In this document: positions 1-64,000 of the stretch, piece by piece | Numbering within the stretch: the stretch's first letter is position 1 | Layout of the letters: each line of letters begins with the position of its first letter | NCBI GenBank assembly: GCA_025677825.1 | Contig: JAIXMO010000019.1 | Location: 186,001-250,000, forward strand | Direction of reading: 5' to 3' | Origin: Helicostylum pulchrum | Lineage: Eukaryota; Mucoromycota; Mucoromycetes; Mucorales; Mucoraceae | Length of the DNA: 64,000 bases | Notes under the pieces: model-generated | The model's database searches: none | What the model was told of the DNA's origin: nothing | What the model saw: only the letters and a program-made list of their open reading frames with translations | Translations under genes and position numbers: made by a program

Positions 1-1547
1 ATAATGAGGTAATCGCACATCTGACAACTGTTCATATTTTAATAAAGGATCTTATAAATAGACATCATTTAAATATTCGTTTTACTTGTTTTATCCAAAG
101 TGCTGGTCTCAGACACAAGAGCTGGTTTTATTTGCATTCAGTGCAGTAACTTCAGTCATCTTGCGAAATATCATACCACATCTATAGTCAACTTTCTTTG
201 GTGCTAGAGAATCAGTAGCTTCAACACATTTTTCCTTATTATTACGCTTGCTAAATAAGAAGCTCTCTGTCTTGCCTCTAATATATATATGTATATATTT
301 ATATAAAAAGAATAAGCTCCTTTAAAAGATGCGCATAAAAACAAAATACGTTTGTAAAAAAAAAAAGATCATAATATGATTTAAAAAGCATGTTTACATG
401 GACGTTTTATTGTAACAGTTGATGGTTTAAAGTTTAGAGTGGCTAGAAAAGTCATAAAAGTCGCCAATAATATCTTGATTACAAGCATAAGCAATTCTGG
501 GTATTTGATAAGCTTTCTTCTATCATCATTCCATAACGCTTGAGATTCGCTTTAACTATTACTTCTCAACTTCAAGTTGAAAAATAATAGTCTGCTGCTC
601 ACACGCCGTAAATGAGTTCCGTATTTTATAATAAAGTTAGTATATAATTACGCCCTTATTTACTTTCAAAAAGTTTACCTTTAAACATTGCAAGAAAACG
701 AGGGATAACAATATCAGCCAGTGACTTCCAGCAAAGCAACAACAAAATACATGTGTGCAGGGATCGGAGTGTATCACATCGTAGGACATCCGGACGTCGA
801 GCCTAATACAGAGCTGCATTGAAATTGCTTGACGTTTTTGACTCCTTCATCAAACAACAACATCTTCCCATTAATAAGTTGTATGGTCTGATTAAGTTAC
901 ATCTTCCAATAGTTAGCTACGAACTGTACATCAACTTCTAATCACAACATCTTGGAAAAGCAATATCAGTTTTTTGAGACGTCCATTGCCAAGGACAGAC
1001 ATTGAGTCTCGCAAGCTGAGTGGGAACAGATAAAATTGTTTGAAGACTGTCCCTCCCTCAAAACAACAAACCTTTTGTCATCTTTTTTATCGATCAAGTT
1101 CCATTTTTTTCCTAGAAGCTGTGAAAAAAAGTAAATGCCTATTCAAAAGTGTAATTATTGTTAAAAAAGAAACAATATCTGCTTTGGCACATCCTCATAT
1201 TTTAAATACGATTACAGCAGCATATAAATAAAACACATCATCAAAACCAAAAGGGCGTAGCTGCTTTGATTTTGGAAAGGAAAAAATCTGTTTTTTATTA
1301 GAAAAATAAAAGGTTTGTTAAGATTAATACACTCTATAGTGATGAAAATAGGTAAAGGAAGAATAAATAATATGCATGGCATCAAGTTATATAAAAAAAG
1401 TCCTTTTTTTTTTTTTTATACGTGTCAAGACGACATAATTTCTTGCTGCAAGTGATTTTTCTATAGAATCACAATAATTTTGAAACTTTATGATTTCGTG
1501 TAAAAGATAGTGTGATTTTGCTTCCCAGTTGGATAAAACCTTTATGC
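1..1547. other. AT-rich stretch without a recognisable gene
   Basis: Only short open frames of about 60 codons occur here, with no recognisable domain and no convincing splice-linked exons. There is an AT microsatellite near 280-305 and a T-run near 1407-1420. I see no gene in it. Confidence 0.5.
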
Positions 1548-1785
1548 TTAATTTTCGTAAGAAGCAAACCTTTGTTCTACTCTTGGTTTAATATCACGAT
1601 GCTGATCCAATTCAATCGACAAGTCTTGCACGTATCGAATTAACACTTGTAATTGAGTTGCTTCATCTAGAATACTGCTGCTCATCATAGGAGTTGGTGC
1701 CTGCCAATCATTGATAATAGGTATACTACCAGGTACCAGCAAACACTCACCCCAGCCGTATTCCATTGAACTTATGTCACCAGCT
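1548..1785 (-). pseudogene. Fragment resembling the PH domain of a fungal Sec7-family Arf-GEF
   Basis: The minus-strand frame reads an EYGWG motif, then a W-x-A/P-P stretch, then a helix of the type EATQLQVLIRYVQDLSIELD followed by QHRDIKPRVEQRF, and ends at a TAA at 1548. The order EYGWG, W-P-P, EQL-x-L-x-KYV-x-x-L-x-x-EL-x-x-H recalls the C-terminal PH domain region of fungal Sec7/PSD-type guanine nucleotide exchange factors as I know them. In intact members a further helix (KAxxNWExK) follows; here the frame stops, and no Sec7 domain is present nearby. The upstream edge abuts the C-terminus of a decayed Tc1 transposase. I infer a truncated gene fragment broken by or carried next to the transposon. 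The assignment is by motif memory only. Confidence 0.4.
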
Positions 1786-2570
1786 AAAGGTTCTTGTCTG
1801 AATAATTGCAGCGCATCTATCTGACATGGACTCGACTAATTTGTTAGTGACCTCAAGGTCGAGACGCTCCCATTCTTTTTTTTAGGTGAACCTTGACGTC
1901 ATCAACATTATTAATCAAGCACCTTTTTTTCTTCTATCTGCCTTTCCAATACTGCCGACAGATCTTGACCAACATTCCCTTCCATAAATACGAGAGGACC
2001 TAACTCTCCTGCGACAAAACAACTCCGAATTTTTCTACACCTATAATGTTCTCAGGATTGTATCTTTCTCCAGCCAGTCTAATGACACGGACGCCACAAC
2101 CATTCCCTACAACTCGATATCTTGACTCATCGGACTAGATGGTTTTTTTCCAGTCATCAAATGTCTAATCCTTCTTACTTTGGGCCCATTGCATTTGGTT
2201 TTCCGTCAAAGCAGGTTTTCTGGCTGGAATACGCGAGTTATACCCCATATCATGAAGATATTTGATCATAGTTTTACGGCATATGTCAATACCAGATGCA
2301 TGAATGTTAGATAGGTGATAGCTGTAAGTTTTGAATTGACCTGTCTTAACACTTCGCTTCAAACACCTCAGATCATGTTCACTCAGCCTAATAGGACGTC
2401 CGGTACGTATACCTTGTGGTTTACTACTGCCAGTGTCCTTGAATCTGTTGTTAGTGTGTTTGGTGGTAGAATAAGCTATATTCAAAACCTCGGAGATTTT
2501 AATTAATGTACGACAGCCGCCTTTAATGAGGCCAGAAATTTCTCCTAACTGGTTTTCAGGGAGACATTAT
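1786..2570 (-). pseudogene. Decayed Tc1/mariner-type transposase
   Basis: On the minus strand the longest intact piece (2485-2165) has a GRP-x-x-L motif, then an HTH-like segment with TYSYHLSNIHASGID and YLHDMGYNSRIPARKP, typical of Tc1 transposases just before the DDE domain. Reading on, DDWKKTI, a stop and SDESRYRVVG give the first catalytic Asp region with stops on either side. After a frame change, LVFMEGNVGQD and then EWERLDLEVTNKLVESM with a Tc1-like tail (CAAIIQ) are recognisable. The part between these last two pieces, which should hold the second and third acidic residues, is largely deleted. The copy has several stops and frame changes and is not functional. N-terminal coding sequence can be followed only to about 2570. 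Confidence 0.75.
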
Positions 2571-2656
2571 TTATATGTTTTACTCTTTTATAAAATGTTC
2601 GTCAGAATGATATTTAAATTTTATTTCTGACTTTTAAAAAAATATCGTGACTTTTT

Positions 2657-2680
2657 GGGTAGAAGTTTACATACAGCGGA
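2657..2680 (-). repeat. Possible Tc1 terminal inverted repeat end
   Basis: The sequence GTAGAAGTTTACATACAG lies about 90 bp beyond the transposase N-terminus. The core AAGTTTACATAC also occurs in the inverted repeats of Tc1 elements of the Sleeping Beauty type. I did not find a matching copy on the other side of the pseudogene, so the element end is inferred. Confidence 0.35.
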
Positions 2681-2689
2681 TTTGACGAA

Positions 2690-3210
2690 AGTATTTCGGA
2701 TTTTGATATTGACAAGCTTCAAGAAAACTGTCACCGTGTTTGTATGGATGATGCAGATATTCAAAGATCTTAATAGATAAACATAACATTTTTCGTTTCC
2801 GATATAATGATCAAATATTGGTGTACCAGAAAATACGTCTTATTAGTCATTTGTGCTGCAAGAGGAAAAACTGATTTCTTTGGATGACTGGATAATTGTT
2901 ATTACATGTGCTCTGAAAAAGTGAGCTCAATAGACTTGAATTGCCAAAGGTACTCAACACAAACTACGGTGAACGTATATATATATATAAAAGTCGAATG
3001 GAATAGTTCGTTTATCAAATTTTGACATGTTTCTATTAAATGATAGTAAATAATTTCCATTTGCTGTCGCAGGTACGTGTGTTGGGGTGGTTATTTTTTT
3101 TTGGATGGGGTAACCTGTTTCGAATTATGGAAACAAACAAACAAACAAAAAAGCGCCACAACTATGATTTATGTTTACATTTATACTGTAATTAGTGTTT
3201 CATCAATACA
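2690..3210. other. Intergenic stretch upstream of the F-box gene
   Basis: No coding signal is visible. It contains a short AT repeat near 2975-2990 and a CAAA repeat (ACAAACAAACAAA) near 3132-3150. Confidence 0.5.
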
Positions 3211-3211
3211 G

Positions 3212-3219
3212 TATAAAAG
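3212..3219 (+). promoter_or_regulatory. TATA box of the F-box gene
   Basis: TATAAAAG lies 60 bp upstream of the ATG at 3279, a common distance for a TATA element in compact fungal promoters. Confidence 0.5.
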
Positions 3220-3278
3220 GAAGGTCGGCTTTTTATAAATTGTGGCACTCTTTTTCTTTAAGAATAATAATTGAAATT

Positions 3279-5308
3279 ATGAACGATCTACCGGCTGAAG
3301 TCTATTATCATATTTTTGTCATTTGAGTAGACCAGAAATTTATACTTGCTTTTTTGTTTGTAGACGACTAAATGAGGCGGCAGTTCAAGTATACAGTAAA
3401 GAGCTGATAATTGACGATTATAAAGTTCAATTGGCAAAATGTTATTTAGCAAGTTATGATCCCAGTAAACTCTTTCAAAATGGATATCTTGTTCGAAAAT
3501 TGATATTTAAAAGTAAATACGGAGACGGTGTAGAAAGGTTTCGAGGTACAAGAAAGGCGTCCGACAATAAGATCCCAAGTGGCTTTAGTTTTAGTCAAGC
3601 AGAGTTTTCGCTTTTATTAAAGTACTTCCCCAATATTCAAGAAATCGATTTGACAGAGTGTGGCAACTTTACAAACTATATTTCTTTTCTGTTTGATGCA
3701 AATTTACAGTATATCAAAAAAATTAAGGCTTTGACCTTTGAACAATATTTTGGAACATACAGCTATTATGAGTACGTTTCGACCTGTCTCAAATTTTGTG
3801 GTACTTTAACAAGCCTTTTTTTAGAGTACACAGAAGATACCAAAGACTATACTTTTTGTGGTGTGGGTATTCTTGATATGCTGAGTCAATTCGAAAATTT
3901 AAAACAGCTTGAATTTCGTAGCAATTACAGTGACAACTCGATAATGTTTCGGATTCAAGAACTTTGTCCTAAATTGACAGACTTGACATTTACAAGTAAT
4001 CTTAGTTGTTCCGAAGGAGATGTGCAAGACTTGTTGGAGCAAAGAGTTGAACATACTGTAAAATCAAATAAAAGTTTACGATACTTGGATATTAATTTAC
4101 CGTCATTACCAATTGATTATACTAAATATCTTACGAGCTATCTTGAAGATACGTTACATACCGTAAATATCCAGGTTAGATTTACTGGGCTCTATGATTG
4201 GATAGAAGACGTCGGAATGGAAGACACTTTGAAGCTTATGAAAAAATTAGGACAGTTGAACGATGTTCGTATATCCTTTGCAAGAACTAGTAGACTCCGA
4301 AGAACACGCTTAACCTACGAATTAAAAATGGCGAAGTGGTTTCAAGTTGTTAATGCTTTTAAAGGAAATAAAAAGGCTTTATGTACAGTCAAACTTTGTG
4401 GAACTAGTCCCTCCCGAGACTATTTCAAGTATAATGCATTGGATAATCAACTGATTTTGGCTTATACTTTGGAAGATGTAGATTATCGCAGATTGGAAAA
4501 TGCAGATTATAATGTATATTACAATGAAAGAGAAGATGCAGATTATTATGAAAGAGAAGATATAGGTTATTATGAAAGAGAAGATGTATATTATGATGAA
4601 AGAGAATATGATATCCATATTTACCGGTCTTACGAGACCTTATCGGAATCTGCTTTTCCTGCTAGCTTTATTTCAACTATTGGACCTGAAATCATCGACC
4701 GCTTAGAGTTAAATTTAGAGAAAGTGTCGGATAATTTTGTAACGAAGTTTTTGGAATACGTATTTCTAAGTTACATAAATCTTCAGTATCTTAAAGTAAC
4801 GGACTACTTTCAGATTCAAGGGCGTTCAAACCACAGGAACGAGGAATTGAATAGCATTCGAAATAATTTGAAGATGGTACATTTTCTTAGCGGCACATCA
4901 ACCAACAATATACTCAATATCATCTTTAAATATCTACCGGATATTGAAGTCTTGGTTCTGGGAAATCACAGTAGGTATAATTGGAACTTAGATTTAACAC
5001 TATTTAAAAGCTTAAAAAGATGCTACGTTATTATTCAACATACCTCTAATTATAATTGCGAGGCATTAAATATCAAGTTTGACTACACAGATGGAAAAAA
5101 ACGACGGTATTATTACGACGGTACAGCAGAAAAGACATTAGTTAGAGAGGATATACAAAGAACCATTCGTCTCTGTCGATCTTTTATTTTTACTTGTAAA
5201 AAAGATACTGAGTTCACTGTTTGCTTTGGCTCCGACGAAAGTCTTTTAAATTTCAATATTGACAAGAATCACGATAGCCGTTATCGTATTCCTATAGGAT
5301 TTATTTAA
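3279..5308 (+). pseudogene. F-box/LRR-like protein with a one-base break in the F-box
   Basis: Likely substrate adaptor of an SCF ubiquitin ligase. From the ATG at 3279 the frame reads MNDLPAEVYYHIF, the start of an F-box, then hits TGA at 3324. One frame over, HLSRPEIYTCFFVCRRLNEA continues the F-box without loss and runs intact for about 655 residues to TAA at 5306. One extra T in the T-run at 3312-3316 would restore a continuous F-box, so this is a one-base deletion: a recent mutation or an assembly error. The long C-terminal part is rich in LTxLxLxxN-like leucine-spaced strands (for example around 3640-3670, 3890-4000 and 4070-4100), as in fungal F-box/LRR proteins. Residues encoded at 4480-4625 form a Tyr/Glu-rich tandem repeat (YYEREDx). 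It is intronless, with a TATA box 60 bp upstream. F-box identity is solid; the target is unknown. Confidence 0.75.
4480..4625 (+). repeat. In-frame tandem repeat inside the F-box protein gene
   Basis: Three to four copies of a 24-27 bp unit (GAAAGAGAAGATnnAnATTATTAT type) encode Y-Y-E-R-E-D units. Length differences are multiples of three, so the frame is kept. Confidence 0.75.
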
Positions 5309-6183
5309 ATCAAAGATAGCAATTAATAAATATATTATTACATCTACTTTTACTTTCTTTGTTGCACTACTCCTCATTTTCCTTTGACCCTCACTTCTTG
5401 TACTTTAGGAGGAGTGAATAAGTTATTACTGCGTTCTAAGAAAAGGAAAGGTTCCCGAAATATTTATATTGCCCAAAATACTTGCGATTAACCACGTAGA
5501 GAGATTACTTTTTGTATCAGCAAGTGGTTTGCATAACCAAAAGGATGTCATCTTATCATCCCCCTATCATCCCCCTATATCCCCTATATACTGCAATCGT
5601 GGGTTAATTCTTGGTACGCCAGTACCAATTTATAACGTAATTTTTTGGCGCATGTCCAACAATAACAGGTACTTTACACATAAAAACGAGTTTTTTTTAA
5701 TAGAGCAAGTATGAGTACGTTAGAAATATAATATATCATGATGATTAAATAAACTCTCTTTTTTATCATGGTTAAATCAGCCTATTTATTCCGTCCATTT
5801 CTTTTTTTTAAACAATGAATTGGTATGCAAGTACCTTTCATGTAATTAAATGTCCATGCATTTCAAAAAGAGCTTCCCTATTATATGGTGGTGTCGAACA
5901 TTAAATCAAAGTCTGATAAACGCGAAGTATATAAAACACAAAGCTCGTCTCATAAAAATGGCCGCCCTTTTATTTTGAGAATTATCGTTTACATGAGCTC
6001 ACTTTTAGAAATAAACAAATGCGGTCTATATAATGGACTCCATACCCCACCATTTCTTAAAAAAAACTTTTTATTGTATCTTTCTTTTAAAAAATAATGA
6101 TAATACAGTAATATTTACTAAACAATTCAAGCGGTTAAAAATAAGTTTAATTGGTCTAATAAAAAAAAGAACTTGGTCTCAAT
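5309..6183. other. Intergenic stretch with CCCCTAT-type repeats
   Basis: No gene recognised. Around 5553-5590 there are short direct repeats of the type TCATCCCCCTA and CCCCTATA. The open frames here are short, overlap each other in different frames, and match nothing I know. Confidence 0.5.
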
Positions 6184-7872
6184 TTAAGATTGTAAGACAA
6201 AGTTTTGAACAAAAGTTTCTCCATGTACACGGTATTCAATCTCACACTCTAATTCTCTTGGGTTATCAGTACCTTTATGACAAGTAAAGACACCGGAGAT
6301 CTTGGTACCCTTTGTGGCATGAATAGGCTTTTCTAAAATAAAGCTAGTTTGTTTCCAATGAGTATCTTCACCAAAGGGACTTGTAGTCATAAAGATTTCA
6401 CCGGGAACCTTTTGAGACTCTTGATCTAAAGGAATAGAATGGCCGTCTCTAGTGAACCAAGTATCGAACCAACCACCAAATGCAGTAACCACACTATCCT
6501 TTGTAATCTCTACCTCAAACGTATTAACGAAATCCAATTGCTTAATAGTGATAGTTTGAAGGGGAAGATCCTTCAAGGTAACAACAGTAGAAACAACACT
6601 GTTGGGTCGAATGAAATCAACTACAGCTTCATTTAATGTAGGTTCCTTCATAGCACTCATCTTAAATCCATAGACATCGCTCCAAAAGTTTACTTTATCG
6701 TTCTTTAAATCTTCGTCGTCTAAAGCAGCCATCAAGATACGAGTTTGACTAGGTGCCATAATACCGTTAGGCGCTAACCAACGGTCACGAGCAACAAGTA
6801 CAGAATCCAACATGGCTTCAAATAATAAAAAGTATCCCATCCATTCAGAGATGATGATATCGACTTGAGGTACAGGTAATTCAATCTCTTCTACTTTACC
6901 ACGTACACAAGTAATAATATGATCTAATCCATTTTCCTTGATATTTAATTTAGCTTTTTCGATAATAGCCGAGTTGTCTACCGAAAAGACTTGCTTGGCA
7001 CCAGCTTTAGCAGCAAACATGGATAAAATACCGGTACCACAACCTACATCCAATACAATTTTGTTCTTGAAAACATCCTTGTTCTCATAAACGAAATCAC
7101 GGTAGGCTTCTGTACGTGCTCTATCTTTCAACATTTGTTCGTGGATATCGTTTTGAGCATAACCGTTGAAATAATAATTGCCTTGATCGATCAATGCAGC
7201 AGATGAAGAAGGGTCGGATTCCTCGTTGGCGATGGTATCAAAGAACCTCTTTTTAACCATGGATTTGTATTCTTCAAATTGACCTTGCAAGTTTTCGGTC
7301 TTTTCTTGCGTAGACATGAGCAAGTTTAATAATTGGGTTTCTAATTCAGTGGTGGTGGTGATTTGGTTTAAATCGACGGTGGGTAAAGGTGCAAAGGGCT
7401 TGGTGGTGGGTTGGTCTTCCAAATCTTCTAATTCTTCAAAGGCGAATAATAAGGCGTCGTCAGTTAAGACAGGTTGCAAGTATTCGTCTTGGGTCCAAAA
7501 TGGTTCGGATCCTGTCAATTTAAATTCTTTGGCGGTAGCGAGGTCAGGGTTGATTTGGACTTGCTTACGGATATAATTAATCATACGGATACATTTGTAG
7601 AAGTCGAGACGAAGGTCACGTTTAACAGCTTGGAAATCAAATCCATGTTGTTCTTTGATATGTTGGAAAGTTTCTAAACACTTTGTGAAAGTTTGAGGAC
7701 AGAATAAACATTGAGACTCTTCCTCTTCTTCGTCGTTGGACCAGTCGTCCCAAGCAACATCTAATTTAAAGGTTAGTCAAGTGAATTCAATAGGTAAATG
7801 GCTTTCTTTTTTACCTTGGGGATCGTATTCAGAAGGTTCGTATTGGGAATCGTTACAGATAGAGTGAGCCAT
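6184..7872 (-). CDS. Protein arginine N-methyltransferase 3 (PRMT3-like)
   Basis: Class I protein arginine methyltransferase; in other organisms PRMT3 is cytosolic and methylates ribosomal protein uS5 (RPS2). Two exons, 7872-7815 and 7760-6184, join in phase (intron GTAAAA...TTAG) to about 544 residues. An acidic N-terminus is followed by a C2H2 zinc finger (C37, C40, H53, H58), the hallmark of PRMT3 among PRMTs. The catalytic core has the SAM-binding motif VLDVGCGTGILS (about residue 255), the post-I acidic residue in VFSVDNS, and the double-E loop SEWMGYFLLFEAML (about residue 325). A THW-like motif is seen as THWKQT in the C-terminal beta barrel. It is transcribed divergently from the polymerase alpha B subunit gene, with 217 bp between the start codons. 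Identification is firm. Confidence 0.95.
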
Positions 7873-8089
7873 TTCGAAACAAGTAAAGAAGTAGAAAAAA
7901 AAGATTTTTTTTCTGTTTTTCTCTTTTTTTTTTTGCAGGACAGAGGTAAACAAGTCACGACATGGAATAGGGGTAGCTTTTTTAGCCACCCACGCGTGTG
8001 CGCGCTATACACTTCCCCCAAACTTCCCTGTTTTCTTTGGTTTTTTTTTTCGTGTTTCTTCTCTCTTTTTTTTTATACACAATAAAAAA
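7873..8089. promoter_or_regulatory. Divergent promoter of PRMT3 and POLA2 genes with an MCB site
   Basis: These 217 bp separate the two start codons. The segment holds a perfect MluI cell-cycle box, ACGCGT at 7992-7997, inside a GC-rich patch (CCACCCACGCGTGTGCGCGC). This is the site used by MBF-type factors to drive S-phase genes in yeasts. Poly-T tracts flank it on both sides. The MCB lies 93 bp upstream of the POLA2 start, a fitting position for a replication gene; its use is inferred. Confidence 0.6.
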
Positions 8090-10091
8090 ATGAGTCTTCA
8101 ACCAGTTATCATCCAAACGTTTAGAGTTGCTTCAACTGATACCGATGTTATTCGAGAATGTAAAGTATACAACAACAACAAAAAAACCACCTACTTTTTT
8201 TTTTTTAACTAAAACCATTTTCTTAACTTAGTGGAGTCAATTTGTAATATATACTCTTTAACGCCCGAGAAATTAAAAATGAAATGGGAAGCTTTTGCAT
8301 TAACTTCTCAATGTGATTTAAGACCTACTTTACCTTATATTAAAATTCTTCGTAATTCTTTACAAAGAGAATTCGAAAGAGGGTTAAAGTCTAGACGTAC
8401 CGTCAAAGGCAAAGTGACAACTAAACGTGGTGGGGCTTTTGATTTTTCAGAGTATGGACTTGATAGTGTCAAGAAAGAAGAATCTTTAGATGACTTGTAA
8501 GTAAGCAACAACAACATATTTGTGTATATATCCTGGTGATTTAATTCTTTTTTTAAAAAAAAATAGCATGGCTGGTATGTTTGAAGCACCTGTACAACAA
8601 ACAAGACCTACGGCAACAAAGGTACGCCCACCACCATCATCCTCATCGACTGATAACCAGCTTGGCGACAGATCATCATCACACGTAATCGAAACGCAAT
8701 TCAACGGCCACTTACCTCTTCCTACCAAGGATACCAGTATGGATGAGATCCACAGCCCATTTACATTTGCGTATACACAGGGACCTGTCAAACCTTACCG
8801 TTTTATGTTTGAAAAGATTTAAAGAGAAATCCGAAGGTGTTGATGAACGTATTGATTATATTGCTAGTTTAATTCAAACACACCATAAGATTGAAGCATT
8901 TGCTAATCCTAGTAAACGAAGTCAAGAGGCCATTTATGCTTACGGGTTAGTGAGCTCAGATGATGGATCAGAAGGGAGATTAAATGAAAAGTCCATTGTG
9001 CTTCAGACTTCAAGAGATTTAGGGATGGGTAAACGTGTCATGTTGGATTTGAGTAGATTAGAATCGTATAGTTTCTTCCCGGGACAAGTGATTGGTGTTA
9101 AAGGTACTAACCATAACGGTATTCGATTTCATGTGGACGAAGTGTTGATGGTAAGAGATTTTTCGTGCTTTTGTGAAAATATATGCTTATCTAAAATTAC
9201 ATGCTATAATATTTTAGCCTCCTGCACCAGAAAGAGACCAATATGAAATTAAAGAGAACAAGACATTAGATATGATGGTATCAGCTGGACCTTATACATT
9301 TGATAGTGATTTACTTTTTAGTCCATTACAAGAACTGCTAAAGAAATGCAGTGAAGAAAAGCCCGATGTTCTGATATTGATGGGACCCTTTATTTCAGTT
9401 CATCACCCATTCATCAGTTCAGCCAATATACAACAATTGCCTGAACACATCTTTTATGAACAAGTCGTAACACGATTAGAAAGTTTGTTGAATATGTGTA
9501 CTGAAACTCATGTGTTTTTAGTACCTCATGCAAATGATATTATTCAAAATTATAATTTATTTCCTCAGCCTGCGTTCAATGCCAACTTGAATATTAAACA
9601 CGAAAAAATTCATTTGGCTAGTAATCCTTGTGGGTTGTTGATCAATGGGCATACGATTGGTATTGCCAATGTGGATAGTTTGTTTCGATTGGGAAGAGAG
9701 GAAATTACAAAGAATCCTGAACAAACTGATAAATTTAGTAGATTAACAAAACACTTGTTACAACAGCACACGTAAGTTGTACATATTTTTGTTGTTGATG
9801 TTGTTGTTGATAAGATAATTAAATATGCGTATCTATAGCTACTATCCATTGTATCCACATGCTATTGAAGATAATATCGATGCAGGATGCTTACTCGATA
9901 TTCATTTACCTACAAAACCTGATATTCTTATTTTACCATCTCAATTCAAACATTTCGTAAAGCAAGTGAATGGTACAGTAAGTATGAACCCAGGATTTTT
10001 ATGTAAACATCAAGTAGTAGGAACATATGGTCGGGTGATTTTATATCCTAATGTAGAAGAACGTGTACGTGTAGATTTATTAAAATTATAA
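8090..10091 (+). CDS. DNA polymerase alpha subunit B (POLA2/Pol12), with a one-base frameshift
   Basis: Regulatory B subunit of the DNA polymerase alpha-primase complex, which primes DNA replication. Five exons: 8090-8159, 8232-8496, 8567-9150, 9218-9771 and 9839-10091, all with GTAAG-like donors. The N-terminal domain (about residues 1-90, ICNIYSLTPEKLKMKWEAF) and a Ser/Pro linker precede PYRFMFEKI, the conserved entry to the OB and phosphoesterase domains. Typical motifs follow: FFPGQVIGVKGTN, VLILMGPFISVHHP, VFLVPHANDI, NPCGLLINGHTIGIANVD and YPLYPH. The frame breaks at 8818-8820: EKI is followed by TAA, while one base further KEKSEGVDERIDYIASL continues. Total exon length is 1726 nt, exactly one base too many; removing one T from the TTT gives about 574 residues, normal for the family. 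The gene is either recently broken or the assembly has a homopolymer error. Confidence 0.9.
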
Positions 10092-10118
10092 TTTTTTTTT
10101 TTTTGCTTTTTGTTTTGT

Positions 10119-10836
10119 TTAATATGCTTTTATGGAACTATCAGTCATTGTTAAATGAACTACAATTTCTCCAACAGGTTCAATATCAATATGTTGAAGT
10201 GCATCTTGAATTTCATCCATTGTTTGATATAACCAATCTACTTCTCCATCTGTCATACCTCCATTAGGCTTGGCAGTTGAAAGTGTCTCTAGTATGTTGG
10301 TATTGGTATCGATTGTGTCATATTGAGTGAGTTTTTTGGGTTGTGTTTGTTGGACCAAGTAACGGTATTTGGTCTCGCGTTCTTGAACATCTGTATCTTG
10401 TAGCGGGTCGGTTTGTGCACTTGAGATATCGATTAGATTTCTTAAAAAAAAAGAAAAGTGATTAGTTAATCAAGTTATGTAATTTTTTTTAGCAAGAAAT
10501 CTTACTGTGTTGTTCGGTCAATGATACTGTTCCAAAACTCTTGTTCTTTTTGTATGTTTATGGGTTCATACGTTTTATAATTCCTTCGGCTAATGTGTGT
10601 GTTAGAATAATAGAGTTGCTTTTTATTTGAAAAAAAGGAGGGCCTTACTTGTCGTCAGCTATATCATAATTTAACAAATTTTCATGCTCGCCATCCTAAT
10701 TTATAAAAAAAAGTAAATCGAGTTAATTTGACAACACTCTTTTTTTTTTTTAGAAAAAAAGAAAAACTCCCGGCGAAGCTCTTTAAACCATCTACTTTAC
10801 ATCATCGCGATCTTCTTTACTGCCACAGCAACCCAT
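10119..10836 (-). CDS. LAMTOR1/p18-like Ragulator subunit (lysosome/vacuole membrane anchor)
   Basis: Candidate lipid-anchored scaffold that tethers Rag GTPases and TORC1 to the lysosome or vacuole (LAMTOR1 in animals, Ego1/Meh1 in yeast). Four exons on the minus strand, 10836-10801, 10695-10649, 10589-10506 and 10440-10119, join in phase to 162 residues; human LAMTOR1 has 161. The N-terminus is MGCCGSKEDRDD, a myristoylation (Gly2) plus palmitoylation (Cys3, Cys4) signal. Next come an acidic stretch with NLLNYD, a segment with EQEFWNSIIDRTTQNLIDIS, the region that recalls the LAMTOR1 helices, and a C-terminal helix. The first exon has only 36 nt and is invisible as an open frame. The family call rests on the MGCC start, size and helix pattern; no enzymatic motif is expected. 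It converges with the POLA2 gene, 27 bp apart. Confidence 0.7.
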
Positions 10837-11004
10837 GTATTAATTCAATTGTTTAAGAGTGAAAGAAAAAAGAGAAAGAGAGAGAGTTTGCTTTAAAAAA
10901 AGAAGAAAAAAAAACCCCAAATATGGGTCTATTTGATACGTCATACAAAAAAAAAGTAATTTTTTCTTTTTTTCTTCCTTGTATACACTTTATATTTTTA
11001 TTTC

Positions 11005-12109
11005 ATGGTTTTAACTCGATACCAACAAGCTAATTTAAAATCAACAAAAGAAACTAGCACATACCATGAAGCAGTATTGGTTAAGGATCCACCATTATTG
11101 ACTATTTCTCGTTCAAGAGATTCAATCGAGGACGATGTGAACGAAACTTCTGTAAAAGTAGATTCTTTACTGGAACAATTAGACGAGTAATAAAACATTT
11201 AAAATCAATAATAACAGAATGAACGATACTAATATATATAAGTTTTGAATGTTCTACTTTGGACGCATTAATGGCACGTTGGCCTTCTATGCATGCAAGA
11301 CTAAAAGGTATGAAACCTCATTTACCACCAAAAAAAGACGATCAACGACCTACACTAGGTAAAAAAAAAAAAAACTAGAGAAAATAGATTGGATTATATA
11401 CAGGCATATTAAATGTATGTATATATATATATATTTTATAGTGCTTGATTTGGATGAGACTTTATTACATACGTATCGCGATACAAATCATGAACAAGAA
11501 GTCGATTATGTGATTTATGCAAAAGATGGAGACAGTTGTTTGTTAGCAGGAAGACTTCGACCGGGTGTAATAGAGTTTTTAACGTGGGCTGCTAGTTCGT
11601 TTGAAGTAGTTGTTTGGACAGCGGGGAGAGAAGATTATGCTCGTATGGCTCGTGATTGTCTTGATCCTGAGAACAAGCTGATTACGTAAGTTTTTTTTTT
11701 TTTTTTTTTTTTTTTTTTGCCTGAATTAAAAAAACTGATATCTTTTGTTAGACATATGTTGACTCGTAATTCATGTATTCGTATGAGATCAGGATTAACA
11801 AGAGAAGTACTGTATATTAAAGACTTGTGTGCACTAGGTCGTGATTTAAGTAAGACATTCCTGGTTGATAATACACCTCACGCCGCTTCATTAAACCTAA
11901 GTAATTTGATACCAATTGAAGCGTACGTTGGAGGTAAATCCGATACAGAATTGCTAGAGTTACGAAGGTTCCTGGAAAATAGTCTGGTCAGATTAACAGA
12001 TCGAAAAGATGATATGAGAATTGTGTTGTATAGACAATTTAATCTAAAAAAAAGACTTCGTGAACGTGTTGGTAATTGGAAACAACAACAACTGTTAAAG
12101 GAACAGTAA
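11005..12109 (+). CDS. FCP1/SCP-type (NIF domain) protein phosphatase
   Basis: HAD-superfamily serine/threonine phosphatase of the small CTD phosphatase/Dullard/Nem1 group. Exons 11005-11186, 11243-11358, 11442-11685 and 11752-12109 give 299 residues. The catalytic motif LDLDETLLHT (DxDxT signature, at the start of exon 3) is intact, followed by RLRPGVIEFL, VVVWTAGREDYA and the second acidic region TFLVDNTPHAASLNLSNLIPI. The N-terminal 100 residues are poorly conserved and carry no clear membrane segment, so the protein is more like soluble SCP phosphatases than Nem1. The C-terminal tail is basic and glutamine-rich. The third intron contains an uninterrupted run of about 28 T. The substrate cannot be told from sequence; RNA polymerase II CTD or lipin-type targets are both known for the family. 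Confidence 0.88.
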
Positions 12110-12204
12110 ATAGTACAGTATCTTCTTTTTTTGTAAATACTCCACCCCGCCCTTTTGAATATATGAATATATGAATATATCAAAGTATATACGATCATCC
12201 CCAT

Positions 12205-12718
12205 TATCCCACATACTGTTTTTTTTTTACTGGCATTTCTTTAAAAATAAAAAAAAGGAGGCATTTTGTTTTTTGTGTTTGTTAATAGCAGCCACTGTAT
12301 AAACAATTTTAGTGGTGTCATCTGTAATTACAAACCCCCTAATTGTATTTTACAAACAACTATATTGTTTGTAACAACAAAACCTATTTTGAGGTTTCGG
12401 CATGACTAACTATACCCTTTATTTTTATCACCTGTTTAAGTAATCACTTTTTCTAATTGCATTAATGACGAAAGTAATAGACCAATTTATTTAATAGTTG
12501 GTATGCCGACAACAATCTGGGATCTTGTTTTAATATAATATGCCGCATTTATGTCCATACATGATAATGGTGTACCCACCGATATATATATTTAAATATT
12601 TTGGGTTTGCATAAAAAAGACTAAATAAGTCCACTTTAATATCCATCTAGAACATAAAATTATATATAATCACTGCGTATTTTGTTATTGAAACTTAGCT
12701 TTTAAAAGAAAAGAAACC
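12205..12718. other. Promoter-side intergenic stretch of the START gene
   Basis: No gene is visible. TATA-like AT elements (ATATATATATTTAAATATT near 12581-12600, and ATTATATATAAT near 12658-12670) lie upstream of the start at 12719. Confidence 0.4.
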
Positions 12719-13642
12719 ATGACTGCACCAAATCCTCATACTACAAATGCAAAGAAAGCTATGCAGCTTTTGAAAGAATATACTGATGATTTAGAAGGTT
12801 GGAGCTTGGTACAAGAGAGTAAATCCGGAGTCAAAGTATATAACAAGAGTGATGGTAGTGCATTTCCATTGTTACGTGGAGAGATTCTGTTAAGTGGAGC
12901 CTTTTCCCCTGAGCAAGTTGCTATTGTAGCTACTCTTCCTGGTTGCAGAAAGATGTGTAAGTTTTGTCTCTTTCTCTCCTTCTCTCCTTCTCTCTTTTCA
13001 ATACTAATAAATTATACAGGGGATGAAAAGTTTGATACGGCTCAAGTCAAACAATATTATAGTGCTGATTTTGGTTTACTCTGGTTTAAGGTGAAAACCC
13101 CTTGGCCAGTTAGTCCCAGAGACATGGCAGCTATTTCATACACCGAAAAGACAGCCGATAGCGTATATATAGCAGTACAGTCGGTCAAGGACGCCTCTAT
13201 TCCCGAGGTATCCGGTTGCGTACGCGCTAGTTTACTCATGTCCGGTTGGAAGATAATCAAGACCAATGCAGGTGTCGCTATATCCTATGTCACGCAAATT
13301 GATCTAGCCGGCTCTATCCCTGCTTCTTTATTGAAATCAAGTAATCTACAGATTCCGCTTTGTGCAGGTACTATGACAAAGTACTTGAAGGATCATGGGT
13401 TCCCTCCTCTTAAAAAGGAATGCACTGCTACTGTTGTGAGCGAAACCTTTGATCATGCTAAAAAGGAATACGTGGTTCAGTGGAGTGGAAAAGGTAATTC
13501 GAGATATGAAATATCGAAAAAGATGTTCCCGTCGGGTGTCAAGGTTAAGATTACGGGAAAGGCCGCATTTGAGAATAAAGGCGATTTGGTTATTGTAACT
13601 GGCATCAATGGGTCTGCAACTATGAAGTTGACTAAAGCTTAA
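12719..13642 (+). CDS. START-domain lipid-transfer-like protein
   Basis: Two exons, 12719-12956 and 13020-13642, join as RKM-W-DEKFDT to a protein of 286 residues. Residues about 10-205 look like a START (StAR-related lipid transfer) domain: GWSLVQESKSGVKVYNKS near the start, PLLRGEILLSGAF, then WFKVKTPWPVSPRD, which matches the KxPWPxxxRD hallmark, RASLLMSGWKI and the final helix SLLKSSNLQIPLCAGTM. A further 70 residues, probably beta-rich (VVSETFDHAKKEYVVQW to the end), follow and are not part of a standard START domain. There is no signal peptide or membrane segment. The 63-bp intron is a multiple of three and has no stop in frame, so its retention would insert 21 residues. The ligand is unknown. 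Confidence 0.85.
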   Translation: MTAPNPHTTNAKKAMQLLKEYTDDLEGWSLVQESKSGVKVYNKSDGSAFPLLRGEILLSGAFSPEQVAIVATLPGCRKMCKFCLFLSFSPSLFSILINYTGDEKFDTAQVKQYYSADFGLLWFKVKTPWPVSPRDMAAISYTEKTADSVYIAVQSVKDASIPEVSGCVRASLLMSGWKIIKTNAGVAISYVTQIDLAGSIPASLLKSSNLQIPLCAGTMTKYLKDHGFPPLKKECTATVVSETFDHAKKEYVVQWSGKGNSRYEISKKMFPSGVKVKITGKAAFENKGDLVIVTGINGSATMKLTKA

Positions 13643-14028
13643 AATATACTTTTTTTTTTTGAGTGGTGCGTAAAATAATAAAGTTTTTTTATCAAAGATC
13701 AAGAAATTTGACACTGCAGTTACTGTATAAATTGTAAATAATACAGTAACCTTTAAAGGTAAGGTGATCTTTTCTTCTTCTGAACAATAAGAGAGTTACC
13801 AATTCAAGACAGACAACTCAATTCGACTTCTTCTTTTGAACAAAATATTTACACAGACACAGACACACATTGTGCCTTTTTTTTGTTTTAATGAAGGACA
13901 AGAAACCTATTTGTACGACAAAAGTACTCCGCACTTAATAAATTAATAATCTATTAAAAAAAACTCTTTTTTTCTTGCAGCAACCCTCTCCCCCCCCCCC
14001 CCCTTCCATTCCTTTTTTTGTCATTACA
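13643..14028. other. Promoter region of the SH3 polarity gene
   Basis: No gene. It contains an (AC)n-like patch (ACACAGACACAGACACACA, 13852-13870) and a C-run of about 13 bases at 13991-14003, just upstream of the ATG at 14029. Confidence 0.4.
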
Positions 14029-16732
14029 ATGCCAGCAACAACAAAGGACGCAAGACGTCTAACAGGTTACAACGATAACACACAACCACTTTATGATGAC
14101 GACATGGAAGAATACCAACATTACACACATAATGATGTATATGATGAATATGATGAAGATTTAGATGATGTTCTTGGTAATAAAAGCCTTCGAGATGATG
14201 ACGAGGATGATATGGAAGACGATACTGGGTCAGAATTAAGTATTCCAGATCCTAATATTGATTTTGATATGGTGTATGCTCTGCATACATTTGCAGCTAC
14301 AGTTGAAGGTCAAGCTTCTGTAGTACGTGGTGATGCATTGACTTTATTAGATGATAGTAATTCTTATTGGTGGCTTGTTAAAGTATTAAAGACAGCAGAA
14401 GTTGGTTATATTCCTGCAGAAAATATCGAGGTAAAAAAATAAAGATAGTAACACAGGGCATGTGTTTTTTTTGGTCACTAACATGTGTTTTTCTTCTTAA
14501 AGACACCTCATGAACGTTTAGCTAGATTAAATTCTCATCGTAATATTGAATTAACTAGAAAAGATATTCAAGATGCATTTCCTACACCACCCTCCAATAA
14601 AATTAAAAAGACCAAACGAGTAACGTTGGCAAAAGGAGTTCAGTTTCAATCACAAATTATATTTGGATCGAGTGATGATGATGATGAAGATTTTTTTGAG
14701 TCCCAGTTTGAACAGTGGGATGAACGTATGCAGTCTGATGAAACTGATTCAGAAGCTGACAGTGACGACCCGTATAGCTATTATGATCATGCGTCTAGTA
14801 TAAGACAGTCGTATGCAGAGCCAGTGGATTTGTATACACCGTATAAACAAGACGAGTATTATAATGAAGAACATCTTAGTGGTGATTCTGACATTATCAA
14901 TGATAGAGAACCTAATAGAGATACACTTAATTTGGATGAAGAAACCATCAAAATTTCATTAACTCCTTCTATTGCTCGAGATGATCATAATAATAGTATC
15001 GCAAATAAAGCTAAAAAAGCAAGCAAACTTGAAAAGTTGTTGGGTTCTTCTGATTCAGATAATCACCAACAACAAGAACGCAGAGGATCAAAGGATAGCA
15101 ATAATTCAAAGAAGGAAAAGTCGGGTATCCGTAAATTCTTTAGTCGTAATAGTAAAATCAAGACAGATCAACAACGTAGATCGTCTGGCGGATCACAATA
15201 TGAAACTGCTTCTATTAGTTCTCAATCTACTGGTATTAGTTCTATTGTAGATCGTGATCGATCTGGTAGCTTAGATTCTACTATGCAACAACAACAACAA
15301 GTGCAACAGCAAGGAACTGAATTAAAGATTCATGCAGGCAATATCAATCATTTTATTAATTCAACTGGACTTGTTGAATCTTATAAATTTGTTACAGTGT
15401 ATGCTACAACTACAGCTACAGAATTAATTCATTTGTCATTACAAGATCAAGATCAATTACATGATCAAGATATGACATATCATGATTTTTATTTGATTGT
15501 TAGAACATTAGGAGGAGACGAATTTACACTTGTACCATCTGATAAACCGCTTGAAATATTCCATTCATTAACTGCTCATTTGAATACACCTATGCCTTCA
15601 TTAAAGAAGGCAAGACGTATCTCACAATTGATGGGTAGTGATAATGCCACGCATATCGGAGGACCTAGTAAAGACACGGTGAATGATGAAGAACAAGTTC
15701 AATTCTATTTACTTTCAAAGACAAAACGTATTGATGACGGAGAAATTCAAATCAAAGTATCTTTATATCCCTCTCAACAACAACAACATGATATGAAACG
15801 TGTGGATAAGTTGGTTAAAATACCTTCTACCATCTTGATTAAAGACGCAGTTACTCTGTTACTGGAAAAGTTTCATATTTTAAATGGTGTAGCCGCTGGA
15901 ATAAATAATCATAGTGATATTAAATCGCTAAGATTAGAAGAAGGATCTGAACAAGATATTGTAAAATATCATCTTGCAGTGAATAAAGATGGTCAAGGTA
16001 AGAAAAAAAGGGCGTAATAATTATTGTTTATTTGTTTATTGTTTTATTTAACATACACACACACACAAAAGAACATTTACTGGATTTGGAAGAGAAATTG
16101 TTTAATGTTTTTAGTGATGATCAAATTCCACATATCCATTACCGTCGTAACAGTAATCCTGACCGAACTTCAATTACGGTAAACATTACACCACCTGAAA
16201 AGAATGAGATATTTTTTATTTTAAAATGTGTTGAAAGTAAGAAAAGAGAAGACTCTGCTAAACCAAAACCAGTGCGACAAGATACACCTTTACCACGTAA
16301 AGCACATACACCTACACACGGATTTGAAGCAGAAGAAAGTTATTTACCGCAATTGATACTATCCGATGAACCGGTTGAAATGGAAACAGATAGTATACTA
16401 TCTCAATTGGATGAAGCGATTGATACCCTCAGTAATAAACCCAATCGTGTACGACCAGAGTCCACGGAATCCATGTTGTACTGCAATGACTTTGGTATGA
16501 ATGATCTCATGGTCATCATTCGCGGGGCAGCTGTTGTTACAGATCACAATAAATCCATTCGTAGTGAAATTAGTGAAGTCTTTAAGGATAGTCACACTCG
16601 ATTAGATCAATTAGAAAAGGTATGTGTTTCATATGTAGTTTTTTTTTTTTTTTTATCATTTTGTGTTAACCTCTTTTCTCGTTTCAGGAATTGGATCGTC
16701 TCATGTCTGAAGCCGTCAAAGTTTATCACTAA
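14029..16732 (+). CDS. SH3-domain cell polarity protein, Bud14/Tea4-like
   Basis: Four exons (14029-14430, 14503-15997, 16072-16619, 16688-16732) give about 829 residues. An acidic N-terminus (residues 20-75) is followed by an SH3 domain at about 80-135 (VYALHTFAATVEGQASV, GDALTLLDD, YWWLVKV, GYIPAENIE). Directly after it comes TPHERLARLNSHRNIEL, a segment conserved behind the SH3 domain of yeast Bud14 and fission yeast Tea4. The motif KGVQFQSQIIF near residue 170 could dock protein phosphatase 1 (RVxF type), as in Bud14. The middle is acidic and Ser/Gln-rich. Two stretches near residues 420-520 and 570-700 could be ubiquitin-like or RA-like folds, and the C-terminus is a short coiled coil ending in a 15-codon exon. 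The role, by family, is to recruit PP1 and formin regulation to growth tips. Confidence 0.75.
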
Positions 16733-17149
16733 TAAAGAACCAATTAAATACATTGGAATGTTTTTTTTTCTTATGCAAGGGGAATACAGCCAAAGGGGAA
16801 ACTTATTTAGCCTACTTCTTTTGCGGAGGGGGGAGGGATTCATATGCAACAAGAACTCCTAAGTATGAGTAAGCAGTGAGAATGTTGCGATCAAACAGTA
16901 CTGTTATATATATTTTGTTGGTAAATTGCCTATTTAACATTTAAGACCGAAGCGCGTACACTACGTGTTATCTGTACACGGGGCCTAGATTTATATTTTG
17001 GTGGGGAAGCTTTTTTAAAAAATTGACAGTAGAAAAGGTTATTCCTTTTTTAAAAACAAGTTTTTTTTCTTATTGAGTTTTGTCTGTATTACTGACAGAA
17101 AAAGTTTCATTTGGCACGAAAAAACTTTAAAAGCACGACGCACACAAAA

Positions 17150-17401
17150 ATGGCGTCAACCGGGTTCAATAAAAAAAAAGAATCAACAACAGATGAACGT
17201 AAGCCGTTTGTAGGCTCTTATGTGAAGAGTACAGCGATGAAAATGCGAGAATACTGCCAAAGGAAGATAGAAGAATTTGGCTCTTTTGATGTATGCTATG
17301 AAAACGATCCTAGGCGGCCTGTTCTGGTTCATTTGGGTGCGATTCATAATGATCCCGTAACCTTTAAACACTATTTAACTGAACATTCTGCTTCAGCTTA
17401 G
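17150..17401 (+). CDS. Small conserved-looking protein of unknown function (83 aa)
   Basis: A single exon with ATG in good context (ACAAAAATGGCG). The first 25 residues are polar and basic; the rest (FVGSYVKSTAMKMREYCQRKI, FDVCYENDPRRPVLVHLGAI) looks like a small folded alpha/beta domain. There is no signal peptide, membrane span or known motif. The nonrandom composition and full-length frame suggest a real gene, but I do not recognise it. Confidence 0.55.
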   Translation: MASTGFNKKKESTTDERKPFVGSYVKSTAMKMREYCQRKIEEFGSFDVCYENDPRRPVLVHLGAIHNDPVTFKHYLTEHSASA

Positions 17402-17633
17402 CAAATGTTTATGTAAAAGTCGAGTTTTATTCATACCAAGAAAAATTATTCTATTAACATTAAGACATTCAATTTTCTTAACTATATACAAGTATATAAA
17501 CAAATAATGTACTTATACAAATAGACAAAAAGCTTAAAGAATATTATCTGTTAAAACTATTTTTTAATTGATAGGTGAAGATGATTGGATAAAAAAATGT
17601 ATTTATTTGATAATAATAGTTAAAAAATAAAGG

Positions 17634-17671
<38 letters not shown>

Positions 17672-17829
17672 GAGACGACTACTTGTATATAATATATATA
17701 GGTAAAAAAAAAAGAATGGAGGGACATGTTACAATTTTTTTAGAAATGAGAGTAATAATAATAAAATGAATGGAATGTTATGTTATATATATAAAGAGAG
17801 AGAGAGAAAGAAAGAGAGAGAGAAAGGAA
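17402..17829. other. Intergenic stretch with a GT microsatellite
   Basis: A (GT)n repeat of about 16 units runs from 17635 to 17667 and a GA-rich patch (AGAGAGAGAGAAAGAAAGAGAGAGAGA) lies at about 17795-17823. No gene seen. Confidence 0.7.
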
Positions 17830-18333
17830 TTATCTCTTTTTGACAGCTTCAAAATGTTGTTGAACAATCATTTGTGCTACTTGTTGTGCTTGAGAATCAC
17901 TGGTGACAGTTTCGTTTTTGGCAGTAACCCAACGAGCATTAAATGCTCTTTGATGATGGTAAGATGGTGGAGCTCCGGGAGCTGATTTGGAACGACGTCG
18001 AGCCATCATAGTATGTGAAGGATTAAAAGCAGTCATTCTATCTTTGCTCTTGACTACTTCGGATCGAAAGAATTGACGCATTTGTTGGTCAAGGTCAATA
18101 GCATCTAATAAGATATCCATCGATAATTTTGAGCTTTGTGTAGTTGTCGTCGTCTTGAAACTGGGTAACACGGATGGTACTGAACTGGTACGGGTGTGGT
18201 GACGCTTGGTTGGTTTAAATTGACATTTTTTAGTAGATGCTTTTGTAATCGATTTCTTTGTAGTAATAGTAGTGGTGGTATTAGTGGGTGAACCGTGAAT
18301 ACAAGGAAGCGCGATACTAAGAGAAGGTGTCAT
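17830..18333 (-). CDS. Hypothetical basic protein (167 aa)
   Basis: A single-exon minus-strand gene. The N-terminus is Thr/Ser/Lys-rich and probably disordered (poly-Thr at residues 19-24). The middle has LSMDILLDAIDLDQQMRQFF, probably a helix, and the C-terminal third has HTMMARRRSKSAPGAPP and RAFNARWVTA, two motifs that look conserved rather than random. A TATA-like TATAAATA is present on the minus strand near 18417-18424, about 85 bp upstream of the start. The protein lacks a signal peptide and known domains, so no function is proposed. Confidence 0.6.
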   Translation of the reverse strand: MTPSLSIALPCIHGSPTNTTTTITTKKSITKASTKKCQFKPTKRHHTRTSSVPSVLPSFKTTTTTQSSKLSMDILLDAIDLDQQMRQFFRSEVVKSKDRMTAFNPSHTMMARRRSKSAPGAPPSYHHQRAFNARWVTAKNETVTSDSQAQQVAQMIVQQHFEAVKKR

Positions 18334-18887
18334 TTTTTTGTTGTTATGTGTGTGTGTGGTTTTGTTTGTAAAGAATAAGAGAGAAAGAGAGAAAAAAAAA
18401 GGGTTACTTGTTGTCGTATTTATACCAAAAAAGAAAAAAAGAGAAGAAAAAAATAACCCCCTTTATTTTGCTCCTCAAATTCCAATTGATTTTGATACAG
18501 ACTGGATTCTTGGTTCCCTTTTTTTTACTCCTCTTGCTGCCCCTCTTTTTTCTTTTTACGCCTTATTATTTTATGTTGGTTATTTAGCGTGTACCTGATG
18601 TGCCTGTATTATGTCATCATGATACTTGTATATATTATTATATATTTGCGTTACTACTTGTTACATTCTAAACAAAATCGTGATCATCTAAAAAAAACAG
18701 AACACTGGTTTAAATTGAACTGCTCCCCCATTCCCCAATTATCACCCAATTATCACCCAATAAACATGCATGTCTTTTATTTTATTTTTTTGCATTGACA
18801 AGTGACTTGCACTTTTTTTTATCAGTTTTTTTTTTTGTTGTTGTTGTTGTCCCTCTTTCTCTTTAACGCGTTTCAAATATTTACACC
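18334..18887. other. Divergent intergenic region before RAD17, with an MCB site
   Basis: Pyrimidine-rich DNA with repeats CCAATTATCACCCAATTATCACCCAAT at 18735-18761. A perfect MCB, ACGCGT at 18866-18871, lies 17 bp before the upstream ATG (18888) and 117 bp before the second ATG (18989) of the RAD17-like gene. Confidence 0.5.
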
Positions 18888-19791
18888 ATGCAGGCTTCGG
18901 TAACTGACATGCTTCTTTTTATTTTGCGTGTGTGTGTATACATGTATGTACTAAACTTTCTTTTCTTTGTGGCTAGAACTTTCTTCCGATGAGGCGACCT
19001 CGTTCACCTCCAAGAAGCACTGATTCAAGTAAAATATTCGAGATTGACATGTATATAAAAGCGAGGCGTAGTCTAACATTTTTTTATTATTATTATTTGT
19101 TTGCTAATAGGTTCAATATGGGTAGATAAATACGAGCCTAGATCAGTTGTAATAAAAACCTCTTCCAATACACACACACACAAACATAAACTAATATATT
19201 TATATATCTTTCACTTTATTATAGCATGACACTGGTGTTAATAAACAGAAAATAAAAGCGGTAGACAATGCACTGAAAGAATCGGCTATTGCAAACGGTA
19301 TGATAAAATTATTATTCTTGACAGGCCCAACGGGATGCGGTAAAAGCACTTTAGTAAGAATATTGTGTCGTCAGTATGGATACGAAATCACAGAATGGAA
19401 TACGCCTTTACGAAGCTGGTCTGTTGAATTTGGTAAATAACTAATATTTGAATTGAGATGTATATTATTAACTTTAAAATATAAGGTCACATGGCATCGT
19501 TTCGAGATTTTATGCATAAAGCAATTACATTTAACACGTTGGAAAATACAAACAGTAAAAAAGTTATCTTGATGGATGATATTCCGGACCTACTAGTGGA
19601 CGAGGTTAAAAAGGAATACTTTGAAATATTGCAATCTTGTTTAAGTTCAAGTAAAAAATTCTTAATTATTGTGATCGCTTCCGATTCATATACTGTGAGT
19701 GAAGAGTATGCTGTAAAGAGAAAAGTCAATCATGCTAGAATAGTTGCTCCTGATTCATTAAAAGTTGATCCTCACGTAAAATTTATCGAGT

Positions 19792-19863
<72 letters not shown>

Positions 19864-20778
19864 TTTGTTAGTACTTAAAAATGTTATATATTAGGTTTAA
19901 TCCGTTGACTAAATTAAACATGATAAATATTGTAACAAAAATTGTAAATCGAGAAGGAATGTCAATACCACATGATTGTTTAGAAAGCTTGGTCGATAAT
20001 AGTAATGGAGATATTCGTTCCGCTATTAACGCCTTACAGTTTTCATCAAACACAGGCAACGACGAAACAACAGCAACATCTGCACCTACCAACCCTACTA
20101 ATATAGTTGACTTTGATAAGCATATCTCTAAATTATCACTGTTCCATGCAGTAGGAAAAGTAGTGTACGCAAAAAGAAATGCAGATGATACATTAGAATC
20201 GAAACCTGATGTAAGTTTTGTTCGCACTTAAAATATGAGTCGAGTTTTTAATTTTTTTTACCTGTTGCAAAAAGTAGCATATTATCAACAAATTGCCTGT
20301 TGATAACGACTACTTTATTGATTATATTCATCAAAACTGTATCGGACACTTTCAAAATATTCAAGATTGCTCAGATGCATTGGACGATGTTGGGTTTGCT
20401 GATGCATTACGTTCAGAATTCGATTGGTTAGATTCTAGTGCAAGTTACTATCGTGGATACGTATCTATACATGGTATTATGAAGCCTAGGCGTCGAAGTA
20501 CAGGCATCACTTTCAAGATGGCCGCCACCATGTTCGAAAAAGCAAAACATGACACACGAAAAAAATCGAATGAAGGTAATAAGAGACGATTTTTTATTTC
20601 TGTATTTGTTGTTTAAACTTGTGTTCTATATATATTTATAGCATATAAAAAGATGTGGTTGCAATCAGTAGCTTTACGAAACTCTTACTATGAACAGCAA
20701 GCAGATAAGAAGGCAGATGATGATGAGTTTGAAGAGATATTTGGGGATGGTTCTGACTTGGCAGAATTAGAGTTCTGA
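18888..20778 (+). CDS. Checkpoint clamp loader Rad17/Rad24
   Basis: DNA-damage checkpoint AAA+ ATPase that, with RFC2-5, loads the 9-1-1 clamp. Exons: 18989-19028 (or starting at 18888 with an extra 12-nt exon 18888-18899 joined to 18977), 19111-19148, 19225-19432, 19486-19789, 19895-20210, 20278-20575 and 20642-20778; about 446 residues from the inner ATG. The N-terminus has SIWVDKYEPRSV, the Rad17 W-x-DKYxP motif. The P-loop is LTGPTGCGKSTLVRI, Walker B is KKVILMDDIPDL, and HIINKLPVDNDYFIDYIHQNC and the DGDIRSAINALQF-like sensor motif (GDIRSAINALQF) are typical. The C-terminus ends in acidic residues. The protein is shorter than the yeast homologues. An MCB near the start fits S-phase expression. 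The fourth intron holds a run of 66 A. Confidence 0.9.
19796..19861 (+). repeat. Run of 66 A within a RAD17 intron
   Basis: An uninterrupted A homopolymer directly after the donor GTAAGT at 19790. By far the longest homopolymer in the window. Its true length is likely variable. Confidence 0.85.
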
Positions 20779-21059
20779 AGCTTTCGAAGAAATAATATAT
20801 ATGGCGATCTTTTTTTTTTATTATTATGTACTATTATTCTTAATTAAACCACATGCTATAACAGTTTATTTGCCCCCTTTTTTTCCTCGCGAACATAAAT
20901 GAGTGTAGTTGACATTTGCTTTTTTAAACCACTCGTGTTCGTACAGCAGCAAAAAAAAAAGAAGCTGTTTAACTCCGCTGATTAAAGAAAAAAGGGCAGT
21001 TTTATATTTTTTTGGCGTCAAATATCTCTGTTCTCTCTTTATCGATTTTTTTTTTGTAT

Positions 21060-22222
21060 ATGGCGCGTATAAGCCTATTAAAGAATCAAGGTATCTTGAG
21101 TCTTTTATTGATCATCATGGTTGTTCTTTCAACCATGGTGCCTAATGTAAAGGCTTGGACTGAAGGTAAAAAAAAACTACATGATGATGATGATAAATAT
21201 ACTGATTATTTTGTAAAGCCGATTTCGAAATCTTTGATATTGTTGATGCTTTGGAAAAGGCAGAAGGAAAAGATACTACCTTTTACAGTTGGTTAGGTGT
21301 TCCTGTAAGTTTTACAATTTTTTTTTTTTTAATAAAAAAACGGTGATATTAAAAGTGTTGTATATTTTTTAGGCTTCTGCTTCTCAAGCAGATATCAGTA
21401 AGGCATACCGTAAACTTTCTTTAAAGTGGCAGTAAGTTTATTTTATTTTTATATGGGGGGCATTGTATTTAACTTCTTTTTTTTTAAAAAAAAAGTCCTG
21501 ATAAAAATCCTGGAGATGTGAAGGCAAAGGAAAGATTTACGCGTTTAGGTGTTATTGTTACTATTTTACGTGACGCTACCAGCCGTGAACGTTACAACTT
21601 CTTTTACAAGAACGGTGTGCCTCGCTGGCGTGGTACTGGCTACCTCTACAGCCGTTTCCGACCTGGATTGGGTACAGTTGTTATTGTTCTTTTGTCGATT
21701 GCCGCCGGTATGCAATACATTGCCGGTCAAATCAACTACCGTCAAGAAAAGAAGCGTATTTTGGAATTCATCGCTAATGCTAGAACTCAAATGATTCATG
21801 ATGCACCTAAAGGCAGAGCTCCTACTTTAGGTCGCACTTATATCGAAGTCGGTCAAAGACACATGCGTTGTGAGGTCAAGAGTGATACCGCTATTGCTGT
21901 CTACCCCGATGAACGTACACAAGAACCTATTTTGTTGGATGCTGAGTGGGTTGCTCAACCTACTGTACAAAGCTTGTTTTTGGTCAGTTGGCCTAAGCGT
22001 TTGATCAATAAGGTCTTGGGTAAGAAGGATCAAGTTGTTGAGGAAGAGGAGGGTACTGGAAGTGAACAAGAGGAGGAGGTAAAGGAGGATGCTGAAACTA
22101 CCGCTACAGAGTCTCCTAAGCGTACTACTGCTGCTAAAAAGTCTCGTCGTACTGGCGGTGGAGAAAAGGTCAATGTTATGGGTGCCAAGGTTGGAGGTCG
22201 TAGAAGAGCTACTAAAAACTAA
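21060..22222 (+). CDS. ER membrane J-domain protein (ERdj1/DNAJC1-like)
   Basis: Exons 21060-21165, 21219-21304, 21373-21431 and 21496-22222 give 325 residues. An N-terminal signal or anchor (LSLLLIIMVVLSTMVPNVKA, residues about 13-32) precedes a J domain (about 45-115: [37 protein letters not shown], with the HPD triad formed across the third intron), and a second membrane span follows (LGTVVIVLLSIAAGMQYIAG). After it the cytosolic part is basic, then acidic (EEEEGTGSEQEEEVKED), and the last 50 residues are Lys/Arg-rich. This order (signal, lumenal J domain, one span, charged cytosolic tail) matches ERdj1-type proteins, which recruit the Hsp70 BiP to the ER side of translocating ribosomes. 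Identification as an ER J-protein is firm; the exact orthologue is less certain. Confidence 0.85.
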
Positions 22223-22399
22223 GTAAATAAAAAAAAAGCTTTTTGTATTTTGACTTGTAATAAATATTTTTGACAAAAACCAAATATATATTTTTAAAAC
22301 CCAATCAATGTGACTATTATGTTTTTTATTAAACCCCCAGGGTTTCTTTCACCCCCTCTCCCTTACTTTTTTTATACAACTAAATTTTTATTTTAAAAT

Positions 22400-22630
22400 A
22401 TGGCCAAGAAAGCTAAGGCAAGAGTTATCCTCGTCAAGTTGTTGTCTACTGCCGGTACCGGTTTTAACTATATCAAGAGTCGTCCTAGAATCTCAGCCAA
22501 GTTATCCTTGATGAAATACGATCCTATGGGTAAGAGTTTTTTTTTTTTTTTTTTGAATCAGAACTAATACGTGTAATTTAAAATAGTCAAGCAACATGTC
22601 TTGTTCCAAGAAACCAAAATGAAGAAATAG
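22400..22630 (+). CDS. Mitochondrial large-subunit ribosomal protein bL33m
   Basis: Two exons, 22400-22529 and 22587-22630, encode 57 residues, the usual size for the family. MAKKAKARVILVKLLSTAGTG at the start, then FNYIKSRPRI and the end KQHVLFQETKMKK are characteristic of L33 proteins (HVLFxExKxK). The exon 2 donor-acceptor join restores PM-VKQHV. The gene is too short to be found as a long open frame. Confidence 0.9.
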
Positions 22631-24006
22631 AACTTTTTTTTTTTTTTGGAAAAACAAAAAAGAACCTGTACATAATTTATTATTATTATTATTACCAGAG
22701 AAGACCCCCCTTTTTTTTTACACGATAATAATAAATCAATAATCAACGATAACAGTATGGATTTTTTTTGAGAGCAGTAAAGTGAAGGGGAAGGGGGAGG
22801 GGGAGGTTTTTTTTTTTTTTTTGCAGGAATAAACGAAAGGTATCTGGTGTACGTAGACTTTTTAGGTTGGCTCATTACTTTTTTCGATTTGGCGTTTTAT
22901 AATTGAGTAGCACTAATTTATAGTCAGGAGGTCCCTTCGAAAAAGAAGGTTGTTATAAGGAATTGCGATCCGACTTTATTACATATTATGCATTGACAGA
23001 AAAATTGATTCCGTATGACCCTGTATAAATTATGCGTTGCTAGGCAATTGTCAATATAACTTGGCAACCGAACCTAAATGTTATTCGTTGCTAGGCAATT
23101 GCAAATAGCTTAGTAACTGGACTGGTGCGTTGCTAGGAAACTGAGAATAATTTACGTAGTTATCGAAATTTAAGAAAGATGTCGCTTTATTGAAAACATT
23201 TTAGGTTTAGGTTAACTATCCCTTGTATATAGTTTGCATTTTGACAAATAGTAACCATGATAAATTGGATTAAATACGTTTAATTAATTTATTTTATGTT
23301 TAGCTGTTTAAAACGTTTAATAAACTTGCATTTGAAATCAGTAACTGTTTTGCTCATCATTAAAAAAAAATCTCCCTTCTTCCAAATCTATTTTTTTTTC
23401 TGTTGGAACTAAAGTGGACTATTTTTTTTTTTTTGCTAACAGGAGACAATATTTTTTTTAAAAAAAAAAAGGAAGAAACTAGAAAGAGAGATAACGATGA
23501 AGCGTCTTAGAGAACGAAAAGTAAAGGAAGCTCTTATTACTTCAAACTTTTTAGCAGTTGTTGGTAATTTGATGTTTGAGTGTGACAAAAAGTTGAACTT
23601 CCGCCGAAAAATTAAAGGAGTACTACGTTGGGTTTACCTGGTATAGATTGGTCTGTGCAATGTATTTCATATGCTAATTAATTTTTTTTGGGGGGGGGGG
23701 GAGAACAAAAATAAACAACCAGCATCGAACACGTAAATTTCTTTTTTGTGTTTTATCAAGCTACCCCATGATTTATTCTCACGTCAATCTCCTTTTTTTT
23801 TGCCTATGCAGATCATCGTCGATGCTGAGAAAGTTTTTCATTTCATAGCATGAGATTTTTGTTCGGGATCGTTTTGCATGCATTGTTTTGTTTCCCTTTT
23901 TTTCGTACAGTAGCAATCATATGGTACGTCATGAAACTACATATCTTTAATGTAACATAGACACACACAAAAAAAAGTTTACTATCTGAGTTGACCTAGT
24001 TAAACG
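22631..24006. other. Gene-free stretch before the inverted-repeat element
   Basis: No coding sequence recognised. It is rich in T and A homopolymers, includes a GGGGGAGG patch near 22785-22805, and holds a cluster of X-box-like repeats at 23035-23143 (listed separately). Confidence 0.5.
23035..23143 (+). repeat. Three X-box-like repeats CGTTGCTAGG(C/A)AA
   Basis: CGTTGCTAGGCAATTG occurs at 23035-23050 and 23086-23101, and CGTTGCTAGGAAACTG at 23128-23143. Each combines GTTGC and GCAA half-sites as in the RFX/Crt1 X-box (consensus near GTTGCCATGGCAAC). Another half-site, TTGGCAACC, lies at 23061-23069. The surrounding sequence is also loosely repeated with a period of 42-51 bp, so a degenerate tandem repeat is the simpler reading; transcription factor binding is inferred. 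Confidence 0.55.
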
Positions 24007-24027
24007 TACAGGGTTTTAGTCTTAATT

Positions 24028-24094
24028 GGTACGATTGATTTTTTTTTTGGTACGGTTGATTTTTTTTTTGGTACGACTTCAAAATAAATTTGGC
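24028..24094 (+). repeat. Left inverted terminal region with GGTACG iterations
   Basis: GGTACGATTGAT-T(n), GGTACGGTTGAT-T(n) and GGTACGACTTC follow each other with a period of about 22 bp. The last unit is the one shared in inverted orientation with the right end near 27980-28001. Confidence 0.7.
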
Positions 24095-24520
24095 AAACCT
24101 TATTATTTTTTTTGGCACGCATTTTTTTATTTTTGGTACAATTTGAAAATAGAAATTAGGACTCTTCTCTGAGATGAGTTTATTTACTTATAAGGGAGCT
24201 CCGAAAATGAGATGAGATGAGACGAGACGAGACGAGAATTTTTTTTTTCTACTTGAGAACAGCCTAAGCGAAAATAATGGTATTTGATTGCGTATTAGTA
24301 GCTATTAGTTTTAGCGTCTAGTATAGTAAAGTCATACAGAAAGGACGTGTAAGTGATATGAAAATATTACTGTGATCACGACAATGAATCGATTTTGCAA
24401 CAAGTATACTTCATATGGTAATATGAAGATAACACACCTCTCTTAGCTTCAAAACAATAAAGTTTCTACTGACGAAAGTAACCACGGGAAGGTGGAGGCG
24501 ATTCTACTTTCAAAAAAGGT

Positions 24521-24665
24521 ATTGTGGTTTTGATACGACTCAGATGGAACAGCTGCCTTGGCGTTTTACACGATTAACAATAAAGTGACCAGTTAAGACA
24601 TTGTGATTACGATACGAGTCAAGCGGGACTACGGCCTGGTTGTTTTACATGATTAACAATGAATT
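24521..24665 (+). repeat. Degenerate 79-bp direct repeat
   Basis: Two copies start at 24521 (ATTGTGGTTTTGATACGACT) and 24600 (ATTGTGATTACGATACGAGT); both end in GTTTTACA(C/T)GATTAACAAT. They lie in the noncoding left part of the inverted-repeat element, where subterminal repeats often bind transposase. Confidence 0.6.
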
Positions 24666-24856
24666 AACTATGAATTAAAAATGAAAAAAATAAATAACAC
24701 TACTTGTAAACGTGTGAAAAGGATAAATTTTTTTTCAATGACTTTTATGATAACGTGTTGCCAAAGCCCACCTTTTGAATGGACCTGAAAAAAATTACAC
24801 GACAAGTGCAACCAGGCAATTAATTTTAATTCTGTTGATAAGAAACCTTTTACACA

Positions 24857-26735
24857 ATGACAACTCCACTAGCAACACACGCGACTACTGCCATAAATGA
24901 AATAGATTTTTCCGAAGAATGGTATACAGAAAGTATATATTTACTCCCATAAATAAATATAAATTCAGATCTTAATTGTGTAAGTAGGGATACAAGATGC
25001 TATTTTTGCTATGGGAGGGGCAGGGATAACTCTTAGTGTCAGTACAATCTCTAATCAACTGACAGATGAAATTGTGCAAAGCTATAAAGGAAGAATGTCA
25101 TTATCTCAATACAAGAGAGCTTGGTGTGGTCACATCGCTCGTGTTCTCAAATTGATGAATGTTAAATATGTAAGATTAGTGATTATAGTATTTTGTGTAC
25201 AAATTTACTAACACTTCTTTTCAGCACAACAGCCGCCCAAACTAGGAAAAAATTGCATTTATGATTCATGACAAGCAATTGGGGATAGTCCCATCACCTT
25301 TTGACCCAAGCATGAGTTTTCATAACCATATTGGCTAAACACAGCTCACTGAATCATCCAGTACAATAACCACAACCGATGCCACCACTACAACCACCAC
25401 AACTACCACCACAACTACCACCACAACTACCACAACCGATTCTAGCAGCAAAAAAAAAAAAAGCTGTCTGAAACTGATAAAGTCAAAATTACACAAATTT
25501 TTGATGACTTGAAGTCAGATAAATGCTGGAAGTTATCGTCTGGAACCATAGTAGAAGAAAGAATGAAGGAGTTTGCACTTTGATGCAACTATGAGCAGTA
25601 AGGATCCTTAAAGTTCACTGAAGTCAAGAGGCTATATTGACTTTGTATTAGTCCTGTGCATTCTTTAGTTTTAGATACAAGTGAGAAAGTATGGGATCAA
25701 TACTTTACCGAAGAGGAGCTTTTAGAGACAAAAAGCTACAACAACAAACAGTTCAGCAATTTACCTGTTTCCTTGCAAACATATATAAATTTGCTTAAAG
25801 AATCAGACGATGCTGCTTCGTTGAAAGAAGAATTGGAGAAAGAAGAGACATGCCCTGCCCGTGAGTGGGTAATAAACATCCTTTTGGATTATTTAAATTT
25901 ATTCAAATGGGGTTATTTACCCCTCACCGATCAATTAGAAGGGGATATGATGAGACGTGTGTGGAGATTCATTGATACGGTGTTTGACGATTCCAAAATC
26001 AAGTGTAGAGGGTGAGTACAGCATATACTTCTAACCTAATTATATTTATGATTATATACTCATTTTTTTTTCTTTTGCATAATTAAGTGCTGAAAAATCA
26101 AGCAAGTCATCATCAGCAGGTATCAACACAAATAGAACTTTGGCCGGAGTTGAAAAATGGAACGAAAGTCAATGGGCAGAAAGAGGGACTTGATCTTTTA
26201 TCGTCAACTTTCTGAATACGGATGTTGTGAATGTGGTAGAATAGAATATCAAACAAAAGAGCTCCTTGATGGTTCTAAAATGGCAAAAGTGTTAAAAGAT
26301 ATGCGTTATTCATTATATCAAAAATCTCCCGATTCTTTGCGTGAATTAGCTCTTGTTGGATTTTTACATTTTGGTAAGTAAAACCATAGACATACTTTAC
26401 GGTTTTTGTTTTTAATATTTTTCTACCTTGTACTTGTAGATACGAAGTTTACGATTGCAACATGTGACTCACCTGCCGGCTATGTCTGTCGTATCAATCG
26501 CAAAAGAACTCTCGAATTACCAGAAGAAGCAGATGATATTTGTAGTGCATTGTTGCCAGTACTTACCGCTGTGTATAAGACCAGAGTAATGATGGAGAAT
26601 ACGAACAAGATCATCAGACAAAATCCAGTGGATATTGAAGTTGATCCTAACCAGTGCAAAGCAATTCTTCCTAGTTTTACTAGTGAAGGATGCAAGAAAA
26701 AAAGAAGGAGAAGCACTGATTCTATTGAAGAATAA
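24857..26735 (+). pseudogene. Cargo gene of the inverted-repeat element, multicopy Mucorales-type family
   Basis: An ATG at 24857 begins MTTPLATHATTAINEIDFSEEW. Coding-like text continues (AMGGAGITLSVSTISNQL, YKRAWCGHIARVLKLMN), then a Thr-rich minisatellite linker (25377-25440) and KLSSGTIVEERMKEFAL, with stops in between. The 3' half is in good order: exons 25641-26013, 26088-26373 and 26440-26735 with normal splice sites, except for one missing base in the A-run at 26152-26156, where the frame passes from AGVEK to MERKSMGRKRDLIFYRQLSE. The end is basic (KKKRRRST). Motifs such as WRFIDTVFDDS, EKSSKSSS, GRKxDLIF, EYGCCECG, LKDM and DSPAGYVCRI mark a family I remember as repeated in Rhizopus genomes and unnamed. 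The spacing GRKxD...ExG hints at a PD-(D/E)XK-like nuclease core, which is speculative. Confidence 0.6.
25377..25440 (+). repeat. ACCACAACT minisatellite in the cargo gene
   Basis: Seven or so imperfect 9-bp units of ACCACAACT type, bordered on both sides by ACAACCGAT. In frame they encode a poly-Thr linker. Confidence 0.7.
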
Positions 26736-27144
26736 TCTCTTCACCCATTAGTCGCCTACTCGTTTATATTTACCCCATATCGACACCCACATTTTTTTTC
26801 TCCTTTTAAAAATAATATTCCTTAACAGTAGTTTATCATTATATGTATATAAAAAAATAGTTATCACTCACCTAAATAAATCCATTATCGCACAGTTTCT
26901 TTAACAGTATTCATCATCATACGTTCTCGTGGCACTTTCCAACAAGTTGAATGGCAACTAGAAGTTTCAATTAAACTAAAAAACTGAATGCAGGATAAAA
27001 GCCTTGAATTTTATTTTTCTAAAATCTTAAATTTTAAATGCAATCACTGCACAAATAATGGTTTTCCATAAGATAAGAAAGGTGTATATATAGTAATAGT
27101 AAATAATTGGAGGGGGGATAAGGAAAGACAAGACCGAATTTATC

Positions 27145-27936
27145 TTAAGATGAAGTGGTACTACCAGTAGAAAAGGATTTAGAAGGTACAATCGACATTC
27201 TCTTACGACCATGTATGGTTTTTCCTTTGTCTGCTTTAGTTACAACTGTTTTAGGAACACCTAACTCAATAGCATGTTGGATTGCAAAATTTAAGCGCTA
27301 GAAATGTAAACAATTAGTATAATTTATTTCCTTTATGTTAAAATGATCATACTTACAGTGGCTAATCTATATTCAAAGTCAAAGCCAGAATATACCAAGG
27401 TACTTTCCCAAAGTGCTCTTGCTCTTTTATATTCTTCTGTGTCCCAACAAATGTTTCCAGATTCCCAATAGACAAATGGTACAATTCAATTTGTATGCTT
27501 GAACTTCTCCTTATTATCAATAATACAATTAAGATGCACAATGCCTTCAGAGAAACGATTGAGTGCATTTAAAACAGAGGCTATCATTGAACTCCTTGAG
27601 CAGCCCGTAAGCACTTTGTCGTGGAATCTTACAACGTACTACCGCTTTAGGTACAGTAGTGCCTTCGCCCTACATTATCTGTATAAACATACGAACTTAC
27701 TCGGTCGTGTACTTTTTGTACTTTATTTTACCGTCATCAATAGATACAGTTTTCTAGTTTTTCGTAAGTGTGTCGATCTCCATGATTGAGTTCACGTTGG
27801 GAATTTCAGTAACTGAATCAAAGTCAATTATCTTTTCGACGTCGCCGTATTGATAGGACACATCTTCCATTTGTACTTCTGACTCATCATCAACAATATA
27901 ATAGTCGCTTGGAGGTATAAAATTTATGTAGTCCAT
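27145..27936 (-). pseudogene. Decayed HTH transposase-like gene at the right end of the element
   Basis: On the minus strand an ATG at 27936 opens a Tyr/Asp-rich N-terminus (YYIVDDESEVQMEDVSYQYG) that breaks at 27754. In a neighbouring frame, IKYKKYTTE, a stop, VRMFIQIM, a stop and GEGTTVPKAVVRCKIPRQSAYGLLKEFND follow; the last part is a helix-turn-helix like those that open many DDE transposases (VPKAA...IPRxTAYGLLKE). Further on, YWESGNICWDTEEYKRARALWE is spliced to RLNFAIQHAIELGVPKTVV and a basic C-terminus ending at 27145. Two of the stops (TAA, TAG) stand where Gln codons would be expected. No DDE catalytic domain is recognisable, so the gene is both broken and incomplete. Confidence 0.55.
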
Positions 27937-28017
27937 GTTAATTTCTAAAAGATCTGGTACCAAAAAAAATAACTCGTCCCAAATTTATTTTGAAGTCGTA
28001 CCAAAAAAAATCCTGTA

Positions 28018-29079
28018 TTTGCATTTTTTTCTCTGACATAAACTCAGCTGTTTTTTTTGTTCGAAATCGCATGAAGTCATATAACGTCAACGATGTACAA
28101 ATATCTATGCGTTCCTGATTATTGGTACAATATTAAACCTATTGGTTTTATTTCAAAAAGGAATATCATTCTTGAAAAAAACATTCTTTCTGTATGATGG
28201 GACTACACGAAAGGATTTTCTCTTACAGTAAGCAAATCAATAACAACAAAAAAAGTCCCAGATGAACTACTTTTTTATATAATATATTCTTTTAATGCAT
28301 GTCTACTGTTATGGATAAGAAGCGGAGTAGAAGCATTGTGATAGTGATGCTGTCCAGTCTTATTCCACCACGATGAAAAAAAAAGATCAATGAAGTTTGT
28401 GCTAGGTTACCCGTTCCAGCTTATTATAGTAAGTGAAGTACATTCAGTTTCCGCGCTTTCTCTCTTCATGCTTTGGGTAGGATCGAATAGTCACATCATC
28501 TTTTTTGTTTTTACGTCTAGAGGATGTCTGCATGTACAAACGATATGGTTTGTATCCTTAATAATTTACAAGTGTTTTTTTTTTCTTCTCTTTGTTTAAT
28601 GCTTTATGCAGAAACTTTCCATGATTTTGGGCCCTTGTCGGATGTAAAGGAAAAGGGGAAAAAGAGCAGTCCTTTTCTTTATGACATGGACAGAGGCTTA
28701 TGATTTGCTTACAATGAATAGAAAAAAAGAACAAAAATCAAAACGACAAGAAAGTTTGTTTTTGATAATTTATAGTAGGTCTCGTGGTTAAAACTGAAAA
28801 AAAAACATATATAAAAAAATAGTAAAAGTTACACTGTTTATAGATGGAGGACAAAAGACGAAATAGATGCGATTATGCTTTTTTGGTTTCTGGCAAATGA
28901 ATGAAGCGGAGCCAGTTGCAGCCTATCCCTCAGATCTCTTCTTATCATTGGGTGGAAGGAGGAAGAAAAATTTTCAAACTAAAAAAAAAAAAAAAAAGAA
29001 ATAAAAGGACCCACAGGAACACGTAGTTTTAGGCCCTTTTTCTTTTTGAATCAATTCTTTTTCTTTAAAAAAAATAATC
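28018..29079. other. Intergenic stretch before the SAHH gene
   Basis: No gene recognised; short open frames only. The last 100 bp before 29080 are pyrimidine-rich (CCCTTTTTCTTTTTGAATCAATTCTTTTTC), typical of strongly expressed fungal genes. Confidence 0.5.
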
Positions 29080-30727
<1,648 letters not shown>

Positions 30728-31202
30728 AGCGGGAAAATCTCTTTTAATTTCTCCATTTTGCATTTCTGTATATCATTTAATTTAGAGAGAAAAAAAATTC
30801 TCTTTACCCCACCCTAAAAAAAAAAAAAACTCTTTTTTTTTATTTGTAAAAATGAACGTTTCAACATGTTCTTAAAAAAAAAAAGATATGCTGGTAGTGC
30901 ACATAAAAACTAAAAATAAACTGGCATTCAACATGTATAAAACAAAACAAAAATATTTTTTTCTTTTTCTTTTTTAATAATCAACTTTGCGTTTCAAGAC
31001 CTTTACAAAGGAATAAACTTTGTGAAGATGATAAATCGTTTTTAATATATATATAAAAAAAACATGGCATAAAATCGGATTTTCGGTTCCATAGTACGGA
31101 TCCACACAGTTACGGGATGAAAAAGGGGGTTGCCGTATATATAAACGGCTGTATTTCATGTGAGTTTTTTTTTTTTAATCTTTCTATTTTCTATAGATAC
31201 AC
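30728..31202. promoter_or_regulatory. Intergenic region with the UGT promoter
   Basis: No gene. A TATA element (TATATATAAA at about 31136-31145) lies inside the inverted repeat CCGTATATATAAACGG, 55-65 bp upstream of the UGT start at 31203. Confidence 0.45.
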
Positions 31203-32906
31203 ATGGTAAAAGTATTATTAGTTCTATCTATCCTGTTGGCGCTGAGCTCGTCCTCACTTGGAGATCTGGTACCTCAAATTAAAGACTTTGGGGCCAAAAC
31301 AATTCATATTTCTGCCACCTTGGGAGGTATTAGCCATATAGCTTGGACGCTTGAAATTGGAAAAGTATTGGCACAACGAGGCCACAATGTTTCCTTTATA
31401 ACCACAGATCCTAATGTGAAATTTGGTGTACCTTATCAACCAGAGATCAAGACGATTTCCATGGGTCCGCATGTATCCACAGTAGAATTTCGAGATATGT
31501 TTGATGTAGAACAAATCTTTTCAAAGTCGGTCTCAAAAGCTTATCAAACATTGCTTGAGGATACGTATCAAAGAGATTATTATGCCTATTATCATTTATT
31601 TGAATCTTCAAAGACGGATATTGTTATTTGTGATCAATTGTCTTTACCTTGCTTTGATGCTGCTCACCAATTGAAAATTCCAATGATTATACATATGACA
31701 ATGAGTCTTTCAGAAGGTAAATTTTATATTTTAATGCGTTTTTTTTTTTGTCATACTAAGATTTTACTGTTTACAGACACAAAAGCACCTTTTATTACTT
31801 CTTTTTTCACTGATGGACCACCGACTTCTAGAGATTTAAGTTTCACACAAAGATTTTATAATCGGTTTATTGCGTTACCAGCGTTTCTGTACAGGTTTCA
31901 CCCCGTAGCAAAAACTATAAAAGAGATGCGAGCCAAAACAGGGATTATTAAAGGGTTTGGACCATTAGAGAGACATTCAGGGGTGATTAAAATGATTAAT
32001 GGATTCTGGGGCATGGAAAGTCCAAGACCAGTGGGACCATTTGTAGAGTACGTAGGACCAATTATTGGTAGCACGTACACTTCGTTACCAGAAAACATGA
32101 AACAGTTCCTGGACCAACACTTGAACGTTGTTTATATCGCGTTTGGACAAATGTATTCACCCAGCGGTAAAGAATTCAAAGTACTTTTAACCAGTTTATT
32201 AGAAGCATACGAAGCAAATATTTTGGACGGATTCATCTGGTCATTTTCTTTAAAGTCACGACAACAATCCGATTTACCAAAGCAAATACAAACACGTTCT
32301 GGAAGTATTTATATAGTCGAGGACTTGTTTCGTGGTGACCGTGATCCTAATTTGCGGTTCGAAGCTTGGTCACCACAATTCGCTATTTTAAATCATGCTC
32401 ATTGTAAGTTATTTGTAAGCCATGGTGGGGCTAGTTCGATCCATGAGTCGTTATTTAATGGCGTGCCTTTATTGCTGCATCCGTTTACCAGTGATCAGCC
32501 AGCCAACGCATACAGCATGCAAGAAGCAGGGATAGGGCTAAGTTTGGATAGAAAAGCTCACGATTTAACAGGCACGATGGAAAAGATGCAACGAATCTTA
32601 CTGGATAAAGACGGAAAGTTCAAGTTGAATATGGAAAGTATGCAAGCTTTAGTTCAATTAAAAAGTCGAAAGAAATATCATGCAGCAGACATGATTGAAG
32701 AAGTGTTACATTCAGTGCGTGATCGTAATAATATATGGTACCGCAGAGAAGTCGTGGAGAACATGGCAATGTTTCAAGCGTCCAATTGGGATATCAATCT
32801 AGCTGCCCTGGGTGGACTCATTGGGTTTATAGTAATTGTTTGTAAAACCTTTATTGCATTACTCAAACTTCCACTCGTACAACCAAGAAAGTTAAAATAT
32901 ACTTAG
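31203..32906 (+). CDS. UDP-glycosyltransferase, GT1 family, ER type
   Basis: Transfers a sugar from a UDP-sugar to a small lipophilic acceptor. Exons 31203-31716 and 31777-32906 give 547 residues. Signal peptide at residues 1-20 (VLLVLSILLALSSSSLG), a GT-B N-terminal domain with GGISHIAWTLEIGKVLAQRGHNVSF, and a C-terminal nucleotide-sugar domain with VYIAFGQM, WSPQFAILNHAHCKLFVSHGGASSIHESLFNGVPLLLHPFTSDQPANA, the UGT signature (WxPQ, HGGxxSxxE, PxxxDQ). A membrane span near the C-terminus (LAALGGLIGFIVIVCKTFIALL) and a basic tail give the type I ER topology of animal UGTs and Mucorales homologues. The 60-bp intron is a multiple of three without an in-frame stop. The acceptor cannot be predicted; sterol or xenobiotic conjugation is possible. 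Confidence 0.92.
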   Translation: MVKVLLVLSILLALSSSSLGDLVPQIKDFGAKTIHISATLGGISHIAWTLEIGKVLAQRGHNVSFITTDPNVKFGVPYQPEIKTISMGPHVSTVEFRDMFDVEQIFSKSVSKAYQTLLEDTYQRDYYAYYHLFESSKTDIVICDQLSLPCFDAAHQLKIPMIIHMTMSLSEGKFYILMRFFFCHTKILLFTDTKAPFITSFFTDGPPTSRDLSFTQRFYNRFIALPAFLYRFHPVAKTIKEMRAKTGIIKGFGPLERHSGVIKMINGFWGMESPRPVGPFVEYVGPIIGSTYTSLPENMKQFLDQHLNVVYIAFGQMYSPSGKEFKVLLTSLLEAYEANILDGFIWSFSLKSRQQSDLPKQIQTRSGSIYIVEDLFRGDRDPNLRFEAWSPQFAILNHAHCKLFVSHGGASSIHESLFNGVPLLLHPFTSDQPANAYSMQEAGIGLSLDRKAHDLTGTMEKMQRILLDKDGKFKLNMESMQALVQLKSRKKYHAADMIEEVLHSVRDRNNIWYRREVVENMAMFQASNWDINLAALGGLIGFIVIVCKTFIALLKLPLVQPRKLKYT

Positions 32907-32982
32907 ATTATATAAGTTTAAAAAAATAAATTCTTTTTTGTTTTTGTTTACTTTTTTGTTTTGTTCATAAAAAGAAGAAAAT

Positions 32983-33891
32983 ATGTCTATTATTTTAATT
33001 ACTGGCGCAACAAGCGGTCTGGGTAGACTCACAGCTAAAAAATGTATTGATTTAGGTCACACTGTTATTATTACAGGTCGTTCTCAAACTTCGTTAGACG
33101 ATGCTAAAAAGATAATCTTGAAAGATTCCCCTCTTTCTAAATCTAATCTCCATGAACTTGTTATGGACCTGTTAGATCTTGCTAGTGTAAAGAAAGCAGT
33201 TGAAACTTTAGAAACATTCAATTTGCCCTGTATTGATGTTATTCTTCATAACGCTGGTGGTAACCAAGCAAGCTATGGTAAAGTGAATGATAGTGTTGAA
33301 CAAGTTGTATTTATGAACGCAGTGGCCCCCTTGTATTTAAACCAATTATTGTTGCCTTTTATCGAAAAGAGTCAAAGTCCCAAGAAGCGTATTATCTTTG
33401 TTGGTTCGTCGCTTCATGATAGTAAGAATAAAGGTGGCGATAGTTCTGAAGCAGCTCGTATTCCCGATAGTGTTGAAATGAAAGATTTAGTTGGTGGTGA
33501 AGGTGCAACTGAATGGAATATGATGAAATATTACAAGATTTCCAAATTGGCAGTGGTGTGGGATACTTATTGTTTATCAAACAAGGTACCAAAGGATATT
33601 GCAGTGATTGCGTTTTGCCCTGGATTTGTTCCTACTACCGAATTGGCTCGTAAATCATCCTTTATGTTGAAGTTTGTGATGAAGTATATCTTGTCTAGAT
33701 TTAGTTTTGCTGTGAGCGAAGACGAATCGACTGATGATTATATTTATTATATTACAAGCGATGAAATCAAAAATGGCGAACACTATCAAAAGAGAGTAGC
33801 TACTGAACCCTCAAAAGATGCTTTAGATCAGGCTAAACAAGATGCTTATTGGGAGTTTGCTAATACAAACATTAATAAGATTATTTCATAA
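32983..33891 (+). CDS. Short-chain dehydrogenase/reductase
   Basis: Single-exon gene for 302 residues, 76 bp after the UGT gene and on the same strand. The Rossmann motif TGATSGLG (residues 7-14), the NAG motif in LHNAGG and the catalytic Y-x-x-x-K (YYKISK, about residue 187) are present, with a Ser in VGSSLHDS as the third catalytic residue. TGRSQ after beta 2 (Arg) favours NADPH. Most similar in style to retinol dehydrogenase or protochlorophyllide-reductase-like SDRs of fungi. No signal peptide. The neighbouring UGT could act on a hydroxyl formed by such an enzyme, but the pairing is only positional. Confidence 0.92.
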   Translation: MSIILITGATSGLGRLTAKKCIDLGHTVIITGRSQTSLDDAKKIILKDSPLSKSNLHELVMDLLDLASVKKAVETLETFNLPCIDVILHNAGGNQASYGKVNDSVEQVVFMNAVAPLYLNQLLLPFIEKSQSPKKRIIFVGSSLHDSKNKGGDSSEAARIPDSVEMKDLVGGEGATEWNMMKYYKISKLAVVWDTYCLSNKVPKDIAVIAFCPGFVPTTELARKSSFMLKFVMKYILSRFSFAVSEDESTDDYIYYITSDEIKNGEHYQKRVATEPSKDALDQAKQDAYWEFANTNINKIIS

Positions 33892-34141
33892 AGAATAAAA
33901 ATAAAAAAAGTTTTTTTTTATGTTTTATAATATTTTTTTTATTTAAAAAATGCATATAAAAAAAGTCCTTTCTTTTTTACAGTAAAAAAAATAAAGGTCC
34001 ATAGCAAATATTCAAAATCAAAAAACGTATGTCGTTCAGCCAAAGAAGACGTTCTATTAAAGAAGTTGCATTAGTATACATATCTCGTATATATTTTCAT
34101 TACACCCCTTTTTCCCCGCAAAATTTAAAAACCAATACTTA

Positions 34142-34824
34142 CTACTTCTTCTTGGAGACACCGACGACACGTCCACGACGACCGGTAGTCTTGGTGTGTT
34201 GACCACGAACACGGATACCCCAGTAATGACGGAGACCACGATGAGCACGGATCTTCTTCAAACGTTCAAGATCATCACGGTACTTGGTGTCAAGAACGTT
34301 AGAGATGACTTGAGAAGACTTACCGTCAACAATATCCTTTTGTCTGTTAAGGAACCAGTTAGGGATCTTGTATTGAGCGGGGTTTTGGAGAATGGTGACA
34401 ATACGTTCCAACTCTTCGGAGGAAAGCTCACCAGCTCTCTTGTTGAGATCAATATCAGCCTTCTTACAGGCAATGTTGGCAAAACGACGACCAACACCCT
34501 TAACGGAAGTCAAGGCAATTTGAATCTTGACACGACCGTCAACGTTAGTGTTGAGAAGACGAATAATGTGCTGGAACTATAAGTTTTTTTTTTGGGAATG
34601 ATGTTAGTATTTTTGTGATGCTGTGTTTTTTTTTTTGTTTCTCATACATGGTTTCTTTCGGGGACGACGAGAGACTACAAGTAAAATAATAAAAAATTGA
34701 GTTAGTATTTCTTTTGATGCAAAAAAAAATCCATCCATCTAGTCCTCTTTTTTTTTATTTCATTCTTTTTTTATTGATTTGTTTGAATCCTCTTATTATT
34801 TAATCTATTTCAAAAACATACCAT
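34142..34824 (-). CDS. 40S ribosomal protein S18 (uS13)
   Basis: Structural protein of the small ribosomal subunit head. Three exons on the minus strand: 34824-34822 (only the ATG), 34674-34648 (27 nt) and 34576-34142, together 154 residues. The first junction is ATG|GTATGT and the intron before exon 2 carries a perfect TACTAAC branch site and a TTGTAG acceptor. Exon 2 encodes SLVVPERNH, exon 3 [14 protein letters not shown], then the S13 signature [24 protein letters not shown] and a KKK end. An exon consisting of the start codon alone is also known from human RPS18. Divergent from the mS38 gene, 280 bp apart. Confidence 0.95.
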
Positions 34825-35104
34825 GGCTATGGAGATTGCAACGAAAAAGGAGGACCTTACACTATGCACTGCAAATGGACCTTATTGCCAACAAATTTTG
34901 TTTCTCAAAAAAAAAATTGGCGATTTGCAAACTGCGAACCGAACATGTTCGGTCCGGAAATAAAACGTTAAAATGTGGAGGGGGGGACCCAGGGAAAGGG
35001 TGGCTTTGCCACACTGAATAATTTAACCAGAATGGAAAAAGAGATCCCCTCAAAAGGGGGGCCATACTTACTTTTTTTTTTTTTTTTTTTAAATACACAT
35101 AATC
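34825..35104. promoter_or_regulatory. Shared upstream region of RPS18 and mS38
   Basis: These 280 bp separate the start codons of a cytosolic and a mitochondrial ribosomal protein gene. They include G-runs (GGAGGGGGGACCCAGGGAAAGGG near 34977-34999) and a T18 tract at 35071-35090. No named factor site recognised. Confidence 0.4.
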
Positions 35105-35564
35105 ATGTTGACAGCACAATTATTTGGACGTTTATTAACGGCCACGACACGTACATGTCAATTAACAACAAAGCGTTTCGCTTCTACTTCTTCCATGTTC
35201 CAAACCACTGATAAGTTTATGCTTGACAAGGCTATTCTTCAATATACTCGTAAATATTTCGGACGCACACTGTTTTTGTTGTTGTTGCTGGGATAAATGA
35301 CCTAACCTACTATTATTATTTTTGAATGTAGCTTTAAAAGAAACTGCATCCACCGCTAGTGTGTCTCAATATATTTCTCGTCTTCGCCCTTTCAACGCTC
35401 CTAGCGTTCCACAACCCAACATGACTACACCACCCGTCAACAAGGTAGTTGAAGAACTCGAGTTAACTAGTGTACTTAGAAAGCGTCGTTTGAAGATGAA
35501 CAAGCATAAGCACAAGAAGTTGATGAAGAGAACTCGTGCTTTAAGAAAGAAGTTGGGTAAATAG
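35105..35564 (+). CDS. Mitochondrial small-subunit ribosomal protein mS38 (Cox24/AURKAIP1 domain)
   Basis: Two exons, 35105-35249 and 35332-35564, give 125 residues. The N-terminus (MLTAQLFGRLLTATTRTCQLTTKRFAS) is an Arg/Thr-rich mitochondrial targeting sequence. The last 32 residues (SVLRKRRLKMNKHKHKKLMK and RTRALRKKLGK) are the very basic conserved tail of the mS38/Cox24 family, which lines the decoding region of the mitoribosome. In yeast, loss of Cox24/Qri5 affects COX1 expression. Confidence 0.92.
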
Positions 35565-35755
35565 ACGAATTCGATTTTTTTTTTACCTCAGGCAACCCAC
35601 TATATACTAGACCTTTTCGTTTTACTTTTTTTATCATTAAAATCAAAAGAAGAAAAATTACGTTTATTATCAATGTACCATATTAAAAAAACTCACACAC
35701 AAACACACAAAAAAAGAGTGTTTTTTTTTGCTATAAAAGGGGGAGAGAGGGTATG

Positions 35756-37803
35756 TTAAGATTGATAAGCAATAGGTTCAGGTAAAGTAAATGGATGTGC
35801 TTCTGTGTTGAATACATAGTCATTTAAAGAAATGCAGTCCTTGTCTGTAAATGTAAGATAGAGATATTTAAGGGTTTCTGCGAAAAAGAAACTAGATTGA
35901 AAAGTCAGCATTAAAGTAAAAAAAAAAAAAATGCATTTTGTGTGTGCGTGTTTTATATACCTTTCTTGGAAGTTTTCTAGCGTTACTGGTCGTTTATCGA
36001 CATTTCTTAATCGAGTAAATCCTGCATCAGTACGAATTAACTTGTTGATACTGTCAAACAATTCTTCTGCCATATTCTGGTACTTTGTATCTCCAAGTAA
36101 ACGATAGTAATAAAATATACTCTCGAAAGTTTCTATTATATATATGTTTAGTACACGTAACTATATCTAATGGAGTTCTTTTTTTGTTACCTGGTCTTAA
36201 ATCGTAAATGGAGTTACCGACATAGAAGGAGCGATTGACTGTTTTCTTGTTCGAAGCTCCTACTCTCTTTTGATGACTTTTCTTTGGTGTCTTACTAGAT
36301 TTCAAACTATTTTCGAATAAGCCGTTCAACTTTGTTTCTAACGCGTCGTCTTGTGGAATCCAGTTCCAGGTTTCTGGCGCGATGGAAGTTTCGGTCTTTA
36401 CCCAAGCTTCAATACAAGAATCATAAAAGGTATCAGCAAACTTGCGGTACTTCGTTCTTTTCGCTTCATCAGTGATTTGAGTGATACCCAGTAAAATGTT
36501 ACCTGGCCAGTAACAGATCTAAAATAATTTATATAAATAAACAACTTCTACATATAAATATAAATAATTCCTTACTAGTTCTTGTGATGTATAATAAACG
36601 GAATTATTTCCAATCATGGCAACATATTTGATATCAGGGTTTTGTGAAGTAGGAGACAACATGTACTCTTCAATACTTTCAACCGAGTTTTGCCAAGTGA
36701 GTTTATGATCTTCATTCTTATCTGTCTGTAAGATGTAATTCTTGATCAAGTATTCGTAGAAACTATCACCACCTCCTGCAATTGTAATTGTACCTAGTGA
36801 TTAAATACATAAGTATATATTGTTTATAGGGTTAAACTTATTTTTCTTTTACTAGCGTCGACGGGAGCAAATGGATTTATGGTCCAACTGGTTGGGAAAA
36901 GACCGGGCATACGAGTAGGATGTTGAATAGCAGCATTTACAAGATCGTTGGCTAATCGTTCGTATTTAGGGTCGCCGGTAACTTGAGATAAACGAGTGAA
37001 TTCCATAGTATAAGTTCCGAATTCAGCGAGATTAATTGTTCTACCAGATTCAGGTCGATCACTATAAACAACTTTTTTTTTAGCAGTTTCTTAGAAGAAG
37101 AAAAAATCAACACAATATATTTACGTTTTAAAGTTCATATAAGTTAAAGGAACCATAAGATCAGAACCTAACGAGGTGGTTTGAACAAATAACGGGATAA
37201 GAGTATATTCAGCTACTTCAACCGCTTTCTTCACTAGCATTTTGTTGGGCCGTAAATCGTTTGCAGCAAGTAAACCACCGAGGTATCGAATATTGGTTTC
37301 AAATCCTTTGGATGTTGTATTGGAAAAACTGAAATCGATGTTTTCAATGAACTCTAATGCTTCTTGGTACTCTGTTTCCAGACCCATAATAAGCATTGTA
37401 TCTAACCCATCTACAATACTGGCTAATTTTTTTATTTAAAAAAATGGTTAGTTTTTATACATGTAAAGACTAGTATTAGTATAGACAAACCTCCCCACCC
37501 ATTTCTAAAATAAATATTGTCAGTATATATGTATATGAAACAAAAATTGTAGTTGTATAAAATGTTTTACCTCGAGTCAGAATAGGATTTTGATAATGGC
37601 AAAAGTTCATCGTGACCCCAAGCATATTTCTTATAGGCATTGTAAGCAAACACAAATGCTTCCTTGATTTTGTCAGACTGAGGGTTTGTCGAAGCGCAAG
37701 CGCTAAGAGGGTCTCTATTTGATCTAGTGGCAGCAGCCTCTGATAATTGAAAACAGGTAGCGGCGACCAGTAAAGCACTTGCAGAAAGTCTATTAAATAA
37801 CAT
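35756..37803 (-). CDS. Glycoside hydrolase family 47 alpha-1,2-mannosidase
   Basis: Trims alpha-1,2-mannose from N-glycans in the secretory pathway. Eight minus-strand exons: 37803-37571, 37504-37491 (14 nt), 37422-37125, 37061-36853, 36793-36576, 36518-36191, 36132-35961 and 35891-35756, all in phase, 535 residues. N-terminal signal peptide (LSASALLVAATCFQLSEA). GH47 landmarks in order: AYNAYKKYAWGHDEL, RNGWGASIVDGLDTMLIMGL (formed across the 14-nt exon), GGLLAANDL, NLAEFGTYTMEFTRLSQVTGD, GGGDSFYEYLIKNYIL, RPETFESIFYYYRLLGD, SFFFAETLKYLYL and the catalytic end DYVFNTEAHPF. The length and ordinary signal peptide suggest an ER or Golgi lumen enzyme, or a secreted mannosidase as in Aspergillus, rather than EDEM. 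Confidence 0.95.
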
Positions 37804-39073
37804 TAGGATGATGAAAAAATAAAGTAAATAAAGAAGAACGCAGAAAAGGTCCAGGAAAATATATTTATAGAAGTTAGGGAGGATTCCTGAAATTCGAATG
37901 TTTGTTTAGAAGGCTAATATAAGGGGTGCTGGGAGCGACAAGAAAACGATATAGCAGGAATTGTCTATTCATGCGACGTTCTTTTTTACTCTGAATCAAG
38001 TCATTAAAAGTACGTATTTTGTCTTTTCTGCAAAAAGTCATGTTATAAACTAGAATTACAATTCTTTTGTGTGTAGGTACTTGTTAAGAAATGCTCTCAT
38101 TTCTTTAAATTAAAAAGAAAGATGATCTTTTTTAATATGTGTATATTTGTTTGATCGTACAATAAATATTTATACTGGCCATTATACATATATCTTTTTT
38201 ACCTCCCTGTTTGTTACATCTCTCCTTTTTCTTTTAGCTGGCGAATAGGTATTATATACAGTGTTCGTAAAATACGATATTTTACCGTGGCAAATCTAGA
38301 TGACGCTTTTTAATTTATGCTACTACAACAGATGTACTATGTCATAGAGGTTATAAAAGTGTATGTACTTAATAGCTGTAAAATGACAACATGATTGTAA
38401 TAACATGCGTGCAAATTGTCCGAGGATATGTCACCTTTCTATTACATTAGTGTGCTCAAGTGGTTTCTTAAAGAAAAAAAAAGAGGCAAGGTATACTATA
38501 ATCTATATAACTAGGAGAATATAAAATATAATGAAGTTTCGTTAATGTTGTATGTATGTAGGAGTATACATGCTCAGGAGGATAACGTAATGGCATGTAT
38601 ATTTTTTTCTCCTTTTCTATAGAGCGTTGGGTCTTTTAGTGATACGGCAAGTTCTGATTCACGAATTCCGTTTATCGCCAGTCACTTGTTTTTTTCGTTA
38701 GCAAAAAGGAGGTTTTAATTCAGTTATAAAAAAAGTTTATTAAATTCTTTTCTTTCTTGTCGTTATATTAATGTAAAAGGTGAGGGGTTTTTTTATATTG
38801 TATTACACCAAAACCAGATAGTTTCAAGGTCGATGTATTCGCACAGACTTTTTTGTAAAACAAGCGAAAAAAGAAAAGCTTCCGTCATCAACAATGTTGA
38901 ACATCCGATATTTTCTTTAAAAGAAGCAGGGAAGGACTTTTAATTGACGGAAGAAAAAAAAAAAAGAAAACAATAAAACACACCTTCCAATCCTTTTGTT
39001 TTTTCGCTAGGAAAAAAAAGTCATCCTTTTTCAACAATTCAATACTTACATTAGCGAATTGGCGGAAACAAAA
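37804..39073. other. Gene-free stretch
   Basis: Nothing coding recognised in about 1.27 kb. An imperfect palindrome (GTAAAATACGATATTTTAC) lies near 38267-38285. The last 200 bp before 39074 hold A- and T-runs. Confidence 0.5.
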
Positions 39074-39328
39074 ATGTGGACAAAAGTTCGACACCTTAAT
39101 CACTCTCAAAAGCAACAAATTACCTCCAATTTATTTGTAGCTGTTGCGGTTGGAGCTGTTCTTACAGTGGCTGGACCAACTTTATTACCCTGTCCAGCTT
39201 ACGATCAAAACGATAGATCTGCGTTTTTAGAAGATGAAGAGAAACAAAAGTCATCTGCCAATCTTAAAAAGAAGGTGATCATCGTCAAGAGAAGAAAAGA
39301 TACCACGAAAGAAGTCGAACAAAAATGA
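39074..39328 (+). CDS. Small single-span membrane protein of unknown function (84 aa)
   Basis: Single exon with ATG in context ACAAAAATGTGG. A polar N-terminus (KVRHLNHSQKQQI) precedes one hydrophobic segment at about residues 20-40 (LFVAVAVGAVLTVAGPTLLPCPA), then a charged C-terminus with KKKVIIVKRRK. The TLLPCPA end of the span is probably functional because of its Cys-Pro pattern. The size and layout resemble small fungal mitochondrial inner membrane or assembly factors, but I cannot name a family. Confidence 0.6.
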   Translation: MWTKVRHLNHSQKQQITSNLFVAVAVGAVLTVAGPTLLPCPAYDQNDRSAFLEDEEKQKSSANLKKKVIIVKRRKDTTKEVEQK

Positions 39329-39551
39329 TTTATAAACAAAAAAGTCCCTTTCATAATTTGTAAATAGAAATAATACATTACACTTTTTTTTTTTTTTTAA
39401 AAAGAAAAGAAATAAAGATAGTCTCACTACAGACACCCCTCATTTATGAAACATTTTCATGACATAAATAACCAGCTGATTGATAGACTTTGTTCCTTTT
39501 TTTTTCTTTTTTTTTTTTTTCGTTAAGCCGTTTTTTTTTCTTTGTAAAATA

Positions 39552-40648
39552 ATGAAACTCTTTGTTCCTTTACTCGCCCTTGTAGGATTATCTTCTACGC
39601 AACAGTTTATAAATGCAAATCAACCAACAGACTTGTTAACTGTACCTGAATATTGTAGCCGTAAGTTTTTTTATATATGTGTATCGTGATTATCGGTTTA
39701 GTTAAAATAAAGAAATAAATCCGTAGCTTCTACGCTATCGTGTCACTGGTCCGGTGCTGTTGATTCTTGTTGCTCACCAAAGTATGGTTTAGTTGTACTT
39801 GCTCTTCAATGGACTCCTGGTTATGGTCCTAACGATGAATTTACTATTCACGGTTTATGGCCCGATACTTGGTAAAAAGATAAAGAGAGAAAAAAAGGTT
39901 TATGTTTCAACATGTTAAATATAATTTTTTTAGTTCGGGTCGTATGGCACCTAGTCGTGGTTGTGACAATAGTAGAAACACTAACCAAGTAGCAAGTATT
40001 GTTCGTAGTATGAACTCTACCATTTATAGCCGCATGAATACATTCTGGCCAAGTAACAAAGGTGATAACAATTGGTACGTTTTTTTTTAGTTAATTCCTG
40101 CGTTATCTCTTTAATTTCACTGGTCCTGATTTTCCCGTCGTCGTTAGGTTTTGGTCACATGAATGGACCAAGCATGGCACGTGTGTAAGTACACTCCGTC
40201 CAACTTGTTATGGCCCAACTTATAAAAAGTATCAAGATGTTATAGAATACTTTGAGGTATATACACATACGAAAAATATTTTTTTTATTGTTCTTTTCTT
40301 ATACTTATGGCGTAAATATTAGCAAGTACTTGATCTTCGTGATAAGTTTGATCTTTTTGGTGCATTAAAGTAAAAAAAAAATATATAGAGTAATTAAAAA
40401 AGTGTTGGTATTGATTTGTTTGTTTTAATAGTTTAAACGGTGTTTCACCTGGACGTTACTATAATGTACAAACAATACGAGATGCATTCAAGGCTGCTTA
40501 TAACGCAAATGTAAAACTTGATTGTCTCGGTAATCAATTATCTGAAGTCTCACTCAATTTTTATGTTCGTGGTCGTAAGAACTATGAAATTACAAATGTC
40601 CTTCGACCTGGTAATTGTCGTGGTGCTGTCTTTTATCCCAAGAAGTAA
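39552..40648 (+). CDS. Secreted ribonuclease T2 family, RNase Rh-like
   Basis: Base-nonspecific secreted acid ribonuclease. Six exons (39552-39660, 39727-39871, 39934-40074, 40148-40256, 40323-40369, 40432-40648) give 255 residues. Signal peptide [20 protein letters not shown]. Active-site region I is [10 protein letters not shown] and region II is [12 protein letters not shown], with all three catalytic His. The Cys pattern (SCHWS...[38 protein letters not shown]) and wording such as [25 protein letters not shown] and [12 protein letters not shown] match Rhizopus RNase Rh closely. Function in nutrient scavenging or defence is inferred from the family. Confidence 0.96.
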
Positions 40649-40907
40649 TACCACCTCTGAAAATAGTCACACCGTAAATAAATAAATAAATAAATAAAAT
40701 ATTCTCTTCGTGTTCATTCGATGCTGTTTGATAGGTGGCTAAATATATAAGCGTACACATCTATTGGCCTAGTTTCTTCAAAAAGTGATCTGGAGCCAAT
40801 CACTGCTTGAAAAAAAAGTTACACAAGCGTAATAATTCAGTTACAAACAAAAAAAGTTTACTGTAGTTTATTTAATTGTCTTTAAAAAAAAGAGAAAGAA
40901 ATATATA

Positions 40908-41687
40908 TTAAAAAGAATTTCGCTCTGTAATGCGCACAATAAAATAATTTACATCTGGAGTATAAAATCCCAAACAGCAGTTAGCAAAAGCGAACAATAA
41001 ACTAAGAATACTACATAATCGAATGAAAAGGTACGAACCGTCCAATGAAATAGCTGTCAAAAGGGCCAAAAGCCCTTTAAGCTTCTTCATACGATAATTC
41101 TGGTTGTGTGTGATGGTTCGCGCAAAGTTGGTAATGGCAGGACTTCTTTCACCTCGTGGCACAATTTCAGTTTCAAGCATTTCGAAAAAGTTGGGTGGAA
41201 TAGTAATGTAGTTTAACGAGTAACCTTCAATCTCTATAGGAGCCGCAGCGGCTACTTCACCAGCACGTTCAGCACGCGGTCCTTCTTTAGGGCGACCTAA
41301 TGTGTCAGGGTTTCTTGGTTGTCCGTCTCTGGGCACGTTGTTACCTCCCGGCGGTGCATTACCTCCAGGTGGGTTACCGCCAGGTGGATTAACTACTGGT
41401 GTAATAATTGCGGCTGCAGTTCTTATGCGTGTGCCAACTCTGGTGGTTTGACTAGTTTCAGGTTGATTTGCTACGGGTGGTTCTGATGCAGGTACGTTGG
41501 CTCTGGTGCCCCTGTTTATCACCAGACAATTAGGGTATCGAGCTCTGTGCTCTTCAGCTTCGCCATCATTTGGAAATGCTCTTCTGCAAATAGAGCATGC
41601 GTCTATTATAACAGTTAAATAAAAAAAGTAAATTGTATTTTACAAAAAAATAAAAAATATATACGTACTGTTTGGTATCGTTTCCAT
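40908..41687 (-). CDS. Zinc-finger membrane protein of unknown function (237 aa)
   Basis: Two exons on the minus strand, 41687-41669 (19 nt) and 41602-40908. The join creates METIPNNACSICRRAFPNDG followed by EAEEHRARYPNC: a Cys-x2-Cys...His...Cys arrangement that suggests a small C2HC zinc finger at residues 8-32. Then comes a disordered Pro/Gly/Asn linker (NPPGGNPPGGNAPPGGN), a middle part with a conserved look (YITIPPNFFEMLETEIVPRGE) and two hydrophobic segments near the C-terminus (LLALLTAISLDGSYLFIRLC; SILSLLFAFANCCLGFYTP). The protein is thus probably membrane-anchored with the finger in the cytosol. It stands next to the WWE array but 0.8 kb away from its first member, on the same strand. 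A TATA-like element is at 41750-41758. Confidence 0.7.
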
Positions 41688-41759
41688 ATTTTAGTTTGAT
41701 ATAGAATAATGTTTTTTTTAGAGAGAGAGAGAAAAAACCCGGGCCTCCTTTTTATATTG

Positions 41760-42227
41760 AATAATAAAAATTATATTTATTATTACAAGTAAAAAAAAGA
41801 AAAAGAAAAAAAAAGATACATATTTAAAGGCAATAACAATAACATCTCGCTGGATTTAGAGTATAATTAAATTTTTCTTGTACAGTATCTTTGTCTTTTT
41901 TTTTTTTTTTACAGAAGATGGTATTTATAAACCTTTCACGTGAGATGATTGGTTTAATGATGCAGAAAAAAACTACGCATATCACTAAATTAAATAAAAA
42001 GTAGAAGGCTTTATTTAGAAAATATATACGTGTACAAAAAAAAAAAAAAAAAAATGGGATCTTGTATTCTATACAATGTATTTAATAACATTATCAAAAT
42101 ATTATTGGGTAATATATATTATGTACGGGGAGAAGTTTAAAGGGGGTGAGATTTGAAAATACATATGCTATACTGATGTATATACAAAAATAATAATATA
42201 CATTTTGAGTTATTAAACCCAAATCGA
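41760..42227. other. Intergenic stretch upstream of the zinc-finger gene, downstream of WWE-A
   Basis: AT-rich DNA with A- and T-runs (for example T15 near 41897 and A18 near 42035). No gene seen. Confidence 0.5.
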
Positions 42228-42437
42228 TTATGCTCTACGACGAGCAATAGTGTAAGCCATTCCGTTGCAAATAAGAGACATTTGATCAATATCTACATAG
42301 ACAGGGCTATGGAACAGTTGGCATTGAATCCAGCTGGAAGCATTATGGCACCATAAACTTTCAATATGTTTTTGTGCTGCCGTATCAAGAGCGACCCAAG
42401 CAGAGCCGTTAGCGTAAACCCATTGAACAGAACCCAT
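42228..42437 (-). CDS. WWE-A: stand-alone WWE-like domain protein (69 aa)
   Basis: Intronless. The whole protein is one domain: W6 in QWVYANGS, W14 in AWVALD, IE at 25-26, W29, VYVDIDQM at 46-53, and Y62-x-I-A-R66 at the end. This order, W...W...IE...VD-x-x-M...Y/R-x-I-R, fits the WWE domain, which in PARPs, Deltex, RNF146 and HUWE1 binds ADP-ribose units (iso-ADP-ribose in RNF146). Here it is stand-alone, with no catalytic or targeting part and no signal peptide. About 44 of 69 residues are identical to WWE-C by eye, with no gaps. A TATA box (TATAAATAG, minus strand 42552-42544) lies about 110 bp upstream. The WWE assignment is from pattern, not from a profile search. Confidence 0.8.
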   Translation of the reverse strand: MGSVQWVYANGSAWVALDTAAQKHIESLWCHNASSWIQCQLFHSPVYVDIDQMSLICNGMAYTIARRRA

Positions 42438-44765
42438 TGTTTTATATAATTGATTGTTTAATTGAGACTTTGTATTTAAGAGAGTAAGTTAAATTGAGAC
42501 TTGTATTAGTTAATTAAAATAAATGTAAGGGGGAGTCTCTTCTCTATTTATACTTGACAGATTTACAGTTTGCTCTCTTCCATCTATTTTTAATAAAAAT
42601 TACAGGTTTCTTTTTAAAGTAACTGGATTGCTTAGTTGGGAGACCTATTGTTCTTTCCACAGTCTTTGATCACTCCGCAGTGTTAATTTGATATATTTGA
42701 GCCCTTTTGTACCACATATAACCCACAATAAAAGGAAATAATAAAGTTAATTCATTGCAGTCACCTGGGGGATATGGATTTTTACGCCTCAAACAAGTTT
42801 TTTTTATATTAGAATTAGAATTGTATACATCTTTTTTTTTTTACATGTATAAAATAAAATTCATTGAAAGAAAATACCGGGGGGGGGGGTTATTAAATAT
42901 GTAATTTAGTTTGTAAACACTGTATAAAAAAAATATTGAAGCGTGTAACGTAGCATAAATTTTTGTATCTCACGAAATGGCGAGCATGTAAATCTCATAT
43001 TTATTTTTAGCATTCTATCATATAGTTGTGTGGGTGTGGCTAGTTGGAGGGCGTATACCCTGTACCCAAAAAAAGGTATTAATAATCAATTCAAACCGTT
43101 ACTAATCTCTCAGCATTCCGATCCGTGCGTAGTCAATTAAGAGATACTATACTTGTTCAAACCAATCATTAACATATTTAATTTTGGATACCTAGCTATG
43201 CTTTATCAAGTAAATTTTTGCACTGCGGTTGTGTTGTGCAAGAATCGAATTACATTGCCTCGTCAGGGTGTCCATTAAATCCAGACTTCTCTCTCTTTGA
43301 AACACACATAACCTATATCGAGAAAGACAGCTATTTCAAGATCTTGATACTACCGTTTTTTTTTAAATAATGATCGATTAGGTAAGTGGATCATAGAGAA
43401 TATACATCCAATCAAAGTTTCGATTTTTTTTTTAAAAAAAAGGGTACAAGCCAGTTAAAGAGGCGCGAAACATAGCTTGCCGCGTGGCTGTGTGAACATG
43501 TAGTGCAACAATACCTTGAATTATACGATTCTATTCTTACGGTACTTTTGAGTTTGTCGCGTCATCTTGCCATTCTAGAATATGAGGCGCATTAAAACCT
43601 GACGGATACTGAAGTAGTAGTCAGATGTATTCTTATATCAAGCGTGATCTCTCTTTCAAAGCAATTGGTAAACGATGGGTATTTACTGAGTTGTTTACTT
43701 GTCAAATAAATTTATGTTGTGTGGGTTCTAACTAACGCAGTCATTAATTCTTTTTTCTGCTCTTGTAAATTAGCAGTCTTTTATGAAACCCCTCCTTTAT
43801 GTAACGCGAGATCCCAGTCGTTGGGTCGAGTAATACTACGTAGTTTAAACTTGGAATTGCGCCTAAAAACTTCGCCTAAAAAACAAGTCATGCAATAAAG
43901 AAAATAAAAACAATCATTATACCAATAAAGAAAAACAAAATACATTTTTCTTCAAATATTTTATTTTCAAATGTACTATTATTGCCACTTTCAATAATTA
44001 TATGCATAATTTATATGGAAAAAAAAGGATTGATTGTTACAATTGATACAGACACTTCGTTAAATTACTAAGGCAAAAGCAAATCTATTCAGCCTAAAAC
44101 CTTATATTTTTGTAGGTATCAATGATTTTCAGTGCCTTATAAAGCAATAAATCGCGTGGATCTTTAATCAAAGTTAAAAAACGTATGTTCGAGTTTTACT
44201 AATTATAAATGATGCAGAATGGGCTATGAAAAGGGATTTTTTTTATGATAAGCCAAATCTAATAGTGTAAAACCTTTCCCCTGCTTGATTTTCGCATAAA
44301 AAAAAAGAATAAATCTAATAATATGGAAAAAAAATTATAGTTTGTAGGGGAAACGCGGAGAGAGGATGTAAATAATTTCGTATTGTATTCTAATAGAGAA
44401 TTTACAATTTTCGTGGCAGGAGAGAGATGAAATAAACGTTAGGGTTTTGTCACAACCCTTTTTTTATTGTATTTTTTTAAAGTGCGCTATATTTATCGAT
44501 TCAGTGATAATTACAACAAAAAGTAAAAATAGAACCTTCAATTCTATTTAGGCATGCATGCATATTTGTTCTAAATATTAAAACAAGAATACCAGTTTTG
44601 GTTTCTGCAAATCCCATTTTTTTTATCTATAAACTTGGATTTAAAAGAATGTTCTTGTTTATTCGAAAAAAGAAAAATTTATGTGCTATAGTAACCAAAT
44701 AAAAATAAAAACACAATGATAAAAATACATGGACACTATTATTCCTTTGCAGAAAAAAGCCATGG
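42438..44765. other. Sparse DNA between WWE-A and WWE-B
   Basis: Apart from the TATA box of WWE-A at 42544-42552, no gene is recognised in about 2.3 kb. There is a T10A8 palindrome at 43424-43441 and a G10 run near 42879. Open frames are short and unlike coding sequence. Confidence 0.5.
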
Positions 44766-44960
44766 TCAGACGCGAGCAACAGTATAAGAAGTTCCATCAA
44801 AGATGAGTGACATTGTAAGAATGTCAAAGTAAGCAGTACCTTCCAAGAAACTGCAGGTCATATAAGCGGAACTATTACGGTTCCAAAGACGTTCAATATC
44901 CAACTGAGACAATTGATCCAGTTCAGACCAAGCTCCTCTTGCAGCAATTACCCAAGTCAT
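44766..44960 (-). CDS. WWE-B: stand-alone WWE-like domain protein (64 aa)
   Basis: The shortest member. W3, W11 in AWSELD, IE at 22-23 with W26, FDILTM at 45-50, and Y59-x-V-A-R63 hold the same pattern as WWE-A, with the N-terminal QWVYANG changed to TWVIAARG and a shorter first loop. Intronless. TATAAAAG on the minus strand at 45052-45045 is about 90 bp upstream of the ATG. It is more diverged from A, C and D than they are from each other, yet the spacing of the landmark residues is kept. Confidence 0.75.
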   Translation of the reverse strand: MTWVIAARGAWSELDQLSQLDIERLWNRNSSAYMTCSFLEGTAYFDILTMSLIFDGTSYTVARV

Positions 44961-45052
44961 GATATTAAGCAGTTATTTTCTTGGTTTTTTTTTTAAAAAA
45001 AAAGCTTAAAAAAAAAAAAGGTAAAAATCAATTGAAATTTTATTCTTTTATA

Positions 45053-46161
45053 CTGAAAATAAAAAAAACAAGTGTGCTCAAAGGTAATAGAATTTACTAG
45101 CTTAGCCAATTAATCTTGTGATTAAGACTTGTAGAACATTTTAGAGCCCAAGCCTTGTGACACCGTATTTAAAGATGTTGATGAAGAAATTTTCTACTTT
45201 CATAAAGACATATACATATATTCATCGATGTATAGAGTATAATCAAATTATATTGAAAGGCGCAATTTATTGCATGAAGTGCACCGAATTGCTGCGATGA
45301 TCTTTTTTTTTTTTGAAAAAAAAACATGCCATTCTAATCTTTAAATAATTTGTTTCGAAAATTACATATACACATATATGCACGCGTTTTATATTTATTT
45401 GCAATGGCGTGAATAGATTTACTTTTTACTCTTTACCAAACTAGATAAAGAAATTAATAATGAAATATCTAAATGAGAAAAATAAATAAATAACAGTTTT
45501 AGTGGGCCGAAAACGATAATCCCAAATTGACGATTGCTAAATACAGATAATCTGTACTTATCAAACTTAAATGCAACGTATTACGGCTAAAGAACAGCTG
45601 ACGCTTTTTTTTTAATGTAGAGTTACCGGGAAATATATAAATCATTATTGAATTGTGTCTTTGAACTCCTCATCGCCGATTCGGTAATACCATATATGTA
45701 GTTTAGAACTTAGAATTAAGTCAGATCGGAAGCTCATTTTACTTTAGCCCCACAATGATTAATATGATGGCATTTAGGTATATTGTTACAGTAATCTTAT
45801 ACGTTTTTTTTTAAAAAATTGAACTCGCGCAAGATCTTGTACGAATACTAGAAATACAAGTGCTACCTAACACGGTGATAATAGAAAAAATATAAACTCT
45901 AAATAAAGTAATTTGTTGTATCAGTTATACGTTTAAAGTAAAGTAAAAAGGACTATGAATTTTTTTTTCAGAAGCATCATGTATAATTTATTATTTAAAG
46001 AGTAAAGCGTAAAGGAGCATAATTGTAGGGCATATAGTTAAAAGCATAAAAGGGGAGTTATAAAGGTATATTGGTATGTTTCTGTAAAATAACAGTAAAA
46101 AAATGTATAGTATAATAGTTTAATTTTGGTAGTCTAAGAGGGGAGGTATTCGCTATTGTCT
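45053..46161. other. Sparse DNA between WWE-B and WWE-C
   Basis: No gene recognised. It contains a T9A6 tract near 45804-45818 and an MCB-like ACGCGT at 45383-45388 that is not near any gene start. Confidence 0.5.
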
Positions 46162-46371
46162 TCATTTTCTACGACGAGCGATACTGTACGACATGCCCTC
46201 GCACATAAGGGTCATTTGAGAAATATCAACATACACCGCGCTACGAAATGATCTGCTTTTAATCCAGCTGGAGGCATTGTATTCCCATAGACTCTCAATA
46301 TCTTGTTGCGCAGATGAATCGAGCGTTACCCAAGTACAACCATTAGCATAAACCCATTGTATAGCAGTCAT
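46162..46371 (-). CDS. WWE-C: stand-alone WWE-like domain protein (69 aa)
   Basis: Closest relative of WWE-A, same length. W6 (IQWVYANG), W14 (TWVTLD), IE 25-26, W29, SSWI at 34-37, VYVDISQM at 46-53 and Y62-S-I-A-R66 with a basic end RRRK. Intronless; a TATA box (TATAAAAAGG, minus strand 46486-46477) lies about 110 bp upstream, almost the same distance as for WWE-A and WWE-E. Differences from WWE-A fall mostly on predicted surface positions between the conserved residues, as expected for a gene kept by selection. Confidence 0.8.
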   Translation of the reverse strand: MTAIQWVYANGCTWVTLDSSAQQDIESLWEYNASSWIKSRSFRSAVYVDISQMTLMCEGMSYSIARRRK

Positions 46372-46486
46372 GTTGTGATAAGGATTTTTTTAAAGCGTAA
46401 ATAAAAAAAGTATAATAGTTTAGATTTATCCAGGGCTAGAAGTATATGAAAGGGGGATGTTTAGAAAAATCAAAATCCTTTTTATA

Positions 46487-47369
46487 TTAATTGACACATA
46501 AATGTCAATCTATTCTTAAACATGAAATAGACGAAGGCGATCTGTATGATAAAGTACAAAAGTTCCTTTTTTAAAGTCTGTGGGAGGCGCCACATTCTTC
46601 TATGTTTAGGTACTTTGTAGATTTCTGGCTTGAATACACAATAAAGCAGACGCCACCCGAGTCTCTTTTTTTTTTCGCACATTAAAATATTGGATGTGTA
46701 CAACCCGTTTTCTAGCCACATCCCTTTTTATATTTCAATGCATAAACATACTCCTGATTGGATATAAAAATACTTCTAGGCTCAAGTTCATTTTATACAT
46801 AACATTTGCATGTAAGGCTTCAGTTAATTAAAGGCGCTTTGTTTACTTCATAGGTATGCACATCCAGCCAATTACTTCCCCCACCCCCAGGGTTTTAGGT
46901 TGTTTAGTAAATCCGGGAGATGCAAAATGTTTACCTTCAACTATAGTGTTTATTAACATATATGCTCTATGCCAATTAACAAATTTATTTTATTTTTATA
47001 AAAAAACGGTATATTTATAACCTTGATGTGATACAAAAAAACCCTGGTGTTTTTTTACGACGTCATTACACAACAAAGCTTTCTTTATGTTACATTTTAT
47101 AAAAGCCGAATAACATTTATTTCTTTTACCCTTTTTGTAACATCATCTCGGTCAGTTAATACAGGGAAGTCAATAACTTCTTCGATTGTGCACCAATAGT
47201 AAACGCAACAACAAAGATAAATTTCCTGAAACAATAAGGTCACGACTTACTTTATTTTTTTATATCTTATAAAAGAATGTATCGAAAATACACAGCTATT
47301 AGTTATTAAAGCAACTGTGGGATGTTTAGTTTTTGAAGCATTGATTTTATTTTGATATATTGTAGTATA
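46487..47369. other. Intergenic stretch between WWE-C and a broken gene
   Basis: No gene recognised. CACCCCCAGGGTTTTAG near 46881-46899 resembles the left tip of the 24-kb element (CAGGGTTTTAG) over 11 bases only. Confidence 0.4.
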
Positions 47370-48603
47370 TTATAAGAAGATATCGGAATTACTCAAATTG
47401 TAATTTTCTTCTTGCGTGTTGCGAGCCTTCTTTATCACGTCTTCTTTGGATTGTCTTTTACTATGCTCAGATTTAGATTCAAGAGCGAACACCAAGTGTT
47501 GGTAGTGGTTTGCTACAATAGAAAAGTCTCCTTTTCGAACATGCTTACCCAAGGAGGGATCAATATCAGTTAATCTCTTTTTAGACTCGATAGTTTCTTT
47601 ATTTGCACCAAATGTCATTTATCTTTTGCTATTTGAAAAGTGTTGATCCAAAAATGATAAAATACCATCTTTGATAGCTGTGTTCTCGTTTGCAGTTTTA
47701 ATTCAGTAACCCTTGCGATATGTTTGTTTTCTGAGATAGGTAGATAAATAAATAAATACAACAATAACAATTTAATAAATATTGATACTTACAAAGAGTA
47801 CAAGATGTATTTGATATGGACGGGTAAACAAGATTCATTTACTTTAGGTTCTGCTTCAGTAAACTCTCGTTCTACAATCAACTATGTAAAATATATTAAT
47901 TATTAAGTTTAGAGCACTTTTTTTTTTCAAATGTACCTTTGAAAACTGATGAATAATGTCGGCCTAAGATTTGTCATCATCATCTAAAAGTATAATACTA
48001 TTTAACGAAAGTTCCTCGTCAGGTTTTGATAAAACGTTACAGTCTGTACAATTTTCAATTAATTCATTTCTTCTTCTTAAAAAAGAAGTTGAAATACCAT
48101 GGCCATTATTTAGTATGTACTTGTTGTCAATACTCTCCAAGTTAATAACATCATTTGCATTAGCAGAAACGAGATAATCTTGAGTTTTTATTAGGCTTGG
48201 CAGTTGCGAGCTCTTCGGTAGAATCTGCGCTTGGGATACTTGTTCTATTTCTTCTTCTTCGTCTGTATCTGAGCTGACATTTTTATCAGAACCATCGGCA
48301 TCATCACTAATATTTACTAAAAAGGATTAATATAGAAAAAAAATACGTGGACTAGAATAAGATAAAAAGCAAATCTGTGGTATTTTTGAGGATACCTGTA
48401 TAAGTGGAGCCCATAATAATTTGGCGGATTTCATGGTCTTGTACTAGCTTATGTCTGACAGTCGCTTTAGGCAGAACCGTGTCCTTTTGTACGGATATAA
48501 AGAAAAAAAAACTGCTAGAAAATAAGATGCATAATAATAAGATATACGCTCCCTCAAAAAATACACATATAAATATATAATACTTACTGGTGGCATTACG
48601 CAT
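47370..48603 (-). pseudogene. Broken multi-exon gene with a possible PD-(D/E)XK-like segment
   Basis: Minus strand. From an ATG at 48603 a 16-nt exon may lead to DTVLPKATVRHKLVQDHEIR and IIMGSTYT, then after an intron to NISDDADGSDKNVSSDTDEE and a long segment up to LLDDDDKS at about 47966, where TAG interrupts; ADIIHQFSK continues in frame. Next come REFTEAEPKVNESCLPVHIKYIL and, after an intron, NTAIKDGILSFLDQHFSNSKR, a TAA, and TFGANKETIESKKRLTDIDPSL up to the end at 47370. The last part has KGDFSIVANHYQHLVFALESK, a D...ExK spacing reminiscent of PD-(D/E)XK nucleases. One splice phase near the N-terminus does not fit. I think it is a decayed member of a multicopy Mucorales family that landed inside the WWE array. 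Confidence 0.5.
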
Positions 48604-49047
48604 CGTAAAAGAAGAAGAAAAAAGAGATTTATCTATTCTAAAAAAAAAAAAAAAAAAAGATAAATAAATACGCGTTGGGCTAATAAAATACGTCGCTTTT
48701 ACTCGCGTGATCTACACTTGTTCTACACTTGTTTGGTGACATTTTTGCTTATTTTTTTTTTTGGATGCTTCATTCAATCTTGTACTTTTATTAAGAACAT
48801 CATTGCCCTATTGAAAACTTTTGAAAAAATCAATAATACTTATATGTTATCGAGAATAAATAAAATAAAATTATGCATTTTATTTCTCTATGTATTTAAA
48901 CTACGGATATTTATAAAGTGAAGAAGAAAGAAAGTAAACTGAAAGGTACCAGAAAGAGAATTTCACGCTGATTACGTGAGAGGGAAAACAAATGAAGTCG
49001 GGAATACAAATGTACATAAACAAAAGTTTAAATCTTGTAGATATTAT

Positions 49048-49254
49048 TTAACTATTTCTACGGGCAATAACATATGAAAGACCTGCAAACATGAGCACCA
49101 TTTCACTTGTATCAACATAGACCGGACCACGGAAAGAGTCACTAGCAATCCAACTTGAAGCATCTCTAGTCCATAAGGTTTCTATTTGAAATTGAGCATT
49201 ACGATCTAAAGTAACCCAGGTAGACCCGTTAGCATAAACCCATTGAGCAGCCAT
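49048..49254 (-). CDS. WWE-D: stand-alone WWE-like domain protein (68 aa)
   Basis: Close to WWE-A and WWE-C. W5 in AQWVYANGS, W13 in TWVTLD, IE at 24-25, W28, SSWI at 33-36, FRGPVYVD to D48, M52 and Y61-V-I-A-R65. Intronless, with an AT-only TATA-like tract (TATATATATA, 49329-49339) about 80 bp upstream. Three residues next to the shared landmarks (T at 49, E at 51, V at 53) separate it from A and C. Confidence 0.8.
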   Translation of the reverse strand: MAAQWVYANGSTWVTLDRNAQFQIETLWTRDASSWIASDSFRGPVYVDTSEMVLMFAGLSYVIARRNS

Positions 49255-50014
49255 TTTTTATTTTTTTAAAGTGGTGATTGGAGATAAAGTGTTTGTTGTA
49301 AAAATAAAATAAATATGACAATGCTCGCTATATATATATGATTCTTCCCATTGTTTGTATATGGCTGTGTCATTAAATATTGGCTTAATGGTGCCTCTTT
49401 TAATTTGGGCGCGAAAAAAAAAGTTTCTCGAAGCGTGAAGTTTTTTCGGCGCCCTTAAAATAGATTATACTTATTTGGGGAGTCACGTTGTACAAATCGA
49501 AAAGTTACAAATATGGTTTTAATAACCAAATTCGAAATCTAAAATTCAAAACAGTAATATGAAGAAGAGAGAAAATATAATCCAATGACGTTTTAAATAC
49601 CAAGGATTATTGAATTACAAATAAAGATAATTATACCGTGAGATTGGTTTATATTAAAAGTGTCGATTATTTATTAAGTTTTGTGATTTTTTACAATGTT
49701 TTAGAGGGTATTTAAAGTAATTTTGTAAGGTTTTTTTTTTTTAAGTATATGCAATAAAACTTTTTCAGTTTCTTTAGGGTATTATAAATATAATTTTCTA
49801 ATTTTTTTTTTTTGAGGGTATTTTGATATGTGCAATGTGGTTTATATATACATGTGTTTAAGCTTCAGTAAGGCCAATATAGAGAGTCATAAATATATTT
49901 TCTGCTGCTGAATTTTTTGCTTGAGAGTCATAAAAAAAGCGTTTGGCTGGATGTTGGAGTACATAATAGATCATAAAATTCATACAGAACATAATATAGA
50001 GTTTTTTTTTGGGA
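49255..50014. other. Short intergenic stretch between WWE-D and WWE-E
   Basis: Holds the WWE-D promoter and the WWE-E 3' region. No further gene recognised. GCGCC motifs occur at 49410-49416 and 49450-49455. Confidence 0.4.
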
Positions 50015-50215
50015 CTAAACCCTAGCGATACTATATTCAATACTATTGTGGTTTAAAACCATTCTGTCTAAATTAACGTAAACAAGACCTCGGAACGTAC
50101 CAGAATTGATATATTGCGAATGATTTCTTGACCAACAGTACTCTACATTTCTAGCTGATACATCATCTAATGGAAGCCATGACGAACCGATAGAAATGTA
50201 CCATCTTAATGCCAT
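50015..50215 (-). CDS. WWE-E: stand-alone WWE-like domain protein (66 aa)
   Basis: Diverged member. W5 in LRWYISIG, W13 in SWLPLD, VE at 24-25 (Val for Ile), W28, YI at 35-36, FRGLVYVN with Asn48 instead of Asp, M52 and Y61-S-I-A-R65. The W-W-E core is kept. Intronless; TATAAATAC on the minus strand (50329-50321) is about 110 bp upstream, and a GA-rich tract (GAGAGAGGGAGAGAGAG type) lies between TATA and ATG. Confidence 0.75.
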   Translation of the reverse strand: MALRWYISIGSSWLPLDDVSARNVEYCWSRNHSQYINSGTFRGLVYVNLDRMVLNHNSIEYSIARV

Positions 50216-50330
50216 TTTATGTTGTTGTTATCTAAAGAAAAAAAAAGGGGATTAGTGCGACTTTAGTGTGAATAAGAGAGGGAGAGAGAGAAAAAAAAAA
50301 GAGAAGGGATCAAAACCATTGTATTTATAG

Positions 50331-52784
50331 CAGTATTTAGTTTTTTTTTATAAAAAATCGATTTTATATGTCATGTCTGTTTCCTTTGTTGCCAGATAAT
50401 TCGTTGATCTAATAGGTTAACAGTACACAGGTACAGAAAACATGCATATAGTTAAGAAGTGTAATAGAAATTTCGAATGGAATAAAAAGAATGATCTATT
50501 GGCAGATTAAAGTGGTCCTAAACTCTGCAAATTCTCAAATAAAGCTATGTAAAGTTAAACTGCCAAGAAAAAAAAACTGTAATCTGAATTGGAATGGGTG
50601 TTCGATAGATAGTATATGAAGAAAAGTAATACATTATATAAAATAAATGTTCGAGGTCTGAGCCATCATGTGTGGCAGAGCTCTCGGAACAAGCCTCAAG
50701 TCCATAACAGTTCACCGAAATTTTGATTCCTAATTTGGTATGTACAGAAAAAAACTCATGTGATGAGAATGACCTCATATGAATGGTTGCTGTAAAAAAA
50801 AAAGGCGGGATGAAGAAGACTAAATGTACATGATCATGCTTAATATTACGTTTTAAAAGGATCTGTCAAAGAAGTTTAAACTGGAGGAGGTTGAAGGTAA
50901 ATAATAATTGACATGTCTTTTTTTAGCAGACACAAATCATTTTTTTATGCTCTAGGCAGATCCAAAATGTAATGTAATCGAGTCACAAATCAATCATTAT
51001 TGGTCACTTTATACTTTATACTTTATACTTTGATATTGATATTGATATATTATGCAAAAGGGTCTGCACAATTTTTTTTTAAAAAAAGAGTGCAAGGTCT
51101 TATTTTCAAAAACAAAATTAAACGGAATTCTAGACCGTTTATATGAAAGTATCTAGTAGCTAAGAATACTAAAAAAAAAAAGAAGCTGTTAAGAGTGTAC
51201 CCACGCATGTAAACCCGGACTAGAACCCCTTCGTGCGATACCAACTATAATGAACGTATCTTCAGGTACAATGTGGATAATAGGGTTTGAAATAACCAGG
51301 GAAAAAACAGATAATTAAAAGGGATGCATGTATTAGCTTAAATTAAGGGAAAGAGCTGGCAACCTCTTTTTTTTTATTATTTTTAGACAGGATGCATTAT
51401 GGTTACTGAATACCGGGCTCAAACTAAAGGGTGATCGTGACTGTAACATGAACACAAGTACTTGTGGGACACAATTCTATTTTTATACTTGGTAAGGGGT
51501 GAAACCTCACATTCCAATTTTACAGTTTAAATCAAAAAAAAAAAAATGTATGCTCGAGAACTATCAATTATGTTCTCACACTTTGAAAGCTTGAATGACC
51601 CAAGAATTTTATAACCAATTACAAGTCTGTACCTTATCTTTTGATGGGAGATGAGCCTTTCCCGATGCTCTCCGTAACTAGAACCACGTTGGTAAAAAAA
51701 AAAAAAAGGAACGTTTCTGGTAGCTTACACTTCATACATAATTTACAGTTTTCTGTTTGTTAATATGTAAAAAAATTATATTTAATCAGCCAATAAAAAT
51801 AGACCTTCACCTATGCTGTTGCGCCACTTGCACGGAAAAAAACAAAGGATACAGGTTAAATATTACGATCCTTACAACATGATCGACATATACTTTTTGT
51901 TGTTGCATCTACCGTGATGGCCACACTTTTTTATTATATCGTGACCATCATGCGTTTTATTTATATATGAAGTATGACATTACGGTGGGCCTTGTTTACA
52001 CTGTTGAAACAAAGCATGCATATGTTTACAAACCCTGTAAATATTATATTATTAAATACACGTAACGTTAGCATAAGGGGCCACATAATTTTAGAATGAC
52101 GCTATCTACCATTTTTCTCTCTATTTTTATTTTTATTTTCTTACTAAAGAAGAGTGTGGGGCATGTTGCTGTTCGGTTCACTTGCATGAAAGTAACATAA
52201 GAGTTGGGGCAAAGGGAGAAAAAGTTGGACAGCTAATTAACGAGTTACTAAAATGAGATAGTCCGCAGCTATACGTAAATGACGCAAGGAAAAATAAATA
52301 GAAGAGGAGGAAGTTTTGTTATTACGTAAAGATCTTTTAAAAATACTGAGGTTAAATCATGCACGGACCACTAGCTTATATTCACCTTTTTGCAGCTGTG
52401 TGGTCTTAACTGAGTTAGATATAGCAAAAATGTTTTTGTTTTGTAAATAGTATAATAATATTTATAATTGTAACTGCTCTTCTCCCGCATAGAAGGGCAA
52501 GTAAGTTATTTTAATCCTTTATAGGTCTCAATACAGTAAAGTAATATAAATAAAGATCTTTATTTTTTTTAAAAAAACAAACTATATACAGTTAATGTAT
52601 TTTCAAATAGAGTAGTGGTAGAAGGAAGGTTAATGTTAAATTGTAAGTAAAAGATCCACCAAATGTTAAGCTGTTTGCGAGTAGCATAATTTCATAGATA
52701 AATAGAGCATAAAAAAGCATATTTAAAAGAGGATTTATCATAACCACAGTCGGTATATATACAAAAAAGAAAATACATTGTGAA
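50331..52784. other. Sparse DNA between WWE-E and WWE-F
   Basis: About 2.4 kb without a recognised gene. Short direct repeats (ACTTTATACTTTATACTTTATACTTTG at 51006-51031 and GATATTGATATTGATAT after it), a T9A7 palindrome at 51072-51087 and a T8A7 palindrome at 52563-52577. Short open frames do not look coding. Confidence 0.5.
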
Positions 52785-53000
52785 TCAAGAGTCAACATAG
52801 CAACGCGCAACAGCATAAATACGATCACCATGAAGTATCTCCATCGAAGGAAAACATATATAGATACGTTGTCTTTGAAATGAATCAGAAACACACCAAC
52901 CTTGACTTCCATTTTCCCAATGAAACGTAAGAGCGCGCGAGGTATTTATATCTAAAACTTGCCATTGAGAGAAAATAGCAACTTTCCAAATAAGAGGCAT
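52785..53000 (-). CDS. WWE-F: most diverged stand-alone WWE-like protein (71 aa)
   Basis: W5 in LIWKVAIF, W13 in QWQVLD, W28 in HWENGS, W35, SFQRQRIYI at 40-48, M53 and Y62-A-V-A-R66. The Glu of the IE pair is lost (LT at 24-25) and the VD is replaced by IC, so ADP-ribose binding may be weakened or gone, if the family has it. A five-residue tail (CYVDS) follows the usual end. Intronless, TATA box TATAAAAGG at 53070-53062 on the minus strand, only about 65 bp upstream. Alone it would be hard to recognise; its position and spacing link it to the array. Confidence 0.65.
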   Translation of the reverse strand: MPLIWKVAIFSQWQVLDINTSRALTFHWENGSQGWCVSDSFQRQRIYICFPSMEILHGDRIYAVARCYVDS

Positions 53001-53070
53001 TTTTTTCTTTTATTTTTATTTAGTTGACAGGCAAAAGAGAAAAAGTAAAAAAAAGAGAGAGCCTTTTATA

Positions 53071-54960
53071 CCTTACAGAAGTGCCTCACTATTTTTTTTC
53101 TGTCGTTTTGGTTTGTCGAAAATGACAAGCGAATGAATTTCACACCCTAGATTTTTATCATCTTTAAAGATCAGTAGATTACATCAATCCTATAAGGAAC
53201 AACACATGATTTACAGATTACTGGCCTGCATGAGCCAATCAAACGCTTTGGTTTTGTCCAATAAAACAATAAGGAATATCATAACTGAATTGCATTAAGC
53301 GTATGCAACGTAATATAAAGAGAGCTTGTCGCGAAAATAGCAGATCTTGCAGTTCATTTCAATTTTTTATTTTTTTAAAAAAAAAGAACACTTTTTTTTT
53401 CTTACAGGCACGTGCAAATATCTAAGCATAGGTTTACCGAAAAAAAAATCCGGGTAAAATTGGGCCACATTAGAAGTAGAAGTGATGGAATGGTATAGTA
53501 CAGCTTTATTTGATAAAAAAGAAACTTATTATATTATTAGTATGCCGAGGGTGGGACCAGATCAGAAGGTAACTACTATGCATAGAATAAAAAATGGTTG
53601 CCGCATATTTTTTCTGTATCATTGGATTTAATAAACGATATTATATCTATCACAAGGTTTAGATAAAAAAAAAAGCGGAAGCGTGTGTGGAGGAGGAGGT
53701 AAAAGGTCTAGATTTCTAAAAGCGGATCGCGCCTGTATATTTTTTTTTTTCTAGAACAGAAAAAAAAAGTAGTAAAATATATATAACTTACATAGTGTAT
53801 TGGTTTATATAAAATATATTAGCTATCATGTCTTGTCAAATATTACTTCAATGGCTTAGTTAGATGTCATTCAAAAAGTAGTTTGATGATATACAAAAAG
53901 AATTAGAAAAGGAAGGTCCGATTGTACCCAAGTGCCACAGTAAGCTTAATTTTTTTTCCGGCGGCTATAGGCATATTTCCCCATAGGGGACGTCATGAGA
54001 TTCCATCATATCACTTGTTACCTCGGAATGGTCTTTATTAAGTCTACGCTAGTTCTTCTTCGCATGTACATATTAAAAAAATAAAATATGTAATGCTTGT
54101 CACCAAACCTTAAAATAAAGCATATCAATTTATTTGATAATGCTATCAAAAGTAAAAGTGTGGTCTAAGATTTTTCTTATTCTATTCGAAACCCAAATTC
54201 TCGGTATAACTTTTAGCTGTTTAGAAACGCTGTAAATTTTGTTGAGCTAAACATACTACTTTTGGGTTGGCGTACCTATCACTTTTTTCTTCTTCCGTCA
54301 AGTTTGTTATACAAACTACGTTTAGTTTTGTTGATCTTTGTAAGGGTTCAAATATGGTCTTTTGTACCACCCAATATTGATTCCACAAATTTTGCTATTT
54401 AATTATTTTTATAGAGGAGCGATCAATTATAATTTCGTTGAGAGAAGGATATTACCTTCATAAAATTGTTAACAAATTTTTGCTACAGAATTCTGTTTTT
54501 TTCTGCTTACTTACTTTAATACTTGACTTCTTTATATCACATATTCGTACTAAGTCCAGTGTAATTAGTAACAGTAAAAGTAACATATACTTTTGAATTG
54601 ATATTTAAAACATCTAAAAACTGTCTAATATCATCATTTGCACTCTCTAACTCCACCGAAACTTTACAGTCGACGTGTCTTTTTTCAAAGGATTCGTTAG
54701 CATTAGAGAACAGAGAAACAAATGCGCGATTGACCCATAATCATTAAACTAAAGCGTCTAGTTACTGATGTGACATATTTACTATTTGTTTAATATATGC
54801 TAACTATTTATTATACATGATTCCTTTTTATGCGGAAAAAGTAATACAATATCAAGAATTCCCCAAAAAGAAATGCAATTATCATTATCAATAAACTTTA
54901 TAATAAACCAATATATAAAAAAAGCGAAAACAAAAAACTTTTTCTGTAATAAATACTCTT
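53071..54960. other. Gene-poor stretch between the WWE array and the transposon graveyard
   Basis: No convincing gene. A 48-codon frame at 53485-53631 (MEWYSTALFDKKETYYIIS...) has coding-like composition but no support. A T7A9 palindrome lies at 53370-53385. The rest is AT-rich with scattered homopolymers. Confidence 0.4.
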
Positions 54961-55593
54961 TTATAAAGCTGTCTCTTTCATTTTCTTGTACTGATTATAC
55001 ACTAAATTGGGATCAGATATTTGATCTCTATGAAAGACTTCTTGTTGGCTACGGTCATCAGTAATATTATTTCGAACATAGCTATTCAATTGGCGTTGAA
55101 CCTCTTTACAGTCATGTCCTTCCCTCAATTTCTGTCGAATAAACTCTTTTGTGGCCTTTGAAACAGGTAGCAAACAAAAATCTTCTTTTGTTCCAACCGC
55201 ATGATTATGCTGATTTTTAAAAGTGAATACAACGTTACCCGGATCTTTTTTATAGCAAGTAATTCTCATACCGGCAGGACACCCAATCTTTTTTGACTCC
55301 TTTTGACGTGGTCTCTTTTTAGAAGTAATCGTCTTTCTAGGCCCTGTTATTTCCTTTTCACCACCTCGATGACAGAAAAAAGTCTTGTACCAAGAATGCA
55401 AGGTAATTCTTCTTCTTTTGACAGGTTCTGTTCTTGTCTCGTGATTTGTTGATTGATAGAACTTTCCTGCAATCCACACCACTGCATATTTATCTGGGAA
55501 AGTCTCTATAACTTGGTCCATTTGATCAAGAGGAACTTTAATTTCTTCAGGAATAGGAACATACGGCTTGATTTGAGGAGTTGATGATGCCAT
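54961..55593 (-). CDS. FAR1/MULE-type zinc-finger DNA-binding protein (210 aa)
   Basis: Intact single exon. The region at about residues 40-135 has the layout of the zinc-binding N-terminal domain of Mutator-like (MULE) transposases and FAR1/WRKY-GCM1 proteins: HSWYKTFFCHRGGEKE, a basic spacer, KKIGCPAGMRITCYKKD and FKNQHNHAVGTKED, giving Cys...Cys...His-x-His ligands. A helix-rich region (ATKEFIRQKLREGHDCKEVQ) follows, as in MULE proteins. The DDE/MULE domain is absent, so it is either a truncated transposase or a domesticated DNA-binding domain. It diverges from the MULE pseudogene at 55797 with 203 bp between starts. Confidence 0.6.
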   Translation of the reverse strand: MASSTPQIKPYVPIPEEIKVPLDQMDQVIETFPDKYAVVWIAGKFYQSTNHETRTEPVKRRRITLHSWYKTFFCHRGGEKEITGPRKTITSKKRPRQKESKKIGCPAGMRITCYKKDPGNVVFTFKNQHNHAVGTKEDFCLLPVSKATKEFIRQKLREGHDCKEVQRQLNSYVRNNITDDRSQQEVFHRDQISDPNLVYNQYKKMKETAL

Positions 55594-55698
55594 TTTTTAT
55601 TGTCGGATACTTAGTTTGTGTTGGGCAATTATTTTTGCAAAAGTTAAAAAAAAGGGCAAAAGTTTTTTTTTTCATTCTTCTTTTTAAAAGGCGAGGGT

Positions 55699-55709
55699 GT
55701 AAGTGGCCC
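55699..55709 (+). repeat. Motif GTAAGTGGCCC, repeated at 59137
   Basis: The 11-bp sequence GTAAGTGGCCC occurs at 55699 and again in the same orientation at about 59136-59146. It could mark related ends of one transposon type on both sides of the remnants. Eleven bases is short, so this is tentative. Confidence 0.3.
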
Positions 55710-55796
55710 ACTGAGAACCAAGTCACAAATTTTGAATTTTACCGCCCTCCTGATCCCCTAGTTTATATTTTTGAATTTTCGCCGTATTAAAAAAAA

Positions 55797-57036
55797 ATGA
55801 CAACGTTCAATATTAACAATGACTTCACAGGCTTTATTATTCTACCTTATGAGGAATGTGATGGTGCCATTGTACACGTGTCATTTGAAAACGAAGTCGA
55901 GCTTGACTATTGGTTTGATAATGGCCCAAAGAAACATTGTAATTGGCTTAAGAAGGGAACTGTCAAGACCACCGAAGGTGTAATAGGCACGACTGCTGTT
56001 GCCCTCAGAGTTGCTTGGGTATGTGCTCACAATGGTAAGGCGCGCGTCAGCAACGCAAATAATGGACAGGATGAATCTTCCGTTGTTGCAAAAAAAAAAA
56101 AAGACTCGTCGTCAAGCCGTCTATCAAGTGTGGCTGTACTGTACGCCTTGTTAAAAGGGCACTTTTCGATGGGGCTATTTTGGTTATGTACACGTGGAAA
56201 TACTTGAATCACGATCCCAGTGATATAACTGAAGCCATAAAAGAAAGAATTGATCCTGAGGTTCTTCGCTGGATTGCAAAGCATGTAGAGGAGCACCGCA
56301 TGGACTGGAAATATATCAAGAATGTCCTTCGTTTGAACGAAAACAAGGTCGATGATGTAAGTAAGCTATTCGTTTTTACTATTGGCTAATAATACATCTA
56401 CATATAGATCGAGAATACATCAGTTCTTCCATACTCTATGCTTATCACGTATAAAGACGTTCAAAACGTAATTGCTAACAGTTTGAATAGGACTTCTCGC
56501 AAACATGCAAACGTTTACAGAAGTGTAGATCTTTGGATGGATTATCTTCGTGAAAAACAGCATTCTGCTGAATAAGTCCAGCATTCTGGTAAAGAAACTC
56601 CGTTCTTGATGACGAACAGGGAGTTTACCAATGTCATTGCTGACTGGCTTGAATGAGTAAAGGAAATAGCCACTATTCGCCCTAAAAGAATCATGATTGA
56701 TTGTAGTGCTACAGAAATCGGTGCAATCAAGCAAGTGTTTCGTAATGAAGTACCTATTTTGTTGTGCCATTGGCATACTAAGCGTGCATGGGGAAAGCAT
56801 ATCGAGACAGATGTAAATATATTTATTTTTGTGTTTTTTATATACATATTTGATGGTTTACGTGCGGTTTTACAACAAGAACAGTTACTACTGGACACCT
56901 TATCTGAGCCATGTCAACAAATCAAACAACCGCGATCATGCACTCCTTAAATCAGTGATTCAGGACGTTAAAATAATTACTTCAAAGATAGAAAAAACAA
57001 GACATCCTTACCAACATCCCCCAAGACAAAGAAGAT
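55797..57036 (+). pseudogene. MULE-type transposase, broken
   Basis: Begins at ATG 55797 (TTFNINNDFTGFIILPYEEC), passes a WVCAHNGKA segment and breaks at an A12 run (56089-56101). In the next frame RLVKRALFDGAILVMYTWKYLNHDP gives the zinc-binding end (a Y-x-W-x-x-LNH motif), followed by TEAIKERIDPEVLRWIAKHVEEH. An intron with donor near 56358 leads to IENTSVLPYSMLITYKDVQ. Two in-frame stops lie near 56572 and 56655. Then RIMIDCSATEIGAIKQVFRN and EVPILLCHWHTKRAWGKHI form the MULE catalytic core (D...C-x-W-H-x-x-RAW). The rest fades at about 57036. Confidence 0.65.
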
Positions 57037-57286
57037 AAGTATTTACTTTTTTTTTAATTAACTTTCCAAAGACTTAAAATTTTTCATTTTATAATAAAAA
57101 ACACCAAAAAATTAAACCCACAAAGTGACTTCAAAAAATAAGCTAAAATGAACACTTTGGAATAAATTAATACCATCTCTTTTTCTCTTTTTCTTTTTTT
57201 AACACATTTATATCATAATATCAACAGGTAAAAGATAAAATAATACAAGCATATATATTTCTACTCATTATTTCAAGTAGTAAATA

Positions 57287-57772
57287 ATGAAAAGAAAGAA
57301 AACCGCCCAACGTAGTCAGTACGGAGGGAATAAAACTCTTCACCCTATCTTCTCAAACCAAAGTAACAAACGAAAACTCCCAGAGGCTTCAGATGAACGT
57401 GTAAAGAAAAAGGCACGTACTGAAGAATTGTCTAACACGAACTGTGAACAGTACTTTCAACTTTCAATGGAAAAAAAGCTGGGTGAAATGATTGGAGCTG
57501 TTGCCAACAAAAACAGCAAGACAGAAGAAAAGCTTTTAAACGATTTAAAGATTAAACAATGCGCCGTAACGAAACTCCCTCAAAGTATAATCTCTGATGA
57601 TGCACTTATCGGGAACTGTGAAACTAAAATGATGCGTTCCTACATGGAGGCTAGAATAGGAAAAAGAAATCATCTAGAGTGGATTGACTATATGGAAAAA
57701 AATTCTGATGTTTCTCAAGTTTCCAAAATCCAGAAAAGAAAGAATATCGTAGAAACGTCTAAAAGCAAATAG
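57287..57772 (+). CDS. Hypothetical Lys-rich protein (161 aa), probably element-associated
   Basis: Single open frame with ATG at 57287. The N-terminus is basic with a probable nuclear localisation signal (KRKLPEASDERVKKKAR), followed by helices with QYFQLSMEKKLGEMIGAVAN and MMRSYMEARIGKRNHLEWIDYMEK. No known domain. It stands between MULE remnants and further broken frames, so it may itself be the 5' part of a broken gene; similar text (AETTSVLSKG) continues after the stop. Confidence 0.4.
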   Translation: MKRKKTAQRSQYGGNKTLHPIFSNQSNKRKLPEASDERVKKKARTEELSNTNCEQYFQLSMEKKLGEMIGAVANKNSKTEEKLLNDLKIKQCAVTKLPQSIISDDALIGNCETKMMRSYMEARIGKRNHLEWIDYMEKNSDVSQVSKIQKRKNIVETSKSK

Positions 57773-57829
57773 GCTGAGACAACATCTGTACTCAGCAAAG
57801 GTATGGAAGCACAGCATTGATCATTTTCC

Positions 57830-59076
57830 GTGTCCATGAAAAAAATCATTAGAGACGATATACCGTTGGAGATATTAAAGGAGATAAATAATAAGTTCTT
57901 TTTTTCAATGGAAAGTACCACGGATTACATGTTCTACTACTCTGGTCTGGTGAAGATGGCAATTTTACAATCAAGGACTTTCAATTTTTCTGATTCAAAT
58001 ATCGAAGAAAAGGGATCTAGTTTCGATCTTTCGAATTGATACCTATTGAATTTCGTCCTTTCATCAAAGATCAATATACGGTGGCACCGATCGAACATGA
58101 CATATTTAAAATACTAATTACGTGATGGTTACAAGCTGTTATTTTCTGATCAACACTTGAAAATTATACATAGCCACAACTTTGGTAGCCGCGGTCCCAC
58201 TACGCAGAGCCTACAATCTCATCCTGTGCAGAACTCTTTGTTCGAGGCTTTGGATTCGAATGATGTAAACCGGACTACAGCTACACATAATAAGGCCACT
58301 GGTACTGAGATGGATATAGCTCTAGATGCATATTTGGTGAACTTTAAAAATATGTGGGATAAAAACAAAATTATAAACTATCTGTTAGACAAAGTTTCAC
58401 TGGTTCTGCTTCGGACCCGCCTTTCTCCGGAAAGAGAAATGCAACGTAGACAAAAGATAAATGGAACTTAGCATCAGGCCTCCTATAGAGAAGAAGATAG
58501 GCAAAAACTATGCAAGGAATATATTGCGTGTTGAACAAAAGCAACTCATAAAATATCAAACAAAAGGCAAACTGGAAAGCGCAAGTAAAGCTCAAAAACG
58601 AGTTGTCAGTATCAGATGAAGCCACACAGTTATATTTGTCTGATGAAGAAAAATGTTTTTTAGACCTGCCAAAGGTTGTGAATACTTCTTCAAGCGAAAT
58701 TGACTTTGGTTGTGGTCACTTCCGAAAAAGGAACAGGTTAAGAAGAAGAAAATGAACCTCAGAAGGCAAAGAAATCGCTCATATTGAACAAGAATTGTCT
58801 ACAAGAAATCTACGTTCTGCAAGTACCTCTGTTAAAGACCTTCACGACAACGTTAATTTTCATTATGGTAAACGAACCGAGCTACGAAAGCTTTACAATA
58901 CCAAAAAGCTTCAATACCAAGACAGTCACCAAGAAATTCAAAAGCACAAGTTTTTACATAAACTTTGCAGAAAAGAAAGGAAAAGATTGTCAAAGGGAAA
59001 AGGTAATATCTTAAGTCTAATTAAAATGTTGAGAGCATACAGTAATGCCCTCTACATAGGCAAGAGTAAGAAATGA
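57830..59076 (+). pseudogene. Remnants of an unidentified multicopy gene
   Basis: A chain of plus-strand open pieces in changing frames: IIRDDIPLEILKEINNKFFF (57830 on), HSHNFGSRGPTTQSLQ to NRTTATHNKATGTEMDIALD and AYLVNFKNMWDKNKIINYLL (58157-58471), then CGHFRKRNRLRRRK, and STRNLRSASTSVKDLHDN followed by FHYGKRTELRKLY to the end at 59076. Stops and shifts separate them. The protein text looks real rather than random, and the overall look is of a decayed transposon-type gene. I could not assign a family, although a link to basic DNA-binding elements is possible. Confidence 0.4.
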
Positions 59077-59439
59077 ATGTCAATGTTCCGTTTCGTAGTA
59101 CTAACTGTGACCGCCTTTTTTAGGGAGCATTTTGCGTTTCTCGTAAGTGGCCCGGATACCAAGAGTACAATAATAATAAAAAAATAAAAACGAAATTTCG
59201 GTTCCACAAAAAAAAAAAAAAAAAAAATAGTAAAAAAAAATGGTGACGTACGCTTTTTTTTTTTTGTCAATCGCGATTCCCTTTAAAACACAATTTTTTA
59301 TAATTTTATATTTAACACCGTCTTTATTAGGAAAACAGTTTTTTTTTTTTTTCTAAAAATCAAAAAAAAAATAAAGGGTATAACACACAACAGATCGCGT
59401 CACCCCTTTGTATTAACTTACTTGTAACAGAAATTCAAA

Positions 59440-60000
59440 ATGAACTCGTTATCAAACCAACCACCTGGTGGCTTTAATAAAGAAAAGCTACAAGGTCTTG
59501 TACAGGTAAATAACAACAGATGAAAAAAAAACATCATCAACCCTAACACACACAATATCTTTTTTTTAAAAAAAAGCGCGTACGATTCCTTCAATCGCAA
59601 GGCGCTAAAGAAGACAACAATCCTGAATACGCTCAAATAATGAATTTCTTAAAAAACCTACAAAAGCAACAACAATCGCGTCCTAATGTCAATGCTACTG
59701 AACATTTGCCATCTATTGTAACATCGGTCCCACCTGCTCTACCATCAGCAGGTAATTTAATACATACAAATGTTTCTTTTTTTTTAATCCAATTTTTTTA
59801 AAAAAATCTCACTTTTTTTTTTAAAAAAAAAATAGACATGCCATCTGCCTTTTCTCAAGCTCAATTAGCTGCATTAAAGTACCAAATCCTCGCCTACAAA
59901 CTAATTTCCAAAAACTTAGTTTTACCACCCAATCTTCAACAAGCAGTTTTATCACCTAATTCCGCACCTTTAGATTCACCTAGTCAATTACCCGTGACAC

Positions 60001-60032
<32 letters not shown>

Positions 60033-63000
60033 GCCACTCCCTCCACCGTCGTCGTACCTCCCACCAACACCGACTCCACCAACACTACTACTATTACGAC
60101 TACTACACCTCCTTCATTAGAGCCTAAACCACAAGTTCAAAAGGTCATTTACAATGCTTACGCCTCCCCCTACGACCTTTTAAAAAAACCCATTAGTTCA
60201 TTCACGCATGCGTCTCGTCAACAGCGATTACTTATTCCTAGTATTACACCTAGCGGTGCGGACCCATACACCATCATCTCCGAACGAGAGCGTCGTATCC
60301 TAGGCCGTATTCAATACCGTATTAATCAACTAGAAAAATTACCGAGTAATTTAAACCAACAAAAAAACGTTAAACTAAAAGCCATTGTTGAATTAAAATC
60401 ATTACGTTTATTGGGTAAACAACGTCAAATGCGTCAAGAGATCATGAACGGTATGAACCGCTCGACAACACTTGCATCCTCTGCCGACAGATTAGCTTAC
60501 CGTCGTATGAAAAAGCAATCGTTACGTGAAGCCCGTATGACTGAAAAGATCGAACGTCAACAACGTACAGACCGTGAACACCGTGAAAAGCAAAAACATT
60601 TAGACTACTTACAAACTATCTGTGATCACGGTCGTGGTTTAACTCACTCTCAAATAACTCACAGACAACGTCAAAATAAATTAGGTAGAGCTGTGCTTCA
60701 GTACCATCAACATATTGAAAAGGAAGAGCAAAAGAGAGCTGAACGTATCTCCAAGGAACGTATTCGTGCTTTGAAGAATGATGATGAAGAAGCTTACATG
60801 AAATTAATTGATGAGGCCAAGGATACCCGTTTAACTCAACTTTTAAAACAAACTGGTTCCTTCTTGGATTCTTTAACAAAGGCTGTATTTGAGCAACAAA
60901 ATGATTCCATTTATAAACACGAGGCTAAACCTATTCAATTAGAGGATGATGATGACGATAATATGGCTGCTGATGATCCTGATTCAAAGAATGATTATTT
61001 CCAAGTCACACATCGTATTAAAGAAGAAGTATGTCAACCCGATATGTTGGTTGGTGGTAAATTAAAGGATTATCAAGTTAAGGGGTTGCAGTGGATGGTT
61101 TCTCTGTACAACAATCATTTGAATGGTATCTTGGCAGATGAGATGGGTTTAGGTAAAACTATTCAAACCATTAGTTTAATTACCTATATCATCGAAAGAA
61201 AGAGACAAAACGGGCCTTTCCTTATCATTGTTCCCTTGTCTACCCTCACCAATTGGACTCTGGAATTCGAAAAATGGGCTCCTTCGGTAAAGACAATTAT
61301 CTACAAGGGTCCACCCAACGCGCGTAAAGAACTTCAAAACGAGATCCGTTACAACGACTTCCAAGTACTCTTAACCACATTTGAATACATTATCAAGGAC
61401 CGACCTGTTCTCAGTAAGGTTAAATGGTTACACATGATTGTGGATGAAGGTCATCGTATGAAGAACACCAACTCCAAACTTACTATTGTTTTACGTCAAT
61501 ACTACCATACACGTTACAGATTGATTTTAACTGGTACCCCTCTTCAAAACAATTTACCCGAACTTTGGGCGTTATTAAATTTCGTGCTTCCCAAGATCTT
61601 TAAAAGTGTCAAGAGTTTTGAAGAATGGTTTAATACACCCTTTAATACGCAAGGTGTAGCAGACAAGATTGGATTAAATGAAGAAGAACAATTGTTGATT
61701 ATCAAGCGTCTTCATAAAGTGTTGAGACCCTTCTTGTTGCGTAGATTAAAGCGTGATGTTGAATCTGAATTGCCTGATAAAGTGGAACGTGTCATTCGAT
61801 GTAAATTATCTTCTTTACAAACTCACTTGTATACTCAAATGAAACGTAACGGTACATTGTATACTTCTGAAATTGTGAAAGGAAAGTCTGGTGTTAAGGG
61901 GTTAAACAATACCATTATGCAATTAAGAAAGATTTGTAACCATCCATTTGTATTTGAAGAAGTTGAATCTTTGGTGAACCCCAGCGGTATGTCCAACGAT
62001 TTATTGTACCGTACATCTGGCAAATTTGAATTATTGGATCGTATGTTACCAAAGCTTCAACAAACAGGCCATCGTGTCTTGATTTTCTTTCAAATGACAC
62101 AAGTTATGAGTATCATGGAAGATTTCCTAAACTATAAAGGATTTAGTTACTTACGATTAGACGGTTCAACCAAAGCAGATGACAGATCCGAACTCTTGCG
62201 ATTATTTAACGCACCTGAATCACCTTACTTTATCTTTTTATTATCTACACGTGCTGGTGGTCTTGGTTTAAATTTACAAACTGCAGATACGGTTATTATC
62301 TTTGATTCAGATTGGAACCCACATCAAGATTTACAAGCTCAAGATCGTGCACATCGTATCGGTCAAACCAAGGAGGTGCGTATCTTTAGATTGATTTCTA
62401 CAAACTCTGTGGAAGAATCCATCTTGGCAAGAGCTAATTTCAAATTGGATATTGATGGTAAAGTCATTCAAGCTGGTAAATTTGATAATCGTAGTACAGA
62501 AGAAGATCGTGAAGCATTTTTACGTTCTTTATTGGAAGACAAAGCAGATGAAGAAAATGAGGCTGAAGATGATGATATTGATGACGAGGAATTAAATGAA
62601 ATATTACAACGTAGTGAAACTGATATTCCTGTCTTCCATCGTATTGATGATGAACGTGAAGAACATGATTCACGTACTTGGCAAGCGATGGGTCGTCGTG
62701 GTAAACCAGAAAGATTAATCACAGAAGGTGAATTACCTTTAATTTACTTGCAAGATGATCCTATTGAGGAAGAGGAAGATGACCCGTTAGCCTTTGGACG
62801 TGGACAACGTGCAACAGGTTCAGTACGATACGATGATGGTTTAACTGAAGAACAATGGTTGACTGCTTTAGAAGATGAAGATATTGATTTAGATGAGTTA
62901 ATTGAAAAGAAGGAAAGAAGAAAACAAAAGAGAATGGCTAGAATGTTTGGCGAACCTGAACCTGCTGTTGTTGAAGAAACAAGACGTGCGGGTCGTCGTA

Positions 63001-63703
63001 GACGTGAAGAAAGTGTACCGGAAGATAATGCAAGTAAAAAGAGAGGAAGACCAAAGAAGGGTGAACCAGAGTCTAAGCGTAAGCGTGGAAAACCAGAAGC
63101 AGAACCAAGTAAACCAGATACAGTTCCTCCTAATGTAAGAGAGCATATGTCCAGAATATTTAAAGAATGTTACAAAGCAGTAGAAGAAGCGGTCGAAGAA
63201 GACGAAGAGTAAATATTGTATACGTGTTAAAATGAATCGTATAACTTATTATTTTTTATTATTATTAGGTCTTATCGTAGTAGAAGTGAATTGTTTATGG
63301 ATCTTGTTAGTAAACGTGATTACCCATTGTATTACACCATGATCAAAACACCGATATCAATGAACATGATCAAAAAGAGAATGAATTCAACTTATTATAG
63401 AACTATTGCTCACTTTAGAGATGATTTCCATCTTATGTTTAATAACGCAAGGACGTTTAACGAAGAAGGTTCATTTGTATACGAAGATGCTAACGAAATG
63501 CAGGTAAGCCCCCCCCCCCCCCCCTCCTTTTTTTTTGTGCTATATAAAATAAGAGTCATATTATAAATACACACGCTAAAAAAAACTTAAATATATAGAA
63601 AATATTTGATGCCAAGTTGGAGGAACTTTGTCCTGCTGGTGTACTTACTTTAACTAAACCTAATCCTAATCCAAACCAAAGAGGAGATTATCAAGAAAAT
63701 TAA
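59440..63703 (+). CDS. SNF2/STH1-type catalytic subunit of a SWI/SNF-RSC chromatin remodeller
   Basis: DNA-dependent ATPase that slides or ejects nucleosomes. Five exons (59440-59505, 59577-59751, 59836-63208, 63269-63503, 63599-63703), about 1317 residues. Order of domains: QLQ (FSQAQLAALKYQILAYKLI, about 85-120), a Thr-rich stretch from an ACT repeat, HSA region (about 230-340), SNF2 ATPase with ILADEMGLGKTIQT (about 513) and VDEGHRMKN (about 616), helicase C lobe with LLSTRAGGLGLNLQ and the RAHRIGQ motif (about 920), SnAC-like segment KLDIDGKVIQAGKFDNRST, an AT-hook-like KKRGRPKKG, and a bromodomain on exon 4 (FMDLVSKRDYPLYYTMIKTPIS, NNARTFNEEGS). The bromodomain only appears after splicing at 63208. 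Sth1 and Snf2 cannot be told apart here. Confidence 0.96.
60001..60033 (+). repeat. (ACT)n repeat coding poly-Thr in the SNF2 gene
   Basis: About ten ACT triplets in frame, encoding a Thr run in the disordered linker between QLQ and HSA domains. Confidence 0.85.
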
Positions 63704-63962
63704 ATAAAATAAAAAAAAAAGTCTTTATTAAGTAGTAATGACAATATCCGATGACAGATCATCACTTTTTTCACCTGTAAAAAAAGATCGACAAAAAAGA
63801 TCGACATTCATTGATTGGTTAACCTTACCCGGCCTAACCCCCCCCCTCCTTATAAATATATTTTTTTTTTTTTCGTTTTTTTTTTTCGTTTCCTTTCCTT
63901 TTCTTTTCTTTACTTTTTTTTTCTTTCTAACACGCACACTCGCATATATACATATACAAAGC
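63704..63962. promoter_or_regulatory. Promoter region of the last, incomplete gene
   Basis: Pyrimidine-rich tract (T-runs and TTTCC repeats, 63861-63922), a C9 run near 63838 and a direct repeat AAAAAGATCGACA at 63780-63792 and 63795-63805, leading to the ATG at 63963. Confidence 0.4.
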
Positions 63963-64000
63963 ATGTCTTCATTACCATCACCACCACCTTCACCACTTGA
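63963..64000 (+). CDS. Start of a gene cut by the window end
   Basis: An ATG at 63963 preceded by a strong polypyrimidine promoter tract opens MSSLPSPPPSPL, a Ser/Pro-rich start. Only 12 codons are visible, so nothing can be said about function. Confidence 0.4.
   Translation, partial: MSSLPSPPPSPL

Follow-up and report, generated by a model that had tools for sequence, protein, structure and literature searches.

The 64,000-nucleotide stretch of Helicostylum pulchrum DNA analysed here (the window) carries six genes within 11 kilobases whose products are each predicted to be a single free WWE domain. It is somewhat probable that these proteins act as free WWE modules, small diffusible binders or adaptors for a partner other than ADP-ribose. 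The six minus-strand ORFs reported in an earlier note on this DNA are present at the coordinates listed below and their translations contain no internal stops (69, 64, 69, 68, 66, and 71 amino acids). The note described the genes as intronless, which holds for their coding frames; introns in UTRs are invisible to sequence reading. The genes, named here mini-WWE genes, and the TATA motifs found upstream of them are the following (the pocket types are defined below):

42228..42437, minus strand: gene 1, 69-aa mini-WWE protein, Tyr-type pocket
42546..42552, minus strand: TATA motif of gene 1, at −115
44766..44960, minus strand: gene 2, 64-aa mini-WWE protein, Ile-type pocket
45046..45052, minus strand: TATA motif of gene 2, at −92
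46162..46371, minus strand: gene 3, 69-aa mini-WWE protein, Tyr-type pocket
46480..46486, minus strand: TATA motif of gene 3, at −115
49048..49254, minus strand: gene 4, 68-aa mini-WWE protein, Tyr-type pocket
49332..49338, minus strand: TATA motif of gene 4, at −84
50015..50215, minus strand: gene 5, 66-aa mini-WWE protein, Ile-type pocket
50323..50329, minus strand: TATA motif of gene 5, at −114; two further at −137 and −153
52785..53000, minus strand: gene 6, 71-aa mini-WWE protein, Val-type pocket
53064..53070, minus strand: TATA motif of gene 6, at −70

The 32.2-Mb genome encodes 14 mini-WWE genes in total. A seventh array member is found at C80:252827-253045, 2.8 kb beyond the window end (C80:250000), and seven copies are distributed over six other contigs. 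Gene 3 used as query retrieved 12 further genomic copies (E 8.7e-29 to 1.5e-8), a resemblance that coincidence does not come near to explaining. Gene 6, the most divergent member of the array, was missing among these matches and was recovered when used as its own query, bringing the total to 14. When 78 family proteins were searched against the window by tblastn, no extra copy appeared: beyond the six genes and the sequence directly flanking them, the best E value was 0.012. An upstream TATA motif is present in all 14 copies, the pattern and the searched stretch having been picked after inspection of the upstream sequences.

Database searches identified 64 relatives which, together with the 14 genomic copies, give a family of 78 rows with proteins of 64–73 residues. 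Those relatives that carry a species name represent 11 species, every one belonging to the Mucorales. The gene 1 protein is identical at 68 of 69 positions to a protein of Thamnidium elegans; no clear orthologue of gene 4 was found in the tree. UniRef entries of Mucorales labelled “WWE domain-containing protein” belong to the same family; these labels are automatic, are found on some members only, and are silent on the array and on the changed pocket described below. The first round of homologue search yielded 65 proteins and the second, run with 46 sequences, yielded 40, of which only P0071 and P0072 were new. The second round being smaller than the first, the word-based candidate step limits the homologue yield. 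Three broken or mis-modelled sequences (P0068–P0070) were kept in the column counts and excluded from the tree, which was built from 75 of the 78 rows.

The claim that the genes are stand-alone, duplicated and under constraint was borne out by the copies, the relatives and the substitution rates. The closest paralogue pair has a dN of 0.08 and a dS of 1.01, which demonstrates, at the level of coding sequence, that purifying selection acts between the closest copies; 90 of the 91 pairs have a pN smaller than their pS. Sequence comparison likewise shows that the 14 stand-alone genes are old paralogues and that orthologues exist elsewhere in the Mucorales.

Assignment to the WWE domain, also proposed in the earlier note, is supported chiefly by structure models, the Pfam evidence by itself being weak. 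The models of the gene 3 and gene 6 proteins (pLDDT 92.6 and 93.0, respectively) have the WWE fold, a half barrel of six strands and one helix in the order E-E-H-E-E-E-E, as in the WWE domain. Compared with known structures, the confident models matched WWE domains and gave no clear match to any other fold. Among the six window proteins gene 1 alone matches PF02825 (E 0.0016; 19.2 bits, below the 21.1-bit cut-off) and four have no match to Pfam WWE models. PF02825 matches six of the 14 members at E up to 1, with a best value of 1.9e-4; the copy on contig C93 reaches 21.2 bits in a six-frame scan, against the cut-off of 21.1. PDB sequence searches, run with one member and with a 14-member profile at an E limit of 10, gave no match. 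The residues that name the domain are nearly invariant in the family (W6 in 77/78 rows, W14 in 76/77, E26 in 75/78), the gene 6 protein lacking the Glu. Ten columns are invariant among the six array proteins. The motif claimed for them is found in part: W-x7/8-W-x-x-L-D and the Y-x-I/V-A-R end are present in all six, while IE-x-x-W is found in only four and VYVD-x3-M in only three. The family thus described shares with the WWE domain of PF02825 (RNF146, HUWE1, TRIP12, Deltex, PARP11, ZAP) the predicted fold, the strand order and the two Trp, as well as Asp/Glu positions, a Met that precedes strand 5 and the Arg that closes the domain. It differs in that the domain is the entire protein, and its identity to known WWE rows in structural alignment is 12–22%.

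PMC8853533 and PMC11269756 present WWE domains in general as modules for PAR recognition. The same papers describe four RNF146 residues as holding the AMP moiety of iso-ADP-ribose: Q153 makes two hydrogen bonds with adenine, Y107 stacks on it, and Y144 and R163 contact the proximal phosphate. These residues were paired with family positions by way of a weak profile alignment (probability 46%) and the structural alignment's end-to-end ranges rather than a residue list. At the N-terminus the pairing is based on the identical spacing of W6-W14-D18 and W105-W113-D117, together with the structural range, which puts model residue 2 opposite chain residue 101; the profile alignment sets the first Trp two residues off this pairing. 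The position paired with Q153 is Leu, Ile, Val or Met in 77/77 family rows. Around it no Gln is found at 53, 54, 55 or 57 and a single one at 56; Gln is frequent solely at 52 (37/77), preceding Met. Canonical WWE rows have Gln in 120 of the 120 listed among 242 matches, a set that includes many Deltex sequences and was retrieved with a six-sequence profile already invariant for Gln. The position paired with R163 is Tyr in 78/78 rows, and Arg in its vicinity is rare (2/77 at position 60, 1/78 at 61) or absent (63–65). The stacking position paired with Y107 is Tyr, as in RNF146, in 66/78 rows, Ile in nine and Val in three; the Ile/Val rows include genes 2, 5 and 6. Y144 pairs in the 46%-probability alignment with position 46 (Val, Ala, Ile or Leu). 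The adjacent residue 47 is Tyr in 64/77 rows and could replace Tyr144 if the strand slipped by one.

The earlier note had proposed that the proteins read ADP-ribose. This is not supported at sequence level because two of the four AMP-holding residues, the Gln that reads adenine and the Arg that binds phosphate in PF02825 WWE domains, appear replaced throughout the family. Loss of two gripping residues makes it likely, therefore, that these proteins bind something else. The concave pocket, polar and basic in RNF146, would be aromatic and aliphatic in the mini-family: strand 1 would contribute Tyr (or Ile/Val) to its lining, strand 5 an aliphatic residue where RNF146 has Gln, and strand 6 the invariant Tyr where RNF146 has Arg. 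Such a surface would accept a hydrophobic side chain, a peptide or a small molecule. The array mixes Tyr-type members (genes 1, 3 and 4) with Ile/Val-type ones (genes 2, 5, 6 and the seventh copy), and its members would therefore serve different partners. The pocket might also be filled and idle, binding taking place elsewhere on the surface. A more specific scenario, which we put forward tentatively and as short of probable, is that in the Mucorales a domain that read nucleotides became a set of free mini-readers whose specificity is new and hydrophobic: arrayed paralogues, old and separately conserved, of two pocket classes, each with its own ligand or partner.

WWE domains that do not bind PAR have precedents. 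Excerpts of PMC10450202 describe the PARP14 WWE as diverged and without PAR binding, as is the first WWE of ZAP; in MZAP (PARP7/12/13-type) only the second WWE reads PAR. The PARP14 WWE is the top Foldseek row for a mini-WWE model and shares its fold, but the PARP14 and ZAP domains sit in large PARP-type proteins while the mini-WWE proteins are free. Literature on WWE domains, on fungi (Mucor, Rhizopus, Mucoromycota) and on giant viruses, as covered by listings and abstracts, yielded no description of a free mini-WWE family, and the excerpts of PMC2964712 and PMC4245714 do not describe such proteins. This is a natural family in which the predicted fold is kept and two residues that define PAR reading are gone, and which persists under constraint as free proteins. 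It offers a clean route to asking what else the WWE fold can bind, with proteins small enough for direct NMR work.

That the proteins are nevertheless free ADP-ribose or PAR readers, competing for or shielding PARylated targets, appears rather unlikely. The modelled fold and the frequent stacking Tyr would fit this role, as would the PARP gene and the macro domain that the genome encodes and the basic C-terminal tail (Arg66 in 78/78 rows, Arg67 in 45/77, Arg68 in 37/73), which could give other phosphate contacts. The Gln and Arg contacts are, however, replaced in all filled rows, and excerpts of PMC8853533 report that ZAP mutants of the Gln (Q668A, Q668R) or of the stacking Trp (W611A) do not bind PAR. 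A search for PARG gave no match in the genome, nor did it in the control genomes.

The proteins might alternatively be interfering microproteins: as copies of a single domain, they would block the partners of the cell's larger WWE proteins. The genome has longer WWE-like genes (on contigs C133, C57 and C114), but no close sequence link between them and the mini-family was seen. WWE domains are not known to us to pair with each other between proteins. This reading is considered unlikely.

A conflict module, derived from viruses or directed against them, is very unlikely. Short WWE proteins are also found in giant viruses: structural matches of ~100–135 aa come from Aureococcus anophagefferens virus, Terrestrivirus, Hyperionvirus and Marseillevirus LCMAC101, and at least 10 Bodo saltans virus entries are among the 50 structural matches listed. 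Some of these proteins (e.g., the 101-aa one of Aureococcus anophagefferens virus) are little longer than the domain. Identity to the viral matches is, however, about 10–23% (10–20% for the four short giant-virus proteins), and two sequence scans of viral_contigs with genes 1 and 3, the two of the 14 that were tried, found no relative. A viral or mobile origin was rejected as the main reading on these two grounds. The neighbours are ordinary fungal genes in the 30 frames scanned with Pfam at this and other loci, including PRMT-like, AdoHcyase, ribosomal S13/S18, SNF2, WDR75-like, SET and aspartyl protease genes, with no common functional theme seen among them. A direct repeat around gene 3 was dropped as a trace of transposition, about one such pair being expected in the window by rough estimate; near the other array genes repeat pairs are absent, one-sided or T/A runs.

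Functionless chance or decaying ORFs, which the short frames, the AT-rich DNA and the four window proteins without a Pfam WWE match might suggest, have a negligible probability and were rejected given the 14 intact copies, the 64 relatives, the constraint and the TATA motifs of their promoters.

The six ORFs described in the earlier note as an array of stand-alone WWE-like mini-proteins are present exactly as claimed, and ten columns are invariant among them. The duplicated family is larger than the six copies noted there: 14 are found in the Helicostylum pulchrum genome (32.2 Mb, 168 contigs), seven of them on C80, the contig whose positions 186001-250000 form the window:

42228-42437 (-), mini-WWE gene 1
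44766-44960 (-), mini-WWE gene 2
46162-46371 (-), mini-WWE gene 3
49048-49254 (-), mini-WWE gene 4
50015-50215 (-), mini-WWE gene 5
52785-53000 (-), mini-WWE gene 6
C80:252827-253045 (contig positions), seventh array copy, just past the window

Contig C93 carries two further copies (C93a and C93b), and C46, C100, C79, C158 and C2 carry one each. Every copy is an open frame coding a 64-73 amino acid protein that starts a few residues ahead of the first Trp and stops soon after the closing Arg; no signal peptide was apparent on inspection by eye. The WWE assignment is right, with the fold predicted by modelling, and the family is a variant of the known WWE domain family. No description of it was found in the literature searched. 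Gene 3 is bracketed by a direct repeat (46109-46127 and 46409-46427, 300-base spacing; identical across 14 nt, 89% across 19 nt) that is possibly due to chance. A FAR1 DNA-binding domain protein (54961-55593, minus strand, E 5.9e-8) adjoins the array and may be the remnant of a MULE-type transposon.

Substitution patterns indicate that the mini-WWE genes are under constraint. The closest paralogues, the C46 copy and gene 1, have a dN of 0.08 and a dS of 1.01, and pN is lower than pS in 90 of the 91 copy pairs; with pS at 0.70 or more in 55 of the 91, however, the synonymous sites of most pairs are close to saturated. All 14 copies have a TATAWAW motif between -170 and -50 relative to the ATG, a stretch picked once the upstream sequences had been viewed. 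Against these 14 occurrences, first-order Markov shuffling (2000 sets) yielded 2.1 on average and 7 at most, and 120-base slices wholly upstream of -200 have the motif in 1-4 of 14 copies. It is found in 687 of 4000 random window slices and ahead of four of ten other ATG-started ORFs. Since only C46 and gene 1 have upstream DNA in common (232 nt at 71%), the motif is not mere copied flank. Its presence ahead of every copy suggests that each is likely a separate transcription unit.

A search with a 14-member profile, which reached proteins between 0.55 and 1.75 times as long as the query with exact words in common and may thus miss longer or more distant relatives, matched 65 proteins at E <= 0.01, one being the window's own gene 5. 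Relatives with a species name number 23, from 11 species (Thamnidium elegans, Pilaira anomala, Mycotypha africana, Gilbertella persicaria, Mucor flavus, Mucor mucedo, Choanephora cucurbitarum, Cokeromyces recurvatus, Parasitella parasitica, Cunninghamella blakesleeana and Helicostylum pulchrum); the remaining 41, mostly metagenome records, have none. Taxonomy look-up confirmed eight of the 11 species as Mucorales, the order to which the two Mucor species and Choanephora belong. The gene 1 protein is identical to a Thamnidium protein at 68 of 69 positions, which makes Thamnidium a likely relative of this fungus. Note that two relatives, P0055 (Mucor flavus) and P0068 (Helicostylum pulchrum), are named "DOC domain-containing protein" in UniRef, likely an automatic naming error. 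The C-terminal half of the Thamnidium model P0067 matches the segment past the gene 5 stop (49861-50040, minus strand; 54% over 61 residues) in a different frame from gene 5. This model probably contains a splicing error, and the sequence 3' of gene 5 is conserved.

The copies are best read as old paralogues. The tree covers 75 rows on just 69 columns, leaves many forks open and came with a long-branch warning. Ten of the 14 (genes 1, 2, 3, 5 and 6, C46, C100, C2 and both C93 copies) fall in starred two- or three-row sets with rows from elsewhere, and the seventh array copy in a starred five-row set that includes gene 6. No clear orthologue was found in this tree for gene 4 or the C79 and C158 copies. 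The named-species partner is Thamnidium for gene 1, gene 5, the seventh copy (which also has one metagenome relative) and C46, Mucor flavus for C93a, Mucor flavus and Pilaira for C100, and Pilaira for C2; for genes 2, 3 and 6 and for C93b, all partners come from metagenomes. With equal base counts as a proxy for a shared contig, the data suggest that the Thamnidium proteins related to genes 1 and 5 and to the seventh copy share one contig of 400,373 bases, and those of genes 2 and 3 a metagenome contig of 5141 bases. By the same proxy, three Gilbertella members share a contig of 291,129 bases, two of Choanephora one of 38,420 bases and two of Cokeromyces, with adjacent gene numbers, one of 1.17 Mb; two of Mycotypha are together on a 3.7-Mb contig, which carries little weight. 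The three Pilaira members are on separate contigs, as are the two of Mucor flavus. Clustering is therefore recurrent, not universal.

The role of ADP-ribose reader proposed in the earlier note appears contradicted, because the family's own conserved residues replace the Gln and Arg contacts throughout. According to the excerpted text of PMC8853533, four RNF146 residues grip the AMP part of iso-ADP-ribose, Gln153 and Tyr107 at the adenine, Arg163 and Tyr144 at the phosphate, and PAR binding is absent in ZAP proteins W611A, Q668A and Q668R; an excerpt of PMC11269756 reports the Gln contact in every structure compared there. A profile alignment to one template (probability 46%, E 2e-4) pairs family positions 49, 53 and 55 with RNF146 D147, M151 and Q153. 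Residue 55, at the Gln153 place, is Leu in 50, Ile in 18, Val in six and Met in three of the 77 filled rows. Gln is absent at 53, 54, 55 and 57 and found once at 56; it occupies residue 52, which precedes Met and corresponds to RNF146 N150, in 37/77. The Arg163 place, paired through a structural range (model residue 69 on chain residue 170), is Tyr62 in 78/78. Two of the four RNF146 AMP contacts are thus lost family-wide, one with an invariant replacement, whereas canonical short WWE proteins, a biased set, have Gln in 120/120 filled rows and Arg in 23/26. Either residue 46 or residue 47 could be the counterpart of Tyr144. Kept features would count against a lost pocket: the stacking residue equivalent to Tyr107 is Tyr in 66 of 78 rows (Ile in nine, Val in three), and a basic tail is found (Arg66 78/78, Arg67 45/77, Arg68 37/73). 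Within the array the stacking residue is Tyr in genes 1, 3 and 4, Ile in gene 2, gene 5 and the seventh copy, and Val in gene 6. A formerly polar and basic pocket would have become aromatic and aliphatic in a diffusible single-domain binder, whose Tyr-type and Ile/Val-type classes might each have their own partners.

The genome has one PARP gene (PF00644; two exons on C104), with a WGR-like stretch visible by eye, and one macro domain on C158 (PF01661). A search of the genome for PARG, run without a control, gave no match; PMC4245714 reports that Mucor circinelloides and Rhizopus delemar have no obvious PARG, and according to PMC2964712 Clade 1 PARPs are present in Rhizopus oryzae and M. circinelloides and lacking in Phycomyces. 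Outside the mini-family, PF02825 matches three weak places, on C133, C57 and C114. The C133 frame (L014:1285-2169, 295 amino acids) scores above cut-off (23.5 bits) and shows a second WWE-like stretch by eye, while the C114 frame matches WWE_2 and an adjoining frame DUF7131. Among the 50 matches listed for the gene 3 model, ten are BFVD entries of the giant virus Bodo saltans virus, most labelled WWE, and these predicted structures point to a WWE expansion in that virus.
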